A stretch of 64,000 nt of DNA from Alicyclobacillus sp. SP_1 (GTDB lineage: Bacteria; Bacillota; Bacilli; Alicyclobacillales; Alicyclobacillaceae). This document shows, piece after piece, positions 1 to 64,000 of this stretch. The position numbers were made by a program, and so were the translations under genes. The stretch's first letter is position 1. Each line of letters begins with the position of its first letter. Where the stretch lies: NCBI RefSeq assembly GCF_024706985.1, contig NZ_JAMCCX010000039.1:1-64000 (forward strand), given 5' to 3'. Under the pieces are notes generated by a model. It saw nothing but the letters and a program-made list of their open reading frames with translations, was not told where the DNA came from and made no database searches.

Positions 1-1520
1 AAAGGCAGACGGACAATGCTCATCAATCTTCCTTTTTGTCCCAAATTGAATTCGGATCGCTTAAGTTGACAGCATTGGCTGTAAGCCCCCATCCTATCGA
101 CCCGATTCGGACACATACCCGGAGTAGCAGTGGAGGCTCTATTACGCCTCCAGCCAAAACAGTCGTGAAGTCAGCCAAGCAGAAAACGTCCAACGAGACC
201 AAAACCAGAGGAGCAGAGACAGACAACCGCTCTAAAGCACATAGAGATTCCTCCACGACCGAATCGGAAACGGCTCAAAATCAAACCAGCAAGGTGGCCC
301 AGACATCTCGCTCAGATGCGTCGCAGTCAGGGAGTACAAACTCAGAACCTGCGCTTACGGGCACAACTCAGAATTCGGAAAACATCGGATTCGCACCGGT
401 TCAAGGTGGCAGCATAAAACTTCTGGCGCAGGCCCCGAAAAACGCGGGTACGTTGTCGGCCTCCGTCATACAATACGGGAGTTTACCCGAAACGACGAGT
501 AGCGGCACAGTCGTCAAAATTCCCGGCGCAGGCCCCTTTACACTGCCGACCTTGACCAGCGGAACTTACCTATACCTTCCACTGAAGCACGGTGTACTGT
601 GGGCGGTCATCCCGCCGACTACGGAATCAATCAGCGGATTGGTCGGAGAAGCGTACGAGCGTACCCCCATTTTCTATACAGCTTACCGCAACATCAACAC
701 GGCAGAAACGCTGGCGATAGACAATCCTCAAAACGGGACCACGAACGCCGCATCCATGGCGGGTCATCCTTCAATGGACCCAATGAGTCAAACCGCCCAG
801 CCATCCGACGTCAGGTCAGCCGCACAAGCGAACCAAACTGCTTCGGCCAACACGGCCACCCAATCGCTGCAGACCACTTCGTCCAAGAAATACGCGCCGG
901 ACAGTCCGTTCGGAGAAACCGAGTTGCTCGGAGAACTGCCCAGGACTACGCCTCCGACTGAATCATGGAGAAAGCAGTCTCTCAGTTGGTTCCATCCCAG
1001 GCAGGAAAGTATGCAAAGAGCATTGCAACCATTTGTTCAACCAGGTCGTGTCAACACGAATAGCCAAGCGGGGGAGCGCGGCGCGCGAGACGTACAGTTG
1101 AAAAGCTTTTACCGAATTTACCATGGGGCCTTGTTCGTCATCGCATTCCACAAAGACAACCAAACCCTGAACGAAGTCGTTCAGTGGAATACTCGTCGCA
1201 ACACACTCACGCCACTTGCCTGGTTGCCGAATGGCGGGGATGCGTTCAGTTGGCTGGCCGTGAGCCAGAGTGCCTTGTACGATGAGGTACGACACGTTCG
1301 CAAAAGTGAGCCCACCGCGTTCCGAGGACACCAGGAATATATCAACTTGAAAACCGGCCATATTCACCCTATCCAACTAGGACATTGGTCGGACGGCGGT
1401 GTGGGCGCAGGGAAGTCCCTGGCTTTTGAAGTCGACGACTCAAGCAATTGGGAACTCTTTACGCCAAGTTCAGTAGCCAACCGTTTACTCTCGAAGAATG
1501 ACGTCCAGACTAGTCACTAG
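1..1520 (+). CDS. Ser/Thr/Gln-rich hypothetical protein, 5' end outside the window
   Basis: The reading frame is open from the left edge, so the gene almost certainly starts upstream; the first in-window start-like codon is a TTG at 36 with no convincing ribosome binding site. The first roughly 100 visible residues are low complexity, rich in Ser, Thr, Gln and Asn. A second low-complexity stretch lies near the middle. The last 150 residues are more ordered, with several Trp, Tyr and His residues and repeated beta-strand-like hydrophobic patterns. I recognise no family and see no membrane segment or signal in the visible part. It ends 23 bases before an isoaspartyl dipeptidase gene on the same strand and may share its transcript. 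Function unknown. The low-complexity linker suggests an extended or surface-exposed protein, but that is inference. Confidence 0.7.
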   Translation, partial: RQTDNAHQSSFLSQIEFGSLKLTALAVSPHPIDPIRTHTRSSSGGSITPPAKTVVKSAKQKTSNETKTRGAETDNRSKAHRDSSTTESETAQNQTSKVAQTSRSDASQSGSTNSEPALTGTTQNSENIGFAPVQGGSIKLLAQAPKNAGTLSASVIQYGSLPETTSSGTVVKIPGAGPFTLPTLTSGTYLYLPLKHGVLWAVIPPTTESISGLVGEAYERTPIFYTAYRNINTAETLAIDNPQNGTTNAASMAGHPSMDPMSQTAQPSDVRSAAQANQTASANTATQSLQTTSSKKYAPDSPFGETELLGELPRTTPPTESWRKQSLSWFHPRQESMQRALQPFVQPGRVNTNSQAGERGARDVQLKSFYRIYHGALFVIAFHKDNQTLNEVVQWNTRRNTLTPLAWLPNGGDAFSWLAVSQSALYDEVRHVRKSEPTAFRGHQEYINLKTGHIHPIQLGHWSDGGVGAGKSLAFEVDDSSNWELFTPSSVANRLLSKNDVQTSH

Positions 1521-1543
1521 ACTGGACGAGGAGAGATGCCCGA

Positions 1544-2881
1544 TTGTCGCTACTCACATTGATTCAACACGCCACAATTTATAGTCCAAAACCGCTTGGA
1601 CAAAAAGACATTCTCATCGGCGGGAGCGAAATTTTAGCGATTGGAGACGACTTGAGCATTCACGGAAGTCTTCCGAATTTGCGAACGGTCGACGCTTCTG
1701 GTCTCCTCCTGTTTCCAGGCCTTATCGATCAGCACGTACACATGGCCGGAGGCGGCGGCGAAGGCGGCTTCCACTATCGCACACCAGAAATTTCTCTCAG
1801 TCACGTCACGACTGCGGGTGTGACGACGGCAGTCGGGGTACTCGGGACAGACGGGGTGACCCGCTCCACCCGTGAGCTTTTGGCTAAAGCACAGGCATTG
1901 GACTACGAAGGGATTAGCACCTACATATACTCGGGCGCTTACCAGGTACCTACACGTACCATCACTGGCATGCCGCGCAGTGACATCGTGCTCATTGACA
2001 AAGTCATTGGGATTGGCGAAATTGCCATTGCCGACTCGCGCTCCAGCCATCCGAGTGAGCGCGACTTGGCCGAACTGGCAAGCGAAGCACGAGTCGGAGG
2101 CCTGCTCGCAGGTAAAGCTGGCGTACTGCATCTGCACGTGGGAGATGACGACGAGAGGCTGCAGATTTTGTTTGAATTGATTGAGAAGACGGAACTGCCT
2201 CTGTCCACGTTTGTGCCTACTCATCTGAACCGCAACCCAGACTTGCTGAAAGACGCTGTGCGCTATGGCAAACGAGGTGGACTTGTAGATGTGACGTCAG
2301 GCATCCGCCCCGATGAACACGACCACGTGTCCGTGAAGCCCTCCAAAGCCATTCGCCAGCTCTTGGACCAAGGTGTTCCTGCTTCCCGCATTACCATGAG
2401 TTCAGACAGCAATGGAAGTTCTCCAATTTTTGACGATCGCGGTAAGATGACCGCGATGGGCATTGGCTCGATTCGCACTCTGTGGGAGGAAGTCGTCGAC
2501 ACGATAGTTCAAGAAGAAATTCCACCCGAGACCGCTGTCCGCTTTGTTACCGAGCACGTAGCCCGGGTATTGAAACTCAGCACGAAAGGAAAAATCAGAG
2601 CAGGCTATGACGCCGACCTCTTGCTGACCGATGGGCAATACCGAATACAGCACGTCTTCGCAAAAGGTCGACATGTCGTCGAAGATGGAAAAGCAATCGT
2701 TTTTGGCACCTTTGAAAACATTGAAGATGTTCCCGGTTCACCCGACAGCAAGACAAAAACTGGCGACATATCGCCCGAGCGAGGCCGTACGATGTTGTCT
2801 CCCGACGAGGACGACGAAGACGATTTTCCAGACCCGGACGAGCGCCAAGCCAAGAGCCGACGTCGCAACTACTGTTGTTGA
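1544..2881 (+). CDS. iadA: Isoaspartyl dipeptidase (beta-aspartyl peptidase)
   Basis: Zinc-dependent amidohydrolase-fold enzyme that cleaves beta-aspartyl dipeptides arising from spontaneous isomerisation of Asn and Asp in proteins; cytoplasmic. The metal site motif HVH is at residues 64-66, with further ligand candidates His196/His198, His227 and Asp288 in SSDSN. The lysine that is carbamylated in the E. coli enzyme appears to be replaced by Glu159 in GIGEIAIAD, which would bridge the metals directly. The core ends near residue 390; an acidic tail with a run of Asp/Glu and a terminal NYCC follows and is not part of the family core. Translation starts at TTG 1544 behind a gaggagag site at 1528-1535; the ATG at 1536 is out of frame. 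Confidence 0.92.
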   Translation: MSLLTLIQHATIYSPKPLGQKDILIGGSEILAIGDDLSIHGSLPNLRTVDASGLLLFPGLIDQHVHMAGGGGEGGFHYRTPEISLSHVTTAGVTTAVGVLGTDGVTRSTRELLAKAQALDYEGISTYIYSGAYQVPTRTITGMPRSDIVLIDKVIGIGEIAIADSRSSHPSERDLAELASEARVGGLLAGKAGVLHLHVGDDDERLQILFELIEKTELPLSTFVPTHLNRNPDLLKDAVRYGKRGGLVDVTSGIRPDEHDHVSVKPSKAIRQLLDQGVPASRITMSSDSNGSSPIFDDRGKMTAMGIGSIRTLWEEVVDTIVQEEIPPETAVRFVTEHVARVLKLSTKGKIRAGYDADLLLTDGQYRIQHVFAKGRHVVEDGKAIVFGTFENIEDVPGSPDSKTKTGDISPERGRTMLSPDEDDEDDFPDPDERQAKSRRRNYCC

Positions 2882-2926
2882 CAATCCCCGGTTTCTGGAG
2901 TACTCCTCTTAAGGCATAAGCGGTGT

Positions 2927-2947
2927 GGCGGCTGACACTCAGCCGCC
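2927..2947. terminator. Hairpin between convergent iadA and folE
   Basis: Perfect 8-bp inverted repeat GGCGGCTG / CAGCCGCC with a 5-base loop. It sits between two convergent genes and overlaps the folE stop codon. Neither side has a run of T, so it is at best a weak intrinsic terminator. Confidence 0.4.
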
Positions 2948-3589
2948 GTATCGCACCATCTGTAACACCTCTTCACGACGCTTGATGTCTTCTGCAAACT
3001 CGCCGCGTGTAGCAATCGTCAATGTTTTGCTTCCCGGTTTTTGAATTCCTCTCATATTCATACAGAGATGCTCCGCGTCGACGACGACCATCACTCCCCG
3101 TGGGTCCAACCCACGATGCAGTGTATCCGCGATTTCGTTCGTCATCCGCTCCTGAACTTGGGGTCTCTTTGCAACTGTGTCGACTAAACGAGCAAGTTTC
3201 GAGAGTCCTGTGACCGTACCGTGACTCGGCAAATAGGCAACATGCGCACGCCCAAAAAACGGCAACAAATGATGTTCGCACATTGAATAAAATGGAATAT
3301 CTCGAACAAATACAATTTCGTCATGCTGTACATGAAACCGAGCAGAAAGTTCATTCGCAGGATTTTTATGAAGTCCAGCAAATATCTCCTCATACATCCT
3401 CGAGACGCGTGCAGGCGTGTCGAGAAGACCTTCCCGGTCTGGATTTTCTCCGACGGCCTCTAAAATCATACGCACTGCTGCTTCAATTTTTGGCTTGTCC
3501 ACGTATTGAACCGATTGTGTTTCAACTGTTTCTTCCGTCAACGTCGCCAGCGTCTCAAAATGCGCATCGCGATTGGTGTTTTTTAACAT
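2939..3589 (-). CDS. folE: GTP cyclohydrolase I
   Basis: Converts GTP to 7,8-dihydroneopterin triphosphate, the first step of tetrahydrofolate synthesis and, in many bacteria, of queuosine-type deazapurines. The 216-residue length fits the family. Zinc ligands of type I enzymes are visible: Cys104 and His107 in SMCEHH and Cys176 in EHLCMNMRG. The active-site stretches [13 protein letters not shown] and [10 protein letters not shown] are intact. The first 30 residues are a variable N-terminal extension. The start ATG at 3589 is preceded by an agggagag site. It lies downstream of the photolyase/MerR pair on the same strand, separated by 187 bases, so co-transcription is possible but not shown. 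A partner folate gene, folB, is elsewhere at 17567-17977. Confidence 0.97.
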
Positions 3590-3776
3590 GATATCATCTC
3601 TCCCTATGCCCGCCTTGTTCCAGCGGTATTCGGAACTTGTTCGCTAGCAACGATGGTACTTGTGTCTGTATCGAGTCTCTCTTCGCATTATACCCTTATC
3701 TGCTCTCGGGCCAGCTACCTATCCACAAAGGCGAGACATACCCCACCCTGTTCTACGAAAGAAGACGCCACTGCGT

Positions 3777-4736
3777 TCACCTCTCGGAATGCGTTCGCGA
3801 GACACGATACACCTCTTCTGCAGACGTGGCGACATGAATGTGATAGAGTCGGTGGTGCTGCGCAAAACTTAACGCCCCATCCCCACCCACATAAAAATCG
3901 ACGCTCGGATGCATGCTTGCAAACTCGTCGAGTACCGACAATACTTGGTCGTCCTGTTCAAACGGCGTCCATGTCGAGGCAGACAGCGCCACGCGAACTG
4001 GCCGCAATCTCAGTACCGCTTCCTCAATCGCCCCGGGTGCTGGCGAGGCACCGAGGAAGAGCGTCCGCCAACCAGCAAGCGACGATTCAATCAAGAGCAT
4101 GTGCAAGGGTATCTCGTGACGTTCATAAGGAAGACACGAAGCGAGTAAAAGTGGCCAAGCTGGCTGTTCGCGAAGCTCACCACGCACTTGCACAAGGAAA
4201 TCGCGAACCGTGATGGAGGCAATATGCTCCTGGTATTCACTCCATTGACCGCTTTCCCACAAGCGTCCTATTTCCCGTAAAAATGGTGTGAGAATCCGGT
4301 GCATTGTCTCCGTGATTCCATACTGCTGCGAACATCTCTGAAAAAGCGCAGCCATCTCCCCTTCCCTAGAGCCTTCGCCAAGTTCAATCAAGCGATGGAC
4401 AATTCTTTGGAGAGAGGGCTGCTGAACATTGGCATCAAAATCTTGCAAAGCTCCGAGATCGTCCGTCGGGAGATTGGCTGACCTCACTGCCAATGCTGCA
4501 TTTTTTACAGAATAACCATTCTGAACAAGTTCCTGTACTTTACTCAACAATTGAACGTCCTCTGCCGTATAGACTCGGTAGCCATTTTGCAAACGCCGCG
4601 GCTCAATAATCTGATATCGCTGCTCCCACTTGCGAATGAGTTGTGTGGTCAATCCTGTTTGGTCGGCCACTTGACGAATGCTGTAGTAGCCTGTCTCGCT
4701 TCGCACGGCATCTCTCCTCCCCGACACTCGCGACAT
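3777..4736 (-). CDS. MerR-family regulator with B12-binding domain (CarH/LitR-like photoreceptor)
   Basis: Transcriptional regulator of the adenosylcobalamin-dependent light-sensing type. An N-terminal MerR winged helix spans about residues 16-85 (YYSIRQVADQTGL, IRKWEQRY). A helical B12-capping domain carries the W-x9-EH signature, Trp160, Glu170 and His171. A C-terminal B12-binding Rossmann-like domain has E205-x-H207, whose His is the expected cobalt ligand, followed by conserved hydrophobic strands and YVGGDGA. The usual Gly of the DxHxxG motif is replaced by Pro210. CarH proteins of this family bind DNA as dark tetramers and release it when light cleaves the Co-C bond; that is family knowledge. 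The gene follows the photolyase by 24 bases on the same strand, which matches the frequent genetic link between such regulators and photolyases. Confidence 0.88.
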   Translation of the reverse strand: MSRVSGRRDAVRSETGYYSIRQVADQTGLTTQLIRKWEQRYQIIEPRRLQNGYRVYTAEDVQLLSKVQELVQNGYSVKNAALAVRSANLPTDDLGALQDFDANVQQPSLQRIVHRLIELGEGSREGEMAALFQRCSQQYGITETMHRILTPFLREIGRLWESGQWSEYQEHIASITVRDFLVQVRGELREQPAWPLLLASCLPYERHEIPLHMLLIESSLAGWRTLFLGASPAPGAIEEAVLRLRPVRVALSASTWTPFEQDDQVLSVLDEFASMHPSVDFYVGGDGALSFAQHHRLYHIHVATSAEEVYRVSRTHSER

Positions 4737-4759
4737 AAATTATCACCCATCTGCGGGCT

Positions 4760-6235
4760 CTACTTGGTCCATTCGGACAAGGCACCACCCGGTCTCAATC
4801 CATAGCTCTGACGAAGTCTCTCGAGCGCGCTATCTCGTGCAACCTTGACATCAACTATAGGCGCTGGATAATCCGGAGCAACCTCTTCCCGACACGGTTT
4901 GGACAGCAACCATGGCGCATGAATAAATTTGTCTGGTACACGCGACAGTTCTGGCACGTAGCTGCGAATAAAATCGCCATGCGGGTCGTACAGTCGGCTT
5001 TGGCGAACCGGATCGAACATTCGAAAATACGGTTGTGCATCCGTTCCGACGGACGCAGCCCATTGCCACCCTCCAACATTCAAGGGATGGTCGTAGTCGA
5101 GGAGGTGTCTCGCAAAATAGCGTTCCCCATCCCGCCAGTCTATGCCCAGTTGCTTTGTGGAGAAGGACGCGACCAACATGCGCAGACGATTCGACATGAA
5201 GCCCGTGCTATTCAACTGACGCATGGCTGCATCAATGATGGGAAATCCGGTTTCACCATGGAAAAACGCGCGCCTTTGGTGTTCGTCCGCAGGATATACG
5301 AGCGGGCGCCGCGGTCTGTGCAAGGGTTGCGCCGCGCTTTCCGGATGAGCATCCATGAGATGATAATAAAAGTCGCGCCAAGCTAACTGCCTGGAGTACG
5401 CCTCTGCAGAAATACTTTGCGTGCGGGACAGTGTTTCGAGCACAGCATACACCCAACGAGCAGACAAGGTCCCCGACCGAAACGCGTAGGATAGACGCGA
5501 AGACCCTCCACTAAGGAGATGACGGTCTTGCGCATATGCAGACAGCCCATTTTTCACAAACGACGCAAATGCGGTCAATGCCGCTTTTTCGCTGTATGTC
5601 TCTACCTCTCCTGGCGCAAAGTCCAGCAGTTCTTTCGGGATTGTCCGAAATGCGCGGTCTACATGCTTCAGCATTTCGTCCGGCAGTGCCTCGAAACGCT
5701 CTGACCCGAGACGGCATACAGCCTCTGCTATAGGTCGCTTCGGTGCACTTGCAAACCGATGATAGAATGGAGAAAAGCGCACATAACTGCTAGGTTGTCC
5801 AGACCCGTCCCGTTGTGGCATCAAGTCAGAGAGGCGCGTAATGGTTCTTTCTTCGGGCTGATGAACCTCCACACCAAAACGAGCAACCAACGCCGTGACC
5901 GCGGCATCCCTCGTTTTCGCATACGGAGTGACGTCGCGAGCAAAGACCAGATGTCGCGCGCGGATAGCCGCGCAGACCGCTGGAACGACATTAGCGGGAT
6001 CGCCATAAAGCACATGCAGCGAGATACCAAGCCGCTCCAGAGACTGCGAGAAAGCCAAAACGCTGGCCACAAAGGCTCGACGTTGCGCCAACGACCGCGT
6101 GGTGTCGCCGATTTGCTTTGGATGCAACACGACAATCGGAACAATGTTCTCTCTAGCAAGAGAGCATGCACACTCCAGAGCTGGGTTGTCGAGTAAGCGC
6201 AAATCCCGCCGCAGCCAAACGACGGTATCAATCAT
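4760..6235 (-). CDS. Deoxyribodipyrimidine photolyase (cryptochrome/photolyase family, class I)
   Basis: Light-driven FAD enzyme repairing cyclobutane pyrimidine dimers. At 491 residues it fits class I photolyases. The N-terminal alpha/beta antenna domain begins with [16 protein letters not shown]. The C-terminal FAD domain contains the R-Q-L-A-W-R-D-F-Y motif, the [12 protein letters not shown] stretch and [22 protein letters not shown], all diagnostic. The start ATG at 6235 follows a ggagagtgagga site. It is the first gene of an operon with the B12-binding MerR regulator downstream. Its promoter region at 6273-6302 carries an 11-bp-spaced repeat array that is a candidate operator for that regulator, so expression is probably induced by light. 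Confidence 0.95.
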
Positions 6236-6272
6236 ACGCGTTCCTCACTCTCCAAGAGGTTACCACCCTTCT

Positions 6273-6302
6273 ATTGTACAACGATTGTACAGGGTATGTA
6301 TA
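6273..6302 (-). promoter_or_regulatory. Photolyase promoter overlapped by an 11-bp-spaced operator array
   Basis: Three copies of a 7-bp element lie at 6274 (TTGTACA), 6285 (TTGTACA) and 6296 (ATGTATA), each start 11 bp apart, on the plus strand. On the minus strand the same bases contain a plausible promoter: TATACA at 6302-6297, an 18-bp spacer and TACAAT at 6278-6273, placing the transcription start about 30 bases before the photolyase ATG. Published CarH operators consist of direct repeats at about one helical turn overlapping the promoter, with a TnnACA core; TGTACA fits that core. Assignment to the regulator at 3777-4736 is inference from architecture and neighbourhood. Confidence 0.7.
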
Positions 6303-6359
6303 GTAACGGAACAAAAGAGCCTTCGATTTCCCGAAGGTCGGCGGAAGGAGAACGAAACG

Positions 6360-7421
6360 ATGTCCGAATGTCGCCTGTGCACAACGGGCCAACGAGGCTT
6401 CATTGTCCATTTTCCATCGGAAGAAACGTGCGGAAAGTATTCTTTGCGCCAGCAGGCAGACCCTTACGCTTACCACCCAATGAATGAAAAATCCGTGTGG
6501 TATGAAGAAAAACTCTTTTACAAGAACTTCGACTTTTGGCGCGAGGTCAATGCGGCCGACTCATGGATAGTGGAAGCTGCGCGTTGGGACACCGCTGGGC
6601 CAGTTTCAGAAGGCACTGCCCATTGGGCCGTTCTTCAGCAACAAAGACCAGCTTGGTGGGTGCGCGATGTGATTGACGAAGAGCGAATTCGGATGATGAT
6701 GCAGCCCATTGTCGACCGCTCGGACAACTCCATTCTCGGCTACGAGATGCTGGCGCGAGGCGTTGATTTGAACGGAGGAACCATCTCGCCTCTGACCCTC
6801 TATGAAGCCGCTCGCGCGCAGGAGGAAATGTTCCGGCTCGACCGCGCTTGCCGCATTGCTGCCATCCGCGCGGGCGCATCGCTCCCAGTCGAGCAGTTTA
6901 TCTTTGTGAACTTTATACCGACGTCCATTTATGTACCGGAACACTGTTTGCAGACGACCATTCAGGCGGCCGACAAGGCCAAAGTTCTACACACGCAAGT
7001 CATATTCGAAGTCGTGGAGACAGACTTTGTAGAAGATTTGCCTCACCTTAAGTCCATTCTCCAGTACTATCGGTCACAAGGATTTCGCTATGCCCTCGAC
7101 GATGTAGGAGAAGGTTTTAATACTTTGGAACTCATATCCCAACTCGAGCCGGACGTCATCAAACTTGACCGAAAATGGGTCAGTCAGATTGGCCACTCCT
7201 CTGAAAAACAGGAAACCGCCATGAGCATTCTCAAAGCAGCTCAGGCGGTAGGGGCCATTCCGCTGGCGGAAGGCGTAGAGACCGAGAGTGAAGCCGAGAC
7301 GCTCCGCACCATGGGATATGCATGGCAACAGGGGTATTACTATGGGCGCCCGGATTGGGCGCCGCAAACCTCGCTTCAGTGGACGAGAGCGCACGACCCC
7401 CGCTCTGTGGACAAACCTTGA
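6360..7421 (+). CDS. EAL-domain protein, putative c-di-GMP phosphodiesterase
   Basis: Hydrolysis of cyclic di-GMP is predicted. The EAL domain covers about residues 105-345 and keeps its key residues: Glu in GYEMLAR, Asn in FVNFIP, Glu in IFEVVETD, the Asp pair in ALDDVGEGF, Lys in VIKLDRKW, Glu in AEGVETE and Gln in [10 protein letters not shown]. It should therefore be catalytically competent. The first 100 residues are not a known sensor to me; they begin with a Cys-x2-Cys pair and a further Cys near residue 23, possibly a metal or redox site. Start ATG 6360 is chosen because of a ggaagg/aggag site at 6344-6350; the longer open frame from 6099 would lie antisense to the photolyase. It shares the divergent operator region with the photolyase. 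Confidence 0.9.
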
Positions 7422-7428
7422 CAGCAGC

Positions 7429-7540
7429 CACAACGGTCTGCAACGTTTCCATACAGTTACCGCAGTAGCGACAGATAGATTGGTCATCCTCCACCGGTCA
7501 CAACGGTCTGTAACGTCTCTATACAGTTACGACAGTAGCG
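7429..7540. repeat. Two imperfect 42-bp direct repeats between convergent genes
   Basis: A 42-bp unit at 7429-7470 recurs at 7499-7540 with five mismatches; the 28 bases between are unrelated. Each begins cacaacggtctg and ends cagtagcg. The pair fills the gap between the EAL gene and the end of the TetR gene. It carries no intrinsic-terminator signature and no third copy was seen in the window. Function unknown. Confidence 0.85.
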
Positions 7541-8207
7541 TCCCCTGCTCGCCTCGACCTTCCGTCGACCGCGGTGCAGGTTTTTTTGCGGTCAGAACTG
7601 CCCATGTGCAGTCCACTACGTACCTCGCCGCATCTTCCACGGCAGAAAAGTAATTATGGCCTTCCCCGTCTTTCAAATTTCCCAGAGAGAGAAGATGCAA
7701 AAACGTGTGGGCCGCTAAATATGCGTTGTCTGCACATACTTCTCCATCTGCATTGGCCCGCTCAATCGCATCGGCAAGACGCTTGGCCAGCCGCTCTTCC
7801 GCTTCTTGCATGCGGCGAATCTGTGCCTTGCTCAACATGGGCTTCGCCTCATGCATTAAGGTGGTAAATTCCAACCGAGTCTGTTCTACCCGCAGTCGCG
7901 CCAAGGTGATGTTGTACAGGCGTTCGTACAGAGACTGCTCGCGCCGCAATAAATCCTCCGTGCGCTCTTCAATCAACGCCATCAACTGCACGATGGAGGC
8001 GGTGAACAGACTCGATTTGTTTGCAAAGTGATAGTAAATGCTGGCCTTCGTCAAATTGCACTCGCGTGCCACCATCTCCACACTGACGCCTTCATAACCA
8101 AGGTCCATAAAGAGGTTCGCTGCATGCGTTAAGATGCTGTTCGCTGTTGGTGTTTCTCCCGCTTGCTGCTTAGGCCGACCGGGGCGCCGGCGTAAAGAGA
8201 CCGTCAC
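7527..8207 (-). CDS. TetR/AcrR-family transcriptional regulator
   Basis: DNA-binding repressor, 226 residues. The N-terminal helix-turn-helix is clear at about residues 22-70, with NLFMDLGYEGVSVEMVA, the recognition helix TKASIYYHF and NKSSLF. The C-terminal helical ligand domain is unique to subfamilies and contains a typical amphipathic dimer region; the ligand cannot be read from sequence. The first 18 residues are basic and proline-rich, as in many TetR proteins. The gene is monocistronic on the minus strand, with a 326-base upstream gap that separates it from the divergent SGNH hydrolase gene. No obvious target operon is adjacent, so the target is unknown. Confidence 0.9.
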   Translation of the reverse strand: MTVSLRRRPGRPKQQAGETPTANSILTHAANLFMDLGYEGVSVEMVARECNLTKASIYYHFANKSSLFTASIVQLMALIEERTEDLLRREQSLYERLYNITLARLRVEQTRLEFTTLMHEAKPMLSKAQIRRMQEAEERLAKRLADAIERANADGEVCADNAYLAAHTFLHLLSLGNLKDGEGHNYFSAVEDAARYVVDCTWAVLTAKKPAPRSTEGRGEQGTLLS

Positions 8208-8533
8208 CGAAGATACCTCCCTGGAGCCGTCAGTTCAATCCATTCCACAAAAAAATCATTTTCACCCCAGTTTACTGCAAAGAGTCCCGCTTGTGAAGTA
8301 AGCAGACTCCTACGTGTGAATTCGCGGTTCATGTCAACGCACGACTCAAGAATGGGCCAGACACCGTACAGTCACCGGGTCACGGCGACCCGTAGAAGCA
8401 TGGAATGAAGGAGCACCCCATGACCTCTTGGCGCGAGGTCTATAAACTTTCCCATTTTGCATAGACCGCGAAGTCGTACAAGACTGACTGGAGCAAACAA
8501 GCGTGAGACATTCAAGGAGGGGACCATGATACC
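8208..8533. other. Intergenic region between divergent TetR and SGNH hydrolase genes
   Basis: No gene is supported here. The only structure seen is a 6-bp perfect inverted repeat, CGGGTC / GACCCG with a 5-base loop, at 8376-8392, which could be a regulator site or chance. An aaggagggg ribosome binding site at 8514-8522 belongs to the downstream gene. No clear sigma-A promoter pair was found. Confidence 0.5.
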
Positions 8534-9238
8534 ATGCTCTACGTTGCCCTTGGAGATTCTATTACGGCTGGAGAAGCTGCCAGCGCACCTCAATTCACCT
8601 ACACTCATCGATTGGTAAAACGCTTATCGGCCACATGCCAAAAGAGCGTTTGTGGCGAGGTCTTAGCAGAACCCGGTTTCACTTGCCAAGCCCTTCAGTC
8701 GGCTGTCCTGGAGAACTCGTCGACCGTCTTGTCTGCCGCAGGCACTGTCACCATTTGGGTCGGAGGAGACAACCTGATTGACGCCGCTCTGCAGTCTCTT
8801 TCCGCTGTGCAAAACGGATTACCAGCGGCCGCAGTGCGCAGCAAGGGCGGTTCCTTGAAACAAACTCTTGCGACAGCCGTACGACACTCGATTTCAGGGT
8901 ATTCCACGAGTTTGGAAACGTTAGTCCGACACATTCGAAGCGTATCTAAGTGCCGCGTGGTTCTTTGCGGCCAATACAACCCATTTCCAAACAGTCCCCT
9001 GGCGACCGCCGCAATTGGCACTTTAAATCAAGCCACGGCGACCATTGCGACATCCACCGGATGCGCATTTGCCGCGACGGAACAGTGGTTTGCCGGTCGC
9101 GAGCGAGAACTCATTGCCGGATATCGGAATGGCCGAGTCGAAGATGTTCTCTCTCTACACGTACCTCCTGTGCATCCAAATGACCGCGGGCATCAAGTCA
9201 TCGCCGAGGGGCTCTATCCATTCGTGGCACCACTGTGA
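8534..9238 (+). CDS. SGNH/GDSL-family hydrolase
   Basis: Serine esterase or lipase of the SGNH fold. Block I is GDSIT at residues 8-12 with the nucleophilic Ser, block III is probably GGDN near residue 75 and block V is HPNDRGH near residue 222, giving the catalytic His and a nearby Asp. It is 234 residues long with no signal peptide, so a cytoplasmic enzyme is likely. The start at 8534 is preferred over the out-of-frame ATG at 8526 because it sits about 11 bases from the aaggagggg site. Natural substrate unknown; the family covers lipid, carbohydrate-ester and thioester substrates. It precedes sigK by 54 bases on the same strand, but a sporulation role is only positional inference. Confidence 0.85.
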   Translation: MLYVALGDSITAGEAASAPQFTYTHRLVKRLSATCQKSVCGEVLAEPGFTCQALQSAVLENSSTVLSAAGTVTIWVGGDNLIDAALQSLSAVQNGLPAAAVRSKGGSLKQTLATAVRHSISGYSTSLETLVRHIRSVSKCRVVLCGQYNPFPNSPLATAAIGTLNQATATIATSTGCAFAATEQWFAGRERELIAGYRNGRVEDVLSLHVPPVHPNDRGHQVIAEGLYPFVAPL

Positions 9239-9292
9239 TGGACATCGCATAGCCTACAGCGAGAGACAGATGCCGTGGGAGGTGCTTGTTCT

Positions 9293-10027
9293 TTGTTTTC
9301 TATCGCCGTAGCCGCGCTCAGTCTTCTTCAAGACTTCACCCTTGCCAGTGGATATATCAATCAGTCGTTTCCACAACCACTGAGCAAAGAAGAAGAAACC
9401 CTGTATTTCGAACGCTGGAAAGCTGGCGACCGCGAGGCACACGATGTCCTCGTCAAGCACAATCTGCGACTGGTCGCTCATGTTGCCAAAAAATTCGATT
9501 CATCCACCATCGACCAAGATGATTTAATCTCCATCGGTACGGTCGGACTGATTAAGGCAGTGGACACTTATCAGCCTAGCAAAGGGACAAAATTTGCTAC
9601 CTATGCTGCGCGCTGTATTCAAAACGAGATTCTCATGCAATTGCGCACACAAAAGAAAACACGAAAAGATGTCTCGCTGTACAGCCCCATCGGAACCGAC
9701 AAAGAGGGAAACGATATTGTCATTGCCGACGTCTTAGGGTCGGACGCCGACGTGACCGAAGAAGAGGTCAGTCGCAGATTGGAAATTCTGTCTGCCATGA
9801 AACTTTTGGACATTCTCGACGAGCGCGAGCGCCAGGTGATAGAACTGCGTTTTGCACTGATTGATGGACGCGAGTGGACACAAAATGAAGTGGCAGAGCG
9901 ATTGAACATTTCGCGCTCTTACGTTTCCCGGCTCGAGAAACGTGCATTGTTAAAAATGTTTCACCAGTCGCAGGAAGGCAAACAACGCCGACAAAGCTTG
10001 AAGTACCGCCGCATTCATCATGGATAG
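9293..10027 (+). CDS. sigK: RNA polymerase sporulation sigma factor, pro-sigma-K type
   Basis: Late mother-cell sigma factor of endospore formers, directing coat and cortex gene expression. Region 2 is diagnostic (HNLRLVAHVAKKF, DLISIGTVGLIKAVDTY, KFATYAARCIQNEILM), region 3/4 has KDVSLYSPIGTDKEGN and the helix-turn-helix TQNEVAERLNISRSYVSRLEKRALLKMF. The first 20 residues are hydrophobic and end LASGYINQSFPQPLS, matching the pro-sequence that a SpoIVFB-type membrane protease removes near residue 20. The TTG at 9293 is chosen because a GGGAGGTG site at 9277-9284 lies eight bases before it; the GTG at 9275 would overlap that site. The gene is uninterrupted, so there is no skin-type element. 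Confidence 0.95.
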   Translation: MFSIAVAALSLLQDFTLASGYINQSFPQPLSKEEETLYFERWKAGDREAHDVLVKHNLRLVAHVAKKFDSSTIDQDDLISIGTVGLIKAVDTYQPSKGTKFATYAARCIQNEILMQLRTQKKTRKDVSLYSPIGTDKEGNDIVIADVLGSDADVTEEEVSRRLEILSAMKLLDILDERERQVIELRFALIDGREWTQNEVAERLNISRSYVSRLEKRALLKMFHQSQEGKQRRQSLKYRRIHHG

Positions 10028-10151
10028 TAGCCCACGACTTGGCATTGGTTGACCATTGCTGAACAGGCCCTCACGCGATACCATAGGGAAGTCACTGAAT
10101 GAGTTGGAATTGGCCTCGTGCCGTCCAAGCCGCGTGAGGAGTTCACTGTCC

Positions 10152-10625
10152 ATGTACTCATTTCGAAAACGGAGATTGCCCGTCCGCAGTTGGTTGATAC
10201 CGCTGCTACTCATAGCATTATTTGTTTCTGCCGGGATTTTTGATTATCAGCGTCAAAACGTCACCGTTCATGTCTTGAGCCGCTCGATAGACTTGGCGGA
10301 CATACGAGACATTATGCTTCAGCCAGTCAGCCAAGCGGACCAAGCTCAAGGGCAGTACACCACTTTGAACGGTCGCGAAGCGATTTTGCAACTTCTCAAC
10401 ATCCTGGACGAATCGAAGTTGGTCCATAGCCCTGCCAGTCTGGAGGCGCCTATCTTCGACACAGTGTACGTCTCTGCAGACTCATCTGGGATGATGTCCA
10501 TCGGCTTGGCTGTGAACACCGCCGAACCAAAACGTCCATATCTCGTGTTTGACGGAAAGACATTTCTGGCTTCGCCTTCTTTGATTCCTACCATAGACCA
10601 ATTGATTGCAAAGGCCAACGCATAA
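10152..10625 (+). CDS. Membrane-anchored hypothetical protein
   Basis: A 157-residue protein of unknown function. A short basic N-terminus (RKRRLPVR) precedes one hydrophobic helix at about residues 15-33 (WLIPLLLIALFVSAGIF), giving a type II membrane anchor or uncleaved signal. The remaining 120 residues are soluble, probably outside the cell, and alternate strands and helices without cysteines or recognised motifs. ATG 10152 is chosen because gaggag lies about 10 bases upstream; the longer frame from 10056 has no ribosome binding site and would lose the signal-anchor position. It sits between sigK and the convergent htrA-like gene. A sporulation or envelope role is possible from position only. 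Confidence 0.7.
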   Translation: MYSFRKRRLPVRSWLIPLLLIALFVSAGIFDYQRQNVTVHVLSRSIDLADIRDIMLQPVSQADQAQGQYTTLNGREAILQLLNILDESKLVHSPASLEAPIFDTVYVSADSSGMMSIGLAVNTAEPKRPYLVFDGKTFLASPSLIPTIDQLIAKANA

Positions 10626-10664
10626 GAAGGACCATGAGAACATGCTGCGCCACGCATCGTTTGA

Positions 10665-11927
10665 CTAAGAGAGATTACCTGTATGGGTTGGCCAATTTCC
10701 GAGCGTGACGACCACATTGACTTTTTGTCCATGCCGGAGAATGTTTAGCGTCAATTTTTGTCCTGGAGCATCGTGATTAATGATGTTGGTCAGCTGCTCA
10801 ATGGTCGTGACCTTTTGACCATTGACTCCGACAATGATGTCTCCATTCCCCTTGAGACTCGAGATTTGGCCATTTTCCGCCGCACTGTTGGCGCCACTGT
10901 CTCCCCGGAGTCCAGCCCTCTCAGCGGGACTGTGGGGAGATACTGCTTCCACATAGACGCCGTATCCGACGGGTAGCTGCAGTTGGCTCTGCAGATAGGA
11001 ATTAATATCAATTCCAGCAATGCCTAGCCACGCATGTTGCACTTGACCGCCGCGAAGAAGCGTCGGTAAGAGCCGCTCGAGGCGGTCAATCGGAATGGCA
11101 AAACCAATACCCACCGAACCTTCAATCGGACTCTCAATGGCCGTGTCAATCCCGACTACCTGACCTGCCGCATTGAGCAGCGGGCCACCAGAGTTGCCCG
11201 GATTCAAAGGCGCATCTGTCTGAATCAAGCCATCCATCACGTGACCAGTGGGCATAGGCATCGAACGATTCAACCCACTCACAATCCCGAATGTTACACT
11301 TTCTGTCAACTGAAACGGATTGCCGATGGCAATGACAAATTGGCCGGGCACAAGTTTCGCAGACGTCCCGAGAACCAGTGGTGCACGTCCCGCAGGTGGA
11401 GTGATGTGAACAATCGCCAAATCGTCAATTTTGTCTTTGCCGATGACCGTTCCTTGATAATTGTGGTGGCCAAAGGTCACGGTGACGGTAGGTTGACCAT
11501 TGACCACATGGTCATTCGTCGCAATATCACCGTTGTCATTGATGAGAAAACCGGTGCCAATGTCCTCCTCTGCTCCAGTCTTACTCGATCCGTCCGATAT
11601 GGCCGTGATGGTGCAGATGCTGCGTTTCACCGAATTATAGACGGCCGTGATTTGATTCGCCGAAGACCCCACCATGGGCAGGCCAGAACTGTTCGTTAGG
11701 CCATTCCCGGCATTCGAAGCACCTGCCGTACTTGGGCTGCCTGGCACCGGGGTGACATATTCCGGTCCCACCAACTGCGTGGGACGGGAGACCGAGACCC
11801 CCGTCACCACTCCCACTCCAAACACCACAATCAGCGAGAGTGTCAACAGTGCCGCCATGGAACCGCTTCGCCCGCCTCGCCGCGGACTATCTCGCCAAAA
11901 TTCCTCATCTCTGAACTTCCGCCCCAT
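10665..11927 (-). CDS. HtrA/DegP-family serine protease with one PDZ domain
   Basis: Membrane-anchored trypsin-like protease of envelope protein quality control. A cytoplasmic Arg-rich segment precedes a single transmembrane helix at about residues 24-46, then a Pro/Ser/Gly-rich linker to about residue 90. The protease domain holds the catalytic triad His140 (NDHVV), Asp169 (DDLAIV) and Ser246 (GNSGGPL). One PDZ domain follows from about residue 310 to the end. The architecture and 420-residue length match HtrA/HtrB/YyxA of Bacilli. Its first 23 bases overlap the end of the upstream dynamin gene, so it is probably the last gene of a dynamin-dynamin-protease operon. Which of the paralogues it is cannot be decided from the sequence alone. 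Confidence 0.93.
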   Translation of the reverse strand: MGRKFRDEEFWRDSPRRGGRSGSMAALLTLSLIVVFGVGVVTGVSVSRPTQLVGPEYVTPVPGSPSTAGASNAGNGLTNSSGLPMVGSSANQITAVYNSVKRSICTITAISDGSSKTGAEEDIGTGFLINDNGDIATNDHVVNGQPTVTVTFGHHNYQGTVIGKDKIDDLAIVHITPPAGRAPLVLGTSAKLVPGQFVIAIGNPFQLTESVTFGIVSGLNRSMPMPTGHVMDGLIQTDAPLNPGNSGGPLLNAAGQVVGIDTAIESPIEGSVGIGFAIPIDRLERLLPTLLRGGQVQHAWLGIAGIDINSYLQSQLQLPVGYGVYVEAVSPHSPAERAGLRGDSGANSAAENGQISSLKGNGDIIVGVNGQKVTTIEQLTNIINHDAPGQKLTLNILRHGQKVNVVVTLGNWPTHTGNLS

Positions 11928-13977
11928 CGGAATGCCCCCTCTGTGCGGACATCAAACCCGTTTCACGCGGGCGGATGTCATCAAAATAGCTGTGAATTGC
12001 TTCTTCCCATCTGCTCAGTTCCGTGCCGCCGGACGCATCAGTCTCCGTCAAATCCTGCAGTTCCCGAAGCCAACTCTCCTGCACGTCCGACCAACAGGAG
12101 ACAGCTGCGGCTTTGGCGGCAGCAAAGACGCTTTGCGACATCCGTTCGATCTCGCTGCGAACCGACTGCATCATCCCTGGTTCCGACGCCGCCAACATAT
12201 CCGACTGACCACTGCCTTCAAAGAAAGACTTGGCATTACTAAAATGGCGAAATTCCTTCTCAACATCTGCCGTATCGAGTGCAGCGCGAAGATGGGACCA
12301 GTCTACCAACTCAGACGGGAACACCAACTCTTTGTCTCCAAGAAGGGGCTGCAATTCTTTCTCCAAAGCCGCGCGCGTACGATTCATTTTCTGCTGTAGC
12401 GCCAACGGCAACGCTCCGGCCACCCGCAGAGCGAACGTCCGCATTTCCATATCCACTTGGCCTTCCAACATTTGCACAAGTTCCAGAGCCGCTTCCTTCA
12501 ATGCCAATTTCGGCGCTACATTGCCACGAAACCGCCCTGGATAAAAGGCTTCTCGAAACAATCCAGCAAACCGCAGCCGAATGCGTTCTCCGATATGAAA
12601 TTGTAACTCGGTCCACTCTTCCGACAGCACGCGAAATTCTTGCTCCAAGTCCGATGAGTCGGACGACGCATCAGACTTTAAGAAAGCGATGCCGTCTTCA
12701 ATCGCGGCGGCCAACGCCGCAGCATCGGCAAGAGCCGCAGAGGCGAGTGTCTTCTTCCGCAACAACTCCGCTTGGAGCGACTGACCGACGAAGGACAGAG
12801 TGCGTTCCACTGCATCCTCTTGCATCTGTTCTCGCGAATGAATGGCGAACTCCTGCAAGTCAGCTGCCAATGCCGGAATCCCCGACTGTTCGAGAAGTTG
12901 GTCTACAGGCGGAAGCGGTTGTTCTGCGGACAGATGAAGGCGCTGGCGTACCAACTGCTCAAACGCCGCACTGGACGCAGACGCGTCGCCCTGTGCATTG
13001 GCGCCTGACAACCCTGCGTCATGGGATGCCAGTTGCCGAGCAGCCAGGGCAATTTGACTGGACACTTCATAGATACGCGGACGGCGAATGCCAAGCTGCA
13101 ACAGTTCCTCTTCCACCCGCTCCCGGACCGCTTGGCGTTCCGTTTCGGAACGAGCGAGATCGACCGCATTGATGACAACAAAGAGCTTGTCCGTGCCCAT
13201 GACATCTTGAACGCCCGCCAACTGTTGCAAGAAATTTTTATCCGCCCGCGAGAAGGCGTGCGTGTAGTAGAGGACAAACAGAATGGCGTCAGCCTCGCGC
13301 ATGTAAGAGAACGCGACCTCTGTGTGCCGACGATGAATGGAGTCGACGCCTGGCGTGTCGACAAACACAAATCCTTCCGGTATCTGCCCGCCGGGCACGG
13401 ATACAGTCACATCCGCCAAATAGCAGGCATAGCGCTCATCGGCCGTATACTTTTTCATCTCTTCCTGCGATGTGCGCCAGTCACTTCCTAGACGCGGGGC
13501 CATGTCTTCATAGCCAGCAGCAACGGAGCGCAAAAAAGCATACGCCGGGCGCGCGGAACTACTCAGTTTTGCCCCAGACAGCTGATTGGCGTAGGCCACC
13601 GCCGCCGACAGCGACCCTGCAGAGTGACCCAAGCGCCGCAGCGCACCGTCCACATCTGACCAAAGCTCCGATTCATCTTTAGCTCGAATGCGCAATTTGT
13701 CCCCGCTCGTCACTTCAATCCGCGTGACCGCAGCCGTTGTGGGATTCGGCGAGACCGCCAACAAGGGTTCTCCCATGAGCGCATTGAGGAGAGACGACTT
13801 TCCTGCCGAAAACGCACCAAAGACTGCGACCAGCGCTTGCTGTTGCTCAATTCTCGCCTGTAGTTGGCGCAACATGGTCACTTGTGAGGTCGCGCCGCTG
13901 AGAGGCTCGACGAGAGCCAGCGCGGCCTCTAGTCGATCTCGATACGATGACCCACCTTTCGTCTGTTGACCCGTCAC
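11905..13977 (-). CDS. Dynamin-family GTPase, second half of a split DynA
   Basis: Large GTPase predicted to bind and remodel membranes. The G1 motif GAFSAGKSS is at about residues 54-62, a G2 threonine lies in NPTTAAV, G3 is DTPGVDS near residue 207, and G4 is NAVD near residue 273. Long helical segments from residue 380 onward correspond to the stalk and assembly region, with a Trp/Phe-rich stretch (FYPGRFRGN) that may be the membrane-contact paddle. In Bacillus subtilis DynA is a single chain of two tandem dynamin units of about 1,190 residues; here two adjacent genes of 508 and 690 residues sum to nearly the same. The start ATG overlaps the stop of the preceding dynamin gene by four bases, implying coupled translation and a heteromeric complex. 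Confidence 0.9.
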   Translation of the reverse strand: MTGQQTKGGSSYRDRLEAALALVEPLSGATSQVTMLRQLQARIEQQQALVAVFGAFSAGKSSLLNALMGEPLLAVSPNPTTAAVTRIEVTSGDKLRIRAKDESELWSDVDGALRRLGHSAGSLSAAVAYANQLSGAKLSSSARPAYAFLRSVAAGYEDMAPRLGSDWRTSQEEMKKYTADERYACYLADVTVSVPGGQIPEGFVFVDTPGVDSIHRRHTEVAFSYMREADAILFVLYYTHAFSRADKNFLQQLAGVQDVMGTDKLFVVINAVDLARSETERQAVRERVEEELLQLGIRRPRIYEVSSQIALAARQLASHDAGLSGANAQGDASASSAAFEQLVRQRLHLSAEQPLPPVDQLLEQSGIPALAADLQEFAIHSREQMQEDAVERTLSFVGQSLQAELLRKKTLASAALADAAALAAAIEDGIAFLKSDASSDSSDLEQEFRVLSEEWTELQFHIGERIRLRFAGLFREAFYPGRFRGNVAPKLALKEAALELVQMLEGQVDMEMRTFALRVAGALPLALQQKMNRTRAALEKELQPLLGDKELVFPSELVDWSHLRAALDTADVEKEFRHFSNAKSFFEGSGQSDMLAASEPGMMQSVRSEIERMSQSVFAAAKAAAVSCWSDVQESWLRELQDLTETDASGGTELSRWEEAIHSYFDDIRPRETGLMSAQRGHSDGAEVQR

Positions 13978-15500
13978 GGAGAGACCACCTCCTCTTCTGG
14001 AGTCCAGAGATTCATCCAGTCCTCCACTTCCGTCTCAATCCGCCTATGCACGTCCATCCATTCTTCAAGTGCTTTGAACTCAGCTTGAATCGTCACCGAC
14101 TCGTCTTCATCCGGTACCGCCTTCGCCGACTCCACATCCATAGCCCGACGCCGAAAGTCATCGAAGACGGCTTGAACGCGCGCAGTCATCTGACGGCGAA
14201 TGGCCGAAACTACGTCACGCACGAATTGATATCCGTACTCTGCCGACACCAGGGCGCCAGACTTCACCTCCGCCGCGACCATCTCTTCAGAGATAGTCAT
14301 CTCCAAACCATCCAACTCGACGTCTGCAAATTCCAGCCATTCCGCATGTTCCTGCAAAAAAACGCGCACCGCGGAGCGCACGGGCCAAAACAAATTCTTT
14401 TCGGCATGTTCTATCAACTGCGAAACGAATTCATGCAGGCGAGTTTGCCTCTCTTGCGCTGTTTTTTCGGCTTTGCCAAACCACCCCACATGAAATCCAG
14501 GCAACAAGCTCTCAATATAGCGGCGCCCCAACTCCGCCGTCTCGTAAGGCGTAATCTGAGCTAACTCGACCACTCTCTTGACGTCCGAAAACTGCTGTGC
14601 AAAAAGTTCCTCGATATTTCGCAAGCGTTCTGCTCGTTTTGCGGCCCATTCGCTCTGTTGATCTTGCCGCTCCTGTAGCCATGCAAGTGCTTCGTTGACA
14701 TCGTTCGGGACAACCCCGAACGCCGTTTGCAACTGCTCTGTAGCTTCTGTGACTTCCTCTTCATGCCGCTGCCGAACCAGCTCTCGAATCAACAGACGAA
14801 CCCTGTTCCGCACCGACTGAAAACGCGACTCGAGCGGCTCTAAAGCCAACTCGTGAAGATAGTCAGAGAGGGCAGAAAGTTCCGAATGCACAGACGGATC
14901 GACTGAAGTATAAAAGATGCGTTCATAGGAAACACCAAATTCTCGAAAGGAATTTTCTACCCGATCCCGATATTCGGCAAACGGAAGTTCCCAATCGAAA
15001 TGTTTGTCGACTTGATGGACAATCAAAAGAAGCCGCTGGCCTTCTTCTGTGCAGCGGCGTGCCCACTCTAAATGTTCATCGGCCTCCACGTGTTGGTAGT
15101 CCATCACCAGCGCGACGACATCTGCTCGGTACAGACTTGCCAGCGTCGCTTCTTCGTGTGCGCTGTCGGTCGAATCAATGCCCGGTGTATCCATCAGCAG
15201 AACTGGGTGCTCCGAATCTGGCAGAGACACCGTTTCCACCGTCGCCGTGGTAGGTACTGCCCCCGTGGCGAGGGCTCCGTCGGTCAGCGCGTTCAGCAAA
15301 CTCGACTTGCCCGCCGAGAACAGACCGCAAAAAGCAATCACCAGCGGAGGGTCCGCACTCTGCCACGGCTCGATGACCGACCTGAGGCGGTCCGTGACGT
15401 CACTTTTTGCAGACGGGTCTATTTTGTTCAGTAAAGCATTCCAGCGATGTTCTAATTCAGGAGACCAAAACGTTTCCTTTACAGACGGCGATGTACTCAT
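13974..15500 (-). CDS. Dynamin-family GTPase, first half of a split DynA
   Basis: First gene of the dynamin pair. The G1 motif GLFSAGKSS is at residues 59-67, G2 is in AVPTTAT, G3 is DTPGID near residue 104 and the G4 position reads HQVDKH near residue 163, a less canonical form of N/TKxD. Long charged helices after residue 210 resemble the dynamin stalk; a short hydrophobic patch, LLPGFHVGWFGKAEK near residue 330, could be the membrane-binding paddle. Known DynA from Bacilli fuses two such modules and supports membrane fusion and resistance to phage or antibiotics; carry-over of that role is inference. Start ATG 15500 has a gaag/gagt site only. It is divergent from the small-protein/YtpB operon across a 260-base gap. 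Confidence 0.9.
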   Translation of the reverse strand: MSTSPSVKETFWSPELEHRWNALLNKIDPSAKSDVTDRLRSVIEPWQSADPPLVIAFCGLFSAGKSSLLNALTDGALATGAVPTTATVETVSLPDSEHPVLLMDTPGIDSTDSAHEEATLASLYRADVVALVMDYQHVEADEHLEWARRCTEEGQRLLLIVHQVDKHFDWELPFAEYRDRVENSFREFGVSYERIFYTSVDPSVHSELSALSDYLHELALEPLESRFQSVRNRVRLLIRELVRQRHEEEVTEATEQLQTAFGVVPNDVNEALAWLQERQDQQSEWAAKRAERLRNIEELFAQQFSDVKRVVELAQITPYETAELGRRYIESLLPGFHVGWFGKAEKTAQERQTRLHEFVSQLIEHAEKNLFWPVRSAVRVFLQEHAEWLEFADVELDGLEMTISEEMVAAEVKSGALVSAEYGYQFVRDVVSAIRRQMTARVQAVFDDFRRRAMDVESAKAVPDEDESVTIQAEFKALEEWMDVHRRIETEVEDWMNLWTPEEEVVSP

Positions 15501-15760
15501 CTATATGAAACTCCTTCGATAGAAGAATGAACAATATCCGGTCTCTACACTACCATATGCTGAGGGCTGCATCCATGGGAAATGCATGTGCTACAATCAA
15601 TCCAGATTCACTCGATGTGGATGTTCATCGGTCTGTCATAGATGACGGACGGATGGCAGTCCCGTCTCAGCATACGCCCGCTTCGTCGTGACTGCCCTCG
15701 CATAGTCTAGTGTAGGGCCGCTGTCTCGCGACGCCTCAAGTTGCAAGGAGGTGAATGGGC

Positions 15761-16054
15761 ATGCAAATCGGAACCATGCTGAAATTCGGCGGAATGGCAT
15801 TTGATGTGGCCCGTGACGAGCGTGTTCAGCAGATGGCAATGATGATTCACAAGGGCGCGAAACGCCGTGGTCTATACGGCGGTCATACACAGTATCCAAC
15901 ACCCGTTGCCGCGAAGTCGCCTGCGCGCGTGCCATTTGCTCCAACCGCCCCGGCCAATTCATCTGGTCCGACGTTCAGTAAATACTTTACTGCAGACAAT
16001 GCCAAAAAGGCTATCGACATTGCCAGCAGTGTGGGAAGCCTACTGCTAAAATGA
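15761..16054 (+). CDS. Small hypothetical protein preceding YtpB
   Basis: A 97-residue protein of unknown function. It has two predicted amphipathic helices, one at about residues 1-35 and one at the C-terminus (AKKAIDIASSVGSLLLK), joined by a flexible Pro/Ala/Ser-rich linker. No cysteine and no transmembrane helix is seen. Start ATG 15761 is seven bases from a perfect AAGGAGGTG site at 15745-15753; the ATG at 15755 is too close. It ends 33 bases before the YtpB gene and is surely co-transcribed with it. The strong ribosome binding site and amphipathic ends suggest an abundant, membrane-associated or spore-associated protein, but this is inference. Confidence 0.75.
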   Translation: MQIGTMLKFGGMAFDVARDERVQQMAMMIHKGAKRRGLYGGHTQYPTPVAAKSPARVPFAPTAPANSSGPTFSKYFTADNAKKAIDIASSVGSLLLK

Positions 16055-16087
16055 TGGAGCGGTTCTGCCGCAGACGAGGAGGCACCT

Positions 16088-17152
16088 TTGGAATCGCAAT
16101 GGGAAGTCGCCACTTCGACGCGTTTTCTCTACCGCTTGTTTCGCCACGTGATGCCAACAGCGCGCGCTGAATTAGCCAAATGGCGGCGGCGCGCAGCTGC
16201 CATTCCCGATGCCACTTTGCGCGAACAGGCACTCGCGAGCATCCGGGACAAACAATTTCACGCCGATGGTGGCTGCGTCTATGCCGCGGCAAAACCTGCA
16301 TATCGGGTGGCCTTGGTCCGCGTAATTGTCGCCCTGCAAACGATCAGCGATTATTTGGACAACCTTTGTGACCGCTGTCAAATCACAGACGCAAACGACT
16401 TTCACGCACTGCATGACGCGATGCGAGACGCCGTGCGCCCTGGTCAAGCCCACAGAGACTACTACGCGTTCCGTCAGTCTCCAGACGATGGCGGATATCT
16501 CGACAACTTAGTCAGCGAGTGCCAGCAAGTACTCTACGACTTGCCCGCTTATGATTTGGTACAGTCGGATGTGGAGTGGCTGGTAGAGCGCTACTGTGAA
16601 TTGCAGGAGACAAAGCACATTGAAACGGACCAACGCGAACAAGCGCTCAAATCGTGGAGTGCGCCGTATCTCAAAGACTATCCCGATATTGAGTGGTGGG
16701 AGTTTGCGGCAGCTACCGGATCGACCTTGGGAATGTTCGCTCTGTTCTTGGCCGCGACCGACCCGGACAAGTTTGCGAATCGCAGCGCCGACATCCGCGA
16801 TGGGTATTTTCCGTGGCTGTGCGGGTTACACATTTTGCTCGACTATTGGATCGACGTAGAGGAAGACATCCGCGAAGGCGACTTCAACTTTGTGCTCTGC
16901 TATGCGTCTCCAACCACGGCACGCCAGCGTCTGAGGCGCTTTTTGCAGACGAGTATGAAAAAAGTCAGAAATCGCTCGCTCGAAGGAGCCATTCACCGCT
17001 TTGTCGTGCAGGGTCTTCTCGGAATGTACCTGAGTGACCGCAAAGCACTCGCACAACGTGGTGCAAGGAAGGCGCAGTGGCTGTTGGTGACGGCAGGTCC
17101 TACTGCTTGGATGTTTTACTGGGCATGTGTCGTCTATCGACTGGTCCGCTAA
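16088..17152 (+). CDS. ytpB: Tetraprenyl-beta-curcumene synthase (DUF2600)
   Basis: Large class IB terpene synthase that converts tetraprenyl (C35) diphosphate into tetraprenyl-beta-curcumene, the precursor of sesquarterpenes in Bacilli. At 354 residues it matches the family. Asp-rich substrate and magnesium-binding motifs are seen: SDYLDN at residues 87-92 and DYWIDVEEDIREGDFNF near residue 255, together with the conserved ETKHIETDQRE and WWEFAAATGSTLGMF stretches. The start is TTG 16088 behind gaggaggc at 16077-16084. In species that have a squalene-hopene-type cyclase the product is cyclised further; no cyclase lies in this window. The gene is flanked by two small unknown proteins in the same transcription unit. 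Confidence 0.93.
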   Translation: MESQWEVATSTRFLYRLFRHVMPTARAELAKWRRRAAAIPDATLREQALASIRDKQFHADGGCVYAAAKPAYRVALVRVIVALQTISDYLDNLCDRCQITDANDFHALHDAMRDAVRPGQAHRDYYAFRQSPDDGGYLDNLVSECQQVLYDLPAYDLVQSDVEWLVERYCELQETKHIETDQREQALKSWSAPYLKDYPDIEWWEFAAATGSTLGMFALFLAATDPDKFANRSADIRDGYFPWLCGLHILLDYWIDVEEDIREGDFNFVLCYASPTTARQRLRRFLQTSMKKVRNRSLEGAIHRFVVQGLLGMYLSDRKALAQRGARKAQWLLVTAGPTAWMFYWACVVYRLVR

Positions 17153-17175
17153 CTTTTCCGATGGAGGTGGATGGC

Positions 17176-17598
17176 TTGCCTGCCATCTTTCTGCCGATTC
17201 TCATCGTCCACTGCACGGCCGTTTTTTCCAAACTGGCTGTCTTCTTCGCTATTCCCAGACTCAAATCAGTCGCCGCCGTGGATGGCTTCGTGCGTCGCTA
17301 TCGGCCACTGGAGCGGTCGGCCAATTGGATTTTATGGATTACGGGCGGACTACTCGTCTATTTCTCCAGTCTCAAGATGCTGGAACAGACGTGGATGATT
17401 GTCTCTCTGCTTCTCTATTTGCTCGTATTTGTCGCAATTCGATACGGTCTGTTTCGAGAATTGGAAAAGATTTCAACCAGTAAAAAGGTTCTGGCGAGCA
17501 GTGAGTTGAAGCGGTTGCGAACGAGCAACTGGTGTATTGGCCTGCTCGCCATCGCCTTACTCATAGTCATTGCCTATCTGATGAGTGCACAGCCTTAG
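17176..17598 (+). CDS. Four-helix integral membrane protein downstream of YtpB
   Basis: A 140-residue protein with four hydrophobic helices, at about residues 1-21, 48-66, 70-90 and 113-135, and short charged loops. I do not recognise the family; it recalls small membrane proteins of about 150 residues such as DUF2269-type proteins, without a decisive motif. The start chosen is TTG 17176, six bases from GGAGGTGG at 17163-17170; the longer frame from 17077 would overlap the YtpB gene and lacks a ribosome binding site. It lies 23 bases after ytpB and is likely co-transcribed, so a role in lipid or terpene handling at the membrane is a reasonable guess. Its 3' end overlaps the convergent folB gene by 32 bases. 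Confidence 0.7.
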   Translation: MPAIFLPILIVHCTAVFSKLAVFFAIPRLKSVAAVDGFVRRYRPLERSANWILWITGGLLVYFSSLKMLEQTWMIVSLLLYLLVFVAIRYGLFRELEKISTSKKVLASSELKRLRTSNWCIGLLAIALLIVIAYLMSAQP

Positions 17599-17977
17599 TG
17601 GCGGAGCGCTCAATGCACACGCTGACTGAGTCAAAAATGCCCTGGATGGGGGCACCTGGTTTTTCAACTTCGACCTTCACGAGTGCCACCGTCGCAAAGC
17701 GCTCGAGAATGGCCGTGGCGATTGACTCAGCGACCGCTTCAATGAGACGCTTCGGCGGATGAGACGTGACGATTTCTTCGACGGTGCGATAGACCTGCCC
17801 GTAATCGACCGTCTCTTCCACAGCGTCCAGGTTGCCGGCTCTCCGAAGATCGACCCGAAGCGCGAGATTGACGACAAATCTCTGACCCGTCACCGTTTCC
17901 TCGGGCAATACGCCGTGATATCCGAAAAACTGTAACCCACGCAAGCGTATTTCATCGCGCACAGACTCACTCTTCAA
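17567..17977 (-). CDS. folB: Dihydroneopterin aldolase
   Basis: Converts 7,8-dihydroneopterin to 6-hydroxymethyl-7,8-dihydropterin and glycolaldehyde in folate synthesis. Family hallmarks are present: LRGLQFFGYHGVLPEE at residues 12-27 with the substrate-binding Tyr/His/Glu, VDYGQVYRTVEEI with the conserved Tyr, and the terminal KVEVEKPGAPI with the catalytic Lys. The length of 136 residues is usual; the last 15 residues are an extra tail overlapping the convergent membrane protein gene. The gene is separated from folE and no other folate gene is adjacent, unlike the clustered fol operons of many Bacilli. The upstream neighbour on the same strand is a glycosyltransferase 27 bases away. Confidence 0.96.
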   Translation of the reverse strand: MKSESVRDEIRLRGLQFFGYHGVLPEETVTGQRFVVNLALRVDLRRAGNLDAVEETVDYGQVYRTVEEIVTSHPPKRLIEAVAESIATAILERFATVALVKVEVEKPGAPIQGIFDSVSVCIERSATKAVHSSDRQ

Positions 17978-18004
17978 TAGGATTTCCTCCCTCCGAGGGT
18001 CGAC

Positions 18005-18820
18005 TCACCAAATGGTGGAACTGCCATCCCACGAAACCACAGTATGGGCTCGCACATCGGTGAGTAAGGGACTGTCTGCCATCTGTCGAAAGTTACTCGA
18101 TGGCAGTGAACCGAGACGATGTTTCTCGACGAGTCGGCGCAGCGCTGGTGCCATCTTCTCGGGATGCGCAGACTGATTCTGCCCACTGGCACTGACCGAG
18201 TAGAGAACGCTGCAGAAAGGGACTCTCTGGAGCCGCGAATGCTGACTCGCTCGCAGCCAATAATCCCAGTCCCAATAGTGACTCATCTCCTCATCAAAGG
18301 GCCCGACCACATCCACTAAACGCCGGGTCATGAGCACCGTGGCTGGTGGTATCGGGTTGTATTTCGGTAAAAGTGCGCTGGCATCACGGAACGCAAAAGG
18401 AAATCGCTCGAGCGTCTGCCGGTTCGATGAGCGAACTACGATTTCCGCATCAGAATAGAAAAAGTCCGCGTTCGACTGCGGAAGCATCCGAAAAATGTCT
18501 TGCAAATGATGGGGCAACCAGCGATCATCGTCGTCACAAAACGCGATGTACTCCCCGCTCGCCGCGCTTCGTGCAGCGTTCAGTGCCGCAACTTGTCCAA
18601 CATTAGACGGCAGTTGAATTAATTCCAGGGAAAGCTCAACAGACGTCTCTCGCGGTAAAATCAAATCCCGCAAAATTGTTTCTCCGCCATCGTTGACAAT
18701 GCAAAGTTGAATCTGAAATCCCCCAATTTGACCTGCAATGGCTGCGACACAGCGCGTCAATTCCTGAACTCGCCGATGCGTTGCAATCAACACAGACACC
18801 GTACCTCGAGCCTTGCTCAT
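18005..18820 (-). CDS. Glycosyltransferase family 2
   Basis: Inverting GT-A fold transferase, 271 residues, no membrane segment. The nucleotide-sugar binding start is VSVLIATHRRVQELTRC at residues 8-24; the metal-binding Asp cluster is AFCDDDDRW near residue 94; an acceptor-side motif is WDWDYWLRA near residue 183. The donor and acceptor cannot be read from the sequence; cell-wall or spore-surface glycans are typical for the family. It stands alone between folB and the YihY gene, with no other polysaccharide genes nearby. A 94-base gap separates it from the upstream gene and holds no clear feature. Confidence 0.88.
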   Translation of the reverse strand: MSKARGTVSVLIATHRRVQELTRCVAAIAGQIGGFQIQLCIVNDGGETILRDLILPRETSVELSLELIQLPSNVGQVAALNAARSAASGEYIAFCDDDDRWLPHHLQDIFRMLPQSNADFFYSDAEIVVRSSNRQTLERFPFAFRDASALLPKYNPIPPATVLMTRRLVDVVGPFDEEMSHYWDWDYWLRASQHSRLQRVPFCSVLYSVSASGQNQSAHPEKMAPALRRLVEKHRLGSLPSSNFRQMADSPLLTDVRAHTVVSWDGSSTIW

Positions 18821-18914
18821 CCGAAGCGAAACCTCTCCCTCTCCGTCGCGCTGCCACGAAGACTCCCTTAAGACCTGGCCGATGAAGGCAGCGGGATTTT
18901 CTACCTAAAGGAGT

Positions 18915-19763
18915 TTATGCCATGGACTGTGCGGTTAATCGGTGGGCAACTGCTGCGCCCAGTAGAACTAGGATACTCGCTACATACATCCAGAGGAGAA
19001 TCAGCATGACGACCGCTAGCGTGCCATAAATAAGTTCATAACGTACTAAGTGAATAGCATACCAGACGAAGACCTGCCGCGCGATGTCAAGCAGCAGCGC
19101 CGCAATGAATGCGCCGATAAGCAAATTTTTACTTGGACTGACGTTCGACGGAAGAATGTGATAGAGAAGCAAACAAGTAAAGAAGAGAGATACAGGAAAA
19201 AACACTTGCGACAAATGATTTAAAACGGGAAAGATGGGAACCCATGATGGTAGAGCGAATCCGTGGTGACTCCAGAGCGGGTACAGAGCCACAACGAACG
19301 AAGACAACATGGTCATGACCACCAGTAGTACGACCATGCCGAAACTAATCAAGCGGCGCGCAATGTAGGAGCGCGGAATTTTCACCTCAAAGATCATGTC
19401 TAACGCCTGCTGAACCGCAATAAACGCACTCGTCGCACTCCACAGCAACGTCAGAGCCGACAACAAGCTCACTTTTCCACCCATTCCGGCGAGTCGCGTA
19501 ATATTGTCTGTAATAAACGTCTTTGCCTCTGGAAGCGCGGGAAAATACGGCTTCACTGCCAACAGTAAGACGCGCTCCACGGTCGCATTCGGGGCCAGAA
19601 AGGAGAGAGCGTACATGAGCAACAACAAGAGCGGAAAGAGGGAGAAGAAGGCATAAAAGCACATTGTGGCAGCGAGCGATGCCACATCTTTTTGCACTAC
19701 GTCGATTGCTAAGTCGTACGAAAAACGCAGGCTCCATTGCCACCACTTAGTCCCGTTTGTCAC
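18915..19763 (-). CDS. YihY/BrkB-family membrane protein
   Basis: Polytopic inner-membrane protein of 282 residues with about six hydrophobic segments. Diagnostic YihY features are the early LAATMCFYAFFSLFPLLLLLMY stretch with conserved Phe/Tyr/Pro, GMGGKVSLLSALTLLWSATSAF, and the late YGTLAVVMLILLWMYVASILVLLGA. The biochemical role of the family is not settled; it was once called RNase BN by error, and members have been linked to envelope or transport functions. The start ATG overlaps the stop of the upstream pseudouridine synthase gene by four bases, so the two form an operon. Nothing in the sequence indicates the substrate. Confidence 0.9.
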   Translation of the reverse strand: MTNGTKWWQWSLRFSYDLAIDVVQKDVASLAATMCFYAFFSLFPLLLLLMYALSFLAPNATVERVLLLAVKPYFPALPEAKTFITDNITRLAGMGGKVSLLSALTLLWSATSAFIAVQQALDMIFEVKIPRSYIARRLISFGMVVLLVVMTMLSSFVVALYPLWSHHGFALPSWVPIFPVLNHLSQVFFPVSLFFTCLLLYHILPSNVSPSKNLLIGAFIAALLLDIARQVFVWYAIHLVRYELIYGTLAVVMLILLWMYVASILVLLGAAVAHRLTAQSMA

Positions 19764-20794
19764 AGTCTGCCCTCCGCCAAAAACTGCGCCACAGCCTGTG
19801 ACAACACCCCTGGCTCACGCAATAAGACATCCAAATTTGTCCCCCACGCCTCGGCAGAGAGCGCTCGCCACGGTGCCGGCACAGGAACCGAAACTTGGAC
19901 CAACGCATCCCCTCTCCCAGCATACGGATGCGGAAAACGAAGTGCCGCCGCGTGTAAGTAAAAGCCGTCAAAAGAAGAAAAATTCGGCTGAAACCCTCCA
20001 TAGAGAGCGTCCCCGACAATCGGGCACCCCAGGGCTTGCAGGTGCACGCGAATCTGGTGGGTTCTGCCCGTCTCGAGTTGACACGCCACGAGGCTGAGCC
20101 GCCCTAGGGCAGGATGTTCCCAATCGGTCAGTAGATGATACCAAGTGCGTGCTTCTTGCCCGGACGCGGACACAACGTATCGTCCAGCGTGATGTCTGTC
20201 TCGTCCAATCCTCTGCTGGATAAGCCCTTTTGCATCGGGCAGGTGCCCGCAGACGATGGCCACATAGAGTCTATCCACAGCCCCATCCGAAACCATCGTA
20301 TCGAGCGTCCGTGCGGCGAAGGCGTGTTTCGCGTACAATACTGCACCACTCGTACCCTTGTCCAAGCGATGAACGTGAAACGGTGTCAGCCATGATTCCT
20401 TCCACCGAAGTTGCGAAACTCTGGCGTCGAGCGTGTCTATTTCGCCCGATCCGTCCGAGTGCACGAGAATTCCCGCTGGTTTGTTCGCCACCAAGAGGTG
20501 ATCATCCAAAAACGCCAAGGAAACCTCCGGCAGGGAATCGTTCGCGTGCCGTTGGCGCGACTGTTGGGACGCCTTCCAGTCCGGAGGGAGTAGCAAAAGG
20601 CGGTCGCCAGCATGCACCACGGTCTTTGCATGAAGACGGCGTTCCCCGTCCACGACTCGCCCTGCTGCCAAGAGCCGTCCGACAAAACCTTCAGGAAGCT
20701 GACAACCTAACGAGAGAGCCACCTTGGCCTCCATACCCGCCAGTTCTGGTTCTACTTCGAGAAGCAGTCCAGACGCCGCAAGGGAAACCGCCAT
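19760..20794 (-). CDS. RluA/RluD-family pseudouridine synthase
   Basis: Isomerises specific uridines of rRNA or tRNA to pseudouridine. The catalytic motif HRLDKGTSG is near residue 145 with the active Asp, preceded by VANKPAGILVHSDGSG and followed by the C-terminal E-T-G-R-T-H-Q-I-R-V-H motif. The first 75 residues look like an S4-like RNA-binding region, with GFVGRLLAAGRV. Start ATG 20794 is chosen for its GGAGGTG site five bases upstream; the longer frame from 20881 would cross the terminator hairpin of the upstream gene. Which rRNA or tRNA site is modified cannot be decided, since Bacilli carry several RluA paralogues. It is translationally coupled to the YihY gene. Confidence 0.93.
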   Translation of the reverse strand: MAVSLAASGLLLEVEPELAGMEAKVALSLGCQLPEGFVGRLLAAGRVVDGERRLHAKTVVHAGDRLLLLPPDWKASQQSRQRHANDSLPEVSLAFLDDHLLVANKPAGILVHSDGSGEIDTLDARVSQLRWKESWLTPFHVHRLDKGTSGAVLYAKHAFAARTLDTMVSDGAVDRLYVAIVCGHLPDAKGLIQQRIGRDRHHAGRYVVSASGQEARTWYHLLTDWEHPALGRLSLVACQLETGRTHQIRVHLQALGCPIVGDALYGGFQPNFSSFDGFYLHAAALRFPHPYAGRGDALVQVSVPVPAPWRALSAEAWGTNLDVLLREPGVLSQAVAQFLAEGRL

Positions 20795-20840
20795 ATCAAC
20801 ACCTCCAACTTGCAAATGGTATCCCACTCGTTGGACGTAC

Positions 20841-20870
20841 GCAAAAGCGAGCCGGTCAAAGGCCGGCTCG
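20841..20870 (-). terminator. Intrinsic terminator after the NifU-like gene
   Basis: Perfect 8-bp stem CGAGCCGG / CCGGCTCG at 20848-20855 and 20863-20870 with a 7-base loop. On the minus strand it is followed by GCTTTTGC, a short U run. It lies 40 bases past the stop of the NifU-like gene and before the pseudouridine synthase start. Confidence 0.7.
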
Positions 20871-20909
20871 CCTCTGTCCACGCCGATTCAATTTATGCCC
20901 AAAGAGGGA

Positions 20910-21140
20910 CTAACATGCTTCCACATTCTCTATCTCTGGTATCTGTTGGCGAATGGACCGCTCAACGCCCATTTTAAGCGTCATCACGCTCGCCGGACAT
21001 CCGACACAAGCACCCATCAACGAAACATAGACGGTCTTGGACAGTCCGTCGTAGGACACAAACTCCACGTCTCCACCGTCTTGCTGAATGGCCTCTCGAA
21101 TCGGAACAAGCACCTCTTGAATGCGCGACTCCATGTCCAT
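20910..21140 (-). CDS. NifU C-terminal-domain protein (Nfu-type Fe-S carrier)
   Basis: Small scaffold or carrier that hands Fe-S clusters to target enzymes. The 76-residue protein is one NFU domain, with IREAIQQDGGDVEFVSYD near the start and the cluster-ligating Cys-x2-Cys in GACVGCPAS near residue 46. It matches YutI of Bacillus subtilis in size and architecture. Start ATG 21140 lies about 10 bases after GGGAGG; the upstream in-frame ATG at 21158 overlaps that site. The gene ends in its own terminator, so it is probably monocistronic. A divergent DUF378 gene begins 190 bases away. Confidence 0.95.
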   Translation of the reverse strand: MDMESRIQEVLVPIREAIQQDGGDVEFVSYDGLSKTVYVSLMGACVGCPASVMTLKMGVERSIRQQIPEIENVEAC

Positions 21141-21329
21141 GATGATGCACCCTCCCATTCTTCTTCAGAATAGCCCCTCGAATCGAGAAGCGCAAGCCCA
21201 TTCAGCCAAACACCTTGTTTTGAAAATAGCACCTATTCTTATTCGCCGTACCAGTTTATTCTTCTCAATGGGCAACAGCATGGTGTCAGTCGGTCCGGTG
21301 CATACTGTCGCTGAAGGAGGTGGTGTCTC

Positions 21330-21524
21330 ATGAACAAGACGGCACTCGTGCTTGTCATCGTTGGCGCAATCAACTGGCTACTCGTCGGACTGTTCAAGTT
21401 TGATTTGGTCGCCGCGCTGTTTGGTGGCACAACCGGGATCATCAGTCGAGTGGTTTATGTGATTATTGGGCTAGCTGGCCTTTATTGTATCTCCTTGCTG
21501 TTCAGCGACCGAGAAACCGTTTAG
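21330..21524 (+). CDS. DUF378-family small membrane protein
   Basis: A 64-residue protein with two transmembrane helices, about residues 5-28 and 38-58, and the family signature GAINWLLVGLFKFDLVA. Homologues such as YuzA are widespread in Bacilli; their function is not established. A strong GAAGGAGGTGG ribosome binding site lies about 8 bases before the ATG. It stands alone between a divergent NifU-like gene and the convergent FapA gene, with a hairpin downstream. Confidence 0.93.
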   Translation: MNKTALVLVIVGAINWLLVGLFKFDLVAALFGGTTGIISRVVYVIIGLAGLYCISLLFSDRETV

Positions 21525-21594
21525 ACAACCTCTTTGCCCGTCGAATCGCGACAGGCCCGAAAGCCATCGCGATGTCTTAGGCACCGTCAACAAG

Positions 21595-21637
21595 GCGCGG
21601 CTGAAAAACACGATTTGTCTTTAACGTTCAGCCGCGC
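21595..21637. terminator. 11-bp hairpin between DUF378 and FapA genes
   Basis: Perfect inverted repeat GCGCGGCTGAA / TTCAGCCGCGC with a 21-base loop. The 3' arm with flanks (TTAACGTTCAGCCGCGCA) is echoed at 21648-21667 by ATAACGCTCAGCCGTGCA, an imperfect direct repeat. It lies between convergent genes and could end both transcripts, but there is no long T run. Confidence 0.5.
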
Positions 21638-21713
21638 AAACCACCTTAATAACGCTCAGCCGTGCACATCGTAATTGCCGTCGATTCAAGGGCGCGGTGT
21701 GACCGACTCAGGT

Positions 21714-23444
21714 TCACATTGGCCATTGACAGTTTCTCGACTCCTCAAGAAACTCGTGCCGAAACTCGTCCGCCAAAAAAACACTTCCCGGATAAACGCA
21801 GTCTGCCTTTATATAACAGTGTTCTGCTTCAGGAATCTTTAATGTCGTGAGTGCTTCTGCTGGAGAGCCGACAATACGCGCCAAAATAGTCGACCCAGCG
21901 ACAATTTCAGAGCCAACCAGCACACCCGGTCTGCCAAGAGCTCTGACGGTGCCGCCCGCATGGACCTGGCAATGGTAAAATCCTTGGACTGTAGCATCAA
22001 TGTCCCCCGTGGCCTCAAGGTCTGACATCTGACCATGTGCCACTTGAATGGATGCGAGTTCAGTCGCTTGTTCCCATTCCCGGATGACTGTTCGCCACTT
22101 GTCAATTTGTTCTTGAAAGGAGGCCCATGCTGCCGCTGTCGATTCCAGATGAACCTGAGTGAGCCAGCTGGAAATCAACTTCAGTCGTCCTTGCCACGGT
22201 CCCAAGTCCAATGCCGGACGAGACTCTGCAAACTCCTGCAAACGGCGAGGCCACTCCAAGATTGCCTGAAATTTGTCCGCTAACAGTGACGCGACGACCC
22301 GCGACAGTGGAACTTCCGCACCATGCGTACGTAGCGCTGCTTCCAAGCGCTCTGCGGACTGCTCTAAGGATTCCCAGTCGTCAGCGAGTTCTTCTAACAA
22401 TTCCTCTAATTCATGTAACGTTTTATGCCGCATACCAGCAAGAACTTTGGATTGGAATACGCCACCGCCGATGGTCACCCCAGCATCTCCGATAACCCGC
22501 GCCGAAGAGACGTGTCCGCGTATAAATACCACGCCCCCCGCGACCACTTCGACCCCTTCTTCCACATCTCCATACACGACGATGTCGCCATCAAAATGCA
22601 CGTGTCCGTGACGCGCACTTAAGGATTCTGCAAATTCCATTGTGGGTGCCACATCCACCAAATCAGACCGTACAATAACGCGGCCCCCTCTCGTCGAGTG
22701 CAGCAACCGTTCCGAATCTTCAGCCAGTCCTTGTCCCACTTTGGGGACCTTGACCGCCGGGGTATATGGAGCAATCGTCGTTCCGAAGACACTCGTGCCC
22801 GGCGTTCCCGGCTCTGCAAGGAGGCGTCTTGCAACCAGCACACCGGAGCGAACGGTGAGAATGGGTCGAACCGGGACAATGCCGAAAACTGGATCTGACT
22901 GGGGTTTGACCAAAATTTCAAAGCGCTCCGGTAGTCCTTCTGTAGGCGGCTCACCGCGGGCACAAGCACATGTTCCCGAGCTCTCTCGGGACAGCAAGTC
23001 CTGAATTTCTTCGCTATTCAAAAAGTCCATCGAAATGCGCTTTTCCGTCATCGCAGCCAGTACTTCTGCCAACGTGAACGGATGCGGTTTGACGACGTCT
23101 TCTACCACCTGCAGGACGCACGTAGGTGTAGCTTGCGCGTCCTGTAAAGCCGTCTTCTTTCCGTCCGTATAGACTATCTCGAGCGTCGCCAACAAGTTAT
23201 CTGGCGAAATGAAAATTCGCATGTCTCGCGTTGGTTCTGTCTGAACGAGATGCACGTCCACTTCAGAAAATGCATGAATCTGTACGCGGCCCGTAAGTTC
23301 CACGCCATCGACGCGTATTTGCAAAGCGGGATGTTTCGGAATGACAAGCGTCGCCGGAGTCTCGTTCAATTCCACGGCAATCTGAACCAAGTTGTTGACC
23401 ACCGCAATCCGTCCGGGCAGCATCCGTTCTTCTTCCATAGTCAT
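21714..23444 (-). CDS. FapA/DUF342-family protein
   Basis: Large protein of 576 residues with the DUF342 architecture. An N-terminal variable part of about 200 residues precedes a right-handed beta-helix built from short Gly/Val/Asp repeats (HGHVHFDGDIVVYGDVEEGVEVVAGG and the strands following it). A helical insert with Leu/Glu heptads follows at about residues 345-480, then more beta-helix turns to the end. A CACA cluster with Cys residues occurs near residue 160. Family members are often cell-surface or polymer-associated and some are co-regulated with motility, but no biochemical role is proven. Monocistronic on the minus strand; the gap upstream is 319 bases. Start ATG 23444 has only a weak site; ATG 23438 is an alternative. 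Confidence 0.88.
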   Translation of the reverse strand: MTMEEERMLPGRIAVVNNLVQIAVELNETPATLVIPKHPALQIRVDGVELTGRVQIHAFSEVDVHLVQTEPTRDMRIFISPDNLLATLEIVYTDGKKTALQDAQATPTCVLQVVEDVVKPHPFTLAEVLAAMTEKRISMDFLNSEEIQDLLSRESSGTCACARGEPPTEGLPERFEILVKPQSDPVFGIVPVRPILTVRSGVLVARRLLAEPGTPGTSVFGTTIAPYTPAVKVPKVGQGLAEDSERLLHSTRGGRVIVRSDLVDVAPTMEFAESLSARHGHVHFDGDIVVYGDVEEGVEVVAGGVVFIRGHVSSARVIGDAGVTIGGGVFQSKVLAGMRHKTLHELEELLEELADDWESLEQSAERLEAALRTHGAEVPLSRVVASLLADKFQAILEWPRRLQEFAESRPALDLGPWQGRLKLISSWLTQVHLESTAAAWASFQEQIDKWRTVIREWEQATELASIQVAHGQMSDLEATGDIDATVQGFYHCQVHAGGTVRALGRPGVLVGSEIVAGSTILARIVGSPAEALTTLKIPEAEHCYIKADCVYPGSVFLADEFRHEFLEESRNCQWPM

Positions 23445-23763
23445 CAGGCCTTTTCATGATGAATCAATGCTCTTCTCCTGAGTCGAGTACACGCCATGTA
23501 TCTGGCGAGAATGGTGAAGAAGATTCTACATGGGACTCGAAAATCCTTTGTGGGAAAAAGAGTCATTCCATCAGACGGCGTTCTCGTTTTGCAGAGCCTT
23601 TCATCATTTAGAGAACCGCCGCTCTCCGAGAATCTGCACAATAGGTGCTCAAGGCAGAAAAGAACAACCAAGTTACCGCCTACGGCGCGGACCTTGGCTG
23701 TTCCTGATGGGTCATGTACCTATGGCCAACTCGCACACAAAAATGCGGAGCAAAGGGGAATCC
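23445..23763. other. Intergenic region between FapA and GNAT genes
   Basis: Both neighbours are on the minus strand. Short open frames occur on both strands, but none has a convincing ribosome binding site and codon start together with a recognisable product. No strong hairpin followed by T and no repeat was seen. It presumably holds the FapA promoter. Confidence 0.4.
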
Positions 23764-24336
23764 TCAAGTCAGCTGTTTCTGAAAGGCTATGGTATTTGGC
23801 TCGATTTGAAACACTTCACGAAAACCTAGTTGCCGCGTAAACTGCAGACTCGGTTCATTATTCGCTTGAACGAATACCTCTAGTACGCGAATCCCCTGGT
23901 TTTTCGCATTTTTTTCAATTTGCTCCATGACGGCCGTACCAATTCCCGAGGACTGGTGGTCAGGCTGAATGACCATGGCGGATATGTGCATCTTGTCTGC
24001 AGGGCCAATGAGATACGAGTAGTATCCAATTTTCTGGCCATTCTGCTCAATGATGAACGTCGGAGCACCAGACCGAATGTACTGCAAAAATTGCACTTCT
24101 GGAAACGGTTCGCCGAACGCGCCTTCGTGCACTGCTCCGAGCTGACGTTGCGTCAATGCCACAATGTACGAATCATCTTCCGGCCTTCTCGGACGCAGAT
24201 GAAATTCAGGCAACGGCGATGTCTTGATGGCCGCTTTGACAGGACGCTTTGCCTGCTTGGCGGTCCCTAGTGCTCGACGTCTCTGCTTGGCACTCGCTTG
24301 CTTCATACCTGCAACCCGCTTCTTCGCTTGCTGCAT
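23764..24336 (-). CDS. GNAT-family N-acetyltransferase with basic N-terminal tail
   Basis: Acetyl-CoA-dependent acetyltransferase fold, 190 residues. A very basic N-terminal tail of about 40 residues (QQAKKRVAGMKQ, AKQRRRALGTAKQAKRPVKAA) precedes the GNAT domain, a feature that suggests binding to nucleic acid or an acidic partner. The core shows motif A with the CoA pyrophosphate loop Q-x2-SSGIGTAV near residue 130 and a terminal strand LEVFVQANNEPSLQFTRQLGF. Start ATG 24336 is about 9 bases from GAAGGAGGTC; the longer frame lacks such a site. Substrate unknown. Adjacent genes give no functional lead. Confidence 0.88.
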   Translation of the reverse strand: MQQAKKRVAGMKQASAKQRRRALGTAKQAKRPVKAAIKTSPLPEFHLRPRRPEDDSYIVALTQRQLGAVHEGAFGEPFPEVQFLQYIRSGAPTFIIEQNGQKIGYYSYLIGPADKMHISAMVIQPDHQSSGIGTAVMEQIEKNAKNQGIRVLEVFVQANNEPSLQFTRQLGFREVFQIEPNTIAFQKQLT

Positions 24337-24428
24337 CTGTTGTGACCTCCTTCGCGGAACCATTCACAACAGACTATGCACGCATATAGGCGATGGTCCA
24401 TCTCTTGGGGCCAACGGACACAATTCTC

Positions 24429-24914
24429 TTAAGACTTCGTCCGCAGCCAATTCCGCCAAGAGCGAGTCCCTTTTTTCGAGACACTCGATGAACTTGATTT
24501 GTCTTTGCCCGATTTTTTGGCAGACGTTTTGGAGCCAATGGCAATGACATTTCCGATGTAGTTGCCGGCGATATCCATTTTGTACTTTCGATTAATCTCT
24601 ATTTTTTCGTATTCTTGCTTCGTTGTCTGAAATGTCACAGTCTGCATGCGACTCATCTGCATGCCTTTCATCGCCTGCGAAACATTGACCCGTCCCACCA
24701 CTTGATAGGTCTTGAAACGAGTGAATTTCCTCCATCCAGACTTCGGCCGCTCTCGCACAGTCTTTTTATTCAGCACAAATACTTCGTGCCGCTCTTTCAT
24801 CGCCGTGTACTGCTCATCAAATGCTTTCTGCTTGCGCCGACTGTAAAAGAATAGCCACAGATACAGACCTATCAGGACTGCCATCACCAGCCCGAGAACA
24901 ATCCAATACAACAC
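24429..24914 (-). CDS. Hypothetical protein with one N-terminal transmembrane helix
   Basis: A 161-residue protein of unknown function. One strong hydrophobic helix spans residues 2-25 (YWIVLGLVMAVLIGLYLWLFFY), followed by a basic, highly charged soluble part of about 100 residues with no cysteine. A Ser/Lys-rich C-terminal tail contains a run of five Ser. The helix position with following SRRK predicts the soluble part is cytoplasmic. It is downstream of pcrA on the same strand, across a 157-base gap containing an imperfect hairpin. I do not recognise the family. Confidence 0.8.
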   Translation of the reverse strand: MLYWIVLGLVMAVLIGLYLWLFFYSRRKQKAFDEQYTAMKERHEVFVLNKKTVRERPKSGWRKFTRFKTYQVVGRVNVSQAMKGMQMSRMQTVTFQTTKQEYEKIEINRKYKMDIAGNYIGNVIAIGSKTSAKKSGKDKSSSSSVSKKGTRSWRNWLRTKS

Positions 24915-25071
24915 ACCGAGTGCCTCCTGACGTCGTTACCTGAAATCACTTCACTGCCTGATGACTGTCCTCTGATTCCCTCGTACGTTCGACTCAAACG
25001 GCGCCTACGGCCGCTCGTTTGGAATCATTGTATCACGCCGCACAGTCCCACAACAGAGCCCTTGGCTAGAG

Positions 25072-27213
25072 TCAATTCGCGGGTCTTGCATATCGCTTTG
25101 GATAGGTTTTCAGACCAACGGACGGATGGCACATGACCGTCAGCTCCACTTCTTTGCCTTCCTCTCCGGCATGCACCTCGAGAACTACTCCTTGTCCGTA
25201 TTGAGGATGCGCTACACGGTCTCCCGGAACAAATGAATAGAGTGCGTCATTCGTCAGCGCCACGCGCTGCACCAGCGACTCCGGCAACTCCTGAAGAAAA
25301 CGTGATGGCTCGCGGAGCGAAATTTGTCCAAAGACCGACCGCTCCGAACAGTGCGTCAGATGCAGTTTGTCTTTCGCTCTCGTGATGGCAACGTAACAGA
25401 GATTGCGCTCTTCTTCAATGCCGCGGTCATCGTCCATCGAGCGGACATGCGGAAACAGCGTCTCCTCCATGCCAACTAAAAATACGGTGTGGAATTCCAG
25501 CCCTTTGCTTGCATGAACGGTCATCAAACGTACACTATTCTGCTCTTTGCCTTTGTCCTTGTCGACATCACTGAGCAGAGACACCTCTGCCAAGAACTCC
25601 GACACAGTGCCACCCCGGCGTCTGTCAAAAGATTGCGTGACGTTCAACAACTCGTCGATGTTCTCGAGGCGCTGCACATCTTCCGATTTTCGACTTTGTG
25701 CGTACATCTCCCGATATCCGGTGCTGTGCAGGACCTCGGCGAGAAATTCCGTGACAGTCATACCCTCCATCCACAATGTCAATTCGAGCATTCTTTGTTG
25801 AAACTCTAAAGCTGCCTCTGCTGCTTTTTCCGTCAATCCTAATTCGCGTCCGCGTCCCAGCGCGTCCAGGACCGTGATGTTTTGCTCGTGCGCAAAATCG
25901 ATGACTTTACCCATCGCCCCGTCTCCAAGTCCGCGCTTTGGAGTATTGACGATGCGCAACAGCGAAATTTCGTCTTTCGGATTGACAAGAACTCGCAAAT
26001 ACGCAAAGACGTCTTTAATCTCGCGCCGATCGTAAAACGTCAACCCTCCGACAATGGTATAAGGAATTCCTGCTTTCATGAGCGCTTCCTCGAGAACTCG
26101 AGACTGCGCGTTGGCGCGGTAAAGAACCGCACAATCTCCAGGTTGTCCACCGTCTTTTACGTGCATGAGAATGCTGTCCGCGACATAGGTCGCCTCCGCT
26201 TCTCCGTCGCTGAATGAGGCAATAGTGATGGGTTCGCCACCATCGCGGACTGCGCGCAGGCGCTTGTCTTTGCGCCTCAAATTATTCTGTATGAGTGCGT
26301 TCGCTGCATCGAGAATCACCTGTGTGGAGCGATAATTGTTTTCCAGGAGAATGACCTTTGCTTCCGGATAGTCTTGCTCAAACCGCATCATGTTCTCAAT
26401 ATCTGCACCGCGCCAGGCGTAAATAGCCTGGTCTGAATCGCCGACTGCACAGAGATTCTGAAATTTGCCCGACAATAGCTTGACCAACTCATACTGGGCT
26501 CGATTGGTGTCTTGATATTCATCAATGTGGACATAGCGAAACTTGTCTTGATATTTGTCACGCACCTGTTCATGCTCATGAAGCAAACGAACCGTGAGCC
26601 CAATCAAGTCGTCGAAGTCCATGCTCGAAGCGGCAAAAAGCCGGCGCTGATAAATAGGGAAAACGTCCCGGGCGACCACTTCCGCTAAGTTTTTCGAAGC
26701 ATTGGCAACAGGCAGAGAGCTTTCTGAACGAAGCTCATTTTTCCAGCGAGAAATGGCGAAGTGGACTGCAGCGGGATCGAACTTTTTCGGGTCGTAATGA
26801 AGGTCGAGCATCGCTTGAGAAATAGCTGTCCGCTGGTCCTCTGCATCGAGAATGGTGAAATTGAGGTCATACCCTAAACGGTCACCATCCCGGCGCAAAA
26901 TCTTGACGCATACCGAATGGAACGTTCCCATCCACAGGTCACTGGCTGCTTTTCCAACCAATTGCTGCACGCGCTGCTGCATTTCCTTCGCTGCTTTGTT
27001 GGTGAACGTGATGGCCAGTAAATGGTGCAAGGGCACGCCTTGATGCAAGATGAGATGGGCAATCCGGCGTGTGAGCACGCTCGTCTTGCCACTACCAGCG
27101 CCGGCAACGACCAAAACTGGACCGTCCACGGTCTCGACGGCTAGTCGTTGTTCTCGATTCAGTCCGCGCATCAACTCAGACGGAGACATCGCTTCCCGCG
27201 CATCTGCTTTCAT
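25072..27213 (-). CDS. pcrA: ATP-dependent DNA helicase, UvrD/PcrA type
   Basis: Superfamily 1A 3'-5' DNA helicase essential in Gram-positive bacteria, acting in repair, replication restart and removal of RecA or RNA polymerase conflicts. Motif I is GAGSGKT at residues 38-44. Further motifs are TFTNKAAKEM (Ia), DEYQDTN (II), GDSDQAIYAWRGA (III), YRSTQVI (IV), VRLMTVHASKGLEF (V) and VAITRAKDKL (VI). The C-terminal Tudor-like domain begins FVPGDRVAHPQYGQG. The 713 residues fit the family. There is no ligA or pcrB gene next to it, unlike in B. subtilis. The start ATG at 27213 has a gagtggcg site only. Downstream is a small membrane protein, upstream a hairpin and an acyl-CoA synthetase. Confidence 0.97.
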   Translation of the reverse strand: MKADAREAMSPSELMRGLNREQRLAVETVDGPVLVVAGAGSGKTSVLTRRIAHLILHQGVPLHHLLAITFTNKAAKEMQQRVQQLVGKAASDLWMGTFHSVCVKILRRDGDRLGYDLNFTILDAEDQRTAISQAMLDLHYDPKKFDPAAVHFAISRWKNELRSESSLPVANASKNLAEVVARDVFPIYQRRLFAASSMDFDDLIGLTVRLLHEHEQVRDKYQDKFRYVHIDEYQDTNRAQYELVKLLSGKFQNLCAVGDSDQAIYAWRGADIENMMRFEQDYPEAKVILLENNYRSTQVILDAANALIQNNLRRKDKRLRAVRDGGEPITIASFSDGEAEATYVADSILMHVKDGGQPGDCAVLYRANAQSRVLEEALMKAGIPYTIVGGLTFYDRREIKDVFAYLRVLVNPKDEISLLRIVNTPKRGLGDGAMGKVIDFAHEQNITVLDALGRGRELGLTEKAAEAALEFQQRMLELTLWMEGMTVTEFLAEVLHSTGYREMYAQSRKSEDVQRLENIDELLNVTQSFDRRRGGTVSEFLAEVSLLSDVDKDKGKEQNSVRLMTVHASKGLEFHTVFLVGMEETLFPHVRSMDDDRGIEEERNLCYVAITRAKDKLHLTHCSERSVFGQISLREPSRFLQELPESLVQRVALTNDALYSFVPGDRVAHPQYGQGVVLEVHAGEEGKEVELTVMCHPSVGLKTYPKRYARPAN

Positions 27214-27241
27214 TCCATCGCCACTCCTTGCTCACCCTGAC

Positions 27242-27266
27242 TCTAGAGGCTCTGCGAGCCTCTAGA
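27242..27266. terminator. 11-bp perfect hairpin between acyl-CoA synthetase and pcrA
   Basis: Inverted repeat TCTAGAGGCTC / GAGCCTCTAGA with a 3-base loop, lying 43 bases past the synthetase stop and 28 bases before the pcrA start. The stem is strong but no U run follows on the minus strand, so it may be a Rho-independent terminator of reduced strength or a processing site. Confidence 0.5.
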
Positions 27267-27309
27267 ATAGCACGCGGTCGCGACGATGAGAAGAAGCTAG
27301 AAGTCCCAT

Positions 27310-29178
27310 TTAGCCTTCGGCGCTTTGGCTCTCTGCCTGTTCATACATGTGCTGAATCGCGTCTGAGTACGCAGCCAGAATCTGCTTTCCACGTGGTTTG
27401 AGCGTCGGCGTGAGCAACCCGTTGTCGATGCTGAATGGCGCATCGGCGAGTAGAATTTTTTTCGGTCGTTCAAAGTTCGCGTACGATGCCGTGCGCGTGC
27501 GGACTTCTGCTTCCAGCAGATCCATCACCGCCTTGTTGGTCGACCAGAGCTCTCTCGCCACATTCACACCGAGCTGCTTCAAATAAGTTTCTATGGCCTC
27601 TTCGGCTGGCGCAATCAAAACCGTCACAAACTTGCGGTTTTGGCCGAGCAAAAGAGCATAGTCGATATAAGGACTTTGCATGATGTCGCTTTCCAAAGGA
27701 GCAGGAGTGACTTTCTTACCGGTGGAGAGAACTAAAAGATTTTTCTTGCGGTCGACAATTTTCAGGTACCCATCCGTGTCTAATTCGCCAATATCTCCCG
27801 TCTTCAACCATTCCCCGTCAAACGCTTCAGCCGTCGCCGCCTCATCCAAATAATAGCCGGAGGTGACGCTCTCCCCGCGCACCAACAATTCACCGTCGCT
27901 GGCAAAGCGAATGTCTACGTTGGGAATGACTTTGCCAACCGTGCCAAGCCGCGGCGCTTCGGCTGAGTTGACGGCGACCACCGGCGAAGTCTCGGTCATG
28001 CCGTAACCTTCGACCGTGACCACTCCCGCCGCCATCATAAATTGCCCAGTCTGCCGCGCCATCGGCGCGCCGCCTACCACCACGAAGCGAATTCGCCCGC
28101 CCAGAGCGGCGCGGATGCGCGAGAGTACAGCGCGATCGTACAGAGAAAACCACATCCCTTGAGGCTTTCCATCCACGCGCACTGCAGCGCCGTTGCGAAC
28201 GGCCCGCTCAAACAAAGCATGTTTCCACTTCGACTGCAGCGCCTCTTTGCGCGCTGCCTCTTCGACTTTTTCCAGGAGACGTGGAACCGTGGTCAGAATG
28301 GTCGGCGGCATCAGGAGAAAGTCTTCCGACATGTACCGAAATCCTCGCGAGTAAACTATCTGGGCACCAGCCATCAGGACCGCAAATTGTCCGCAGGTAC
28401 GCTCGAAAATGTGTGAGAGAGGTAGATAAGACAAGGTCCGATCCGTCGCTTGCAACGGCACCACAGCGCGAATCCCGCTCAGGTTGGCGAGCAAGTTGGC
28501 GTGGCTTAACTGAACCCCTTTAGGAACGCCTGTGGTTCCCGATGTGTAGACAATGGTCGCCATATTCGTGCGTTGTAGGGCCTGCATGCGCTGCTCTATC
28601 AACGCTTCTGTGGCCGTCGATACGGTCTCGTTCAGCCAATCGGAGTAGAGTTGATAGTCTGCTGGCAGTGAAGGCGGAGTGACGATGGCTCCATCCAGCT
28701 GAACGATGAATTCACACAGCCCAACCTCTGCCCGAGCAGCCTCAGACACAACGTCGGTCGCCGATTCCGACGCGGCATAACGCTCCGCATTGAGGGCTTC
28801 CGCCAACTTCGCCAATTGTTTGGCGTTTTCGACAAAAATCCCACGCATACCAGAATGGCGCACAATGTGCTGCACCTGATTGCTCGGAATGCTTGGATAA
28901 ATAGGAACTGTCACCGCACCGACGGACAAAATGGCGAGATCGGCAATGGGCCACCAAGAACGGCCATCGGCGAGAATGCCGACACGGTCTCCAGCCTCCA
29001 CGCCTCGCTTCAACAATTGTCCGGCCACGCGCAGAACAGCGTCCCAAAACTCCTGATAGGAGTAGGTTTTGAATTCGTTTTCAGAAAGCATATCGGTGAG
29101 CGCTGGTGCATCTGGAGAAGCGAGCACTGTCCGCCGAACCAAATCTGGTAGAGATGTACATTCATCAGGCTGCTGCAT
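27310..29178 (-). CDS. AMP-dependent long-chain fatty acid-CoA ligase
   Basis: Adenylating enzyme of the ANL superfamily that activates fatty acids to acyl-CoA; 622 residues. The P-loop-like A3 motif is IVYTSGTTGVPKG near residue 212; A5 is GYGMTETSPV near residue 387; A7 is LKTGDIGELDTDGYLKIVDRKK near residue 471, with the catalytic Lys late in the chain. Overall length and the N-terminal Y-S-Y-Q-E-F region match long-chain (LC-FACS) types rather than short-chain enzymes. No beta-oxidation operon is adjacent, but an acyl-CoA dehydrogenase lies 2 kb to the left on the same strand. Start ATG 29178 has a gaggaggac site upstream. Divergent from the DJ-1-like gene. Confidence 0.94.
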   Translation of the reverse strand: MQQPDECTSLPDLVRRTVLASPDAPALTDMLSENEFKTYSYQEFWDAVLRVAGQLLKRGVEAGDRVGILADGRSWWPIADLAILSVGAVTVPIYPSIPSNQVQHIVRHSGMRGIFVENAKQLAKLAEALNAERYAASESATDVVSEAARAEVGLCEFIVQLDGAIVTPPSLPADYQLYSDWLNETVSTATEALIEQRMQALQRTNMATIVYTSGTTGVPKGVQLSHANLLANLSGIRAVVPLQATDRTLSYLPLSHIFERTCGQFAVLMAGAQIVYSRGFRYMSEDFLLMPPTILTTVPRLLEKVEEAARKEALQSKWKHALFERAVRNGAAVRVDGKPQGMWFSLYDRAVLSRIRAALGGRIRFVVVGGAPMARQTGQFMMAAGVVTVEGYGMTETSPVVAVNSAEAPRLGTVGKVIPNVDIRFASDGELLVRGESVTSGYYLDEAATAEAFDGEWLKTGDIGELDTDGYLKIVDRKKNLLVLSTGKKVTPAPLESDIMQSPYIDYALLLGQNRKFVTVLIAPAEEAIETYLKQLGVNVARELWSTNKAVMDLLEAEVRTRTASYANFERPKKILLADAPFSIDNGLLTPTLKPRGKQILAAYSDAIQHMYEQAESQSAEG

Positions 29179-29322
29179 GAGGGAAGTCCTCCTCGTAAAA
29201 TGCTCTGTATCTCTGATTAAAGCAGTTAAAATGACACTATGTCAAGGATACACAGCAAAGTCCCGAATGACAATTTGTGCCGAACCGTGTACCATGCTCT
29301 TAGACAAAGGTGGGGTGCGGGG

Positions 29323-29841
29323 ATGAAGGCTGCGTTGATGGCCTTGGAAGGTTGCTCTCTGTGGCAGACAGGGCAACTGGCGAGGGTTTTGGTGAAAAAC
29401 GATTGGCGAGTACGCACGCTGACGCTGCAGGGCTCTCCGATAGCCACGGATGGGGGACAGCGCATCGTCTCCGATGGCAAGCTGGAAGAAGCCGTCGCCA
29501 TGGAGTACAACATGGTCCTGCTCCCTGGTGGAGATTATGCGACCGCATCCGTATTCAATGCGCACGCGATGCGCTTCTTACGACAGGCTGATGGGCACAA
29601 CGCCTGGATTGCAGCCACCGGTAGAGGCGTGGCCTTGCTTGCCGCCGCCGGCATGCTGGGCGGCCTACGAGTCGCCGTGGACGAACCAACCAAGATAGCG
29701 TTTCCCACACTGTTCACAAACATGCGCTTGGTGATGGGCAAGGCGGCTGTGGACGGTAACATTGTCACTGCCCACGCAACGGCTGATGCCGAGGTGACAG
29801 AGGCGGTTGCCAAATACGTGCGACTCCTGACAACGCTGTGA
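29323..29841 (+). CDS. DJ-1/PfpI-superfamily protein lacking the nucleophile Cys
   Basis: A 172-residue single-domain protein with the class I glutamine-amidotransferase-like fold. The core strand and loop VLLPGGDYA near residue 68 and the nucleophile-elbow region WIAATGRGVALLAAAG near residue 98 are recognisable. At the elbow, where peptidases and deglycases of this family carry Cys in A-x-C-H-G, this protein has Thr followed by Gly-Arg-Gly. It is therefore probably not a Cys-dependent enzyme; a regulatory or binding role is possible. ATG 29323 is chosen for its AAGGTGGGG site; the frame could extend to 29239 but without a site. The next gene begins 10 bases downstream. Confidence 0.75.
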   Translation: MKAALMALEGCSLWQTGQLARVLVKNDWRVRTLTLQGSPIATDGGQRIVSDGKLEEAVAMEYNMVLLPGGDYATASVFNAHAMRFLRQADGHNAWIAATGRGVALLAAAGMLGGLRVAVDEPTKIAFPTLFTNMRLVMGKAAVDGNIVTAHATADAEVTEAVAKYVRLLTTL

Positions 29842-29850
29842 GAAAGGGTG

Positions 29851-30249
29851 ATGAAAGTGCGTAAAATGAACCTCATCTGGATTCTCCTCATTATTGCCGC
29901 GGTCATTTTCTTCCGTTTGCGCGTCACACCATCCATCGCGCTTCCCGAACACTTCACAAAACAGGGCAAAGAGGTGCTGATTCCGGTGCAACTCGCCGAC
30001 ATTCCGCTGAAGGGAGAGGCATGGGCTCTGTCGAAAAATTCGACTGGCAAGGTGTTTGTCAGCGCCTACAAAAACGACCGCGTGGTTCGCGTCTTCACGA
30101 GCAGCGGATTGGCCGAACGAGAACCGAGCGGCGTCAACTATGTAACGAACGGCACGATTCACCTAGGCCATGTGCTCTATCAAGCAACTTCGATTCACCT
30201 GAACGCGTCTGGAAAGTCGGGATACATTGTGTTCGAACCGGTCGCTTGA
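29851..30249 (+). CDS. Hypothetical membrane-anchored or secreted protein
   Basis: A 132-residue protein of unknown function. A basic start (KVRKMN) precedes a hydrophobic helix at about residues 7-22 (LIWILLIIAAVIFF), which could be a signal-anchor. The rest is soluble with strand-rich character and ends in a short repeat-like turn region; no cysteines are present. Start ATG 29851 lies close behind an aaaggg site; GTG 29848 and ATG 29866 are alternatives. It is probably co-transcribed with the DJ-1-like gene. I recognise no family. Confidence 0.65.
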   Translation: MKVRKMNLIWILLIIAAVIFFRLRVTPSIALPEHFTKQGKEVLIPVQLADIPLKGEAWALSKNSTGKVFVSAYKNDRVVRVFTSSGLAEREPSGVNYVTNGTIHLGHVLYQATSIHLNASGKSGYIVFEPVA

Positions 30250-30411
30250 CCAACCCGCCGTTTCCGGCGTGTCGCCTGTCTCGATAAATGAACCTTTGAG
30301 TCCTTTGGACTCTATCTTCTAGAACACCAGGCGGCTTCGTCGTTGCTCCTTGACCCCGTTCTGAGACTTCCGTATGAATTTCCTCGAAAGATACAAACTG
30401 GGGAGAGACGA

Positions 30412-30483
30412 AACAGGAGAACAGGAGAACAGGAGAACAGGAGAACAGGAGAACAGGAGAACAGGAGAACAGGAGAACAGGAG
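30412..30483 (+). repeat. Nine exact tandem copies of the 8-bp unit AACAGGAG
   Basis: Seventy-two bases made of nine identical octamers. Each unit contains AGGAG, a consensus ribosome binding core. The array lies just before the L,D-transpeptidase coding region, and the last AGGAG (30479-30483) is nine bases from the TTG start at 30493. Eight is not a multiple of three, so a change in copy number would shift any upstream reading frame that runs through the array. In the plus-strand frame through the array each 24 bases encode the octapeptide RRTGEQEN. Confidence 0.95.
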
Positions 30484-30492
30484 AACAAGACG

Positions 30493-31041
30493 TTGCCGAG
30501 ACACAAGCGCTGGACCGTGACCAAAAGTCTTCAAAACATCATAAACCAAAAAGAGAGTGGAAAGCTACGCACGCGAACGGGGGCGACCCTCGGTGCCTAC
30601 CTCGCGACTTGCTTTGCCACTCTCTTTTGCCCGATGGTCGCTGATGCGGCCGCCAGCCACAACGAAGCGCTGTGGATTGACGTTTCCGTCGCCAAGCAAA
30701 GGGTGTACATCCATCGCGGTCAGACCATTCTTGCGTCGATGCGAGCCTCCACAGGACGCGACGACGAGACGCCAAAAGGTCACTTCCACATTCAACGCGA
30801 ACGGGGAACCTGGTTTTACTCGAACTCTTACCAAGAAGGCGCAAAATATTGGATTTCCTTCAAAAACCACGGTGAGTTTTTATTTCACAGCGTTCCCATG
30901 GACAGACATCAGCACGTCCTTGCAGCGGGCGCCGCCGAACTCGGCTCTCCAGCGTCGCACGGATGCGTCCGCGTCTCCATTCCGGATGCGTTGTGGCTGT
31001 ATCAACACATTCCGGTGGGAACGGACGTGTACATTCACTGA
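30493..31041 (+). CDS. L,D-transpeptidase, YkuD family, secreted
   Basis: Peptidoglycan cross-linking or lipoprotein-attaching enzyme using a Cys nucleophile. From TTG 30493 the product is 182 residues. The signal peptide has a basic n-region (KRW, K, R, K) and a hydrophobic core at about residues 30-46, with predicted cleavage near VADAAAS. The YkuD catalytic domain fills the rest: strand motif ISFKNHGEFLFHS and the nucleophile motif SPASHGCVRV, whose His and Cys are intact, ending IPVGTDVYI. The longer open frame from 30343 runs through the AACAGGAG array and adds a repetitive 50-residue segment that would block a normal signal peptide. TTG 30493 is preferred because an AGGAG of the array sits nine bases upstream; GTG 30517 is an alternative. 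Confidence 0.82.
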   Translation: MPRHKRWTVTKSLQNIINQKESGKLRTRTGATLGAYLATCFATLFCPMVADAAASHNEALWIDVSVAKQRVYIHRGQTILASMRASTGRDDETPKGHFHIQRERGTWFYSNSYQEGAKYWISFKNHGEFLFHSVPMDRHQHVLAAGAAELGSPASHGCVRVSIPDALWLYQHIPVGTDVYIH

Positions 31042-31125
31042 AGTGCAGCTCGCCACTGAAGTCCGGCCTGCCACCGAAATGATACCTGCGGCGTACCTCC
31101 ATCGATGGCCCCCATCCAAACATGC

Positions 31126-32331
31126 CTAGTCTGGCTTCGCGAAAGCGCTCGGCTCACCTTCGACGCTGCCCACGGCAACATTCGCCAGCGTCTTCAGGGC
31201 GACATCATCCATCGGCGGATTGTGCAACCCGGCCCGGACGTCGCGATAGAGGCGTTCGAGCGTACCATCGCGAGACAAGCTCTTGGCGCCCACCACACGC
31301 ATGGCCAAATCGACGACTTCTATAGCCGTGTTGGTCGCTAGCACTTTAACGGCACCCAACTCCGGTCGGAGCGCACGCCGGTCTTCTGCGGACGCTTCGT
31401 CAAAGCGACGAGCGAGATCGTACATCAGCGTGCGCGCCGTCAGCAGTTTCAACTCCATCTGCCCGATTTTTTCCTCCACGTGTGGAACTTTAGCAATCGG
31501 ATGCGGCAGGCTGTTGGGCTGATACGTTGCCGCATAGCGAACAGCGATATCTCGCGCATGCATGGCGACCCCCAAGTAGCAAGCGGGAATGTGCAGCATC
31601 CAACCTCCGCCGTCCGCTCCACGCTTTGAGCGTTGCCCCGGAGCCAGCCGTGCCACGAGTCGATGCGCCGGGACAAATGCGCCGTCGAGAACGACATCGT
31701 GACTGCCAGTGGAGCGCATCCCCATCATGTTCCAGGTCTCAACAACATGAATGTCCTTCCGAGTGAGCAAAAATTCACCGATGTCGTCCGAATCGCGAAT
31801 GCCCGCAGTCACCAAAATCCAGTCGAGTTCCGGCGAGAGCGTGCTGAACGTTTTGCGCCCGCTGATTTCAAAGCCTCCATCGACCGCGCGCGCAGTCGTC
31901 TGGGGGCGGCCGCCGCGACTTGGACTGCCCGTCGCCGGTTCTGTCGCCAAGGAGTTGATGAGATACCCATGCTCAACCGCAGAGCGCGCCACCTCCTCAA
32001 AAAGCGCCGGTGGAAACGCCTGGCTTGAACGCAAATTGAGCAGCAATCCAACATGCCAGCCAATGGAAAGCGCGGTCGATCCGTCACCACGCGCCAAAGT
32101 CTCCTGATGGACCACCATTTCCTGTAAAGAGAGACCGAGCCCACCGAACTCTATCGGCGCAGTCCAACCAGGGTAGCCGAGATGTCGCAAATCGGCGATG
32201 TTTTCGTGCGGAAACGAGCCGTCCTCGTCGTGCTGCCGCGCTCGCAGAGAAAACTGTTCCGCCAGTTCACGAACGCGAAGCCGGCGGGCAGCTGCATCTG
32301 CACTCGGTACAAACCACTCCTCCCGATTCAA
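31126..32331 (-). CDS. Acyl-CoA dehydrogenase-family flavoprotein
   Basis: FAD-dependent oxidoreductase of the acyl-CoA dehydrogenase fold, 401 residues. The N-terminal helical part has [21 protein letters not shown]; the middle beta domain has [20 protein letters not shown] and [17 protein letters not shown]; the C-terminal helical bundle ends with a conserved [15 protein letters not shown] motif. The G-M-R-S-T-x-S and R-D-x-R-x3-H-N patterns resemble both true dehydrogenases and the DszC-type flavin monooxygenase branch, so the substrate is open. The TTG start at 32331 overlaps the stop of the upstream MFS gene in the sequence TTGA and follows GGAGG by nine bases. Last gene of a five-gene operon. 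Confidence 0.88.
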
Positions 32332-33599
32332 ACAGACCAACCTCCTTCCGGAACGCGTTGGCGCTCCTTAATGAACGAACTGCCGATGACTCCGCACAAA
32401 CTGAACGCCACTGGCACCAGAAAGGCCAAGACATAGGCGTGGGAAGCAGTTCCGTGAGATTTACCGAGATCGAACAATGCCCCAAAGAGAATGGGCAAGA
32501 GCACGGCTGACAAAAAGCCTCCCGTATTCGCGAAACCCGACGTCACGCCGGACCGGGCAGGTGGCGTCTGGTCGCGAATCACTGCAAACGTGAGTAGCGA
32601 CCCGCCAGAGCCAAAACCGAGCAAGAACATCAACGCATACGACACCCATCGAGGCGGATGGCCGTCAAACAGCGGCACCATCATCCAGGACAGACAGACG
32701 AGGACTTGGACGACGATGTAGGTGCCGCGCCGTGAACCGAGACGGTCGGTGAGCATACCCACAAACGGTCCACCGATTAGAGCTCCGATGAAGGACGCGA
32801 GCGTAAAAGTAGTCGCGGTCGCGCGACTAGCGTCATAGGTAGCGCGAAAAAAAGGGACCGCCCACAGCCCGACGAAACCGATATACGTCCCAACGGTCGC
32901 AAAGTGACAAAAAAACGTAGCCCACGCATTGCGGTCACGCACGACAAGACGCATCGTCTTACCAACAGGAACATACTCCAAATGCACGCCGGGCGCTTTG
33001 GAAGGCGCATCGGTTCGAATGACAACAAAGTTCGCGACGGCGGTCAACATCAAAAGGCCCGCCAGTACCACGAAAGGAATGCGCCAACCCTCGGCCGCCG
33101 TCCAAGCAGCAAAGGGAATGGTCGTCAGCAGGGCGCCAATGTTGCCTGCAGTGGACACAACGCCGAGTAACGCCCCGAATTGACTCGGCAGGAAGACCCT
33201 CGCGAGAATCAAGACGATGTTCACCCAAATCAAGGCATCGCCAAGACCCACCACTGCCCGGCCGACCAACAGAACAGCAAAGCTGTGCGCGGTTGCAAAG
33301 AGAAGGGTGCCCACACCATCCAAAAACACTCCGGCTGCAAGCAAGCGTTCGGGACGATACTTGTCGCCGGACAGGCCGACCGGAATTTGCAACAACATGT
33401 AGAGAAGGTATTGAATACTCGTCATCGTGCCGAGCACCGCCGCATTGACGTGGAACGTCTCCTTGAGCGTGCCCGACACCACTCCTGGACCAGTCCGCTG
33501 CATGTACGCCAGGAGGTACGACAGACTTAGCAAAAAAGCGATGAAGAACGGCCGTGACAGACGTAGGTTGCGCACTCCGCGGCCAATCTTAGAGTTCAT
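32328..33599 (-). CDS. MFS transporter
   Basis: Major facilitator superfamily permease of 423 residues with twelve predicted transmembrane helices in two bundles. The loop 2-3 motif [13 protein letters not shown] near residue 78 and the mid-chain [12 protein letters not shown] near residue 285 fit the family. The early stretch [23 protein letters not shown] resembles the ACS/organic-anion branch. The direction and substrate are not readable. It overlaps the end of the upstream M32 peptidase gene by 11 bases and the following acyl-CoA dehydrogenase by four. Within the operon an uptake role for an organic acid or amine is a plausible guess. Confidence 0.92.
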
Positions 33600-35100
33600 A
33601 GATCTCCGTCATTTTTTCCGTCAGGTAGGCCACCAAGTATTTGCTGTCAAGCGGCTCGCCGGAGGCCTGCTCCACCAATTCGGTCGGCATCAACATACGA
33701 CCGTGACGATGAATGTGTTCCGTCAGCCACTCGCGGATAGGGGCTATCTCGCCCGCACGGACGCAATCGTGATAGTCAGGCAGGTCTCTCAACAAGGCAT
33801 GTCGAAATTGCGCGGCATACAAATTGCCAAGCGCGTATGTGGGAAAGTAACCGAAGTCTCCGGCAGACCAGTGGACATCCTGAAGAACGCCATGCGCATC
33901 GTCCGGCGGCGTGATGCCAAGATAGTCTTGCATCTTTTCCGTCCACAGCCGCGGCAGGTCTCCGACCTCATGCTGACCGTCAAACAGCCCTTTCTCCAAC
34001 TCGTAGCGAATCATGATGTGGAGGTTGTAGGTCAACTCGTCTGCATCAATGCGAATGAGTGACGGTTTAACATGATTGGCCGCTCGGTACACGTCCTCAA
34101 GCGTCGGATGGTCAAGAAGGTCAGCAAACGCGCTGTGAAACTCCGGAAATGCCGCTTCCCAAAACTCGCGGGAGCGCCCGAGCATGTTTTCCACAAACCG
34201 CGACTGAGACTCGTGAATGCCCATCGACGCGCCCTGCGACAGCGGTGTGTTGACAAAATCGGTCGAGATATTCTGCTCGTAGAGAGCATGACCCCCTTCA
34301 TGCAGGGTGCTGTAGAGGGCGTTCAACACATCGTCCTCCACGTACTTCGTGGTCACCCGCACATCAAAGCGATTGATGGTGGTTTCAAACGGATGCGCCG
34401 TTTCGTCGACGCGACCCGATTGGAAGTCATAGCCGATTTTCCGCAGCATGGCCAGCCCAAATTCGTGCTGTAGCGGTACTGGCACTGGTCTTTTCAAAGT
34501 CTCCGGGTAGGTGCCAAATCCTTTTTCGACGATCCGCTGCAGCAACTGCACCGTCTCGTCGCGAAGCGACGCGAAGACTGGGTCTAGTTCAGCCACGGTC
34601 AAACCCGGCTCATAGGCGTGCATCAGCGCATTGTATCGATGGCCATGCCAGCCCCAGTAGTAAATAAATTCCTTTTTAAGGGCGACCAACCGCTCCAAAT
34701 ACGGTCGAAGCAAAGAAAAGTTAGATGCCTTTTTGGCATCTACCCAGACAGACTGAGCTTGGGCCGCGAGCACGACATACTCGTGAAATTTGGCAGACGG
34801 AATTTTCACATCGCGGTCATAGTCGTCTTGGACGACCCGCACGAGCGCAGCATCCGCGGCCGAAAGTTCACCAGAAGCCCGGGCCGAGCCGAGTTCTGCC
34901 AACATGGCAGCAAGTTCTGGTGACGTCTGCAAGCGGAAAATCTCATCTGCCACGGTGCCCATCGCCTCGGCCCGAAGAGCATGTCCCTGCCGCGGCGCAC
35001 CTGTGCGCAAATCCCATTCCATGAGACGGCGCGCCTCCATAAAGTGGTCCGTCTTTTTTAGCAAATCCCGAAACGCCTGCAGCGTCTTCGCGAGTGTCAA
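33589..35100 (-). CDS. Carboxypeptidase Taq, peptidase family M32
   Basis: Zinc carboxypeptidase releasing C-terminal residues with broad specificity; cytoplasmic. The 503-residue length from TTG 35100 fits the family. The active-site motif is LHEGGHALYEQ, with zinc ligands His, His and a downstream Glu and catalytic Glu; conserved GIHESQSRF and the C-terminal PTYALGNLYAAQF and ARLHHxxGR-like IHRHGRM regions are present. The start overlaps the stop of the upstream sulfurtransferase gene in TTGA and follows a ggggagagg site; the longer frame to 35160 would run deep into that gene. Third gene of the operon. Confidence 0.95.
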   Translation of the reverse strand: MTLAKTLQAFRDLLKKTDHFMEARRLMEWDLRTGAPRQGHALRAEAMGTVADEIFRLQTSPELAAMLAELGSARASGELSAADAALVRVVQDDYDRDVKIPSAKFHEYVVLAAQAQSVWVDAKKASNFSLLRPYLERLVALKKEFIYYWGWHGHRYNALMHAYEPGLTVAELDPVFASLRDETVQLLQRIVEKGFGTYPETLKRPVPVPLQHEFGLAMLRKIGYDFQSGRVDETAHPFETTINRFDVRVTTKYVEDDVLNALYSTLHEGGHALYEQNISTDFVNTPLSQGASMGIHESQSRFVENMLGRSREFWEAAFPEFHSAFADLLDHPTLEDVYRAANHVKPSLIRIDADELTYNLHIMIRYELEKGLFDGQHEVGDLPRLWTEKMQDYLGITPPDDAHGVLQDVHWSAGDFGYFPTYALGNLYAAQFRHALLRDLPDYHDCVRAGEIAPIREWLTEHIHRHGRMLMPTELVEQASGEPLDSKYLVAYLTEKMTEIYEL

Positions 35101-36020
35101 CGCCCTCTCCCCTTTTCCGATACATCTGCAATCCCTGTGGCGATGGGAGCTTCGTCCCATGTGATGTAGTCACTCCAACTACCCGCATACAAGCGCGCAT
35201 CCGGTTTGCCCGCCAGTGCGAGCGCATAGAGCAACGAACAGGCCGTAACTCCCGACCCACAATACGCAATCACGGGCTCCTTCGCCAGCAGAGGCGCCGC
35301 AAACAAGGCCTGTAGCTGTTCCTGCGGCAACCACTTTCCATCGGTATCGAGCGCTTCTGTGTAAGGAAAACTATGGGCACCAGGGATATGTCCTGCCTTT
35401 TTATCGAGTGGCTCGACTTCTCCCCGGTAGCGCTCGGCGGCTCGAGCATCCAGTAAAAGACCCGGCTGCTCATTGGCAACGATGGCGGCGACGTCTTCAT
35501 AATGGACCACCATCTGCGGTTGCACGCGAGCTACAAACGGTGCTGGCGAGGTGCCGGTTGCAGACGACCCTTGCGGCGTCTGCAGGTGCTTACTTTGCAC
35601 CCTACCTGTCACCGTGTCTTGCCCCTCGCTGGTCAGTGCATACCCCGCCTGACGCCACGCAGGTAGCCCCCCATCGAGCAGGCGCACGTCGCGGTGCCCC
35701 AGATAACGAAGGATAAACCAGACGCGCGCCGCCATACCTTCGCCGCCGTCGTACGCCACGACCACGCTGTTCGAATGCACGCCAAGCCGCGTGAACAGTT
35801 CCTCCAAATGAGGCACTGAAGGCATCGGATGCCTCCCCCCGTGTGTGCCAACCGAGGTCGACAGGTCCTTTTCCAAATCCACAAACTGCGCCCCCGGAAT
35901 GTGCCCTGCTGCGTACTCCAAGCGTCCCCAGTCCGGTTGCGACAGGCGATAGCGAACATCCAGCAAAACGAGGTTTGGGTTGTCTAGCTCCTGCTTTAAC
36001 TCCTCGGCGCGAATTCGCAT
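35097..36020 (-). CDS. Two-domain sulfurtransferase (rhodanese/mercaptopyruvate type)
   Basis: Transfers sulfane sulfur from thiosulfate or 3-mercaptopyruvate to cyanide or thiols. Two rhodanese domains are visible: an inactive N-terminal domain with LLDVRYRLSQPDWG and HIPGAQFVDLEKDL, and a catalytic C-terminal domain with LLDARAAERYRGE and the active loop YCGSGVTAC, whose Cys is the persulfide site. The loop C-G-S-G-V-T closely resembles SseA-type mercaptopyruvate enzymes, but a thiosulfate role is possible. Length 307 is normal. It lies two bases from the upstream SDR gene and overlaps the following peptidase start, so it is part of one transcript. Confidence 0.94.
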   Translation of the reverse strand: MRIRAEELKQELDNPNLVLLDVRYRLSQPDWGRLEYAAGHIPGAQFVDLEKDLSTSVGTHGGRHPMPSVPHLEELFTRLGVHSNSVVVAYDGGEGMAARVWFILRYLGHRDVRLLDGGLPAWRQAGYALTSEGQDTVTGRVQSKHLQTPQGSSATGTSPAPFVARVQPQMVVHYEDVAAIVANEQPGLLLDARAAERYRGEVEPLDKKAGHIPGAHSFPYTEALDTDGKWLPQEQLQALFAAPLLAKEPVIAYCGSGVTACSLLYALALAGKPDARLYAGSWSDYITWDEAPIATGIADVSEKGRGR

Positions 36021-36021
36021 C

Positions 36022-36831
36022 TCACACCTCCTTGGCGGCTACCGGGCGGCGCGCCACACGGCCGCCGCTAGCCTGTGCAACGGGCCGCAACACGACCATG
36101 TCGATGTTGACGTGCTTTGGCCTGGTGGCTGCAAAGCGCACACAGTCCGCCACATCTTCCGCCGTTAGCGGTTGAACGCCTGCGTATACCTCGCTCGCCC
36201 GGCGAACGTCGCCGTGAAAGCGAACAACGGAGAATTCCGTCTCGACCATACCGGGATCGACCGTGGTGACACGCACTTGCTCTCCGAGCAACTCTTGGCG
36301 CAACGCGTCCGTGATGGCCCGAACAGCAAACTTACTGCCACAGTAGACGCTGCCCCCTGCATAAGCCTCATGTCCTGCGGTCGATCCGATGTTGATGATG
36401 TGACCATCTCCACTGCGGCGAATATTCGGCAGCAAGAGTCTCGTCATCCGCAACAGCCCCATGACGTTCGTCTCGAGCATGACCTGCCAATCCGACTCAT
36501 CGCTGACATCGGCCACATGGGTCATGCCGCGAGCGAGGCCGGCGTTGTTGACCAGCACGTGAATTTGCGGAAATGCACTCCGCACTGCGTCCACAAACGC
36601 TGTCGCACTGTCTGGTGAGGTGACGTCAAGCGCGTGCAAAAATGGCCTCTGACCACTCGTCTCGGCGATGGACTCTGCCACTTGTGCCAGACGGTCGATG
36701 CGCCGAGCGCCGAGTGCGAGCCGAAACCCGGCACCTGCCAACGCTCTGGCAATCGCTTCGCCAATCCCTGAACTTGCTCCGGTCACGACGGCAACCCGTG
36801 ACACGTCCCCATGAATTTCCTGCTGGCTCAT
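36022..36831 (-). CDS. Short-chain dehydrogenase/reductase (classical SDR)
   Basis: NAD(P)-dependent oxidoreductase, 269 residues. Cofactor loop TGASSGIGEAIAR at residues 18-30; NNAG near residue 94; catalytic Ser in IGSTAGHEAYAGG, and Tyr-x3-Lys in YCGSKFAV near residue 165. An Arg in GARRIDRL after strand 2 suggests NADP(H). The sequence resembles the YdfG/serine-3-dehydrogenase branch of 250-residue SDRs acting on hydroxy acids or sugars. The C-terminal 15 residues are an extra basic tail. First gene of the five-gene operon; start ATG 36831 follows a cgaggagg site. Confidence 0.93.
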   Translation of the reverse strand: MSQQEIHGDVSRVAVVTGASSGIGEAIARALAGAGFRLALGARRIDRLAQVAESIAETSGQRPFLHALDVTSPDSATAFVDAVRSAFPQIHVLVNNAGLARGMTHVADVSDESDWQVMLETNVMGLLRMTRLLLPNIRRSGDGHIINIGSTAGHEAYAGGSVYCGSKFAVRAITDALRQELLGEQVRVTTVDPGMVETEFSVVRFHGDVRRASEVYAGVQPLTAEDVADCVRFAATRPKHVNIDMVVLRPVAQASGGRVARRPVAAKEV

Positions 36832-37107
36832 CCGGACTCCTCCTCGCCACGCTATGTATGGAACACAAAATGCTCAACATGTCTCTCAATACGCCCGCAG
36901 AAAAAACACCTCAAGAGCGGTACCTCCCCATTGTAAACGAAGAAAGAGAAGAATCGAAAACTGGCGGAATAGAATATAATGAACGGGAGGGCACTCTTGT
37001 CACACAAAGCCCCTTTGGTCCGTCTAAAGAGAGAAAGCAACGATGGCCGACGCACACAGACAAAGAAACTGCGCGGCAGCCACGGTGTATGGAGAGGGGA
37101 AATTTCA

Positions 37108-37545
37108 TTGACAACCACAGTTCTGCACTGGTATCGAATGGTGGGACAAGAACACCAGGACACGACGGACCAAAGACCTGCGTGCGAAATCATCACCTAC
37201 GTCGAAGCGACCACCCCCAAACAGGCCCTACGCGAGTATGGAGGGCTGCACCGAGTTGTATCCATCGAAGGCAAGCTCCTAGTCATCGACTACCCAACCT
37301 CACCTGCCAAACTGGAACTTCTGCCAAAGCAATGGCACCCGCCAACGCTGTTGCCATTCCATCGCTCCCTCGATGAAAACACACTCGAGCGCTATCTACC
37401 GGCGACCCGTTATCTCTGCACGTGCGGAAAGATGCACATTTCCATCCACCCGTACGCGAGCGTCTGGTGCAGTTGCGGCAACAAAGCATTCCCCGTAGTT
37501 CCAAAAAACCAAGAGTGGACAGCAAGCGACTTTATCACGCATTGA
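37108..37545 (+). CDS. Hypothetical protein with C-terminal zinc-ribbon-like Cys pairs
   Basis: A 145-residue protein of unknown function. The C-terminal part has two Cys-x-Cys-Gly knuckles, CTCGK and CSCGN, about 16 residues apart with two His between, a plausible zinc site. The N-terminal half is a mixed alpha/beta segment without recognised motif. TTG 37108 is chosen for its GGAGAGGGG site; the frame can extend to TTG 36997 or ATG 36979, which follow a TATAAT at 36975-36980 and GGGAGGG, so a longer form of 182 residues is possible. It overlaps the start of a strong promoter (37542) for the next gene. Confidence 0.65.
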   Translation: MTTTVLHWYRMVGQEHQDTTDQRPACEIITYVEATTPKQALREYGGLHRVVSIEGKLLVIDYPTSPAKLELLPKQWHPPTLLPFHRSLDENTLERYLPATRYLCTCGKMHISIHPYASVWCSCGNKAFPVVPKNQEWTASDFITH

Positions 37546-37569
37546 CCGCAGCTTCTTCGCGGTTACAAT
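37542..37569 (+). promoter_or_regulatory. Sigma-A-type promoter for the GlcD-type oxidase leader
   Basis: TTGACC at 37542-37547 and TACAAT at 37564-37569 with a 16-base spacer, close to the housekeeping consensus. The -35 box overlaps the stop codon of the preceding gene. Transcription from about 37576 would give a leader of about 200 bases before the next coding region. Confidence 0.65.
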
Positions 37570-37602
37570 GGAGAAAACAGGCTCTGGTCAAACTTCTCAC
37601 GG

Positions 37603-37668
37603 CCCGTCCCTGGATGGGACGGGACATGAAAAAGATTGAGGACGGGCAGAGTCACAAGGCTCTGCCCG
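37603..37668 (+). promoter_or_regulatory. Two strong hairpins in the 5' leader of the oxidase gene
   Basis: Hairpin 1 is CCCGTCCC / GGGACGGG with a 5-base loop at 37603-37623. Hairpin 2 is CGGGCAGAG / CTCTGCCCG with an 8-base loop at 37643-37668. They lie between a promoter at 37542-37569 and the coding start at 37775. No T run follows either one, so simple intrinsic termination is not supported. I do not recognise a known riboswitch class. Confidence 0.6.
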
Positions 37669-37774
37669 GACTGTATCCCCACGCTACCATACGCAAATTT
37701 TCGCAAAGCTGCTCCGCCACTTACTGACAATAGGCCAACGTCCCTACCATTCTAATCTGGAGGAGGCACAAACT

Positions 37775-39178
37775 TTGGACGCGGAACTCCAGCAATCCTT
37801 GACCGCTCTGCTTGGCCGCGAGCGCGTCTCTTTTGGAGAAAGCATCGTCGACCTGCACAGCCGCGACGAATCGTACCACACCCCGCATCGACCAGACGCC
37901 GTCGTCTTTGCACAGAGCGAACACGATGTCGTTTCGACCGTCCACTTCGCCAGACAACACCGCATTCCACTCATTCCCTACGGTGCAGGAACTTCGCTCG
38001 AGGGTCACACCATCCCCGTGCGCGGCGGCATCACCATCGACTTTTCGCGCATGAACCGCATCCTCGAAATTCGTCCGGACGATTTTCTCGTTCACGTCCA
38101 GGCAGGCGTGACCCGGCAGCAATTGAATGATGCCTTGGGCCCACATGGCCTTTTCTTTCCGGTCGATCCCGGTGCCAACGCAACTCTTGGCGGCATGGCG
38201 GCATCGGGCGCCAGCGGAACTACGACCGTGCGCTATGGGACCATGCGCCACAATGTACGCAGCCTCTCCGTCGTTCTCGCCGATGGTTCGCTGCTTCAGA
38301 CCGCTTCCTTAGCGTCTAAATCTTCTTCGGGCTACGCATTGACGCCACTCTTTGTCGGCAGTGAAGGTACCCTGGGTATTTTCACAAGCTTGTGGTTAAC
38401 ATGTTATGGTATTCCCACCAAAACAATCGCGGCGATTGCGGAATTCCCAAGCGTCGAAGCTTGTGTTCGCACGTCAACCGCCTTGATTGGCATTGGCCTG
38501 CCCGTCGTTCGCGTCGAGTTAATGACCCCCCGCTACCTCGCTGTTGTCAATCAACAACTCAACACGGACTACGAAGAAGTGCCGACGCTGTTTTTGGAGT
38601 TCTCGGGAACGCCGGAGTCACTCGCAGCAGACGTCGAACAAGCGTCCGCTATCGCCGAGGCCGAGGGTTGCACCCACTTTCATCATGTCAGTGAAGACGG
38701 GGCGCGACGCGCACTGTGGAATGCCCGACACAATGCGGCTTACGCAATGATTCACGCACATCCCGGCCTGAAACACATGTCGACAGACGTCTGTGTGCCT
38801 ATCTCGCGGCTGCCGGAAGCGGTCCTTCACGCCGAACGATTGATAGACGAGTATCACATCCGCGGCGGATTGCTGGGACATGTGGGAGACGGGAATTTCC
38901 ACGTCTCGATGATGGTACAACCAGCGGACCCACGGGAAATGCAAGAGGTGCAAGAATTTCATCATCGCATCGTCACTCACGCGTTGGCGCTTGAGGGAAC
39001 CTGCACGGGAGAACACGGCGTGGGGCTCGGGAAGATGCGCTATCAAGAAGCAGAGCACGGAGCCGCTCTCGGGGCCATGTGGGCCATCAAAAATGCGCTC
39101 GACCCACTTGGCATTCTAAATCCGGGAAAGAAGTTGCCGCCCTTACCGGAACTGAATCTTACGCCCCAATGTTCATAA
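37775..39178 (+). CDS. FAD-linked oxidase, GlcD/D-lactate dehydrogenase family
   Basis: Flavoprotein oxidising a 2-hydroxy acid such as glycolate or D-lactate; 467 residues. The PCMH FAD-binding domain has IPYGAGTSLEGHTIPV, GGITIDFSRMNRI and the ASGASGTTTVRYGTM stretch near residues 150-165. The C-terminal FAD-oxidase C domain has GHVGDGNFHVSMMV and the terminal GTCTGEHGVGLGKMRY with ligand-like His residues. Cytoplasmic or membrane-peripheral. The start TTG follows GGAGGAGGC. No GlcE/GlcF partners are present, which favours a stand-alone D-lactate dehydrogenase over the three-subunit glycolate oxidase. Controlled by a leader with two hairpins. Confidence 0.93.
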   Translation: MDAELQQSLTALLGRERVSFGESIVDLHSRDESYHTPHRPDAVVFAQSEHDVVSTVHFARQHRIPLIPYGAGTSLEGHTIPVRGGITIDFSRMNRILEIRPDDFLVHVQAGVTRQQLNDALGPHGLFFPVDPGANATLGGMAASGASGTTTVRYGTMRHNVRSLSVVLADGSLLQTASLASKSSSGYALTPLFVGSEGTLGIFTSLWLTCYGIPTKTIAAIAEFPSVEACVRTSTALIGIGLPVVRVELMTPRYLAVVNQQLNTDYEEVPTLFLEFSGTPESLAADVEQASAIAEAEGCTHFHHVSEDGARRALWNARHNAAYAMIHAHPGLKHMSTDVCVPISRLPEAVLHAERLIDEYHIRGGLLGHVGDGNFHVSMMVQPADPREMQEVQEFHHRIVTHALALEGTCTGEHGVGLGKMRYQEAEHGAALGAMWAIKNALDPLGILNPGKKLPPLPELNLTPQCS

Positions 39179-39264
39179 TCATGGGCCGTTCGCGTTCAAA
39201 ACAGTCCGAGTTTGAAACGGCTGGTCTTCAGCGCAAACTGGCTCAGCCCATCGGCGCCCAAAAC

Positions 39265-41448
<2,184 letters not shown>

Positions 41449-41650
41449 AGTAGGGGCGACAAGAGTGGGTGCCAGTTGGCGCGAATGACCTCTCCCTCCA
41501 CGGGCAAAGGACTTCGCGCCAGTGGCGAGCGACCAAACGGGTGCATAGACGAAATGCCTCTCTTCCGGGTCACACCATACACCATGTGGACCACCAGAAT
41601 TTGTTACAATATGACGGATTTACAGAACCTTTCGGACATGGGGGCCAATC

Positions 41651-41779
41651 TTACCAGGTCACTTCAGTGTCTCGCTCCCAACGATCGACACACTCTGGGC
41701 ACAGGCACGCAGTCTCATCGCGGACCTCCGAATCGAAGTCGTTCCCACAAATCGCGCAGTAAGTCGAAAGTCCGTTCAT
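41651..41779 (-). CDS. 42-residue zinc-ribbon-like protein
   Basis: A very small open frame with an ATG at 41779, a stop TAA at 41653-41651 and a GGAGGGG site six to ten bases upstream. The product has Cys8-x2-Cys11 and Cys25-x-Cys27-x2-Cys30, a spacing typical of a single zinc ribbon, with acidic and aromatic residues around it. Such tiny zinc proteins in Bacilli are often regulators or unannotated small proteins; no specific function is known. It lies in the 490-base gap between mnmA and the PBP gene, on the PBP strand, and could be co-transcribed with it across the hairpin at 41892. Confidence 0.6.
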   Translation of the reverse strand: MNGLSTYCAICGNDFDSEVRDETACLCPECVDRWERDTEVTW

Positions 41780-41891
41780 CGTTTCCCCTCCTTTCGCTTC
41801 CTCGACATCATAATACAAATATTCTTTCAATTCAAGCGAATTTTCGACTAGAATTCCGCAGTTCCTTGTCCTTTACAACACATCTCTCAAG

Positions 41892-41928
41892 CACGGGCAC
41901 AACCCGAGTCGTACGGGTTGTGCCCGTG
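41892..41928. terminator. 15-bp perfect hairpin after the PBP gene
   Basis: The inverted repeat begins CACGGGCACAACCCG and ends with its full complement, leaving a 7-base loop; the flanks CATCTC / GAGATG extend it after a bulge. It lies 14 bases past the PBP stop on the minus strand. No U run follows on that strand, so it may be a terminator of a non-canonical kind or an mRNA 3'-end stabiliser. Confidence 0.6.
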
Positions 41929-41941
41929 AGATGGATGTACC

Positions 41942-44014
41942 TTAAGGCATCGTACCTTTGTTCGGCTGCTCTGCAGCAAAGGAATTGGCCCAGTTGGCTG
42001 GCACCGTATCGGGAAGCCATTGACTTTTGGGAAAGAATTCATGATGCATTTCAAAGTAGGCATTGAAGAGCCGATGGGCAATGTGAGAGGCCGTCGTGGT
42101 ACTTGCACCACCGCCCGGGACCATGACCGCAATGGCAATTTGCGGATGATGAAAAGGGGCAAAAGCAATCGTGACCGAATTGTCAATGCGCCGCCCGTTC
42201 ATTTCAATTTGCGCTGTTCCCGTCTTGCCTGCCGCATGATAAGGAGAATTTGCAAAACCACCTTGATAGAGAAGCCCCCCTGGAGCATTGGCCATGAGAT
42301 ACATTCCTTGAAGAGACGCGTTCAGATACACTGGATTGATGTTCAACCGCGCCTCCACTTTCGGCTGAAACACATAAATCGGTTTGGCCCCTTTTGTGTT
42401 CGGCGCAGCATCCGCCGGATAGACCGCCTGCAAAACGTGTGGTTCCAACTTGACGCCTCGGTCAGCCATGGTCATGACATATTGCGCCATTTCGATCGGC
42501 GTGAACTGCTGCGACTGGCCAATATCGGCAAACGCCAAATCAGGAAGAGCACCCCAGTTGTCGAAATAGCCTTTTTTCGCCATGCTCTGTTCAGCTTGAT
42601 GCAGAGGATAAACCACTTCTTGATAGTTGTTTTGCGTATTCTCTTCATAAAAACTGCCCGGAACCTCTCCCGGCAAGTCGATACCCGTCATAGCCCCCAT
42701 GCCAAATTTGTACTCCCAGCCAAAGATAGTATCCATGGCTTTCACAAAGCGAGTCTTCACCCACTGACTATACGTCTCTCCATTCGGGTAATGGTTGTTC
42801 GTCCACCCACCCAGCCACAGCCCAACCTGGTAAAAAAACGTGTCGTCTGAGTGCTCGATGGCTTGTTCCACGTTAATCGGTCCAAAGCCAGGAAGATACC
42901 AGTTGTGGAAGATGCGGTTGCCAATTTGAAGGTAACCGTGGTCATCCACAATCGTCTGCGGCGTAATGGTCCCCGACTCCATGGCGGCAATAGCATTCGC
43001 CGGTTTCACCGCAGAGCCCGGGTATTCTGGACTCTGAATGGCGTTGTCGATGAGTGCGTCTGACTTTTCGAGGTAGGAAGCATGCTGCAGAAAATTCCCA
43101 TTAATAAACCAATTGGGATTGTAGTAAGGATAACTCACCAGCGCCAATACGGCACCAGTTTTCACATCAAGGACGACTGCCGACGCTTCCGTAATTTCCG
43201 ACTTCATTTCAGATGTGTTGACAAAGTTGGCGACAATCTGCTGTGCGTACGCCTGATAGGCCGAATTGATGGTCAACTGTAAATTGTCTCCGGACTGAGC
43301 GGGCGGGTCCATCCCAATCGAGCGGTCAGGCGCACCGTTCGCAGAAATCAAATCTTGTTGATAACCGACCGTTCCCCGCAAGTAATGTTCATACTGTGCC
43401 TCTACACCCGTTTCTCCGACAATCTGCGACTCCAAGTAGCCTAAATGATTGACGTAATAGTTTTGATTGGCACTCGTGATGGGTCCTACATAGCCAAGAA
43501 TATGCGCTGCCAAGTCTCCGTACGGATAATAACGCACCGGGTCTTCCTGCACACGTACTCCAGGCAACTCGCTTTGATGCTCATAGATGTAGGAAATGGC
43601 CGCTTCGGAAAGATTTTTTGCGAGGACGACCTCAGGTGCCTCCGGACTCGTTTGCATCGCCGCAAGTACAGCAGCACGGCTCATGTGCAACCAAGGGGCG
43701 AGTCTCGCCGCCATGTGTGGAAGCTCGACCTCAGTATTCGGAAGACGTGTCAAATAGGCATCAAAAACGGGTCGATCCTCTGCTAAAACGCTATCGTTGC
43801 TGCTATATATAAATCCTCGCGGCGGCAATACCGGATACGAAGCAACTTGCACGTTCGTCGCCTGCGAGCGAAACATCGCACCGTTCGAAACTTCTACATA
43901 TCCAAGACGCAGCAACAACCCGGTCAAGGCCAAGGTACTCATGGCCGACACCACCCACAAACGCTTCTGAGGCAGGTGCTTTCTTTGTCCTGGTACTTTC
44001 GACTTTCTCTTCAT
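41942..44014 (-). CDS. Class B penicillin-binding protein, PBP2/MrdA type transpeptidase
   Basis: Peptidoglycan DD-transpeptidase of elongation or spore cortex synthesis; 690 residues. One N-terminal transmembrane helix lies at about residues 18-38 behind a basic segment (KRKSK, RKH). A dimerisation domain follows with LPPRGFIYSSND and the NYYVNHLGYLESQIVGETGVE region. The transpeptidase motifs are SxxK in YPGSAVKPA, an SxD-type second motif in EHSDDTFFYQ, and KTG in AGKTGTAQ. The Ser-x-Asp form of motif 2 is also seen in other PBP2-type enzymes. ATG 44014 is chosen by GGAGG six bases upstream. A partner RodA/FtsW gene is not adjacent, so which shape or sporulation complex it serves is open. 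Confidence 0.93.
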   Translation of the reverse strand: MKRKSKVPGQRKHLPQKRLWVVSAMSTLALTGLLLRLGYVEVSNGAMFRSQATNVQVASYPVLPPRGFIYSSNDSVLAEDRPVFDAYLTRLPNTEVELPHMAARLAPWLHMSRAAVLAAMQTSPEAPEVVLAKNLSEAAISYIYEHQSELPGVRVQEDPVRYYPYGDLAAHILGYVGPITSANQNYYVNHLGYLESQIVGETGVEAQYEHYLRGTVGYQQDLISANGAPDRSIGMDPPAQSGDNLQLTINSAYQAYAQQIVANFVNTSEMKSEITEASAVVLDVKTGAVLALVSYPYYNPNWFINGNFLQHASYLEKSDALIDNAIQSPEYPGSAVKPANAIAAMESGTITPQTIVDDHGYLQIGNRIFHNWYLPGFGPINVEQAIEHSDDTFFYQVGLWLGGWTNNHYPNGETYSQWVKTRFVKAMDTIFGWEYKFGMGAMTGIDLPGEVPGSFYEENTQNNYQEVVYPLHQAEQSMAKKGYFDNWGALPDLAFADIGQSQQFTPIEMAQYVMTMADRGVKLEPHVLQAVYPADAAPNTKGAKPIYVFQPKVEARLNINPVYLNASLQGMYLMANAPGGLLYQGGFANSPYHAAGKTGTAQIEMNGRRIDNSVTIAFAPFHHPQIAIAVMVPGGGASTTTASHIAHRLFNAYFEMHHEFFPKSQWLPDTVPANWANSFAAEQPNKGTMP

Positions 44015-44271
44015 GAACATCCTCCAACCACTGTGTTCGATAGGCAAACGCCGAGCTTGCGAAAACAGTGTACAGCAACGTGTGGCAAATAGGGTGGAGA
44101 AATCGTGAAGAACGGATTGTAATTTTTACATGGCGACGACCTCAGCGACAACCCCGACCCAATCGCGGTCGACACGCGTCATGGGACGCTGATGGCGTGC
44201 CACCAGGCGAGCGGTTGTTCTCTGTCTCTACCCATGCTAAAATTCGAAAAAATGGAGAGTCGGGTGACTCT

Positions 44272-45219
44272 GTGGATACAAGAGATATGGAACTATTTCT
44301 CACCATTGCTCGCTGTAAATCCATTTCGAAAACGGCGGAGACGTTGTTCATGTCGCAATCGACTGTCACCACTAGACTCCAACGGCTCGAACGAGACTTG
44401 GGATACGCTGTATTTGACCGGCTACCGGCCGGCGTAGAATTGACTGAGGCCGGACTGCACTTGTTGCCACTGGCAGAGCAGGTGCAGCGAATCGTCCGTG
44501 AGATGAGTTCCAAGGAACGGTTCCAGACACCCACCCTGAGAGTCATGTCCGGTCGGGCATTCGTGTCGACCGATGTGCCAAGTTGTCTCTCGCGAATGGT
44601 GCAAAAGATCAATGTCCGGCTGCAAGTCCAGATGGGGCTGTACGACGAGATGGTCGAGGCACTGACCATGCGCAGGGTAGACTTTTGCTTTCTGGGAGAA
44701 CCCATCTACCACCCTCACGTGCGTTCAATTGAATTCCCGGCAGACGCCATCGACTTGGTGGTGCCGGCCAATCATCCGTTCATCCACCACTTTCCCGGCC
44801 TATGTGCGCTCAATCAGGAACCCTTTATCGCGTTCAGTCGGGAAGGAGCTCCATTCCGGGAACGCATTTTTCAACTGCTGGGTAAAGCCGGGGTCTTCCC
44901 GCCGATTCGAATGGAGCTCGACAGTATTGATGGAATCAAGGCGATGATTGGTCACGGTCTCGGCGTCTCTTTTTTGCCGCGCCGCACTTTGGCGGATGCG
45001 CGCTTCAAGGGCTGTGCTGCCATCTCCATGAACTCCTCAGACTGGACCAGGCCAACCTTTCTCGCCTACCCGGAAGACGTCGAAGACAAACCTTGGACAC
45101 AGCAGTTTATTCAAGTCGTACGGCAGCACTTTGCCACCATCTCCCCTGCAGAGGGCATTCCGGAAACGCCTTTGTCCATGCAGAGAAAGGACTTGGCACA
45201 TGCGCCAACCCATGAGTAA
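44272..45219 (+). CDS. LysR-family transcriptional regulator
   Basis: A 315-residue LTTR. The N-terminal winged helix covers about residues 5-65 (MELFLTIARCKSISKTAETLFMSQSTVTTRLQRLERDLGYAVFDR) with the signature S-Q-S-T-V-T-x-R-L. The C-terminal periplasmic-binding-fold effector domain has conserved strands (RVMSG, VVPANHPF, GIKAMIGHGLGVSFLPRR). GTG 44272 is chosen so that the helix-turn-helix has the usual leader of about five residues; ATG 44287 and an open frame from 44068 are alternatives. The effector is unknown. The gene overlaps the following TetR gene by 20 bases, so both regulators are probably made together. Confidence 0.9.
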   Translation: MDTRDMELFLTIARCKSISKTAETLFMSQSTVTTRLQRLERDLGYAVFDRLPAGVELTEAGLHLLPLAEQVQRIVREMSSKERFQTPTLRVMSGRAFVSTDVPSCLSRMVQKINVRLQVQMGLYDEMVEALTMRRVDFCFLGEPIYHPHVRSIEFPADAIDLVVPANHPFIHHFPGLCALNQEPFIAFSREGAPFRERIFQLLGKAGVFPPIRMELDSIDGIKAMIGHGLGVSFLPRRTLADARFKGCAAISMNSSDWTRPTFLAYPEDVEDKPWTQQFIQVVRQHFATISPAEGIPETPLSMQRKDLAHAPTHE

Positions 45220-45802
45220 AGAACAGCGTCACATACACATTTTGGAGACCGCCCGACAACTGTTTCAAGAGCGTGGTTACGACGACGTCACGATTGCCGA
45301 CGTCATCACCTCCAGTAACATTGCGCGCGGTACTTTTTACTTACACTTTGATTCTCTAGAAAGTCTTCTGACTGCTTTGTTCGACGATTTAGTCGAGCAA
45401 ACTTGGCTTCGCATTCATCCCATTTTAAGCGATGTCTCTGTCCCGTTTGAACAAGCGACCGTCGATGTGGTGCATGCGGTCGTGCGCATGTTTGACGATG
45501 ACAAGACCATGGCCGCAGTCTTCTATTCAGGTGGCGGGAAAGCATTTATGCAGCGCAAACAACAGGCTATGTATGGGAAATTGGGCCATCAACTGGTAGA
45601 AGCTCTGGAGCGAAGACATGGCAACGCCATACCGAAAAGAGAGGTGGAGTGGACGGTTGTCATGCTCATCTCTCTGATTGGCGATATGGCGTATTATGCT
45701 GCAATGAACATCCCCGAACGCGACAAGGTGGCGTTCGAGGACCATCTCGTAAACTTTGTTCTGGCCGGACTACGCTCCCATCTCCGCGAGGTCCTCGACT
45801 AG
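45200..45802 (+). CDS. TetR/AcrR-family transcriptional regulator
   Basis: A 200-residue repressor with an N-terminal helix-turn-helix at about residues 10-55 ([30 protein letters not shown] and [13 protein letters not shown]). The C-terminal domain is a helical ligand pocket; no ligand is evident, though the pattern with [12 protein letters not shown] is typical of efflux or lipid-stress regulators. ATG 45200 follows an AAAGGA site; ATG 45212 is an alternative. The gene begins inside the LysR gene end and finishes overlapping the transketolase stop by four bases, convergently. Confidence 0.9.
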
Positions 45803-47796
45803 CGATTCGCTGAAATGAGCGTTCGTGCTCGTTCCACAACGTGATTCAGCGTAAAGCCATACTCACGCATCACCACGTCACCGGGGCCAGATGCACCAAA
45901 GCGGTCAATGGCGATAACGTCCCCATGCAGACCAACGTATTTGTACCAGGGCATGGGGTGAGCCATTTCCAATGCGAGCCTGTGTTGAGCATGGGACGGA
46001 AGCACGCTTTCACGGTAAGATGGGTCCATCGCATCAAACACTTCCATGCTCGGTACGTTGACCATGCGAACTTCCACACCGTCCACAGCCAACTGCTTCG
46101 CAGCTTCGAGGGCTAGATGAACTTCTGAGCCACTCGCAAGCAATATCAACTCGAGACCCTTCCCTTGCTGGAAAAGAACATAGGCGCCTTTGCCGAAGTC
46201 TGACTTTCTCCCTTTCACCTCTTCGAGCGTAGGTAACTTTTGTCGTGTGAGGGCCAGCGCGACGGGCGCTTCGCGGTGCGTCAATGCGAATTCCACCGCA
46301 TAGGCGGTCTCTGTCGCATCGGCGGGACGAAACACGCGCAAGTGCGGGATGGCCCGTAGCGACGCAAGCTGTTCAATCGGCTCGTGCGTGGGTCCATCTT
46401 CTCCAACCGCGATGCTATCATGAGTAAACACGTACAGCACCGGTTGCTTCATCAATGCCGCGAGCCGAATGGAAGGCCGTAGATAGTCACAAAAAACGAG
46501 GAACGTCCCCGCATAAGCGAATATCCCCTGATGCAAAGTCAGTCCATTCAAGATGGCCCCCATGGCATGCTCACGAACCCCGTAGAAAACATTCGCTCCC
46601 CCATAATTGTCCGGTCCGAAATGAGGCACTCCGTCGAGCAAAGTCTTGTTCGATCCCGATAGGTCCGCTGAACCTCCAACGAGCGTTGGAATGTGCGGAG
46701 CAACGGCGTTGATAATCGTTCCAAACGCGTCCCGCGTCGCCACGCCACCGGAGAATTCGGGAACGACCTGCTCAAAATCTAGGTGGACTTTGCCCATACG
46801 AGCTGTCTCCAACTGGTCCCATAGTTCTCCGTGACTCTGTCGATAGTCCGCAAGCATAGCATTCCAGGAAATTTCTTTTTGCTGCCCTGCCGACTTCAAC
46901 TGTGCGAACAGTTGGCGAACTTCACCCGGCACGTAAAAGAGATCCTCATGTTCCCATGCATAGAAGGCTTTTGCTTTCAGAGCTTCTTCGGTGCCAAGTG
47001 GACTTCCGTGGACTTTTGCAGTGCCCTGTTTCGTCGGCGCACCGTACCCGATGATGGTCTTGACCTCAATCAGCGTGGGCGCCTCTGCATGATGCGCCGC
47101 GCGAATGGCCGCTTCAATCTCCTCTAAATTGTTCCCGTCCGCAACATGCAGTACATTCCAACCATACGCCCGATATCGAGCAGCAACATCCTCGGTGAAT
47201 GACCAGGAGGTAGGACCGTCGAGTGAGATACCGTTCGAATCGTACAAGACAATTAAACGGTTAAGCTTCAGATGCCCCGCCAGAGAAGAGGCTTCTGCAG
47301 AAATTCCCTCCATAAGATCTCCATCGCCAACGAGTGCATACGTATAGTGGTCGACGACTTCATGGCCGTCTCGATTGAACTTCGCCGCCAAGAATCGCTC
47401 CGCCATAGCCATACCAACCGCAGTGGCAATACCTTGTCCGAGCGGCCCTGTCGTCGTATCGACCCCTGGAGTGTGCCCATATTCTGGATGGCCCGGCGTC
47501 TTCGACCCGTACTGTCGAAATTTTTTCAGGTCGTCGATGGAGACATCGTATCCAGATAAGTGCAGTAGACTGTAGAGGAGCATGGAGCCATGTCCCGCAG
47601 ACAAAATAAACCGGTCCCGGTTAAACCAGTCCGGATTGTCAGGGTTGTGCTGCAAAAACCGCGACCACAGCACGTACGCCATGGGCGCAGCCCCCATCGG
47701 CAATCCTGGATGTCCAGAATTGGCTGCCTCGATGGCATCGATGGATAGTGTCCGAATGGTCTGCACCGCTAGCAAATCTGTCTCTGTATAGGCCAT
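45799..47796 (-). CDS. tkt: Transketolase
   Basis: Thiamine-diphosphate enzyme of the non-oxidative pentose phosphate pathway; 665 residues. The ThDP motif is [10 protein letters not shown] near residue 154, ending near NLIVLYDSN. The pyrimidine-binding domain has [14 protein letters not shown] and the conserved [20 protein letters not shown] near residue 470, with the substrate His and Glu; the C-terminal domain has [16 protein letters not shown]. No tal or adjacent pentose-pathway gene is present. Notably a TPP-riboswitch-controlled HMP/thiamine importer lies about 4 kb away. Start ATG 47796 follows a ggagtgggaag site. Confidence 0.98.
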
Positions 47797-47964
47797 CTTC
47801 CCACTCCTTTAAGAGGACTTTACCGCTCTCTCTATGATAACATTCTCAAGTGAAATTCAACGTCCACACTCCTTGAGCACAAAAAGGTGCAAAAGGGACC
47901 TGACAACGTCGCGAGGACCGGCACAGCCGTCCATTGACATACAGGAAAGAAGGGTATTTTCGTC

Positions 47965-49305
47965 TTGTCTGCAGAAAACACACCAGCATCGAACCGTTTT
48001 TGGAATACCTCACCGAAGCGCTTAGTCGCCGTGTTGCTCATTCTCAACGTCGTGTTGCGCGGAACGCTCCTTCTCACCATGCACCCACCACAGCGGGCCG
48101 ATTTCCTTTGGTATTATCAACATGCACGAGAAATGGCCCTCGGCCAAGGCTACCATTGGCATGGTCATGCCACTGCCTATTGGCCAATAGGATGGCCGTT
48201 CATTTTGTCCATACTGTATCGTATCACCGGGCCTTCCGTGGTAGCCGGATTGTTGTTAAACACCGTGTTCAGCATCCTCATCGTGCTGTTCCTATATGGA
48301 TTCGTTCGACGCTTGACGGGTAAACCTATATGGGGGTTTTTTGCGGCCCTCGGGTACACACTGCTCCCCAGCCAAGTCCAGTGGAATGCCATTAACGGGT
48401 CAGAAGAGTCGTTTACGCTGCTCCTCCTTTTGTCGCTCATACTACTCACGTGGTCGCGTCAAATGGCCGGTAGGCGACGTGTTAGCACCCTTGCCCTATC
48501 TGGGTTCTTAATGGGACTCGCAGCAGACATTCAGCCCATCCCGCTCTTGTTCCCAGTGTATCTGTGGCTCCTGGAGGCCTGGATTCTACGCGCAGGATGG
48601 CTGCCTTCTCTGCGCAGAGCGGCACTCTTTGCTGCCGCTATGTTGCTCGGGGTCATGCCCGTCACGGTACGCAATGCCATTGCCTTGCACCACTTCGTAC
48701 TCGTGTCCACGAACGGCGGCGTCAACCTCTATCAAGGGACCATGATTAACGGAGGATACTTTTGGTCCTATAACCCAAAAATTAACCCGCTGTTGGCAGC
48801 GGGATCGAACGAAATTCTCGAGAACAAAATGGGTGAAGAGTACGCCTTTCACTACTATCTGACACACCCCTGGAAAACGATTGTAGACGGGTTCATCAAG
48901 ATGTTCGACCTCTACAAAAACGATGTCAACGCCGTTCGCTATACGTACATCAACAGTCACAGTCCGCTCTGGTTGGTCGATACAATGCGTTGGTTCGATT
49001 CGGTCGTCTACTGGGTCATCATGCTCATCGCAGCAGCTGGCCTGACATGGCTGATTGTCCGCCGGCGCGACATGCTCCGGCGACTCTCGGCCGTGATTGC
49101 CTTCCTCATCTATTACACGATGGTCTTCTTTTTCTTTCCCGCCTGGGACCGTTTCCGCTATCCACTGATGCCGCTCTATGCCATCTTTCTGCCCTTCGCC
49201 GGGCCACTCGCCGTCTGGCTGTGGTCTAATCGGTCCACATGGGCCGAGAGATGCAGAGCATTTCTCCACAAGCGATTTTCACAGACGGGCCGTGAGCACC
49301 AATAG
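47965..49305 (+). CDS. Integral membrane glycosyltransferase, GT-C/ArnT-PMT-like
   Basis: A 446-residue protein with about ten transmembrane helices. Extracytosolic loop 1 has the acidic motif position HPPQRADFLWYYQHAREMA, where Asp at the start of the large loop corresponds to the catalytic DD/DE of GT-C enzymes. Family members transfer sugar from a polyprenyl-phosphate donor to lipid or protein outside the membrane. The N-terminal start is TTG 47965 behind an aagaaggg site about ten bases upstream. The substrate is unknown; it faces away from the transketolase gene and overlaps the downstream ECF gene end by 27 bases convergently. Confidence 0.82.
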   Translation: MSAENTPASNRFWNTSPKRLVAVLLILNVVLRGTLLLTMHPPQRADFLWYYQHAREMALGQGYHWHGHATAYWPIGWPFILSILYRITGPSVVAGLLLNTVFSILIVLFLYGFVRRLTGKPIWGFFAALGYTLLPSQVQWNAINGSEESFTLLLLLSLILLTWSRQMAGRRRVSTLALSGFLMGLAADIQPIPLLFPVYLWLLEAWILRAGWLPSLRRAALFAAAMLLGVMPVTVRNAIALHHFVLVSTNGGVNLYQGTMINGGYFWSYNPKINPLLAAGSNEILENKMGEEYAFHYYLTHPWKTIVDGFIKMFDLYKNDVNAVRYTYINSHSPLWLVDTMRWFDSVVYWVIMLIAAAGLTWLIVRRRDMLRRLSAVIAFLIYYTMVFFFFPAWDRFRYPLMPLYAIFLPFAGPLAVWLWSNRSTWAERCRAFLHKRFSQTGREHQ

Positions 49306-51750
49306 CAGTGCGACGGACAGCGGTAGCAGAACCGCGACGACCCAGTCGCGAGTCCGCACCCGCACGGCCCGGAAAAAAGTCCGATGTTTCGCACTCAGAG
49401 AGGCCTCCTGGACCAAGCCCCGGGCTTCCATCGCAATGGCTACCCGCTCACTCATCCGCACGGCCTGTGCGAGAATAGGCAAAGCAAACGTCGCGGCCCG
49501 TACCAGCGGAGTGCGCGGGTCTTTGCCGCGGACTTTGCGGGCTTGACGAATTTTTTGCCACTCCGTTTGAAACAGCGGCATGACGCGAAACCCCGCCAGG
49601 AGCCCATAGGCAAATTTCGGAGGCAGGCGAAAATCTTTGGTCAACCCGACGGTCAGGTCGGTGATGTCCAAACTGACTAAGAAGAGAAATCCAAGCGCGA
49701 CCGCTCCCGTCATCCGACAGGCCAGCACAATCCCATCGATAAAACCTGCCAGACTGGGATTCCACCATAAAAAGTGGAACGTGTCTGGCCCCGGCGGAAC
49801 AGCGGCGTTCAGCGTAAATGAGATAATCGACAAAACGTACAACAAGACGAACGGCGACAAGCGCACGGCAATTTTTCGAGGCGTTTGCCACCCCACCGCC
49901 ATCAGAAGTATCAGCGGCCAGGCAAGCATCGCCAAACCTTGCCACACATTTTGCGCAAACATCATCACGGCGGCACTGGAGAGGACGGCAAGAAAAAACC
50001 ACACGGGGTGCAAATGAGCGACTGGCGGCCGTCGCCGCACCTTTGCCGTTGGCGGAGGTGTCCAGGTTGGAGACGGATCGACCTTCGGAAGTTCGACATC
50101 CGACAGCAAGTGCAGAGCACCCATCCATTCCGGATTTTGAAACAGTTCCGTTGGAGGACCGTCGAACACAATCTCGCCGTCACGCAGGGCCACCACACGG
50201 GTGGCAAAGCGGGCGGCAAGCTCCATGTCGTGCGTCGAGACGACAATCGTTCGTCCTGAGCGGTGCAACTCATCGAGCGTCTTCAAAAGGGCCTCCAGAG
50301 TTCGCGCATCCTGCCCATACGTAGGTTCATCCAGCAAGTACAAGTCATGTTCTTCGCGAAGCATGGCAGCGACGGACAATCGGCGTTTCTGCCCCTGCGA
50401 CAGAGCAAACGGCGACTGCTCCGCCAATCCGTCGAGACCGAATTTCGAGAGCAGTCGGACGATATCATCCGGCACGCCGTCCGGCAAGAGGCGATTGCTC
50501 AACTCTTCCCCGACACGCTCGTAGACAAACTGCGACTCCGGGTTTTGAAAACTGACCGCAATCTTGCGATACAATTCGGGCGACTTCCAGGCTTTACTCG
50601 CCTTCCCAAAAAGCCGCACGCTGCCACCGCTTGGCAAGACCAAGCCAGCCAGCGTCTGCAAGAGCGTCGACTTGCCCGATCCGTTTGGGCCGACCAACGC
50701 GACAAACTCGCCTTGCCGCAGTGTGAAGTCGATGGAATGGAGGATGGGCTTTCCACCGAGCGCCACACACGCCCCTGTCGCTTGCACTACTTCTCCCAAA
50801 GCGCCTTGCTGTGCTGCACTTCGCGTTGCCACAGTGTCCGACGCCACGCGCAACAGGCGCTTCGCTTCCGACGACTCGCCTGCCGTCTGCGACCAAGCAG
50901 GTGTGGGCAGTGGGCGTCTTGTGGAAATTCCCGTCGCCTGCATCCATTCCCATTCACTCGCGATGACTTGTGCGACCGGACCTTGCCGATGAATGCGCCC
51001 ATCAGCCGTAAATAGGACGACCGTGTCGACATAGGGCAAAATGGCCTCAAATTTGTGTTCAATGATGAGCAGAGACCGGCCGTCCGCGCGCAAACTGGCG
51101 AGCGTGTGAAAGACTTGTGCCGTCGAGAGCGGATCGAGATTGGCTGTCGGTTCATCCAACACCAACAGCTCCGGCTCCATTGCCAGCGCACAGGCAACGG
51201 CGAGTTTCTGTTTCATGCCCCCAGAAAACGCCTCGTGCCGCGCATCCAATGGCACTGACAAGTGAACAGCATCCAGACTGGCGTGCATACGCTCCGTCAT
51301 CTGTGCGGGCAAAACGCGATGGTTTTCCAGTCCGAAGGCTATCTCATCGGCGACTTGGAGCATACAAAATTGTGCCTCCGGGTCTTGAAAGACATAACCG
51401 ATAGCGCCCGGTTTTGAAAGCTCGGCATGGTGCCAAACTTCCCCTTCGAGAACCGCTTCGACTGAGTTCGGCACGAGCCCCGCAAGAACCATGGCAAGCG
51501 TGCTCTTGCCGCATCCACTCGGACCAAGCAACAACACCGACTCGTGGCGGTGCATGCGAAACGAAATGTCTGACAGAATGGGCAGCTCGCCGACCTCATA
51601 GCGAACCGTCAACCCGCGCGCGTCAAGGAGTACTTCCTCGCTCCAAGCCTGTTCCCCAAACGGGACCGTCTCATTCTCCAGGCCTAGGCGGACTCGGTTT
51701 TGCCGATCTCGCTGCAGAGGCGATTCGGAGACAGGCTGGCGCGTACTCAT
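49279..51750 (-). CDS. Fused ECF transporter: two ATPase domains plus transmembrane T subunit (YkoD-YkoC type)
   Basis: An 823-residue fusion of the energising module of an ECF vitamin transporter. Domain 1, about residues 40-270, is an ABC ATPase with Walker A GPSGCGKST, signature FSGGMKQKL and Walker B LLVLDEPTANLDP. Domain 2, about residues 325-560, has GPNGSGKST, LSQGQKRRL and LYLLDEPTYGQDA. From about residue 580 to the end is an EcfT membrane subunit with several helices and the coupling motifs ARKVRGKD and AMEARG. In B. subtilis the equivalents are YkoD (both ATPases) and a separate YkoC. The upstream gene is the YkoE-like substrate subunit and both lie behind a TPP riboswitch, so the substrate is HMP, thiamine or a precursor. 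The start ATG overlaps the YkoE stop by four bases. Confidence 0.93.
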   Translation of the reverse strand: MSTRQPVSESPLQRDRQNRVRLGLENETVPFGEQAWSEEVLLDARGLTVRYEVGELPILSDISFRMHRHESVLLLGPSGCGKSTLAMVLAGLVPNSVEAVLEGEVWHHAELSKPGAIGYVFQDPEAQFCMLQVADEIAFGLENHRVLPAQMTERMHASLDAVHLSVPLDARHEAFSGGMKQKLAVACALAMEPELLVLDEPTANLDPLSTAQVFHTLASLRADGRSLLIIEHKFEAILPYVDTVVLFTADGRIHRQGPVAQVIASEWEWMQATGISTRRPLPTPAWSQTAGESSEAKRLLRVASDTVATRSAAQQGALGEVVQATGACVALGGKPILHSIDFTLRQGEFVALVGPNGSGKSTLLQTLAGLVLPSGGSVRLFGKASKAWKSPELYRKIAVSFQNPESQFVYERVGEELSNRLLPDGVPDDIVRLLSKFGLDGLAEQSPFALSQGQKRRLSVAAMLREEHDLYLLDEPTYGQDARTLEALLKTLDELHRSGRTIVVSTHDMELAARFATRVVALRDGEIVFDGPPTELFQNPEWMGALHLLSDVELPKVDPSPTWTPPPTAKVRRRPPVAHLHPVWFFLAVLSSAAVMMFAQNVWQGLAMLAWPLILLMAVGWQTPRKIAVRLSPFVLLYVLSIISFTLNAAVPPGPDTFHFLWWNPSLAGFIDGIVLACRMTGAVALGFLFLVSLDITDLTVGLTKDFRLPPKFAYGLLAGFRVMPLFQTEWQKIRQARKVRGKDPRTPLVRAATFALPILAQAVRMSERVAIAMEARGLVQEASLSAKHRTFFRAVRVRTRDWVVAVLLPLSVALLLVLTARL

Positions 51751-52334
51751 CTGCTTTGCGCCGCCCGCAGCTTCGCCTGGCGTCCAATCTCATAATTGCG
51801 CAAGAGCCCCGTGCGAGCCAATGCGTCATCCATCCACTTCGGCAGCCACGCACCGAGAATCACCCCGGAGGCACACGTGATGAGCACCGCCAGCAGAAAA
51901 TAGGTCTCCGACAGTTTGTCACCGCCATACTGGAAGTAATACTGTACCGAATAACCGATGCCAGCTAGCGCTCCCGCCAAAGACAGCACCCCAAAGTTGT
52001 AGCGTTTGTAAGCGAAAAGCGCGAATGCCAACTCCCCACCGAGTCCTTGGAGAAGCCCCGACAGAATGCCACTTAGGCCGTATGGTCCCCCCAGTGCCCA
52101 CTCCACCACGGCGGCTAGCACTTCTGCCAAAAAAGCAGCCCCCGGCCGACGAATGATGTAGGGTGCTAGAACGACGGCAATGAACCAAATGCCGTTGAGC
52201 AGATTCTGACCAGGTGGCCAGACGATGTTTCCAACTTGCAAGACGTTGTAAAGCGTGTCAAAAATACGAAAGATGACGCCGCTCACAATGGAAAGAATGA
52301 CTAACAATACAATGTCCCGCAACTTCCAACTCAT
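51747..52334 (-). CDS. ECF transporter S component, YkoE family (HMP/thiamine uptake)
   Basis: Substrate-binding membrane subunit of a group of ECF transporters for hydroxymethylpyrimidine or thiamine. The 195-residue protein begins WKLRDIVLLVILSIVSGVIF and has about six helices, including NGIWFIAVVLAPYIIRRPGAAFLAEVLAAVVEWALGGPYG, a typical YkoE signature. ATG 52334 is chosen by its AAGGAGG site; the longer frame would enter the riboswitch terminator region. It is the first gene after the TPP riboswitch and overlaps the fused ATPase/T gene by four bases, giving a complete importer in two polypeptides. Confidence 0.93.
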   Translation of the reverse strand: MSWKLRDIVLLVILSIVSGVIFRIFDTLYNVLQVGNIVWPPGQNLLNGIWFIAVVLAPYIIRRPGAAFLAEVLAAVVEWALGGPYGLSGILSGLLQGLGGELAFALFAYKRYNFGVLSLAGALAGIGYSVQYYFQYGGDKLSETYFLLAVLITCASGVILGAWLPKWMDDALARTGLLRNYEIGRQAKLRAAQSR

Positions 52335-52381
52335 TCTTGAAAACCTCCTTCTGGATTCTCTGAGATGGGCGCTGCGGCGAC

Positions 52382-52420
52382 AAAAAACACCTCTTCGCGC
52401 CGCTGCGTGAAAAGAGGTGT
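52382..52420 (-). terminator. Riboswitch-associated transcription terminator
   Basis: On the minus strand a 9-bp stem, ACACCTCTT / AAGAGGTGT at 52420-52412 and 52395-52387, is followed by six U (52387-52382). It lies between the TPP aptamer and the YkoE start, the classic position of an attenuator that forms when the vitamin derivative is bound. Confidence 0.85.
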
Positions 52421-52435
52421 GACTCTCCGTTCGTG

Positions 52436-52515
52436 GCACTTCCTCTCGCTGGCATTACCCAGATCGAGTCTCAAGGGTTGGCGACTCTCGCCTCTCAGCC
52501 TCTCAGCACCCCTAG
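52436..52515 (-). ncRNA. TPP (thiamine pyrophosphate) riboswitch aptamer
   Basis: Read on the minus strand, the region has the conserved AGGGGTGC start, the CTGAGAGGC pyrimidine-sensor helix with ACCCTT, and the diphosphate-side GATCTGGGTAATGCCAGCG stretch, all hallmarks of THI-box RNA. It sits in the leader of the YkoE/fused-ECF operon, followed by an intrinsic terminator, so high TPP should stop transcription. The expected CTGATCT reads CTCGATCT here, a small variation. Confidence 0.93.
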
Positions 52516-52636
52516 CGCCTCTTTTCAATATTCTCATTAGCATGGAGTTTAGCAAATCTCTTTCCGACTGACAAGAGGTTGCTTGACCTGACGAACCGCG
52601 AACTTTGCGTACCTGAGAATGCCCTCCAAATGCGCC

Positions 52637-53902
52637 TCAAAGGATGGCCCCTTGCCGCAACAGCTCCCGCTGAACGGAGGCGACGGATACGCTTCCAAAC
52701 GATGCATGGTGCGCTGCCGCCACGCCCGCCGCGTGCCCTGTGGCAAATGCTGTGCCCATGACGCGTGCCGATGCGAATGCGGTGGCATCGCAGGACAAAA
52801 TTCGACCGGCACACCAAAGATTGTGTACTTCTTTGACTTTCAGCGCTCCTAGCGGAATATCATAAAACGACTTATCCTTAATTTGTGAGTAGACAGCGCG
52901 CTCCCCTGGTTGCTGCACTTCTACGGGCCAACCACCGCGAGCTACCGCGTCGGCACGCCGCACACCAAACAGAACATCTTCTCCGTTCAGAACAACTTCA
53001 CCGAGCACGTGGCGCGTCTCGCGAATGCCTATGGACGGTCCCGTTTGAACGAGATATGCGTCTTCAAAACCAGGCAGATATTTCTTCATCAATTCTAAAT
53101 AAGTCCATGCTTGTCGGCGCGCCGACATCTCGGCATCCGTCAAGCTCGCCGAGTCTAAGCCGTTGACTGCTTCATCGACGAGCAGAGCCAATATGTCTCC
53201 CGACAGCGGCAAGCGGATGGTCATGCCTCTCTCCTTCGAGAGACGCAAATGGCCTTCTTCCTTGGCGCTCCGAACCACCCTCGTGAGAATATCCCGACGC
53301 ACCACCATCTCGCGCGGTACCCCGCCAATCCGCATGACAAGTGTACCTGCCTGGACGTTTCCCTCGCCATCTCCGTACCGCACTTGACCGCCCGCTGCGG
53401 CCGTCAAGTCCGCATCTCCGCTGGCGTCGACGAAAGCGGCTGCCTCGACCATCCACCGCCCTCCATGGTGATAGCACTCAACGGCTTCAAGATGGCCGTC
53501 TTTAGTGACGGCTCCGACGACCTGACAGTGCAACCGGGGCGTGACGCCAGCGTTGACGAGAATCTGGTCCAGTACGTATTTGGTGCCCTCTGCATCAATC
53601 AAGGCGATGATATTGCCCGAGGCTGGATTGCGAATAGGGCCCTGAAAGCTACCTTGGTCTTGCAGTCCCCGCAAGACCATGTCACCCACGCCGCCAACGA
53701 CCTGCTCCATCGGCTCTTTTTGTGCGTAAAATCCGCAGTATGTCATGACGGAACTGTGCGTCGCCGCACCGCCAAAATAGGCATTCTGCTCGATAATGAG
53801 TGTCTTTGCTCCCATCGATGCAGCCCCCACTGCCGCCGCAACACCCGCTGAGCCGCCGCCCACAACCACGACGTCAAATTGCAGTATGCGCTCTTTGGAC
53901 AC
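52637..53902 (-). CDS. FAD-dependent oxidoreductase (FAD_oxidored family)
   Basis: Flavoprotein of 421 residues with the N-terminal Rossmann motif VVVVGGGSAGVAAAVGAASMGAKTLIIEQ at residues 11-39, which includes GxGxxG and the acidic end of strand 2. A second FAD motif, AAAFVDASGDADLTAAAGG, lies near residue 157, and the late stretch NLWCAGRILSCDATAFASARVMGTAFATG fits the FAD-contacting C-terminus. The Cys near residue 56 and Trp-Cys pair near residue 374 are of interest but unproven. Substrate unknown. GTG 53902 follows GGAG by about seven bases. A perfect 8-bp palindrome at 53930-53946 upstream may be an operator. Confidence 0.88.
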   Translation of the reverse strand: MSKERILQFDVVVVGGGSAGVAAAVGAASMGAKTLIIEQNAYFGGAATHSSVMTYCGFYAQKEPMEQVVGGVGDMVLRGLQDQGSFQGPIRNPASGNIIALIDAEGTKYVLDQILVNAGVTPRLHCQVVGAVTKDGHLEAVECYHHGGRWMVEAAAFVDASGDADLTAAAGGQVRYGDGEGNVQAGTLVMRIGGVPREMVVRRDILTRVVRSAKEEGHLRLSKERGMTIRLPLSGDILALLVDEAVNGLDSASLTDAEMSARRQAWTYLELMKKYLPGFEDAYLVQTGPSIGIRETRHVLGEVVLNGEDVLFGVRRADAVARGGWPVEVQQPGERAVYSQIKDKSFYDIPLGALKVKEVHNLWCAGRILSCDATAFASARVMGTAFATGHAAGVAAAHHASFGSVSVASVQRELLRQGAIL

Positions 53903-53929
53903 TGTGCATCTCCATTCCCCGGAGGCGAA

Positions 53930-53946
53930 TTAGTACCAGGTACTAA
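53930..53946. promoter_or_regulatory. Palindromic operator candidate upstream of the FAD oxidoreductase
   Basis: Perfect inverted repeat TTAGTACC-A-GGTACTAA, 8 bp per arm with a single central base, 28 bases before the GTG start. On the minus strand a TATAAT at 53964-53959 lies just upstream, so the palindrome would be in the early transcribed region, a normal repressor position. The regulator is unknown. Confidence 0.6.
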
Positions 53947-54143
53947 GAACATCGTGACTCTATTATATCGCACAGATTGCGTCCTGAGAACAACTGGCAC
54001 TACACGCAACACGAAAGTCTTGACACATAGAGCACCACGGGTCAACCAAATGTCCGCAACCAACTAGCAATCGTCCCTCGTTTTGAGCGGACTTGTGATA
54101 CCATGTAATAGATTTAACATTGAAAAGCATGGAGGAGAAAACC

Positions 54144-54392
54144 ATGAAAAACACGGGGATGACACGCCCGCTCGATCCACTCGGGAGAGTCGTACTGCCC
54201 AAAGAACTTCGAACGGTGCTCGATATTCCGGTCGGCACACCCATGCAGGTCTTCACCAACGGCGCTCAAATTATGCTTCGCAAGCATTCATCCGGATGTG
54301 TCTTCTGCGGCGAACTTGAAAATCTGCAGACTTTTAAAGAGGTCGAAGTCTGCCAAAGCTGCCGTACCGCATTGACCGACATGTTAGAATAG
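54144..54392 (+). CDS. AbrB-family transition-state regulator with C-terminal zinc-ribbon tail
   Basis: An 82-residue DNA-binding protein. The N-terminal SpoVT/AbrB domain reads KNTGMTRPLDPLGRVVLPKELRTVLDIPVGTPMQVF and is diagnostic. After residue 45 the usual AbrB dimer tail is replaced by Cys-x2-Cys and, 18 residues later, Cys-x2-Cys (CVFCGELENL, VEVCQSC), a probable zinc knuckle. This resembles some AbrB-like proteins of Bacilli but differs from the founding AbrB. ATG 54144 follows GGAGGAG; the earlier in-frame ATG 54120 has no site. A candidate sigma-A promoter is TTGAGC 54083-54088 with TAATAG or TGTAAT 15 to 17 bases later. Confidence 0.85.
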   Translation: MKNTGMTRPLDPLGRVVLPKELRTVLDIPVGTPMQVFTNGAQIMLRKHSSGCVFCGELENLQTFKEVEVCQSCRTALTDMLE

Positions 54393-54521
54393 CTTTCATA
54401 CCGATTGAAATCGGTACTCTGTATGAGCAGTGCCCGTCATCGACGGGCCGTCATCGACCGTCATTAGGCATTCATAAATACAATGAATGGCCCTACCTCG
54501 GCGCGAAAGGAGCGTTCTCTG

Positions 54522-56300
54522 GTGAAAACAACGAAAAATGTCAAAAACCTCAGAAAATTTAAAATGGGAATGACTGGTGCAATCGCGCTTGGAGTTGCCT
54601 TCACCGTCAGTGGATGCGGAACTTCCGCTGCAAACTCGAGCAGTAAGCCAACCAGTCCGACAGCAAAGACGAGCAGCACAGCATCCAGTCATGGAACGCT
54701 CACCTACGCACTGGCGCCACAGACGAATATCACGTGGTACCTGCCGATTATCAACGGCACCAACGACACCACCGTCAATACAGAAATTTCTGAGCAGATG
54801 TACAAGCCTCTGATTTGGATCAACAGCGAATACAAAATTGACTGGAAGTCGTCTTTAGCTCGCAAAATCACGTACAACAAGCAAGGGACTGTCTACCACA
54901 TCTACCTCAATCCAAAGTGGCATTGGTCGAATGGCCAGCCAGTAACGGCCGACGATGTTTTATTTACCTGGAAGGTCATCAAGGCGGCTTCCGCCGCGAA
55001 TGCACCAGCGCCATGGCCCTATGTCGGCGTAGGCACTGGCGACATTCCGAACGGCATCCAGAGTTTTGTCAAGAACAGCAAGTACGAATTGACGGTGACC
55101 CTCAAGAAGCCTGCCAACCAAGAATGGTTTATCTATAATGGTCTGGTGCAAATTGTGCCACTACCTGCCAGTGAAATGGACATTCACAAAAACATCGATA
55201 AAGAAATTCAATATCTCGGCGACAATGCGACGAAGCCGTCCTTTAATAAAATCGTCGACGGTCCATTCGAGTTGGTCAGTGCCATCCCTAACCAGGCTTG
55301 GACATTAGTCCCCAATCCACACTATGACGGGCACAAAAGTACCTTGAAAAAATTCGTCTTCGAGTACGAAGGCTCTAGTTCTGCCGAATTTGCCGCGTTA
55401 AAAACGGGGTCGGTCAATGTCGGCTATTTAGACCTCTCTCAATACGGGTCAGAACCAGCCTTAAAATCCATGGGTGACGTCATCACGCCAGAATACGCAC
55501 TGGCCATGTATTTCACGAAAGTGAACATGCTGCCCGGCTCGACCACGGCGAAAATTTTCCGCCATCTCTACATTCGCCAAGCGATGCAAATGGGTCTCGA
55601 CAATGCTGGAGTCGCAAAAGACATTTACCACGGCTACGCTGCTCCGTCCGATGGACCCATTCCAACGACGCCTGCCACGCAATTTCTCGATCCCGCTTTA
55701 CAAACCAACCCTTATCCATACAACCCGGAAAAGGGCAAGGCACTACTGGAGCAGCACGGTTGGAAAGAGGTGAACGGCGTCATGACCAAAGGGAGCGAAA
55801 AACTTCAATTTGTCATGACCTATGTGAGTGGTAGCACGGCGTCCACCGACCAAGCGATTCTTATGAAACAGAATTGGGGTAAGGAAGGCATTGACATCAC
55901 ACTGCGCCCGCTCCCATTCAGCACTTTCGTGAGTGAAGTGCACGACTTAAAAAATCCGGGCACGTGGCAGATTGCCACTGGTACCGGCTGGTACTATAAC
56001 GGTCCTGGTTTTTATCCGACGGGTGGTCAGCTGTTTGCGACGACCGCTCCAGCAGGGGACGGTTACAACAACGCAACAGAAAATGCCCTCATCGCGGCCA
56101 CTCACGTTCCCTATCCAACGGAACACGAGACATTAAAGCACTTTTACGCGTACGAAAACTTTACGGCGAAACACTTGCCCTTTTTGTGGGGAGACAATCT
56201 TGCCACTCTCGCTGTTCACGCCGCCAACGTGCATGGAAGCGTGCAGTACGCTAATGCTTCCGTCGGCTATCCTCAGTTTCAGTGCTGGACGGTCAACTGA
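54522..56300 (+). CDS. Oligopeptide/dipeptide ABC transporter substrate-binding lipoprotein
   Basis: Extracytoplasmic lipoprotein of the family 5 (SBP_bac_5) type, 592 residues. The n-region is basic (KTTKNVKNLRKFK), the hydrophobic core and lipobox end VSGC near residue 33, so the mature lipoprotein is attached at that Cys. The mature part begins with a Ser/Thr-rich linker, then the diagnostic stretch near DGPFELVSAIPNQAWTLVPNPHYDGHKSTLKKFVFEYEG and the W-Y-Y-N-G-P-x-FYPTG region. GTG 54522 follows AAAGGAG. No permease or ATPase gene is adjacent, so it must work with a transporter encoded elsewhere. An S9 peptidase lies immediately downstream. Confidence 0.92.
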   Translation: MKTTKNVKNLRKFKMGMTGAIALGVAFTVSGCGTSAANSSSKPTSPTAKTSSTASSHGTLTYALAPQTNITWYLPIINGTNDTTVNTEISEQMYKPLIWINSEYKIDWKSSLARKITYNKQGTVYHIYLNPKWHWSNGQPVTADDVLFTWKVIKAASAANAPAPWPYVGVGTGDIPNGIQSFVKNSKYELTVTLKKPANQEWFIYNGLVQIVPLPASEMDIHKNIDKEIQYLGDNATKPSFNKIVDGPFELVSAIPNQAWTLVPNPHYDGHKSTLKKFVFEYEGSSSAEFAALKTGSVNVGYLDLSQYGSEPALKSMGDVITPEYALAMYFTKVNMLPGSTTAKIFRHLYIRQAMQMGLDNAGVAKDIYHGYAAPSDGPIPTTPATQFLDPALQTNPYPYNPEKGKALLEQHGWKEVNGVMTKGSEKLQFVMTYVSGSTASTDQAILMKQNWGKEGIDITLRPLPFSTFVSEVHDLKNPGTWQIATGTGWYYNGPGFYPTGGQLFATTAPAGDGYNNATENALIAATHVPYPTEHETLKHFYAYENFTAKHLPFLWGDNLATLAVHAANVHGSVQYANASVGYPQFQCWTVN

Positions 56301-56451
56301 CACGTTGCCCGAGAGTAGGCCTCGAGATGAGAATTGGACAGAGACGTGTCCGACGGGATGTGAGTGAACCCGCCGGCGTGTCTCTTCATTTGCGAGTCAA
56401 GAGGGAAAACGCAGATAATAGTAAAGCAACTCGATGCGAGGAGGCCATGCG

Positions 56452-58383
56452 ATGTCTGAAACGACGACAGCACCTTACGGAAATTGGAAATCACCGATTA
56501 CCTCCGATGTGGTGGTGCAAGGCACCACGCCTCTCGTCTCAGTCCAACTGGATGGAGACAACCTCTTCTTTGCCGAAGCACATCCGAGCGAAGCTGGGCG
56601 CAACACCGTCTTTTGTCAATCGAGGGACGGCCGCATCCACGAATGCACGCCCGCGCCATTCAACGTGCGGACTCGCGTTCACGAGTATGGCGGTGGTGCG
56701 TTCACCGCGCATGAAGGAAATCTCTACTTCTCCAACTTTGCAGACAACCTGCTCTATGTGCGAACTGCCGATGGCGATATCCGAAAGTTGACGGACGACG
56801 GAAATCACCGATATGCCGACGGCATTGTCGACGGTCGGCGCAAACACTGGATAGGCGTCCGCGAAGACCACACCAAGTCCGCTATCTTCGCAGAAACAAC
56901 ACTGGTGCGGATGAACCTCGACGGATCCGACGAAAAAATCATCGTCTCCGGCAACGACTTCTATTCGAATCCACGGCTGAGCGACGACGGTCAGCACCTC
57001 TGCTGGACCACTTGGAACCACCCCAACATGCCTTGGGACGAAACGGAACTATGGATAGCCGACCTGACGGAGGATGGCGCTCTGACCAATGAACGGAAGG
57101 TGGCCGGTGGGAAAGGTGAATCGGTTGTGGAGCCCGTTTGGTCTCCAGACGGTCATCTGTACTACATATCGGACCGTTCCAACTGGTGGAATCTCTATCG
57201 CTGGGATGGCGACAGCACGTCTGCTGTCTGCCCGATGGAAGCGGAGTTCAGCTCGCCGAGCTGGGTCTTTGGGATGTCGCACTACGACTTTGTCAACAAG
57301 GACACCATCGTTTGCAGCTATACGCAAAACGGCACGTGGTATCTCGCGGAGTTGGACACGGCAAGCGGCGAAATTCATCGCCTGGACAGCCCATACACCG
57401 TATTCGGCTCCATTCACAGCAATGGCCAGAAACTCGTCTATCTGGCAGCCTCTCCGAGTTCATTTTCGGTTTTAATCGAAAGTGATGCAGACGGCAAGCA
57501 TCCTAACATCTTGCGCACATCCGCCGAATTGACCGTGTCTCAGGATTATCTGTCGCAACCAGAGTCGATTGAATTTCCGACCACAGGTGGAAAAACAGCA
57601 CATGCTATCTACTACCCTCCACACAACCCAGACTTCACGGCACCAGCCGGTGAAAAACCGCCTCTGTTGGTTCATGTACACGGCGGGCCCACGAGTTCCT
57701 CTAGCTCCGCCCTCAACCTGTCCACCCAGTATTGGACGAGTCACGGATTTGCCGTGGTCGATGTCAACTACGGTGGGTCGTCCGGATATGGACGAGAGTA
57801 TCGAGACAGACTAAAGGGACAATGGGGCATAGTAGACGTGGACGATTGTGTTCACGCAGCGCTTTATTTAGTCGAGCGCGGGGACGTGGACGGAGCGCGA
57901 ATTGCCATCGCTGGTGGCAGTGCGGGCGGTTATACAACCTTGGCCGCACTGACTTTTTGCGATGTGTTCCAAGCGGGCGCGAGCTACTTTGGACTCAGCG
58001 AGTTGGAGATTTTCGCCCAAGAGACGCACAAGTTCGAGTCGCGCTATATGGACAGCCTGCTCGGCCCTTACCCGGCAGCCAAAGATGTGTACTACCAACG
58101 GTCACCGATTCACTTTACCGACCAACTGTCCTGCCCAGTGATATTTTTTCAGGGCTTGGACGACAAAATTGTGCCGCCTAACCAAGCAGAGTTGATGGTC
58201 GAAGCACTCCGCAACAAGAAACTTCCCGTGGCATATGTCGCTTACGAGGGCGAAGGACATGGCTTTCGCATGGCACAAAACATCAAACACGCCCTCGACT
58301 CGGAGTTCTATTTCTACGGCAAGATTTTTGGATATACTCCCGCAGATCCGATTGAACCCGTGACGGTCGAAAACCTGGACTGA
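56452..58383 (+). CDS. Prolyl oligopeptidase-family S9 peptidase (acylaminoacyl-peptidase type)
   Basis: Serine peptidase of 643 residues: an N-terminal beta-propeller of about 370 residues (repeated VQLDGDNLFF, GNLYFSN-type blades) and a C-terminal alpha/beta hydrolase domain. Catalytic Ser is in AGGSAGGYTTL, Asp in QGLDDKIVPP, His in GEGHGFRMA. An early motif HVHGGPTSSSSSALNLSTQYW marks the oxyanion region. S9 enzymes release short peptides or N-acyl amino acids in the cytoplasm. ATG 56452 follows GAGGAGG at 56438-56444. It follows the oligopeptide-binding gene by 151 bases and may digest imported peptides; this functional pairing is inference. Confidence 0.93.
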   Translation: MSETTTAPYGNWKSPITSDVVVQGTTPLVSVQLDGDNLFFAEAHPSEAGRNTVFCQSRDGRIHECTPAPFNVRTRVHEYGGGAFTAHEGNLYFSNFADNLLYVRTADGDIRKLTDDGNHRYADGIVDGRRKHWIGVREDHTKSAIFAETTLVRMNLDGSDEKIIVSGNDFYSNPRLSDDGQHLCWTTWNHPNMPWDETELWIADLTEDGALTNERKVAGGKGESVVEPVWSPDGHLYYISDRSNWWNLYRWDGDSTSAVCPMEAEFSSPSWVFGMSHYDFVNKDTIVCSYTQNGTWYLAELDTASGEIHRLDSPYTVFGSIHSNGQKLVYLAASPSSFSVLIESDADGKHPNILRTSAELTVSQDYLSQPESIEFPTTGGKTAHAIYYPPHNPDFTAPAGEKPPLLVHVHGGPTSSSSSALNLSTQYWTSHGFAVVDVNYGGSSGYGREYRDRLKGQWGIVDVDDCVHAALYLVERGDVDGARIAIAGGSAGGYTTLAALTFCDVFQAGASYFGLSELEIFAQETHKFESRYMDSLLGPYPAAKDVYYQRSPIHFTDQLSCPVIFFQGLDDKIVPPNQAELMVEALRNKKLPVAYVAYEGEGHGFRMAQNIKHALDSEFYFYGKIFGYTPADPIEPVTVENLD

Positions 58384-58416
58384 CTCAAGACGCCGCCACT
58401 GCGGGCAACAAAAACA

Positions 58417-58455
58417 CCCATGTTTCGAACAGAGTGTATCTGGTCGAAACATGGG
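58417..58455. terminator. Bidirectional terminator between S9 peptidase and lipoprotein
   Basis: Perfect 12-bp stem CCCATGTTTCGA / TCGAAACATGGG with a 15-base loop. On the minus strand it is followed by TGTTTTTGTTG; on the plus strand by TTACCCTTTG. The convergent genes end on either side, so it probably serves both. Confidence 0.75.
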
Positions 58456-58493
58456 TTACCCTTTGATGCGCGCTCACGTCGCCGGAAGCGATA

Positions 58494-58946
58494 TCAGCCC
58501 TTTTTGATAACTTTCACCCAGCCAAAGTTGCTACCGAGCACGACTGAGGTATGACCGGGCACCTTAAAGCGACCAAATTGAATCAATATATGTTCTCCCG
58601 GCTTCAAATGACTCTTCCCCAATTTGCTGAGAGACTCGTCGAAGTCAAATTTCATGGTCGATCCCGTTGAAAATGGTGACGGCCCGTCTGCGTCATTGTA
58701 TGTTTTGGTGACTTTTAGCAAGATGTACTGAAGCTTATCCGACGACTTCTCCACTTTGGTAACCGTGCCGCTAACCCGAAAGAGAACGGAACTTAGCACC
58801 CCATGAGTGGCACTGGGCGACTCGCTAAATCCGCCGTGGGGAGCGTGAGCCTCGAGCGGACGAGCATCGACCACCGCACCACACCCAGAAATCGCCAAGA
58901 GACTCGCAGCACACATACAGGTAGCCAATATCCATGATTTTCGCAT
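58494..58946 (-). CDS. Small lipoprotein of unknown function
   Basis: A 150-residue secreted lipoprotein. The signal is short with a hydrophobic core and lipobox LAISGC near residue 22, so the mature protein begins at Cys22. The mature part of about 128 residues is strand-rich with a Ser/Gly/Thr-rich start and repeated V-x-K patterns, without cysteines; it may fold as a beta-barrel-like OB or similar domain. No family recognised. Start ATG 58946 follows GGAGG. Its leader contains two hairpins at 58977-58991 and 59005-59026; the loop of the second carries GGGAGG on this strand. Confidence 0.8.
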   Translation of the reverse strand: MRKSWILATCMCAASLLAISGCGAVVDARPLEAHAPHGGFSESPSATHGVLSSVLFRVSGTVTKVEKSSDKLQYILLKVTKTYNDADGPSPFSTGSTMKFDFDESLSKLGKSHLKPGEHILIQFGRFKVPGHTSVVLGSNFGWVKVIKKG

Positions 58947-59096
58947 GATGAACCTCCATCGACGTTTGGTCTCTCTCGCTGCAACGCGAGCGATTGGCGC
59001 TGTTGTAGGCTTCCTCCCAAGCCTACCTTCTGTACGACCAGATTACAAGTCAAAGCACAAGACACCATTTACCATTGACCATCAAGAAGTGAATTT

Positions 59097-59125
59097 TTGA
59101 TAGTCCTCGTTGAAGCAGATAAAAC
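59097..59125 (+). promoter_or_regulatory. Candidate sigma-A promoter for the 59182 lipoprotein
   Basis: TTGATA at 59097-59102 and TAAAAC at 59120-59125 with a 17-base spacer. It is the best match in the gap; a TTGACC 20 bases further upstream is an alternative -35. Confidence 0.45.
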
Positions 59126-59181
59126 CATGCGGGCAGACGAATTGGTTAGATTCTGCTAGACTACAGTGGAAGAGAGGATGA

Positions 59182-60555
59182 ATGGTCGTGAAACCACAGC
59201 AACCGGCCCAGTTGTCCAACACTTGGCCAAAGAAAATTGTCGCGTGGACTGTAAGCGGGAGTTTGCTGGCGCTGGTTGCCGGTTGCGCCACAACGCCTAC
59301 GGCCAAGCCACAAGCGCAGAACCAGCAGACCTCGCCACCGACCACTCAGGTGGGTAACCACCAGTCCGGTCAAGGTGCTGCGGCCAATACAAAGGTCACC
59401 TTAACCGAATTGCCGTCAACGCCTCCACCTTACGGCTGGACGTATCTTGACGCCAGTACACAATTTGGACGTCCAGTGCAGGTCTGGAATATGACTATCA
59501 TCGACAATACCCATTCGCAAACGATGTCACCTTGGGTACACCTCGGCTTCGAGGCATTGACCAAACAAGGTACTTCCTACGACCATACCCTCATGGGAGA
59601 AGCAGATTACTCTCTCGCCTCGTCCGAGTTGAGCAATGCTCAAAAGGAATCGCAATCGGTGAGCGCACAAATGCTACCCGCCGGAGGTGACTGGAGCCTC
59701 CATTTTACCATCCACCAAATTGGTCAACCCGTTCAGGCGACGCTTGTACAAAGCACGACCTCTGTCCCTATCCCATCCAGCATACCCATGTACTCCTCCG
59801 GGATGAACCCGGAGATGGATAATCCAGGCGAGTTGGACAATCGTGTGCTGGGTCAGACGGGACACTGGGTTTGGCTTGCGCTTAAGGGGCCTGCTCATTC
59901 ACCGCTCCACACCTTCGCATGGCATTATCGATATTGGAACCGGATTGTCGCGGTCAATGTCGTGACACAGCAGGCGGTCGTCTATCCCATTCCGAGAGAG
60001 ACTTCTCCCCTCTACACATGGACACAGGCCCCGCTCTTTGCGAAGGACGGAACCAGTGTCCTCATCGGGATTGGCGAATGGCTTGGCAATCTACCTGCCA
60101 ATCCGGCGGCATCCTTGACGGTGCCGGTTTTACAGCCGGAACCAGCAGCGAATGTGCAGAAAGACACGACCTCGATGTTAGAGACGTTGCGCGCACTTCA
60201 AAAAGCTGCGGCAACCGGGCTCGCAGACACATGGAACGTGACCGTCTCTCAAGACACAGCGGATGGCGATAACGGCGGTGCACAGTCTTGGGTCATGAAT
60301 CCAGCCATCATGAATCACGGCGACTATCCGCAATCGCTGCTCTATGCAGCAGAGTTCCCAACCACTCAAGGTTCGGCTGCAGCCGACGAACAGCAAAAAT
60401 TGCTGACGAGCATTATGGCAATGTTGCACAGCCCGCTGACCACGGCATGGGTCGAATTCCCCAGTCCCTCTGCGGAGCGAGCACATTTTCACGACACACC
60501 GCCTACAGAATTGCCGGGTTATGTAATAAACGGAGGACTTTACGTCCCGGATTAA
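59182..60555 (+). CDS. Large lipoprotein of unknown function
   Basis: A 457-residue secreted lipoprotein with lipobox LALVAGC near residue 35 after a hydrophobic core. The next 40 residues are Pro/Thr/Gln-rich and disordered. The body is beta-strand rich with many Trp, Tyr and Pro, no other Cys, and no recognised domain. ATG 59182 and GTG 59188 are alternative starts behind an agagagg site. It is the only gene of its transcription unit before a hairpin terminator. The function cannot be guessed from sequence; surface attachment is supported. Confidence 0.8.
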   Translation: MVVKPQQPAQLSNTWPKKIVAWTVSGSLLALVAGCATTPTAKPQAQNQQTSPPTTQVGNHQSGQGAAANTKVTLTELPSTPPPYGWTYLDASTQFGRPVQVWNMTIIDNTHSQTMSPWVHLGFEALTKQGTSYDHTLMGEADYSLASSELSNAQKESQSVSAQMLPAGGDWSLHFTIHQIGQPVQATLVQSTTSVPIPSSIPMYSSGMNPEMDNPGELDNRVLGQTGHWVWLALKGPAHSPLHTFAWHYRYWNRIVAVNVVTQQAVVYPIPRETSPLYTWTQAPLFAKDGTSVLIGIGEWLGNLPANPAASLTVPVLQPEPAANVQKDTTSMLETLRALQKAAATGLADTWNVTVSQDTADGDNGGAQSWVMNPAIMNHGDYPQSLLYAAEFPTTQGSAAADEQQKLLTSIMAMLHSPLTTAWVEFPSPSAERAHFHDTPPTELPGYVINGGLYVPD

Positions 60556-60566
60556 GTCCGCGAGGG

Positions 60567-60657
60567 GGCACAGGCTCCCTTCAATCAAGACATAGGGCAC
60601 ATGGCTGTGAAAAAAGGGAGTGTGTACGTATGGCACAGGCTCCCTTCAATCAAGACA
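60567..60657. repeat. Two exact 26-bp direct repeats, 65 bp apart
   Basis: Identical 26-bp units, beginning GGCACAGGCTCCCTTC, lie at 60567-60592 and 60632-60657. The second copy is preceded by GGGAG and an ATG at 60630, giving a short potential start (Met-Ala-Gln-Ala-Pro-Phe-Asn-Gln-Asp), while the first copy has no start codon. The repeat lies in the 209-base gap after the lipoprotein gene. It may mark a recent duplication. Confidence 0.85.
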
Positions 60658-60753
60658 AACGGCACAGTGAACCAGCATTTTTCTGGATGCAGACCAAACG
60701 AAATCCATGCGGCACTGGCCCAATACCAAGGCATCAGAGACCCGTTTCGACAT

Positions 60754-60782
60754 ACGCCCGTTCTCTAGAGAACAGGCGTTTT
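60754..60782 (+). terminator. Intrinsic terminator after the 59182 lipoprotein unit
   Basis: Hairpin with arms ACGCC-C-GTTCTC and GAGAAC-A-GGCGT (one mismatch) followed by TTTT on the plus strand. It overlaps the stop codon of the convergent LigB-type gene. Confidence 0.7.
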
Positions 60783-61592
60783 CGGTCGAGCAAGTCCGGC
60801 CACAAGCATGCCGAAGTATGTGGGGCACTCGTAAGTGAATGCATCGAGGGAGCGGTCCTCACGCAAAATAGCCCCAGAGGCGATGAGCATTTGACTAATG
60901 CCGTCTGGCTTTGCCGCCTCCACAAAGTCTCTGTCAAACTGTGCGAGACGCTCCCAATCTCCGGTCTGGACAATCTCTCGCACTTCTTTATCTAAATGCT
61001 TTGCTGTCTCCGAATATCCGTAGGGTCCCGTTGCTTCGTGCGTGTGCGCCCAGTCACAAGAAACAATGAGACCGACACGCAGTTCGGACTGAGAAACAAC
61101 CTCTGCCAAGGCATGGCCAAACTGGATATGCATGTCCACGGGCACGTCCCGTGACGGGGTAATGACGACAATCGGTACATCCGGCATGAACCAGAGAGGT
61201 ACCATGCTGCCCCAATCGAGAGGCAGAGACGACAGCGGCCCTTCAGCCGTCGCAAAGTTGACAGCAGCCACCGGAAGGCGCCGTTCTGCGGCATGACGGG
61301 CAATACCCCGCGCCAGCGAGCGATGAACTTTTTGCTCCATCATGACTTGCTTTCCCTCGTATTCGGCCGAACCGCGCATCCACTCACTGACACCAATCGA
61401 AAAGTGGTCGGCAATTCGCAATCCATGGGGCGTCAGGACGACCAACGCATCGGGTTTGGCCTCTTCCATCTGTGCCCCCTGTTTTTCGAGCGCTTGGCGC
61501 AATCGCAGGATACCAGCGTGGTTTGCAACGTCAAGGTTAGGGATGATTTCAAAACCATGGGGAGAAATGCAGGTGTGGACAAAGGGATTCAT
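60765..61592 (-). CDS. LigB-type extradiol ring-cleavage dioxygenase family protein
   Basis: A 275-residue protein of the class III extradiol dioxygenase/LigB superfamily. The N-terminal motif SPHGFEIIPN near residue 10 and the second His-rich segment LTPHGLRI near residue 45 carry the iron-ligand His positions of the family; Asp/Glu and His further on (EATGPYGYSE) are also consistent. True substrates are catechol-type aromatics; relatives of unknown function in Bacilli also exist, so activity on aromatics is uncertain. ATG 61592 is chosen by its gaggagac site; the longer frame to 61850 has none. It overlaps the upstream EamA gene stop by four bases at the end of the his operon. Confidence 0.8.
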   Translation of the reverse strand: MNPFVHTCISPHGFEIIPNLDVANHAGILRLRQALEKQGAQMEEAKPDALVVLTPHGLRIADHFSIGVSEWMRGSAEYEGKQVMMEQKVHRSLARGIARHAAERRLPVAAVNFATAEGPLSSLPLDWGSMVPLWFMPDVPIVVITPSRDVPVDMHIQFGHALAEVVSQSELRVGLIVSCDWAHTHEATGPYGYSETAKHLDKEVREIVQTGDWERLAQFDRDFVEAAKPDGISQMLIASGAILREDRSLDAFTYECPTYFGMLVAGLARPKTPVL

Positions 61593-62512
61593 TGTGTCGT
61601 CTCCTCTCGCTTCGTTCTGCCGAGAAATATGCTGAACAAGATAATGACTGCTCCGATGTAAAAATACCATTCCGGAGCTACATGGACGATAAGAACGGAC
61701 AAAAGCACACCGAAGACGGGTTGCATGTAGAGAAACAGGGCGGCAAACGAGACGTGAAATACACGCAAAATGAGATTCCACAGGACATACGCGCCGGCAG
61801 TCGACAACAGAGCCAAATACCCGGTGCTGAAGATGCCCGCTGAAGTCCACACTCGAACCAGAGGTTGCCCTGCCAAGAACCAGAGCGGGATGGTCCCTAA
61901 AAAGCCAAAAGTCAGCGCGGAGGCTGCGGCGGGCATGGAATCCACTTTGTCCGTCAGACGTTTAGAATAGACATTATAGATAGCGTAGCACATGACCGCG
62001 AGCATCATTAAGAGGTCTCCTGCTAAATATCCTGGATTTCCCGGACGAGGAAAACCAGCAATCGCGTACGCCCCAATGAGTGCCAAGAGCAGCGCCAGCC
62101 ATCGTCGGAGCGGTAAGCGCTCGCGCGAGGCTATGGCCGACAGGACCGTAGTGAAGAGTGGCTCCATTGCAATGGCAATCGCTGCGATGGCCGGACTCGA
62201 CAATCGCAATCCGTCGGTCTCGAGAAAGACTGGAAACGTAAATCCCATCACCCCAAGAAAAGCGGCAAGTAACAAGATGCGCTTGTTCCATAGGCGGCGC
62301 CCTCCGCCAAACCACCACCACGGAGACAAAACCAGCGTGGCGACGCCGAGGCGAATGAGCGTCAGCAAAATGGACGGAATCGTGCGCACAGCAATCGCCG
62401 TGGCGGGAAAACTCATGGCCCACAACAAATTGACAAAAATCACCGCAGACAGACCAAGCGCCTCGCGAGAGCGCGAGGCGCTTGCAGCCGATTGGGGAGG
62501 TTCCGGTTGCAT
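61589..62512 (-). CDS. EamA/DMT-superfamily transporter
   Basis: Integral membrane exporter or permease of 307 residues with ten predicted helices in two EamA repeats (LLWAMSFPATAIAVRTIPSILLTLIRLG early; AGAYVLWNLILRVFHVSFAALFLYMQPVFGVLLS late). Substrates of the superfamily are amino acids, sugars or metabolites. The start overlaps the hisIE stop in TAATG, so it is co-transcribed with the histidine genes; export of histidine or an analogue is a possible but unproven idea. A perfect 11-bp hairpin at 62456-62483 is embedded in its first codons. Confidence 0.9.
   Translation of the reverse strand: MQPEPPQSAASASRSREALGLSAVIFVNLLWAMSFPATAIAVRTIPSILLTLIRLGVATLVLSPWWWFGGGRRLWNKRILLLAAFLGVMGFTFPVFLETDGLRLSSPAIAAIAIAMEPLFTTVLSAIASRERLPLRRWLALLLALIGAYAIAGFPRPGNPGYLAGDLLMMLAVMCYAIYNVYSKRLTDKVDSMPAAASALTFGFLGTIPLWFLAGQPLVRVWTSAGIFSTGYLALLSTAGAYVLWNLILRVFHVSFAALFLYMQPVFGVLLSVLIVHVAPEWYFYIGAVIILFSIFLGRTKREETTQ
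62456..62483. other. 11-bp hairpin inside the EamA start region
   Basis: Perfect inverted repeat AAGCGCCTCGC / GCGAGGCGCTT with a 6-base loop, spanning about codons 10-19 of the EamA gene and 29 bases past the hisIE stop. It could lower translation of the transporter relative to hisIE or act as a partial transcription stop. Confidence 0.5.
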
Positions 62513-63345
62513 TAACGAGATCGGCTCCTTAAGACATTCAGCACTTCGGTCGGCGCCACCCCAGCAATACGCCAGAGGACCAGCAGGTGGTAAAGCAAAT
62601 CTGCACTTTCATGCGCCAATTCGGCATGCATAAATGCGGCATGTCCCGCCTCTTTATCGGGCAAATGGGTCGGCGACGGCTTTGGCGCGCCAGTTTGAAC
62701 GGCGGCCAGTGCCACTTCGACGCCCTCTTCTCCCACTTTTTTCGCCACTCTTGCCAATCCTTGCTGAAACAGCAGTGACGTATAGCTACCAGATGGACGC
62801 TCCTTGTCCCGAGCTACTATAGTATCCCACAATTTTGCGAGTGCCTCAAAGTCTACAGGAAAATTCTCGTTCTGGTCCGCAGCCGTCGAAGCGGCGCCTG
62901 CGATGGCTTCTCCCGCGCCTCCCTCGTCCTGTTGCTCTAGAGAGTTGCCGTTGAAATCGGAAGACTCGCCTAGGAGTGCTCCAGGGTACGCTTCGTCTGA
63001 AACGACGTTGGTGAAAAAGCAGGAACTTGCACCCGTGTGGCACGCGGGACCATGGGCTGCGACCAAATAGAGCAACGCGTCTCCGTCACAGTCGACCCGC
63101 ACCTCAAGAACTTTCTGGATGTTCCCAGAAGTCGCCCCTTTGTGCCATAGTTCGCGCCGAGACCGACTGTAAAACCAAGCTTCGCGACTCGCCAAGGTTC
63201 GCTTGACCGCCTCGCGGTTGGCGTAGGCCAACGTCAACACCGCACCTGTGCTTGCCTCCTGAACCACTACGGGGACGAGTCCGCTCCTAGCGTCATAGCG
63301 CACGGTGGCGAGCATCTTAGTCATCGTGGTATCGTGGTTGTCCAT
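62512..63345 (-). CDS. hisI: Bifunctional phosphoribosyl-AMP cyclohydrolase/phosphoribosyl-ATP pyrophosphatase
   Basis: Two consecutive steps of histidine synthesis. The N-terminal HisI domain, about residues 12-115, has the zinc/Mg site [12 protein letters not shown] and the His/Cys cluster [13 protein letters not shown]. The C-terminal HisE domain, from about residue 165, has [33 protein letters not shown] and the terminal [17 protein letters not shown]. The two are joined by an unusually long low-complexity acidic linker of about 45 residues. Start ATG 63345 follows a GGGGGGTG site; it overlaps hisF by 25 bases. Length 277 exceeds the typical 210 residues because of the linker. Confidence 0.97.
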
Positions 63346-64000
63346 CGCATCAACACCCCCCTCTGTTGACAGTGTGCTTTGACGCTCGCGATGGAGGTTT
63401 CCGCGAAGTGAAAAACGCTGGCTGCCAGGGCCGCGTCCGCCATCCCTTCCGTCAGGACCTCGTAAAAGTGCTCACGCTTTCCCGCACCGCCACTGGCAAT
63501 CACCGGCACCGATACGGAAGTAGAGACGGCGCGGGTCAAAGCGACATCGAACCCAAGGCGCGTGCCATCCTGGCGAAACGACGTGAGCAGAATTTCACCA
63601 GCGCCAAGACTGCCTACGCGTTTAGCCCACTCGACCACTTCAAGGCCGGTGCTGCGCTTGCCCCCTTCGATGACCACCTCATATTGTCCCGTCTCAGGAT
63701 GCTTTTTGGCGTCAATGGCGACCACGATGCACTGCTCCCCAAAACGATGAGCAGCTTCGCCAATAAGAGAGGGTTGGCGTACGGCTCCCGTATTGATGGA
63801 CACTTTGTCGGCACCAGCAAGAAGCAGCTCGCGCACATCCTCGATACGGCTCACGCCCCCACCGACCGTCAGCGGAATGTTGATGGCCGTGGCCACCTCT
63901 TCAACCACGCGCCGCGTTGCAAGCCGGCCCTGTTCAGACGCAGAGATATCGAGCAGAACCAGTTCGTCCGCTCCTTCGTCACAGTATCGCCGCGCCAGTT
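63321..64000 (-). CDS. hisF: Imidazole glycerol phosphate synthase subunit HisF (partial at the right edge)
   Basis: Cyclase subunit that makes IGP and AICAR from PRFAR and ammonia. Only the last three quarters are in the window; the frame is open to 64000 and the visible N-terminal side reads [21 protein letters not shown], the beta-2 region of the TIM barrel. The second phosphate site [10 protein letters not shown] and the catalytic Asp in VVAIDAKKH are present. It runs as the first visible gene of a his operon continuing with hisIE, EamA and the LigB-type gene. The window edge hides whether hisA, hisH and others lie upstream. Confidence 0.96.

Follow-up and report, generated by a model that had tools for sequence, protein, structure and literature searches.

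Regulators of the CarH type are known mainly for their control of carotenoid genes. The CarH operator is described as a series of tandem 11-bp nnnnTnnACAn repeats, three of them for Thermus CarH, lying over promoter elements, and the published model holds that adenosylcobalamin-bound CarH binds these repeats in the dark and releases them in the light (PMC9304148, PMC8156234). The control of photolyase together with folE by a LitR-family regulator is likewise known already, for class II LitR of Pseudomonas (PMC9758184). The CarH model fits a locus in the window, i.e., the whole 64,000-nucleotide stretch of DNA analysed here, in the position and register of the repeats, in the regulator, and in the targets.

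An earlier note on this DNA had reported the sequences TTGTACA, TTGTACA, and ATGTATA exactly 11 bp apart, and direct reading of the plus strand agreed, placing them at 6274–6280, 6285–6291, and 6296–6302, with starts (6274, 6285, and 6296) that advance in 11-bp steps. The TnnACA core that the note ascribed to the repeats is missing from the third unit on the plus strand; on the minus strand, which encodes the photolyase, all three units have it. Read on the minus strand, TATACA (6302–6297), TGTACA (6291–6286), and TGTACA (6280–6275) form the series TATACA-N5-TGTACA-N5-TGTACA (6302–6275), which contains three perfect TnnACA units in an 11-bp register and has the published form of a CarH operator, in which at least three tandem 11-bp nnnnTnnACAn repeats are found and pseudorepeats are allowed. 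The repeats and the promoter matches over them are listed below.

6275..6302, minus strand: candidate CarH-type operator, three tandem TnnACA units (TATACATACCC TGTACAATCGT TGTACA), from the sequence, the genome match, and window shuffles
6297..6302, minus strand: repeat unit 1, TATACA, which is the −35 of the predicted photolyase promoter (sequence, consensus scan)
6286..6291, minus strand: repeat unit 2, TGTACA, within the promoter spacer (sequence)
6275..6280, minus strand: repeat unit 3, TGTACA, overlapping the −10 of the predicted photolyase promoter (sequence, consensus scan)
6273..6278, minus strand: −10 of the predicted photolyase promoter, TACAAT (consensus match only)
6275..6304, plus strand: predicted divergent EAL promoter, TGTACA-18-TATAGT, over the same repeats (consensus match only)

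The earlier statement that the repeats coincide with the −35 and −10 boxes of a minus-strand photolyase promoter holds as a consensus match: the scan returned TATACA-18-TACAAT (6302–6273, 9/12) facing the photolyase gene, which would give the overlap with −35 and/or −10 elements that is typical of a CarH operator. The same scan returned a plus-strand match, TGTACA-18-TATAGT (9/12), which faces the divergent EAL gene and was absent from the earlier note. Taken alone, these promoter matches are weak, since 11 promoter-like sites were found in 13 kb against a shuffle mean of 7.6. A hairpin, CCTTCG...CGAAGG, which is terminator-like on the minus strand, lies between the operator and the EAL start (window 6320–6337) and could serve to insulate the photolyase promoter or could affect the form of the EAL leader. 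A strong antisense promoter match on the plus strand, TTGACA-16-GATAAT (11/12), was also observed at 4845–4872, within the 3′ end of the photolyase gene.

The genes that flank the operator are as follows.

2939..3589, minus strand: FolE, GTP cyclohydrolase I, 187 bp past carH, a candidate for co-transcription
3777..4736, minus strand: CarH-like regulator with MerR DNA-binding and cobalamin-binding domains, 23 bp past the photolyase gene
4760..6235, minus strand: photolyase, nearest in sequence, among solved structures, to E. coli DNA photolyase (1dnp, E 1.4e-71)
6360..7421, plus strand: EAL-domain protein, a predicted c-di-GMP phosphodiesterase, divergent, a candidate co-target

The earlier note placed a B12-binding MerR protein in the photolyase operon, and the gene beside the photolyase encodes a MerR protein with a cobalamin-binding domain whose structure model has the CarH fold. 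The EAL-domain protein was aligned with 17 of the 18 regulator-linked EAL proteins described below (L091 was left out), and E129, N184, E217, D247, D248, K268, E304, and Q324, which we take to be the EAL catalytic positions, were invariant in 18/18 rows, in keeping with the predicted phosphodiesterase activity. No finer name was assigned to this protein, because the NCBI EAL models (RimA and others) all scored under their cut-offs. Two near-identical copies of a sequence of about 42 bp (cacaacggtctg...cagtagcg) lie directly 3′ of the EAL gene, at 7429–7470 and 7499–7540.

We consider it likely that a CarH-type repressor acts on the three-repeat operator and controls the photolyase and carotenoid genes, and probably folE and the EAL gene. 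We infer that the regulator binds, is loaded with B12, represses, is released by light, and controls the EAL gene, in the following manner. The operator would be used by the regulator of CarH/LitR type whose gene follows that of the photolyase. In the dark, the adenosylcobalamin-loaded protein would occupy the three in-phase repeats, which all lie on the same side of the DNA, and would cover the −35 and −10 from which photolyase–carH (perhaps folE) is transcribed, thereby blocking RNA polymerase. Light would cleave the cobalt–carbon bond and the regulator would let go, so that photolyase, the regulator itself, and perhaps FolE, for pterin/folate supply, would be made. The same regulator very likely acts on carotenoid genes through two related sites, and the overlap of the operator with the EAL promoter match suggests that the same switch probably sets the level of a c-di-GMP phosphodiesterase.

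The 11-bp register is conserved near relatives of the regulator. GTDB species genomes were scanned by two short peptide patterns, and the best 80 of the 138 confirmed relatives were used. In non-coding sequence within 3.5 kb of the regulator, these 80 loci (best 80 of 138) held 96 TnnACA pairs at 11 bp, distributed over 55 loci, against 2–25 pairs for any other spacing between 6 and 24 bp in the same stretches and 4.3 ± 2.0 pairs at 11 bp in 60 shuffles. Beyond 4.5 kb, 11 bp was also the commonest spacing (16 vs. 2–12), and at least one 11-bp pair was present under 20 of the 28 genus labels of the best 80 of 138 relatives; such locus counts are not independent, because the loci are related. 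Conservation of the repeats upstream of photolyase–merR pairs, on which the earlier note had staked its reading, could be followed at the only two other adjacent pairs among the 80 loci. The pair in G054 (L050/L143) is accompanied by two perfect units at 11 bp and two degenerate units at 10–11 bp, and no pair of units was found at the adjacent pair in L128; 11 more of the 80 loci hold a photolyase-family gene farther from the regulator.

A second rule, which kept sites not well inside an ORF of at least 130 aa, yielded 92 runs in 60 of the 80 loci; it drops sites in mechanical ORFs, as in L127, L132, L134, and L135, each with a perfect three-unit site. The genes that start near these runs include those for the regulator (47 loci), one cluster of chemoreceptors (20), an ABC permease (15), EAL (9), CrtI-like proteins (7), FolE (5), and photolyase (1), as well as for a protein in 6 loci that we take to be YqhR-like, for which no Pfam match was found. 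The chemoreceptor cluster comprises 31 proteins in 27 loci, and the one representative scanned contains Protoglobin and MCPsignal domains. A unit serves as the −35 of a same-strand promoter match in 44/92 runs vs. 216/2877 isolated TnnACA sequences, and the consensus of 95 sites is approximately TTATACAAACATT[TA][TG]ACAA. An ABC transporter (ATPase and permease) lies beside the regulator in many loci (L089, L115, L118, and others, at about 6.4–7.8 kb); the 15 permease starts mentioned above are near an 11-bp pair, and the one permease scanned matched MacB_PCD and FtsX. Six units in 11-bp register, four of them perfect TnnACA, one with one mismatch, and one degenerate, were observed in L035 (G037, 5433–5493), where the longest ORF for the regulator begins. 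They fall within that ORF as called, suggesting that the true start codon of that regulator may be further in.

A search of the own genome for three TnnACA units at 11 bp with at most one mismatch gave 20 matches vs. 14 for a reversed control; the list is therefore mostly noise, and no regulon list was drawn from it. Three of the 20 matches, each with one mismatch and in register, fall at two places that are divergent promoters of a carotenoid cluster on the same contig, about 112 and 119 kb from the photolyase operator.

C39:118708-118746: carotenoid site 1, between a CrtI-family gene and an aldehyde dehydrogenase gene
C39:124894-124921: carotenoid site 2, between a CrtI-family gene and a squalene/phytoene synthase gene

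These sites were picked after inspection of the genes beside 14 fetched loci; for 20 random matches, 0.003 would be expected in the two carotenoid regions, which are about 230 bp each and were set after the matches had been seen. By reading, CCCTGTACAATC is common to site 1 and the photolyase operator. The cluster (L187, 5102–18227; G000:C39) contains three CrtI-family genes and genes for a squalene/phytoene synthase, a Caroten_synth protein, and the aldehyde dehydrogenase, and it also holds, by reading, glycosyltransferase-like and acyltransferase-like ORFs. As judged from sequence, the reading of the repeats at 6275–6302 as a CarH operator, first put forward in the earlier note, is well supported by the published operator form, the predicted CarH fold of the adjacent regulator, the sites at the carotenoid promoters, and the 11-bp enrichment near homologues, and binding of the regulator there would follow from this reading.

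The position of the EAL gene was examined among 59 genomes of the order. The regulator is present in 13 of them (E ≤ 1e-15), and a photolyase of the window type in three (E ≤ 1e-30), namely those of the window, G054, and G019, the last of which is distant (33% identity) and unlinked to the regulator, with no operator found upstream of it. The EAL type at E ≤ 1e-58 occurs in 13/13 regulator genomes vs. 7 of the other 46, at a level that was chosen after the table had been seen (at 1e-30, the EAL type is in 31/59 overall); the chance of an overlap of 13 within 20 of 59 is 2e-8 with kinship ignored. In 7 of the 13 genomes (own, G029, G020, G055, G054, G044, and G046), the EAL and regulator genes are neighbours or are separated by a single gene. 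The region that separates EAL from the gene diverging from it contains two or three perfect units at 11 bp in six of the seven loci, and none in G055. Alicyclobacillus tolerans (G029) and A. mengziensis (G020) have a perfect three-unit site at this position; the photolyase of the window type was not found in either genome, and the arm opposite EAL encodes a PAS-type chemoreceptor and the regulator. A perfect three-unit site precedes carH–folE in A. montanus (G027), and no site was found at its EAL gene, which is located elsewhere.

Among the wider relatives, the EAL type occurs in the 8-kb flanks of the regulator in 18 of the 80 loci (best 80 of 138). Fifteen of these 18 hold an 11-bp run by the second, strict non-ORF rule, and L127 has its perfect three-unit site. 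No 11-bp run was found in the EAL-linked loci L128 and L141, the latter of which contains three ACA in register without the T. Linkage within 4 kb was observed in 18/81 rows, the window included, and is scattered, as 12 changes are needed on a quick tree. That the operator serves the photolyase side alone, with EAL a mere bystander of the divergent arrangement, is in our view unlikely, but it accords with the 63/81 rows in which no EAL gene lies within 4 kb of the regulator, with the weakness of the plus-strand EAL promoter match (9/12), and with the unlinked EAL genes: in the six genomes with both (L054, L055, L058, L061, L064, and L072), 6/6 such genes had no site of at least 10/12 within the initial 1700 bases of the locus (in L064, just 368 bases precede the match). 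Matches of 10–11/12 at L077, L079, and L080, EAL relatives without a linked regulator, were taken as background. The result for the unlinked genes counts against the view that EAL is always a target; where it is adjacent, it is still a candidate. Against the bystander explanation, EAL linkage is found without a photolyase of the window type: A. tolerans and A. mengziensis have the perfect three-unit site beside EAL, L087 (Sporosarcina), L090 (Domibacillus), and L114 (Bacillus badius) each have a site of two units, and a TTGACA-like unit points at EAL in L140 and L142. From the overlap of the operator with the promoter match and the recurrent linkage, we infer an EAL response, and the same regulator probably controls the divergent EAL gene, joining light protection to lifestyle.

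The best solved relative of the window regulator by sequence is Thermus CarH (E 5.5e-24). The structure model of the regulator (pLDDT 90) aligned with the cobalamin-binding domain of Thermus CarH with Z 22.6 and 2.2 Å over 195 residues, and it has the predicted four-helix bundle and Rossmann cobalamin domain of CarH and class I LitR. The top Foldseek match of the model was full-length CarH (E 1.2e-16), and the whole-chain TM was 0.52 because the two domains are oriented differently than in CarH. The MerR recognition helix, RKWEQRY, is one letter off RxWERRY; R35, W37, E38, R40, and Y41 are present in 81/81 regulator rows, and at position 39, 71 rows have E and 10 have Q. The Wx9EH motif is intact (W160, E170, and H171), and the axial His is H207. 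Compared with D/ExHx2G/P x41 SxT/V x22-27 GG, the window regulator has ERHEIP, 41 residues, and S252, with SxS and a counted 29 residues to GG. An intact Wx9EH beside the cobalamin motif is what separates CarH from the B12-independent CarA (PMC9304148). The score against the NCBI equivalog model NF052513 was 96.6 bits (E 1.5e-27), far under its cut-off of 400 bits, and the protein is therefore labelled CarH-type rather than an equivalog of that model. No relatives of the regulator were found in viral contigs.

The signature of light-responsive cobalamin domains given by SignatureFinder is GxxW/EH/GxxH/GxxxP (PMC11796333). The window regulator has GxxW and EH (G157..W160 and E170 H171), but where the signature has GxxH and GxxxP it shows YxxH and GxxP; it falls outside the strict SignatureFinder set, and photoreception by this protein would be an extrapolation from its relatives. 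It also has Glu at the position of Thermus CarH His132, the upper ligand after light, and the H132A variant of Thermus CarH is reported to change little on light and to stay mostly assembled (PMC10442372), which counts against a Thermus-like release by the window regulator. In CtMerR the residue there is Arg, and light is nevertheless reported to remove the adenosyl group. His at the His132 position was found in none of the 25 aligned regulators that keep the Wx9EH His.

A regulator that binds the repeats independently of B12, like CarA, or that senses oxygen, redox, or B12 status instead, is an explanation to which we give a small, though real, share of belief. The partly matched light-response signature and the Glu at the His132 position speak for it, as do the 56/81 CarH-like rows with Ser, Ala, or another residue at position 171, the His of Wx9EH, in which the operator type is kept; this absence needs one change on a quick tree, which does not distinguish gain from loss, and many such loci hold protoglobin chemoreceptors. 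The share of rows with or without the His is a biased estimate, since one search pattern includes the Wx9EH His and the best 80 of 138 relatives were taken. Because the His is absent yet the operator is kept, this large clade may read a different signal. On the other side, the window regulator keeps the W, E, and H of Wx9EH and the axial His, by which CarH is told from CarA, sites of this operator type lie at photolyase and carotenoid genes, and CtMerR loses its adenosyl group despite its Arg. The own genome encodes one cobalamin adenosyltransferase and has three cobalamin riboswitches.

Use of the repeats by another regulator, such as GlnR/TnrA of the MerR superfamily or an SOS-type repressor, is very improbable. 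The GlnR/TnrA box is TGTNAN7TNACA, which TGTAC-N7-GTACA in the repeats resembles, but two of its fixed positions fail by reading, and three units at 11 bp beside carH-like, photolyase, and carotenoid genes are in keeping with CarH. An SOS-type site was likewise rejected by reading. Chance, or a mere repetition of promoter hexamers, can be dismissed almost entirely and is refuted as far as sequence allows, for although TTGACA and TATAAT share letters with TnnACA, TNTACA ×3 at 11 bp with at most two mismatches gave three overlapping matches in the 64-kb window, all at the operator, vs. 0.02 expected in shuffles, the exact three-unit pattern occurred once in the 3,395,104-base genome (reversed-pattern control, 0), an isolated TnnACA is rarely a −35, and the spacing peaks at 11 bp.

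The CarH-type reading has a wider form, to which we assign about even chances: that CarH-family regulators with 11-bp operators are, in the Bacillota, a widespread switch coupling light or B12 state to behaviour, acting directly on EAL and chemoreceptor genes (protoglobin HemAT or PAS type), either along with carotenoid and photolyase genes or in their place, with the large clade lacking the Wx9EH His perhaps reading a different signal, and with the window as a case in which one operator joins photorepair to c-di-GMP turnover. Should the operator function in the way proposed, one type of B12 photoreceptor would have photorepair under its control throughout the Bacillota, and probably also c-di-GMP turnover and aerotaxis receptors. 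Related bacteria with the same type of site beside signalling, aerotaxis, and pigment genes hint that the sensor governs behaviour as well as sun protection. The 95-site consensus offers a ready tool for mapping such regulons, and with a clade that has the operator without the key chromophore residue, what that clade senses becomes a testable question. Among open-licence papers, none was found that links a CarH-type regulator to an EAL gene or to a HemAT-type receptor, and such work may nonetheless exist.

In form, the operator repeats by themselves are an ordinary CarH operator, and the variant lies in the linked genes and the altered cobalamin pocket; the shared divergent region with the EAL gene is what the window adds to the CarH picture. 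Thermus thermophilus CarH (PDB 5c8d, 5c8e) is alike in its operator, in which three TnnACA repeats follow one another at 11 bp over promoter elements, and in its MerR and cobalamin-binding fold with Wx9EH and axial His, whereas the window operator lies at photolyase–carH and probably also serves the EAL gene, and the window cobalamin domain, with about 25% identity, has Glu for His132 and YxxH/GxxP for GxxH/GxxxP. Bacillus megaterium CarH/LitR is likewise a Gram-positive CarH with 11-bp repeats over the −35 or −10 (PMC9304148, PMC8156234), but with four repeats, or three and one pseudorepeat, against three in the window. The class II LitR proteins of Pseudomonas, PplR and PmlR, resemble the window case in their photolyase and folE genes, which are light-induced there, and in their TGTACA-type half-sites (PMC9758184). 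Their sites, however, are TGTACA-N12-TGTACA, 18 bp apart, in contrast to the 11-bp register of the window, and they keep half of the B12-binding region and receive the light signal via short LOV proteins, whereas the window regulator has a complete predicted cobalamin domain fold. Myxococcus xanthus CarA uses the same operator type; it is described as lacking the Trp of Wx9EH and as needing no B12 (PMC9304148), whereas this Trp is present in the window regulator.
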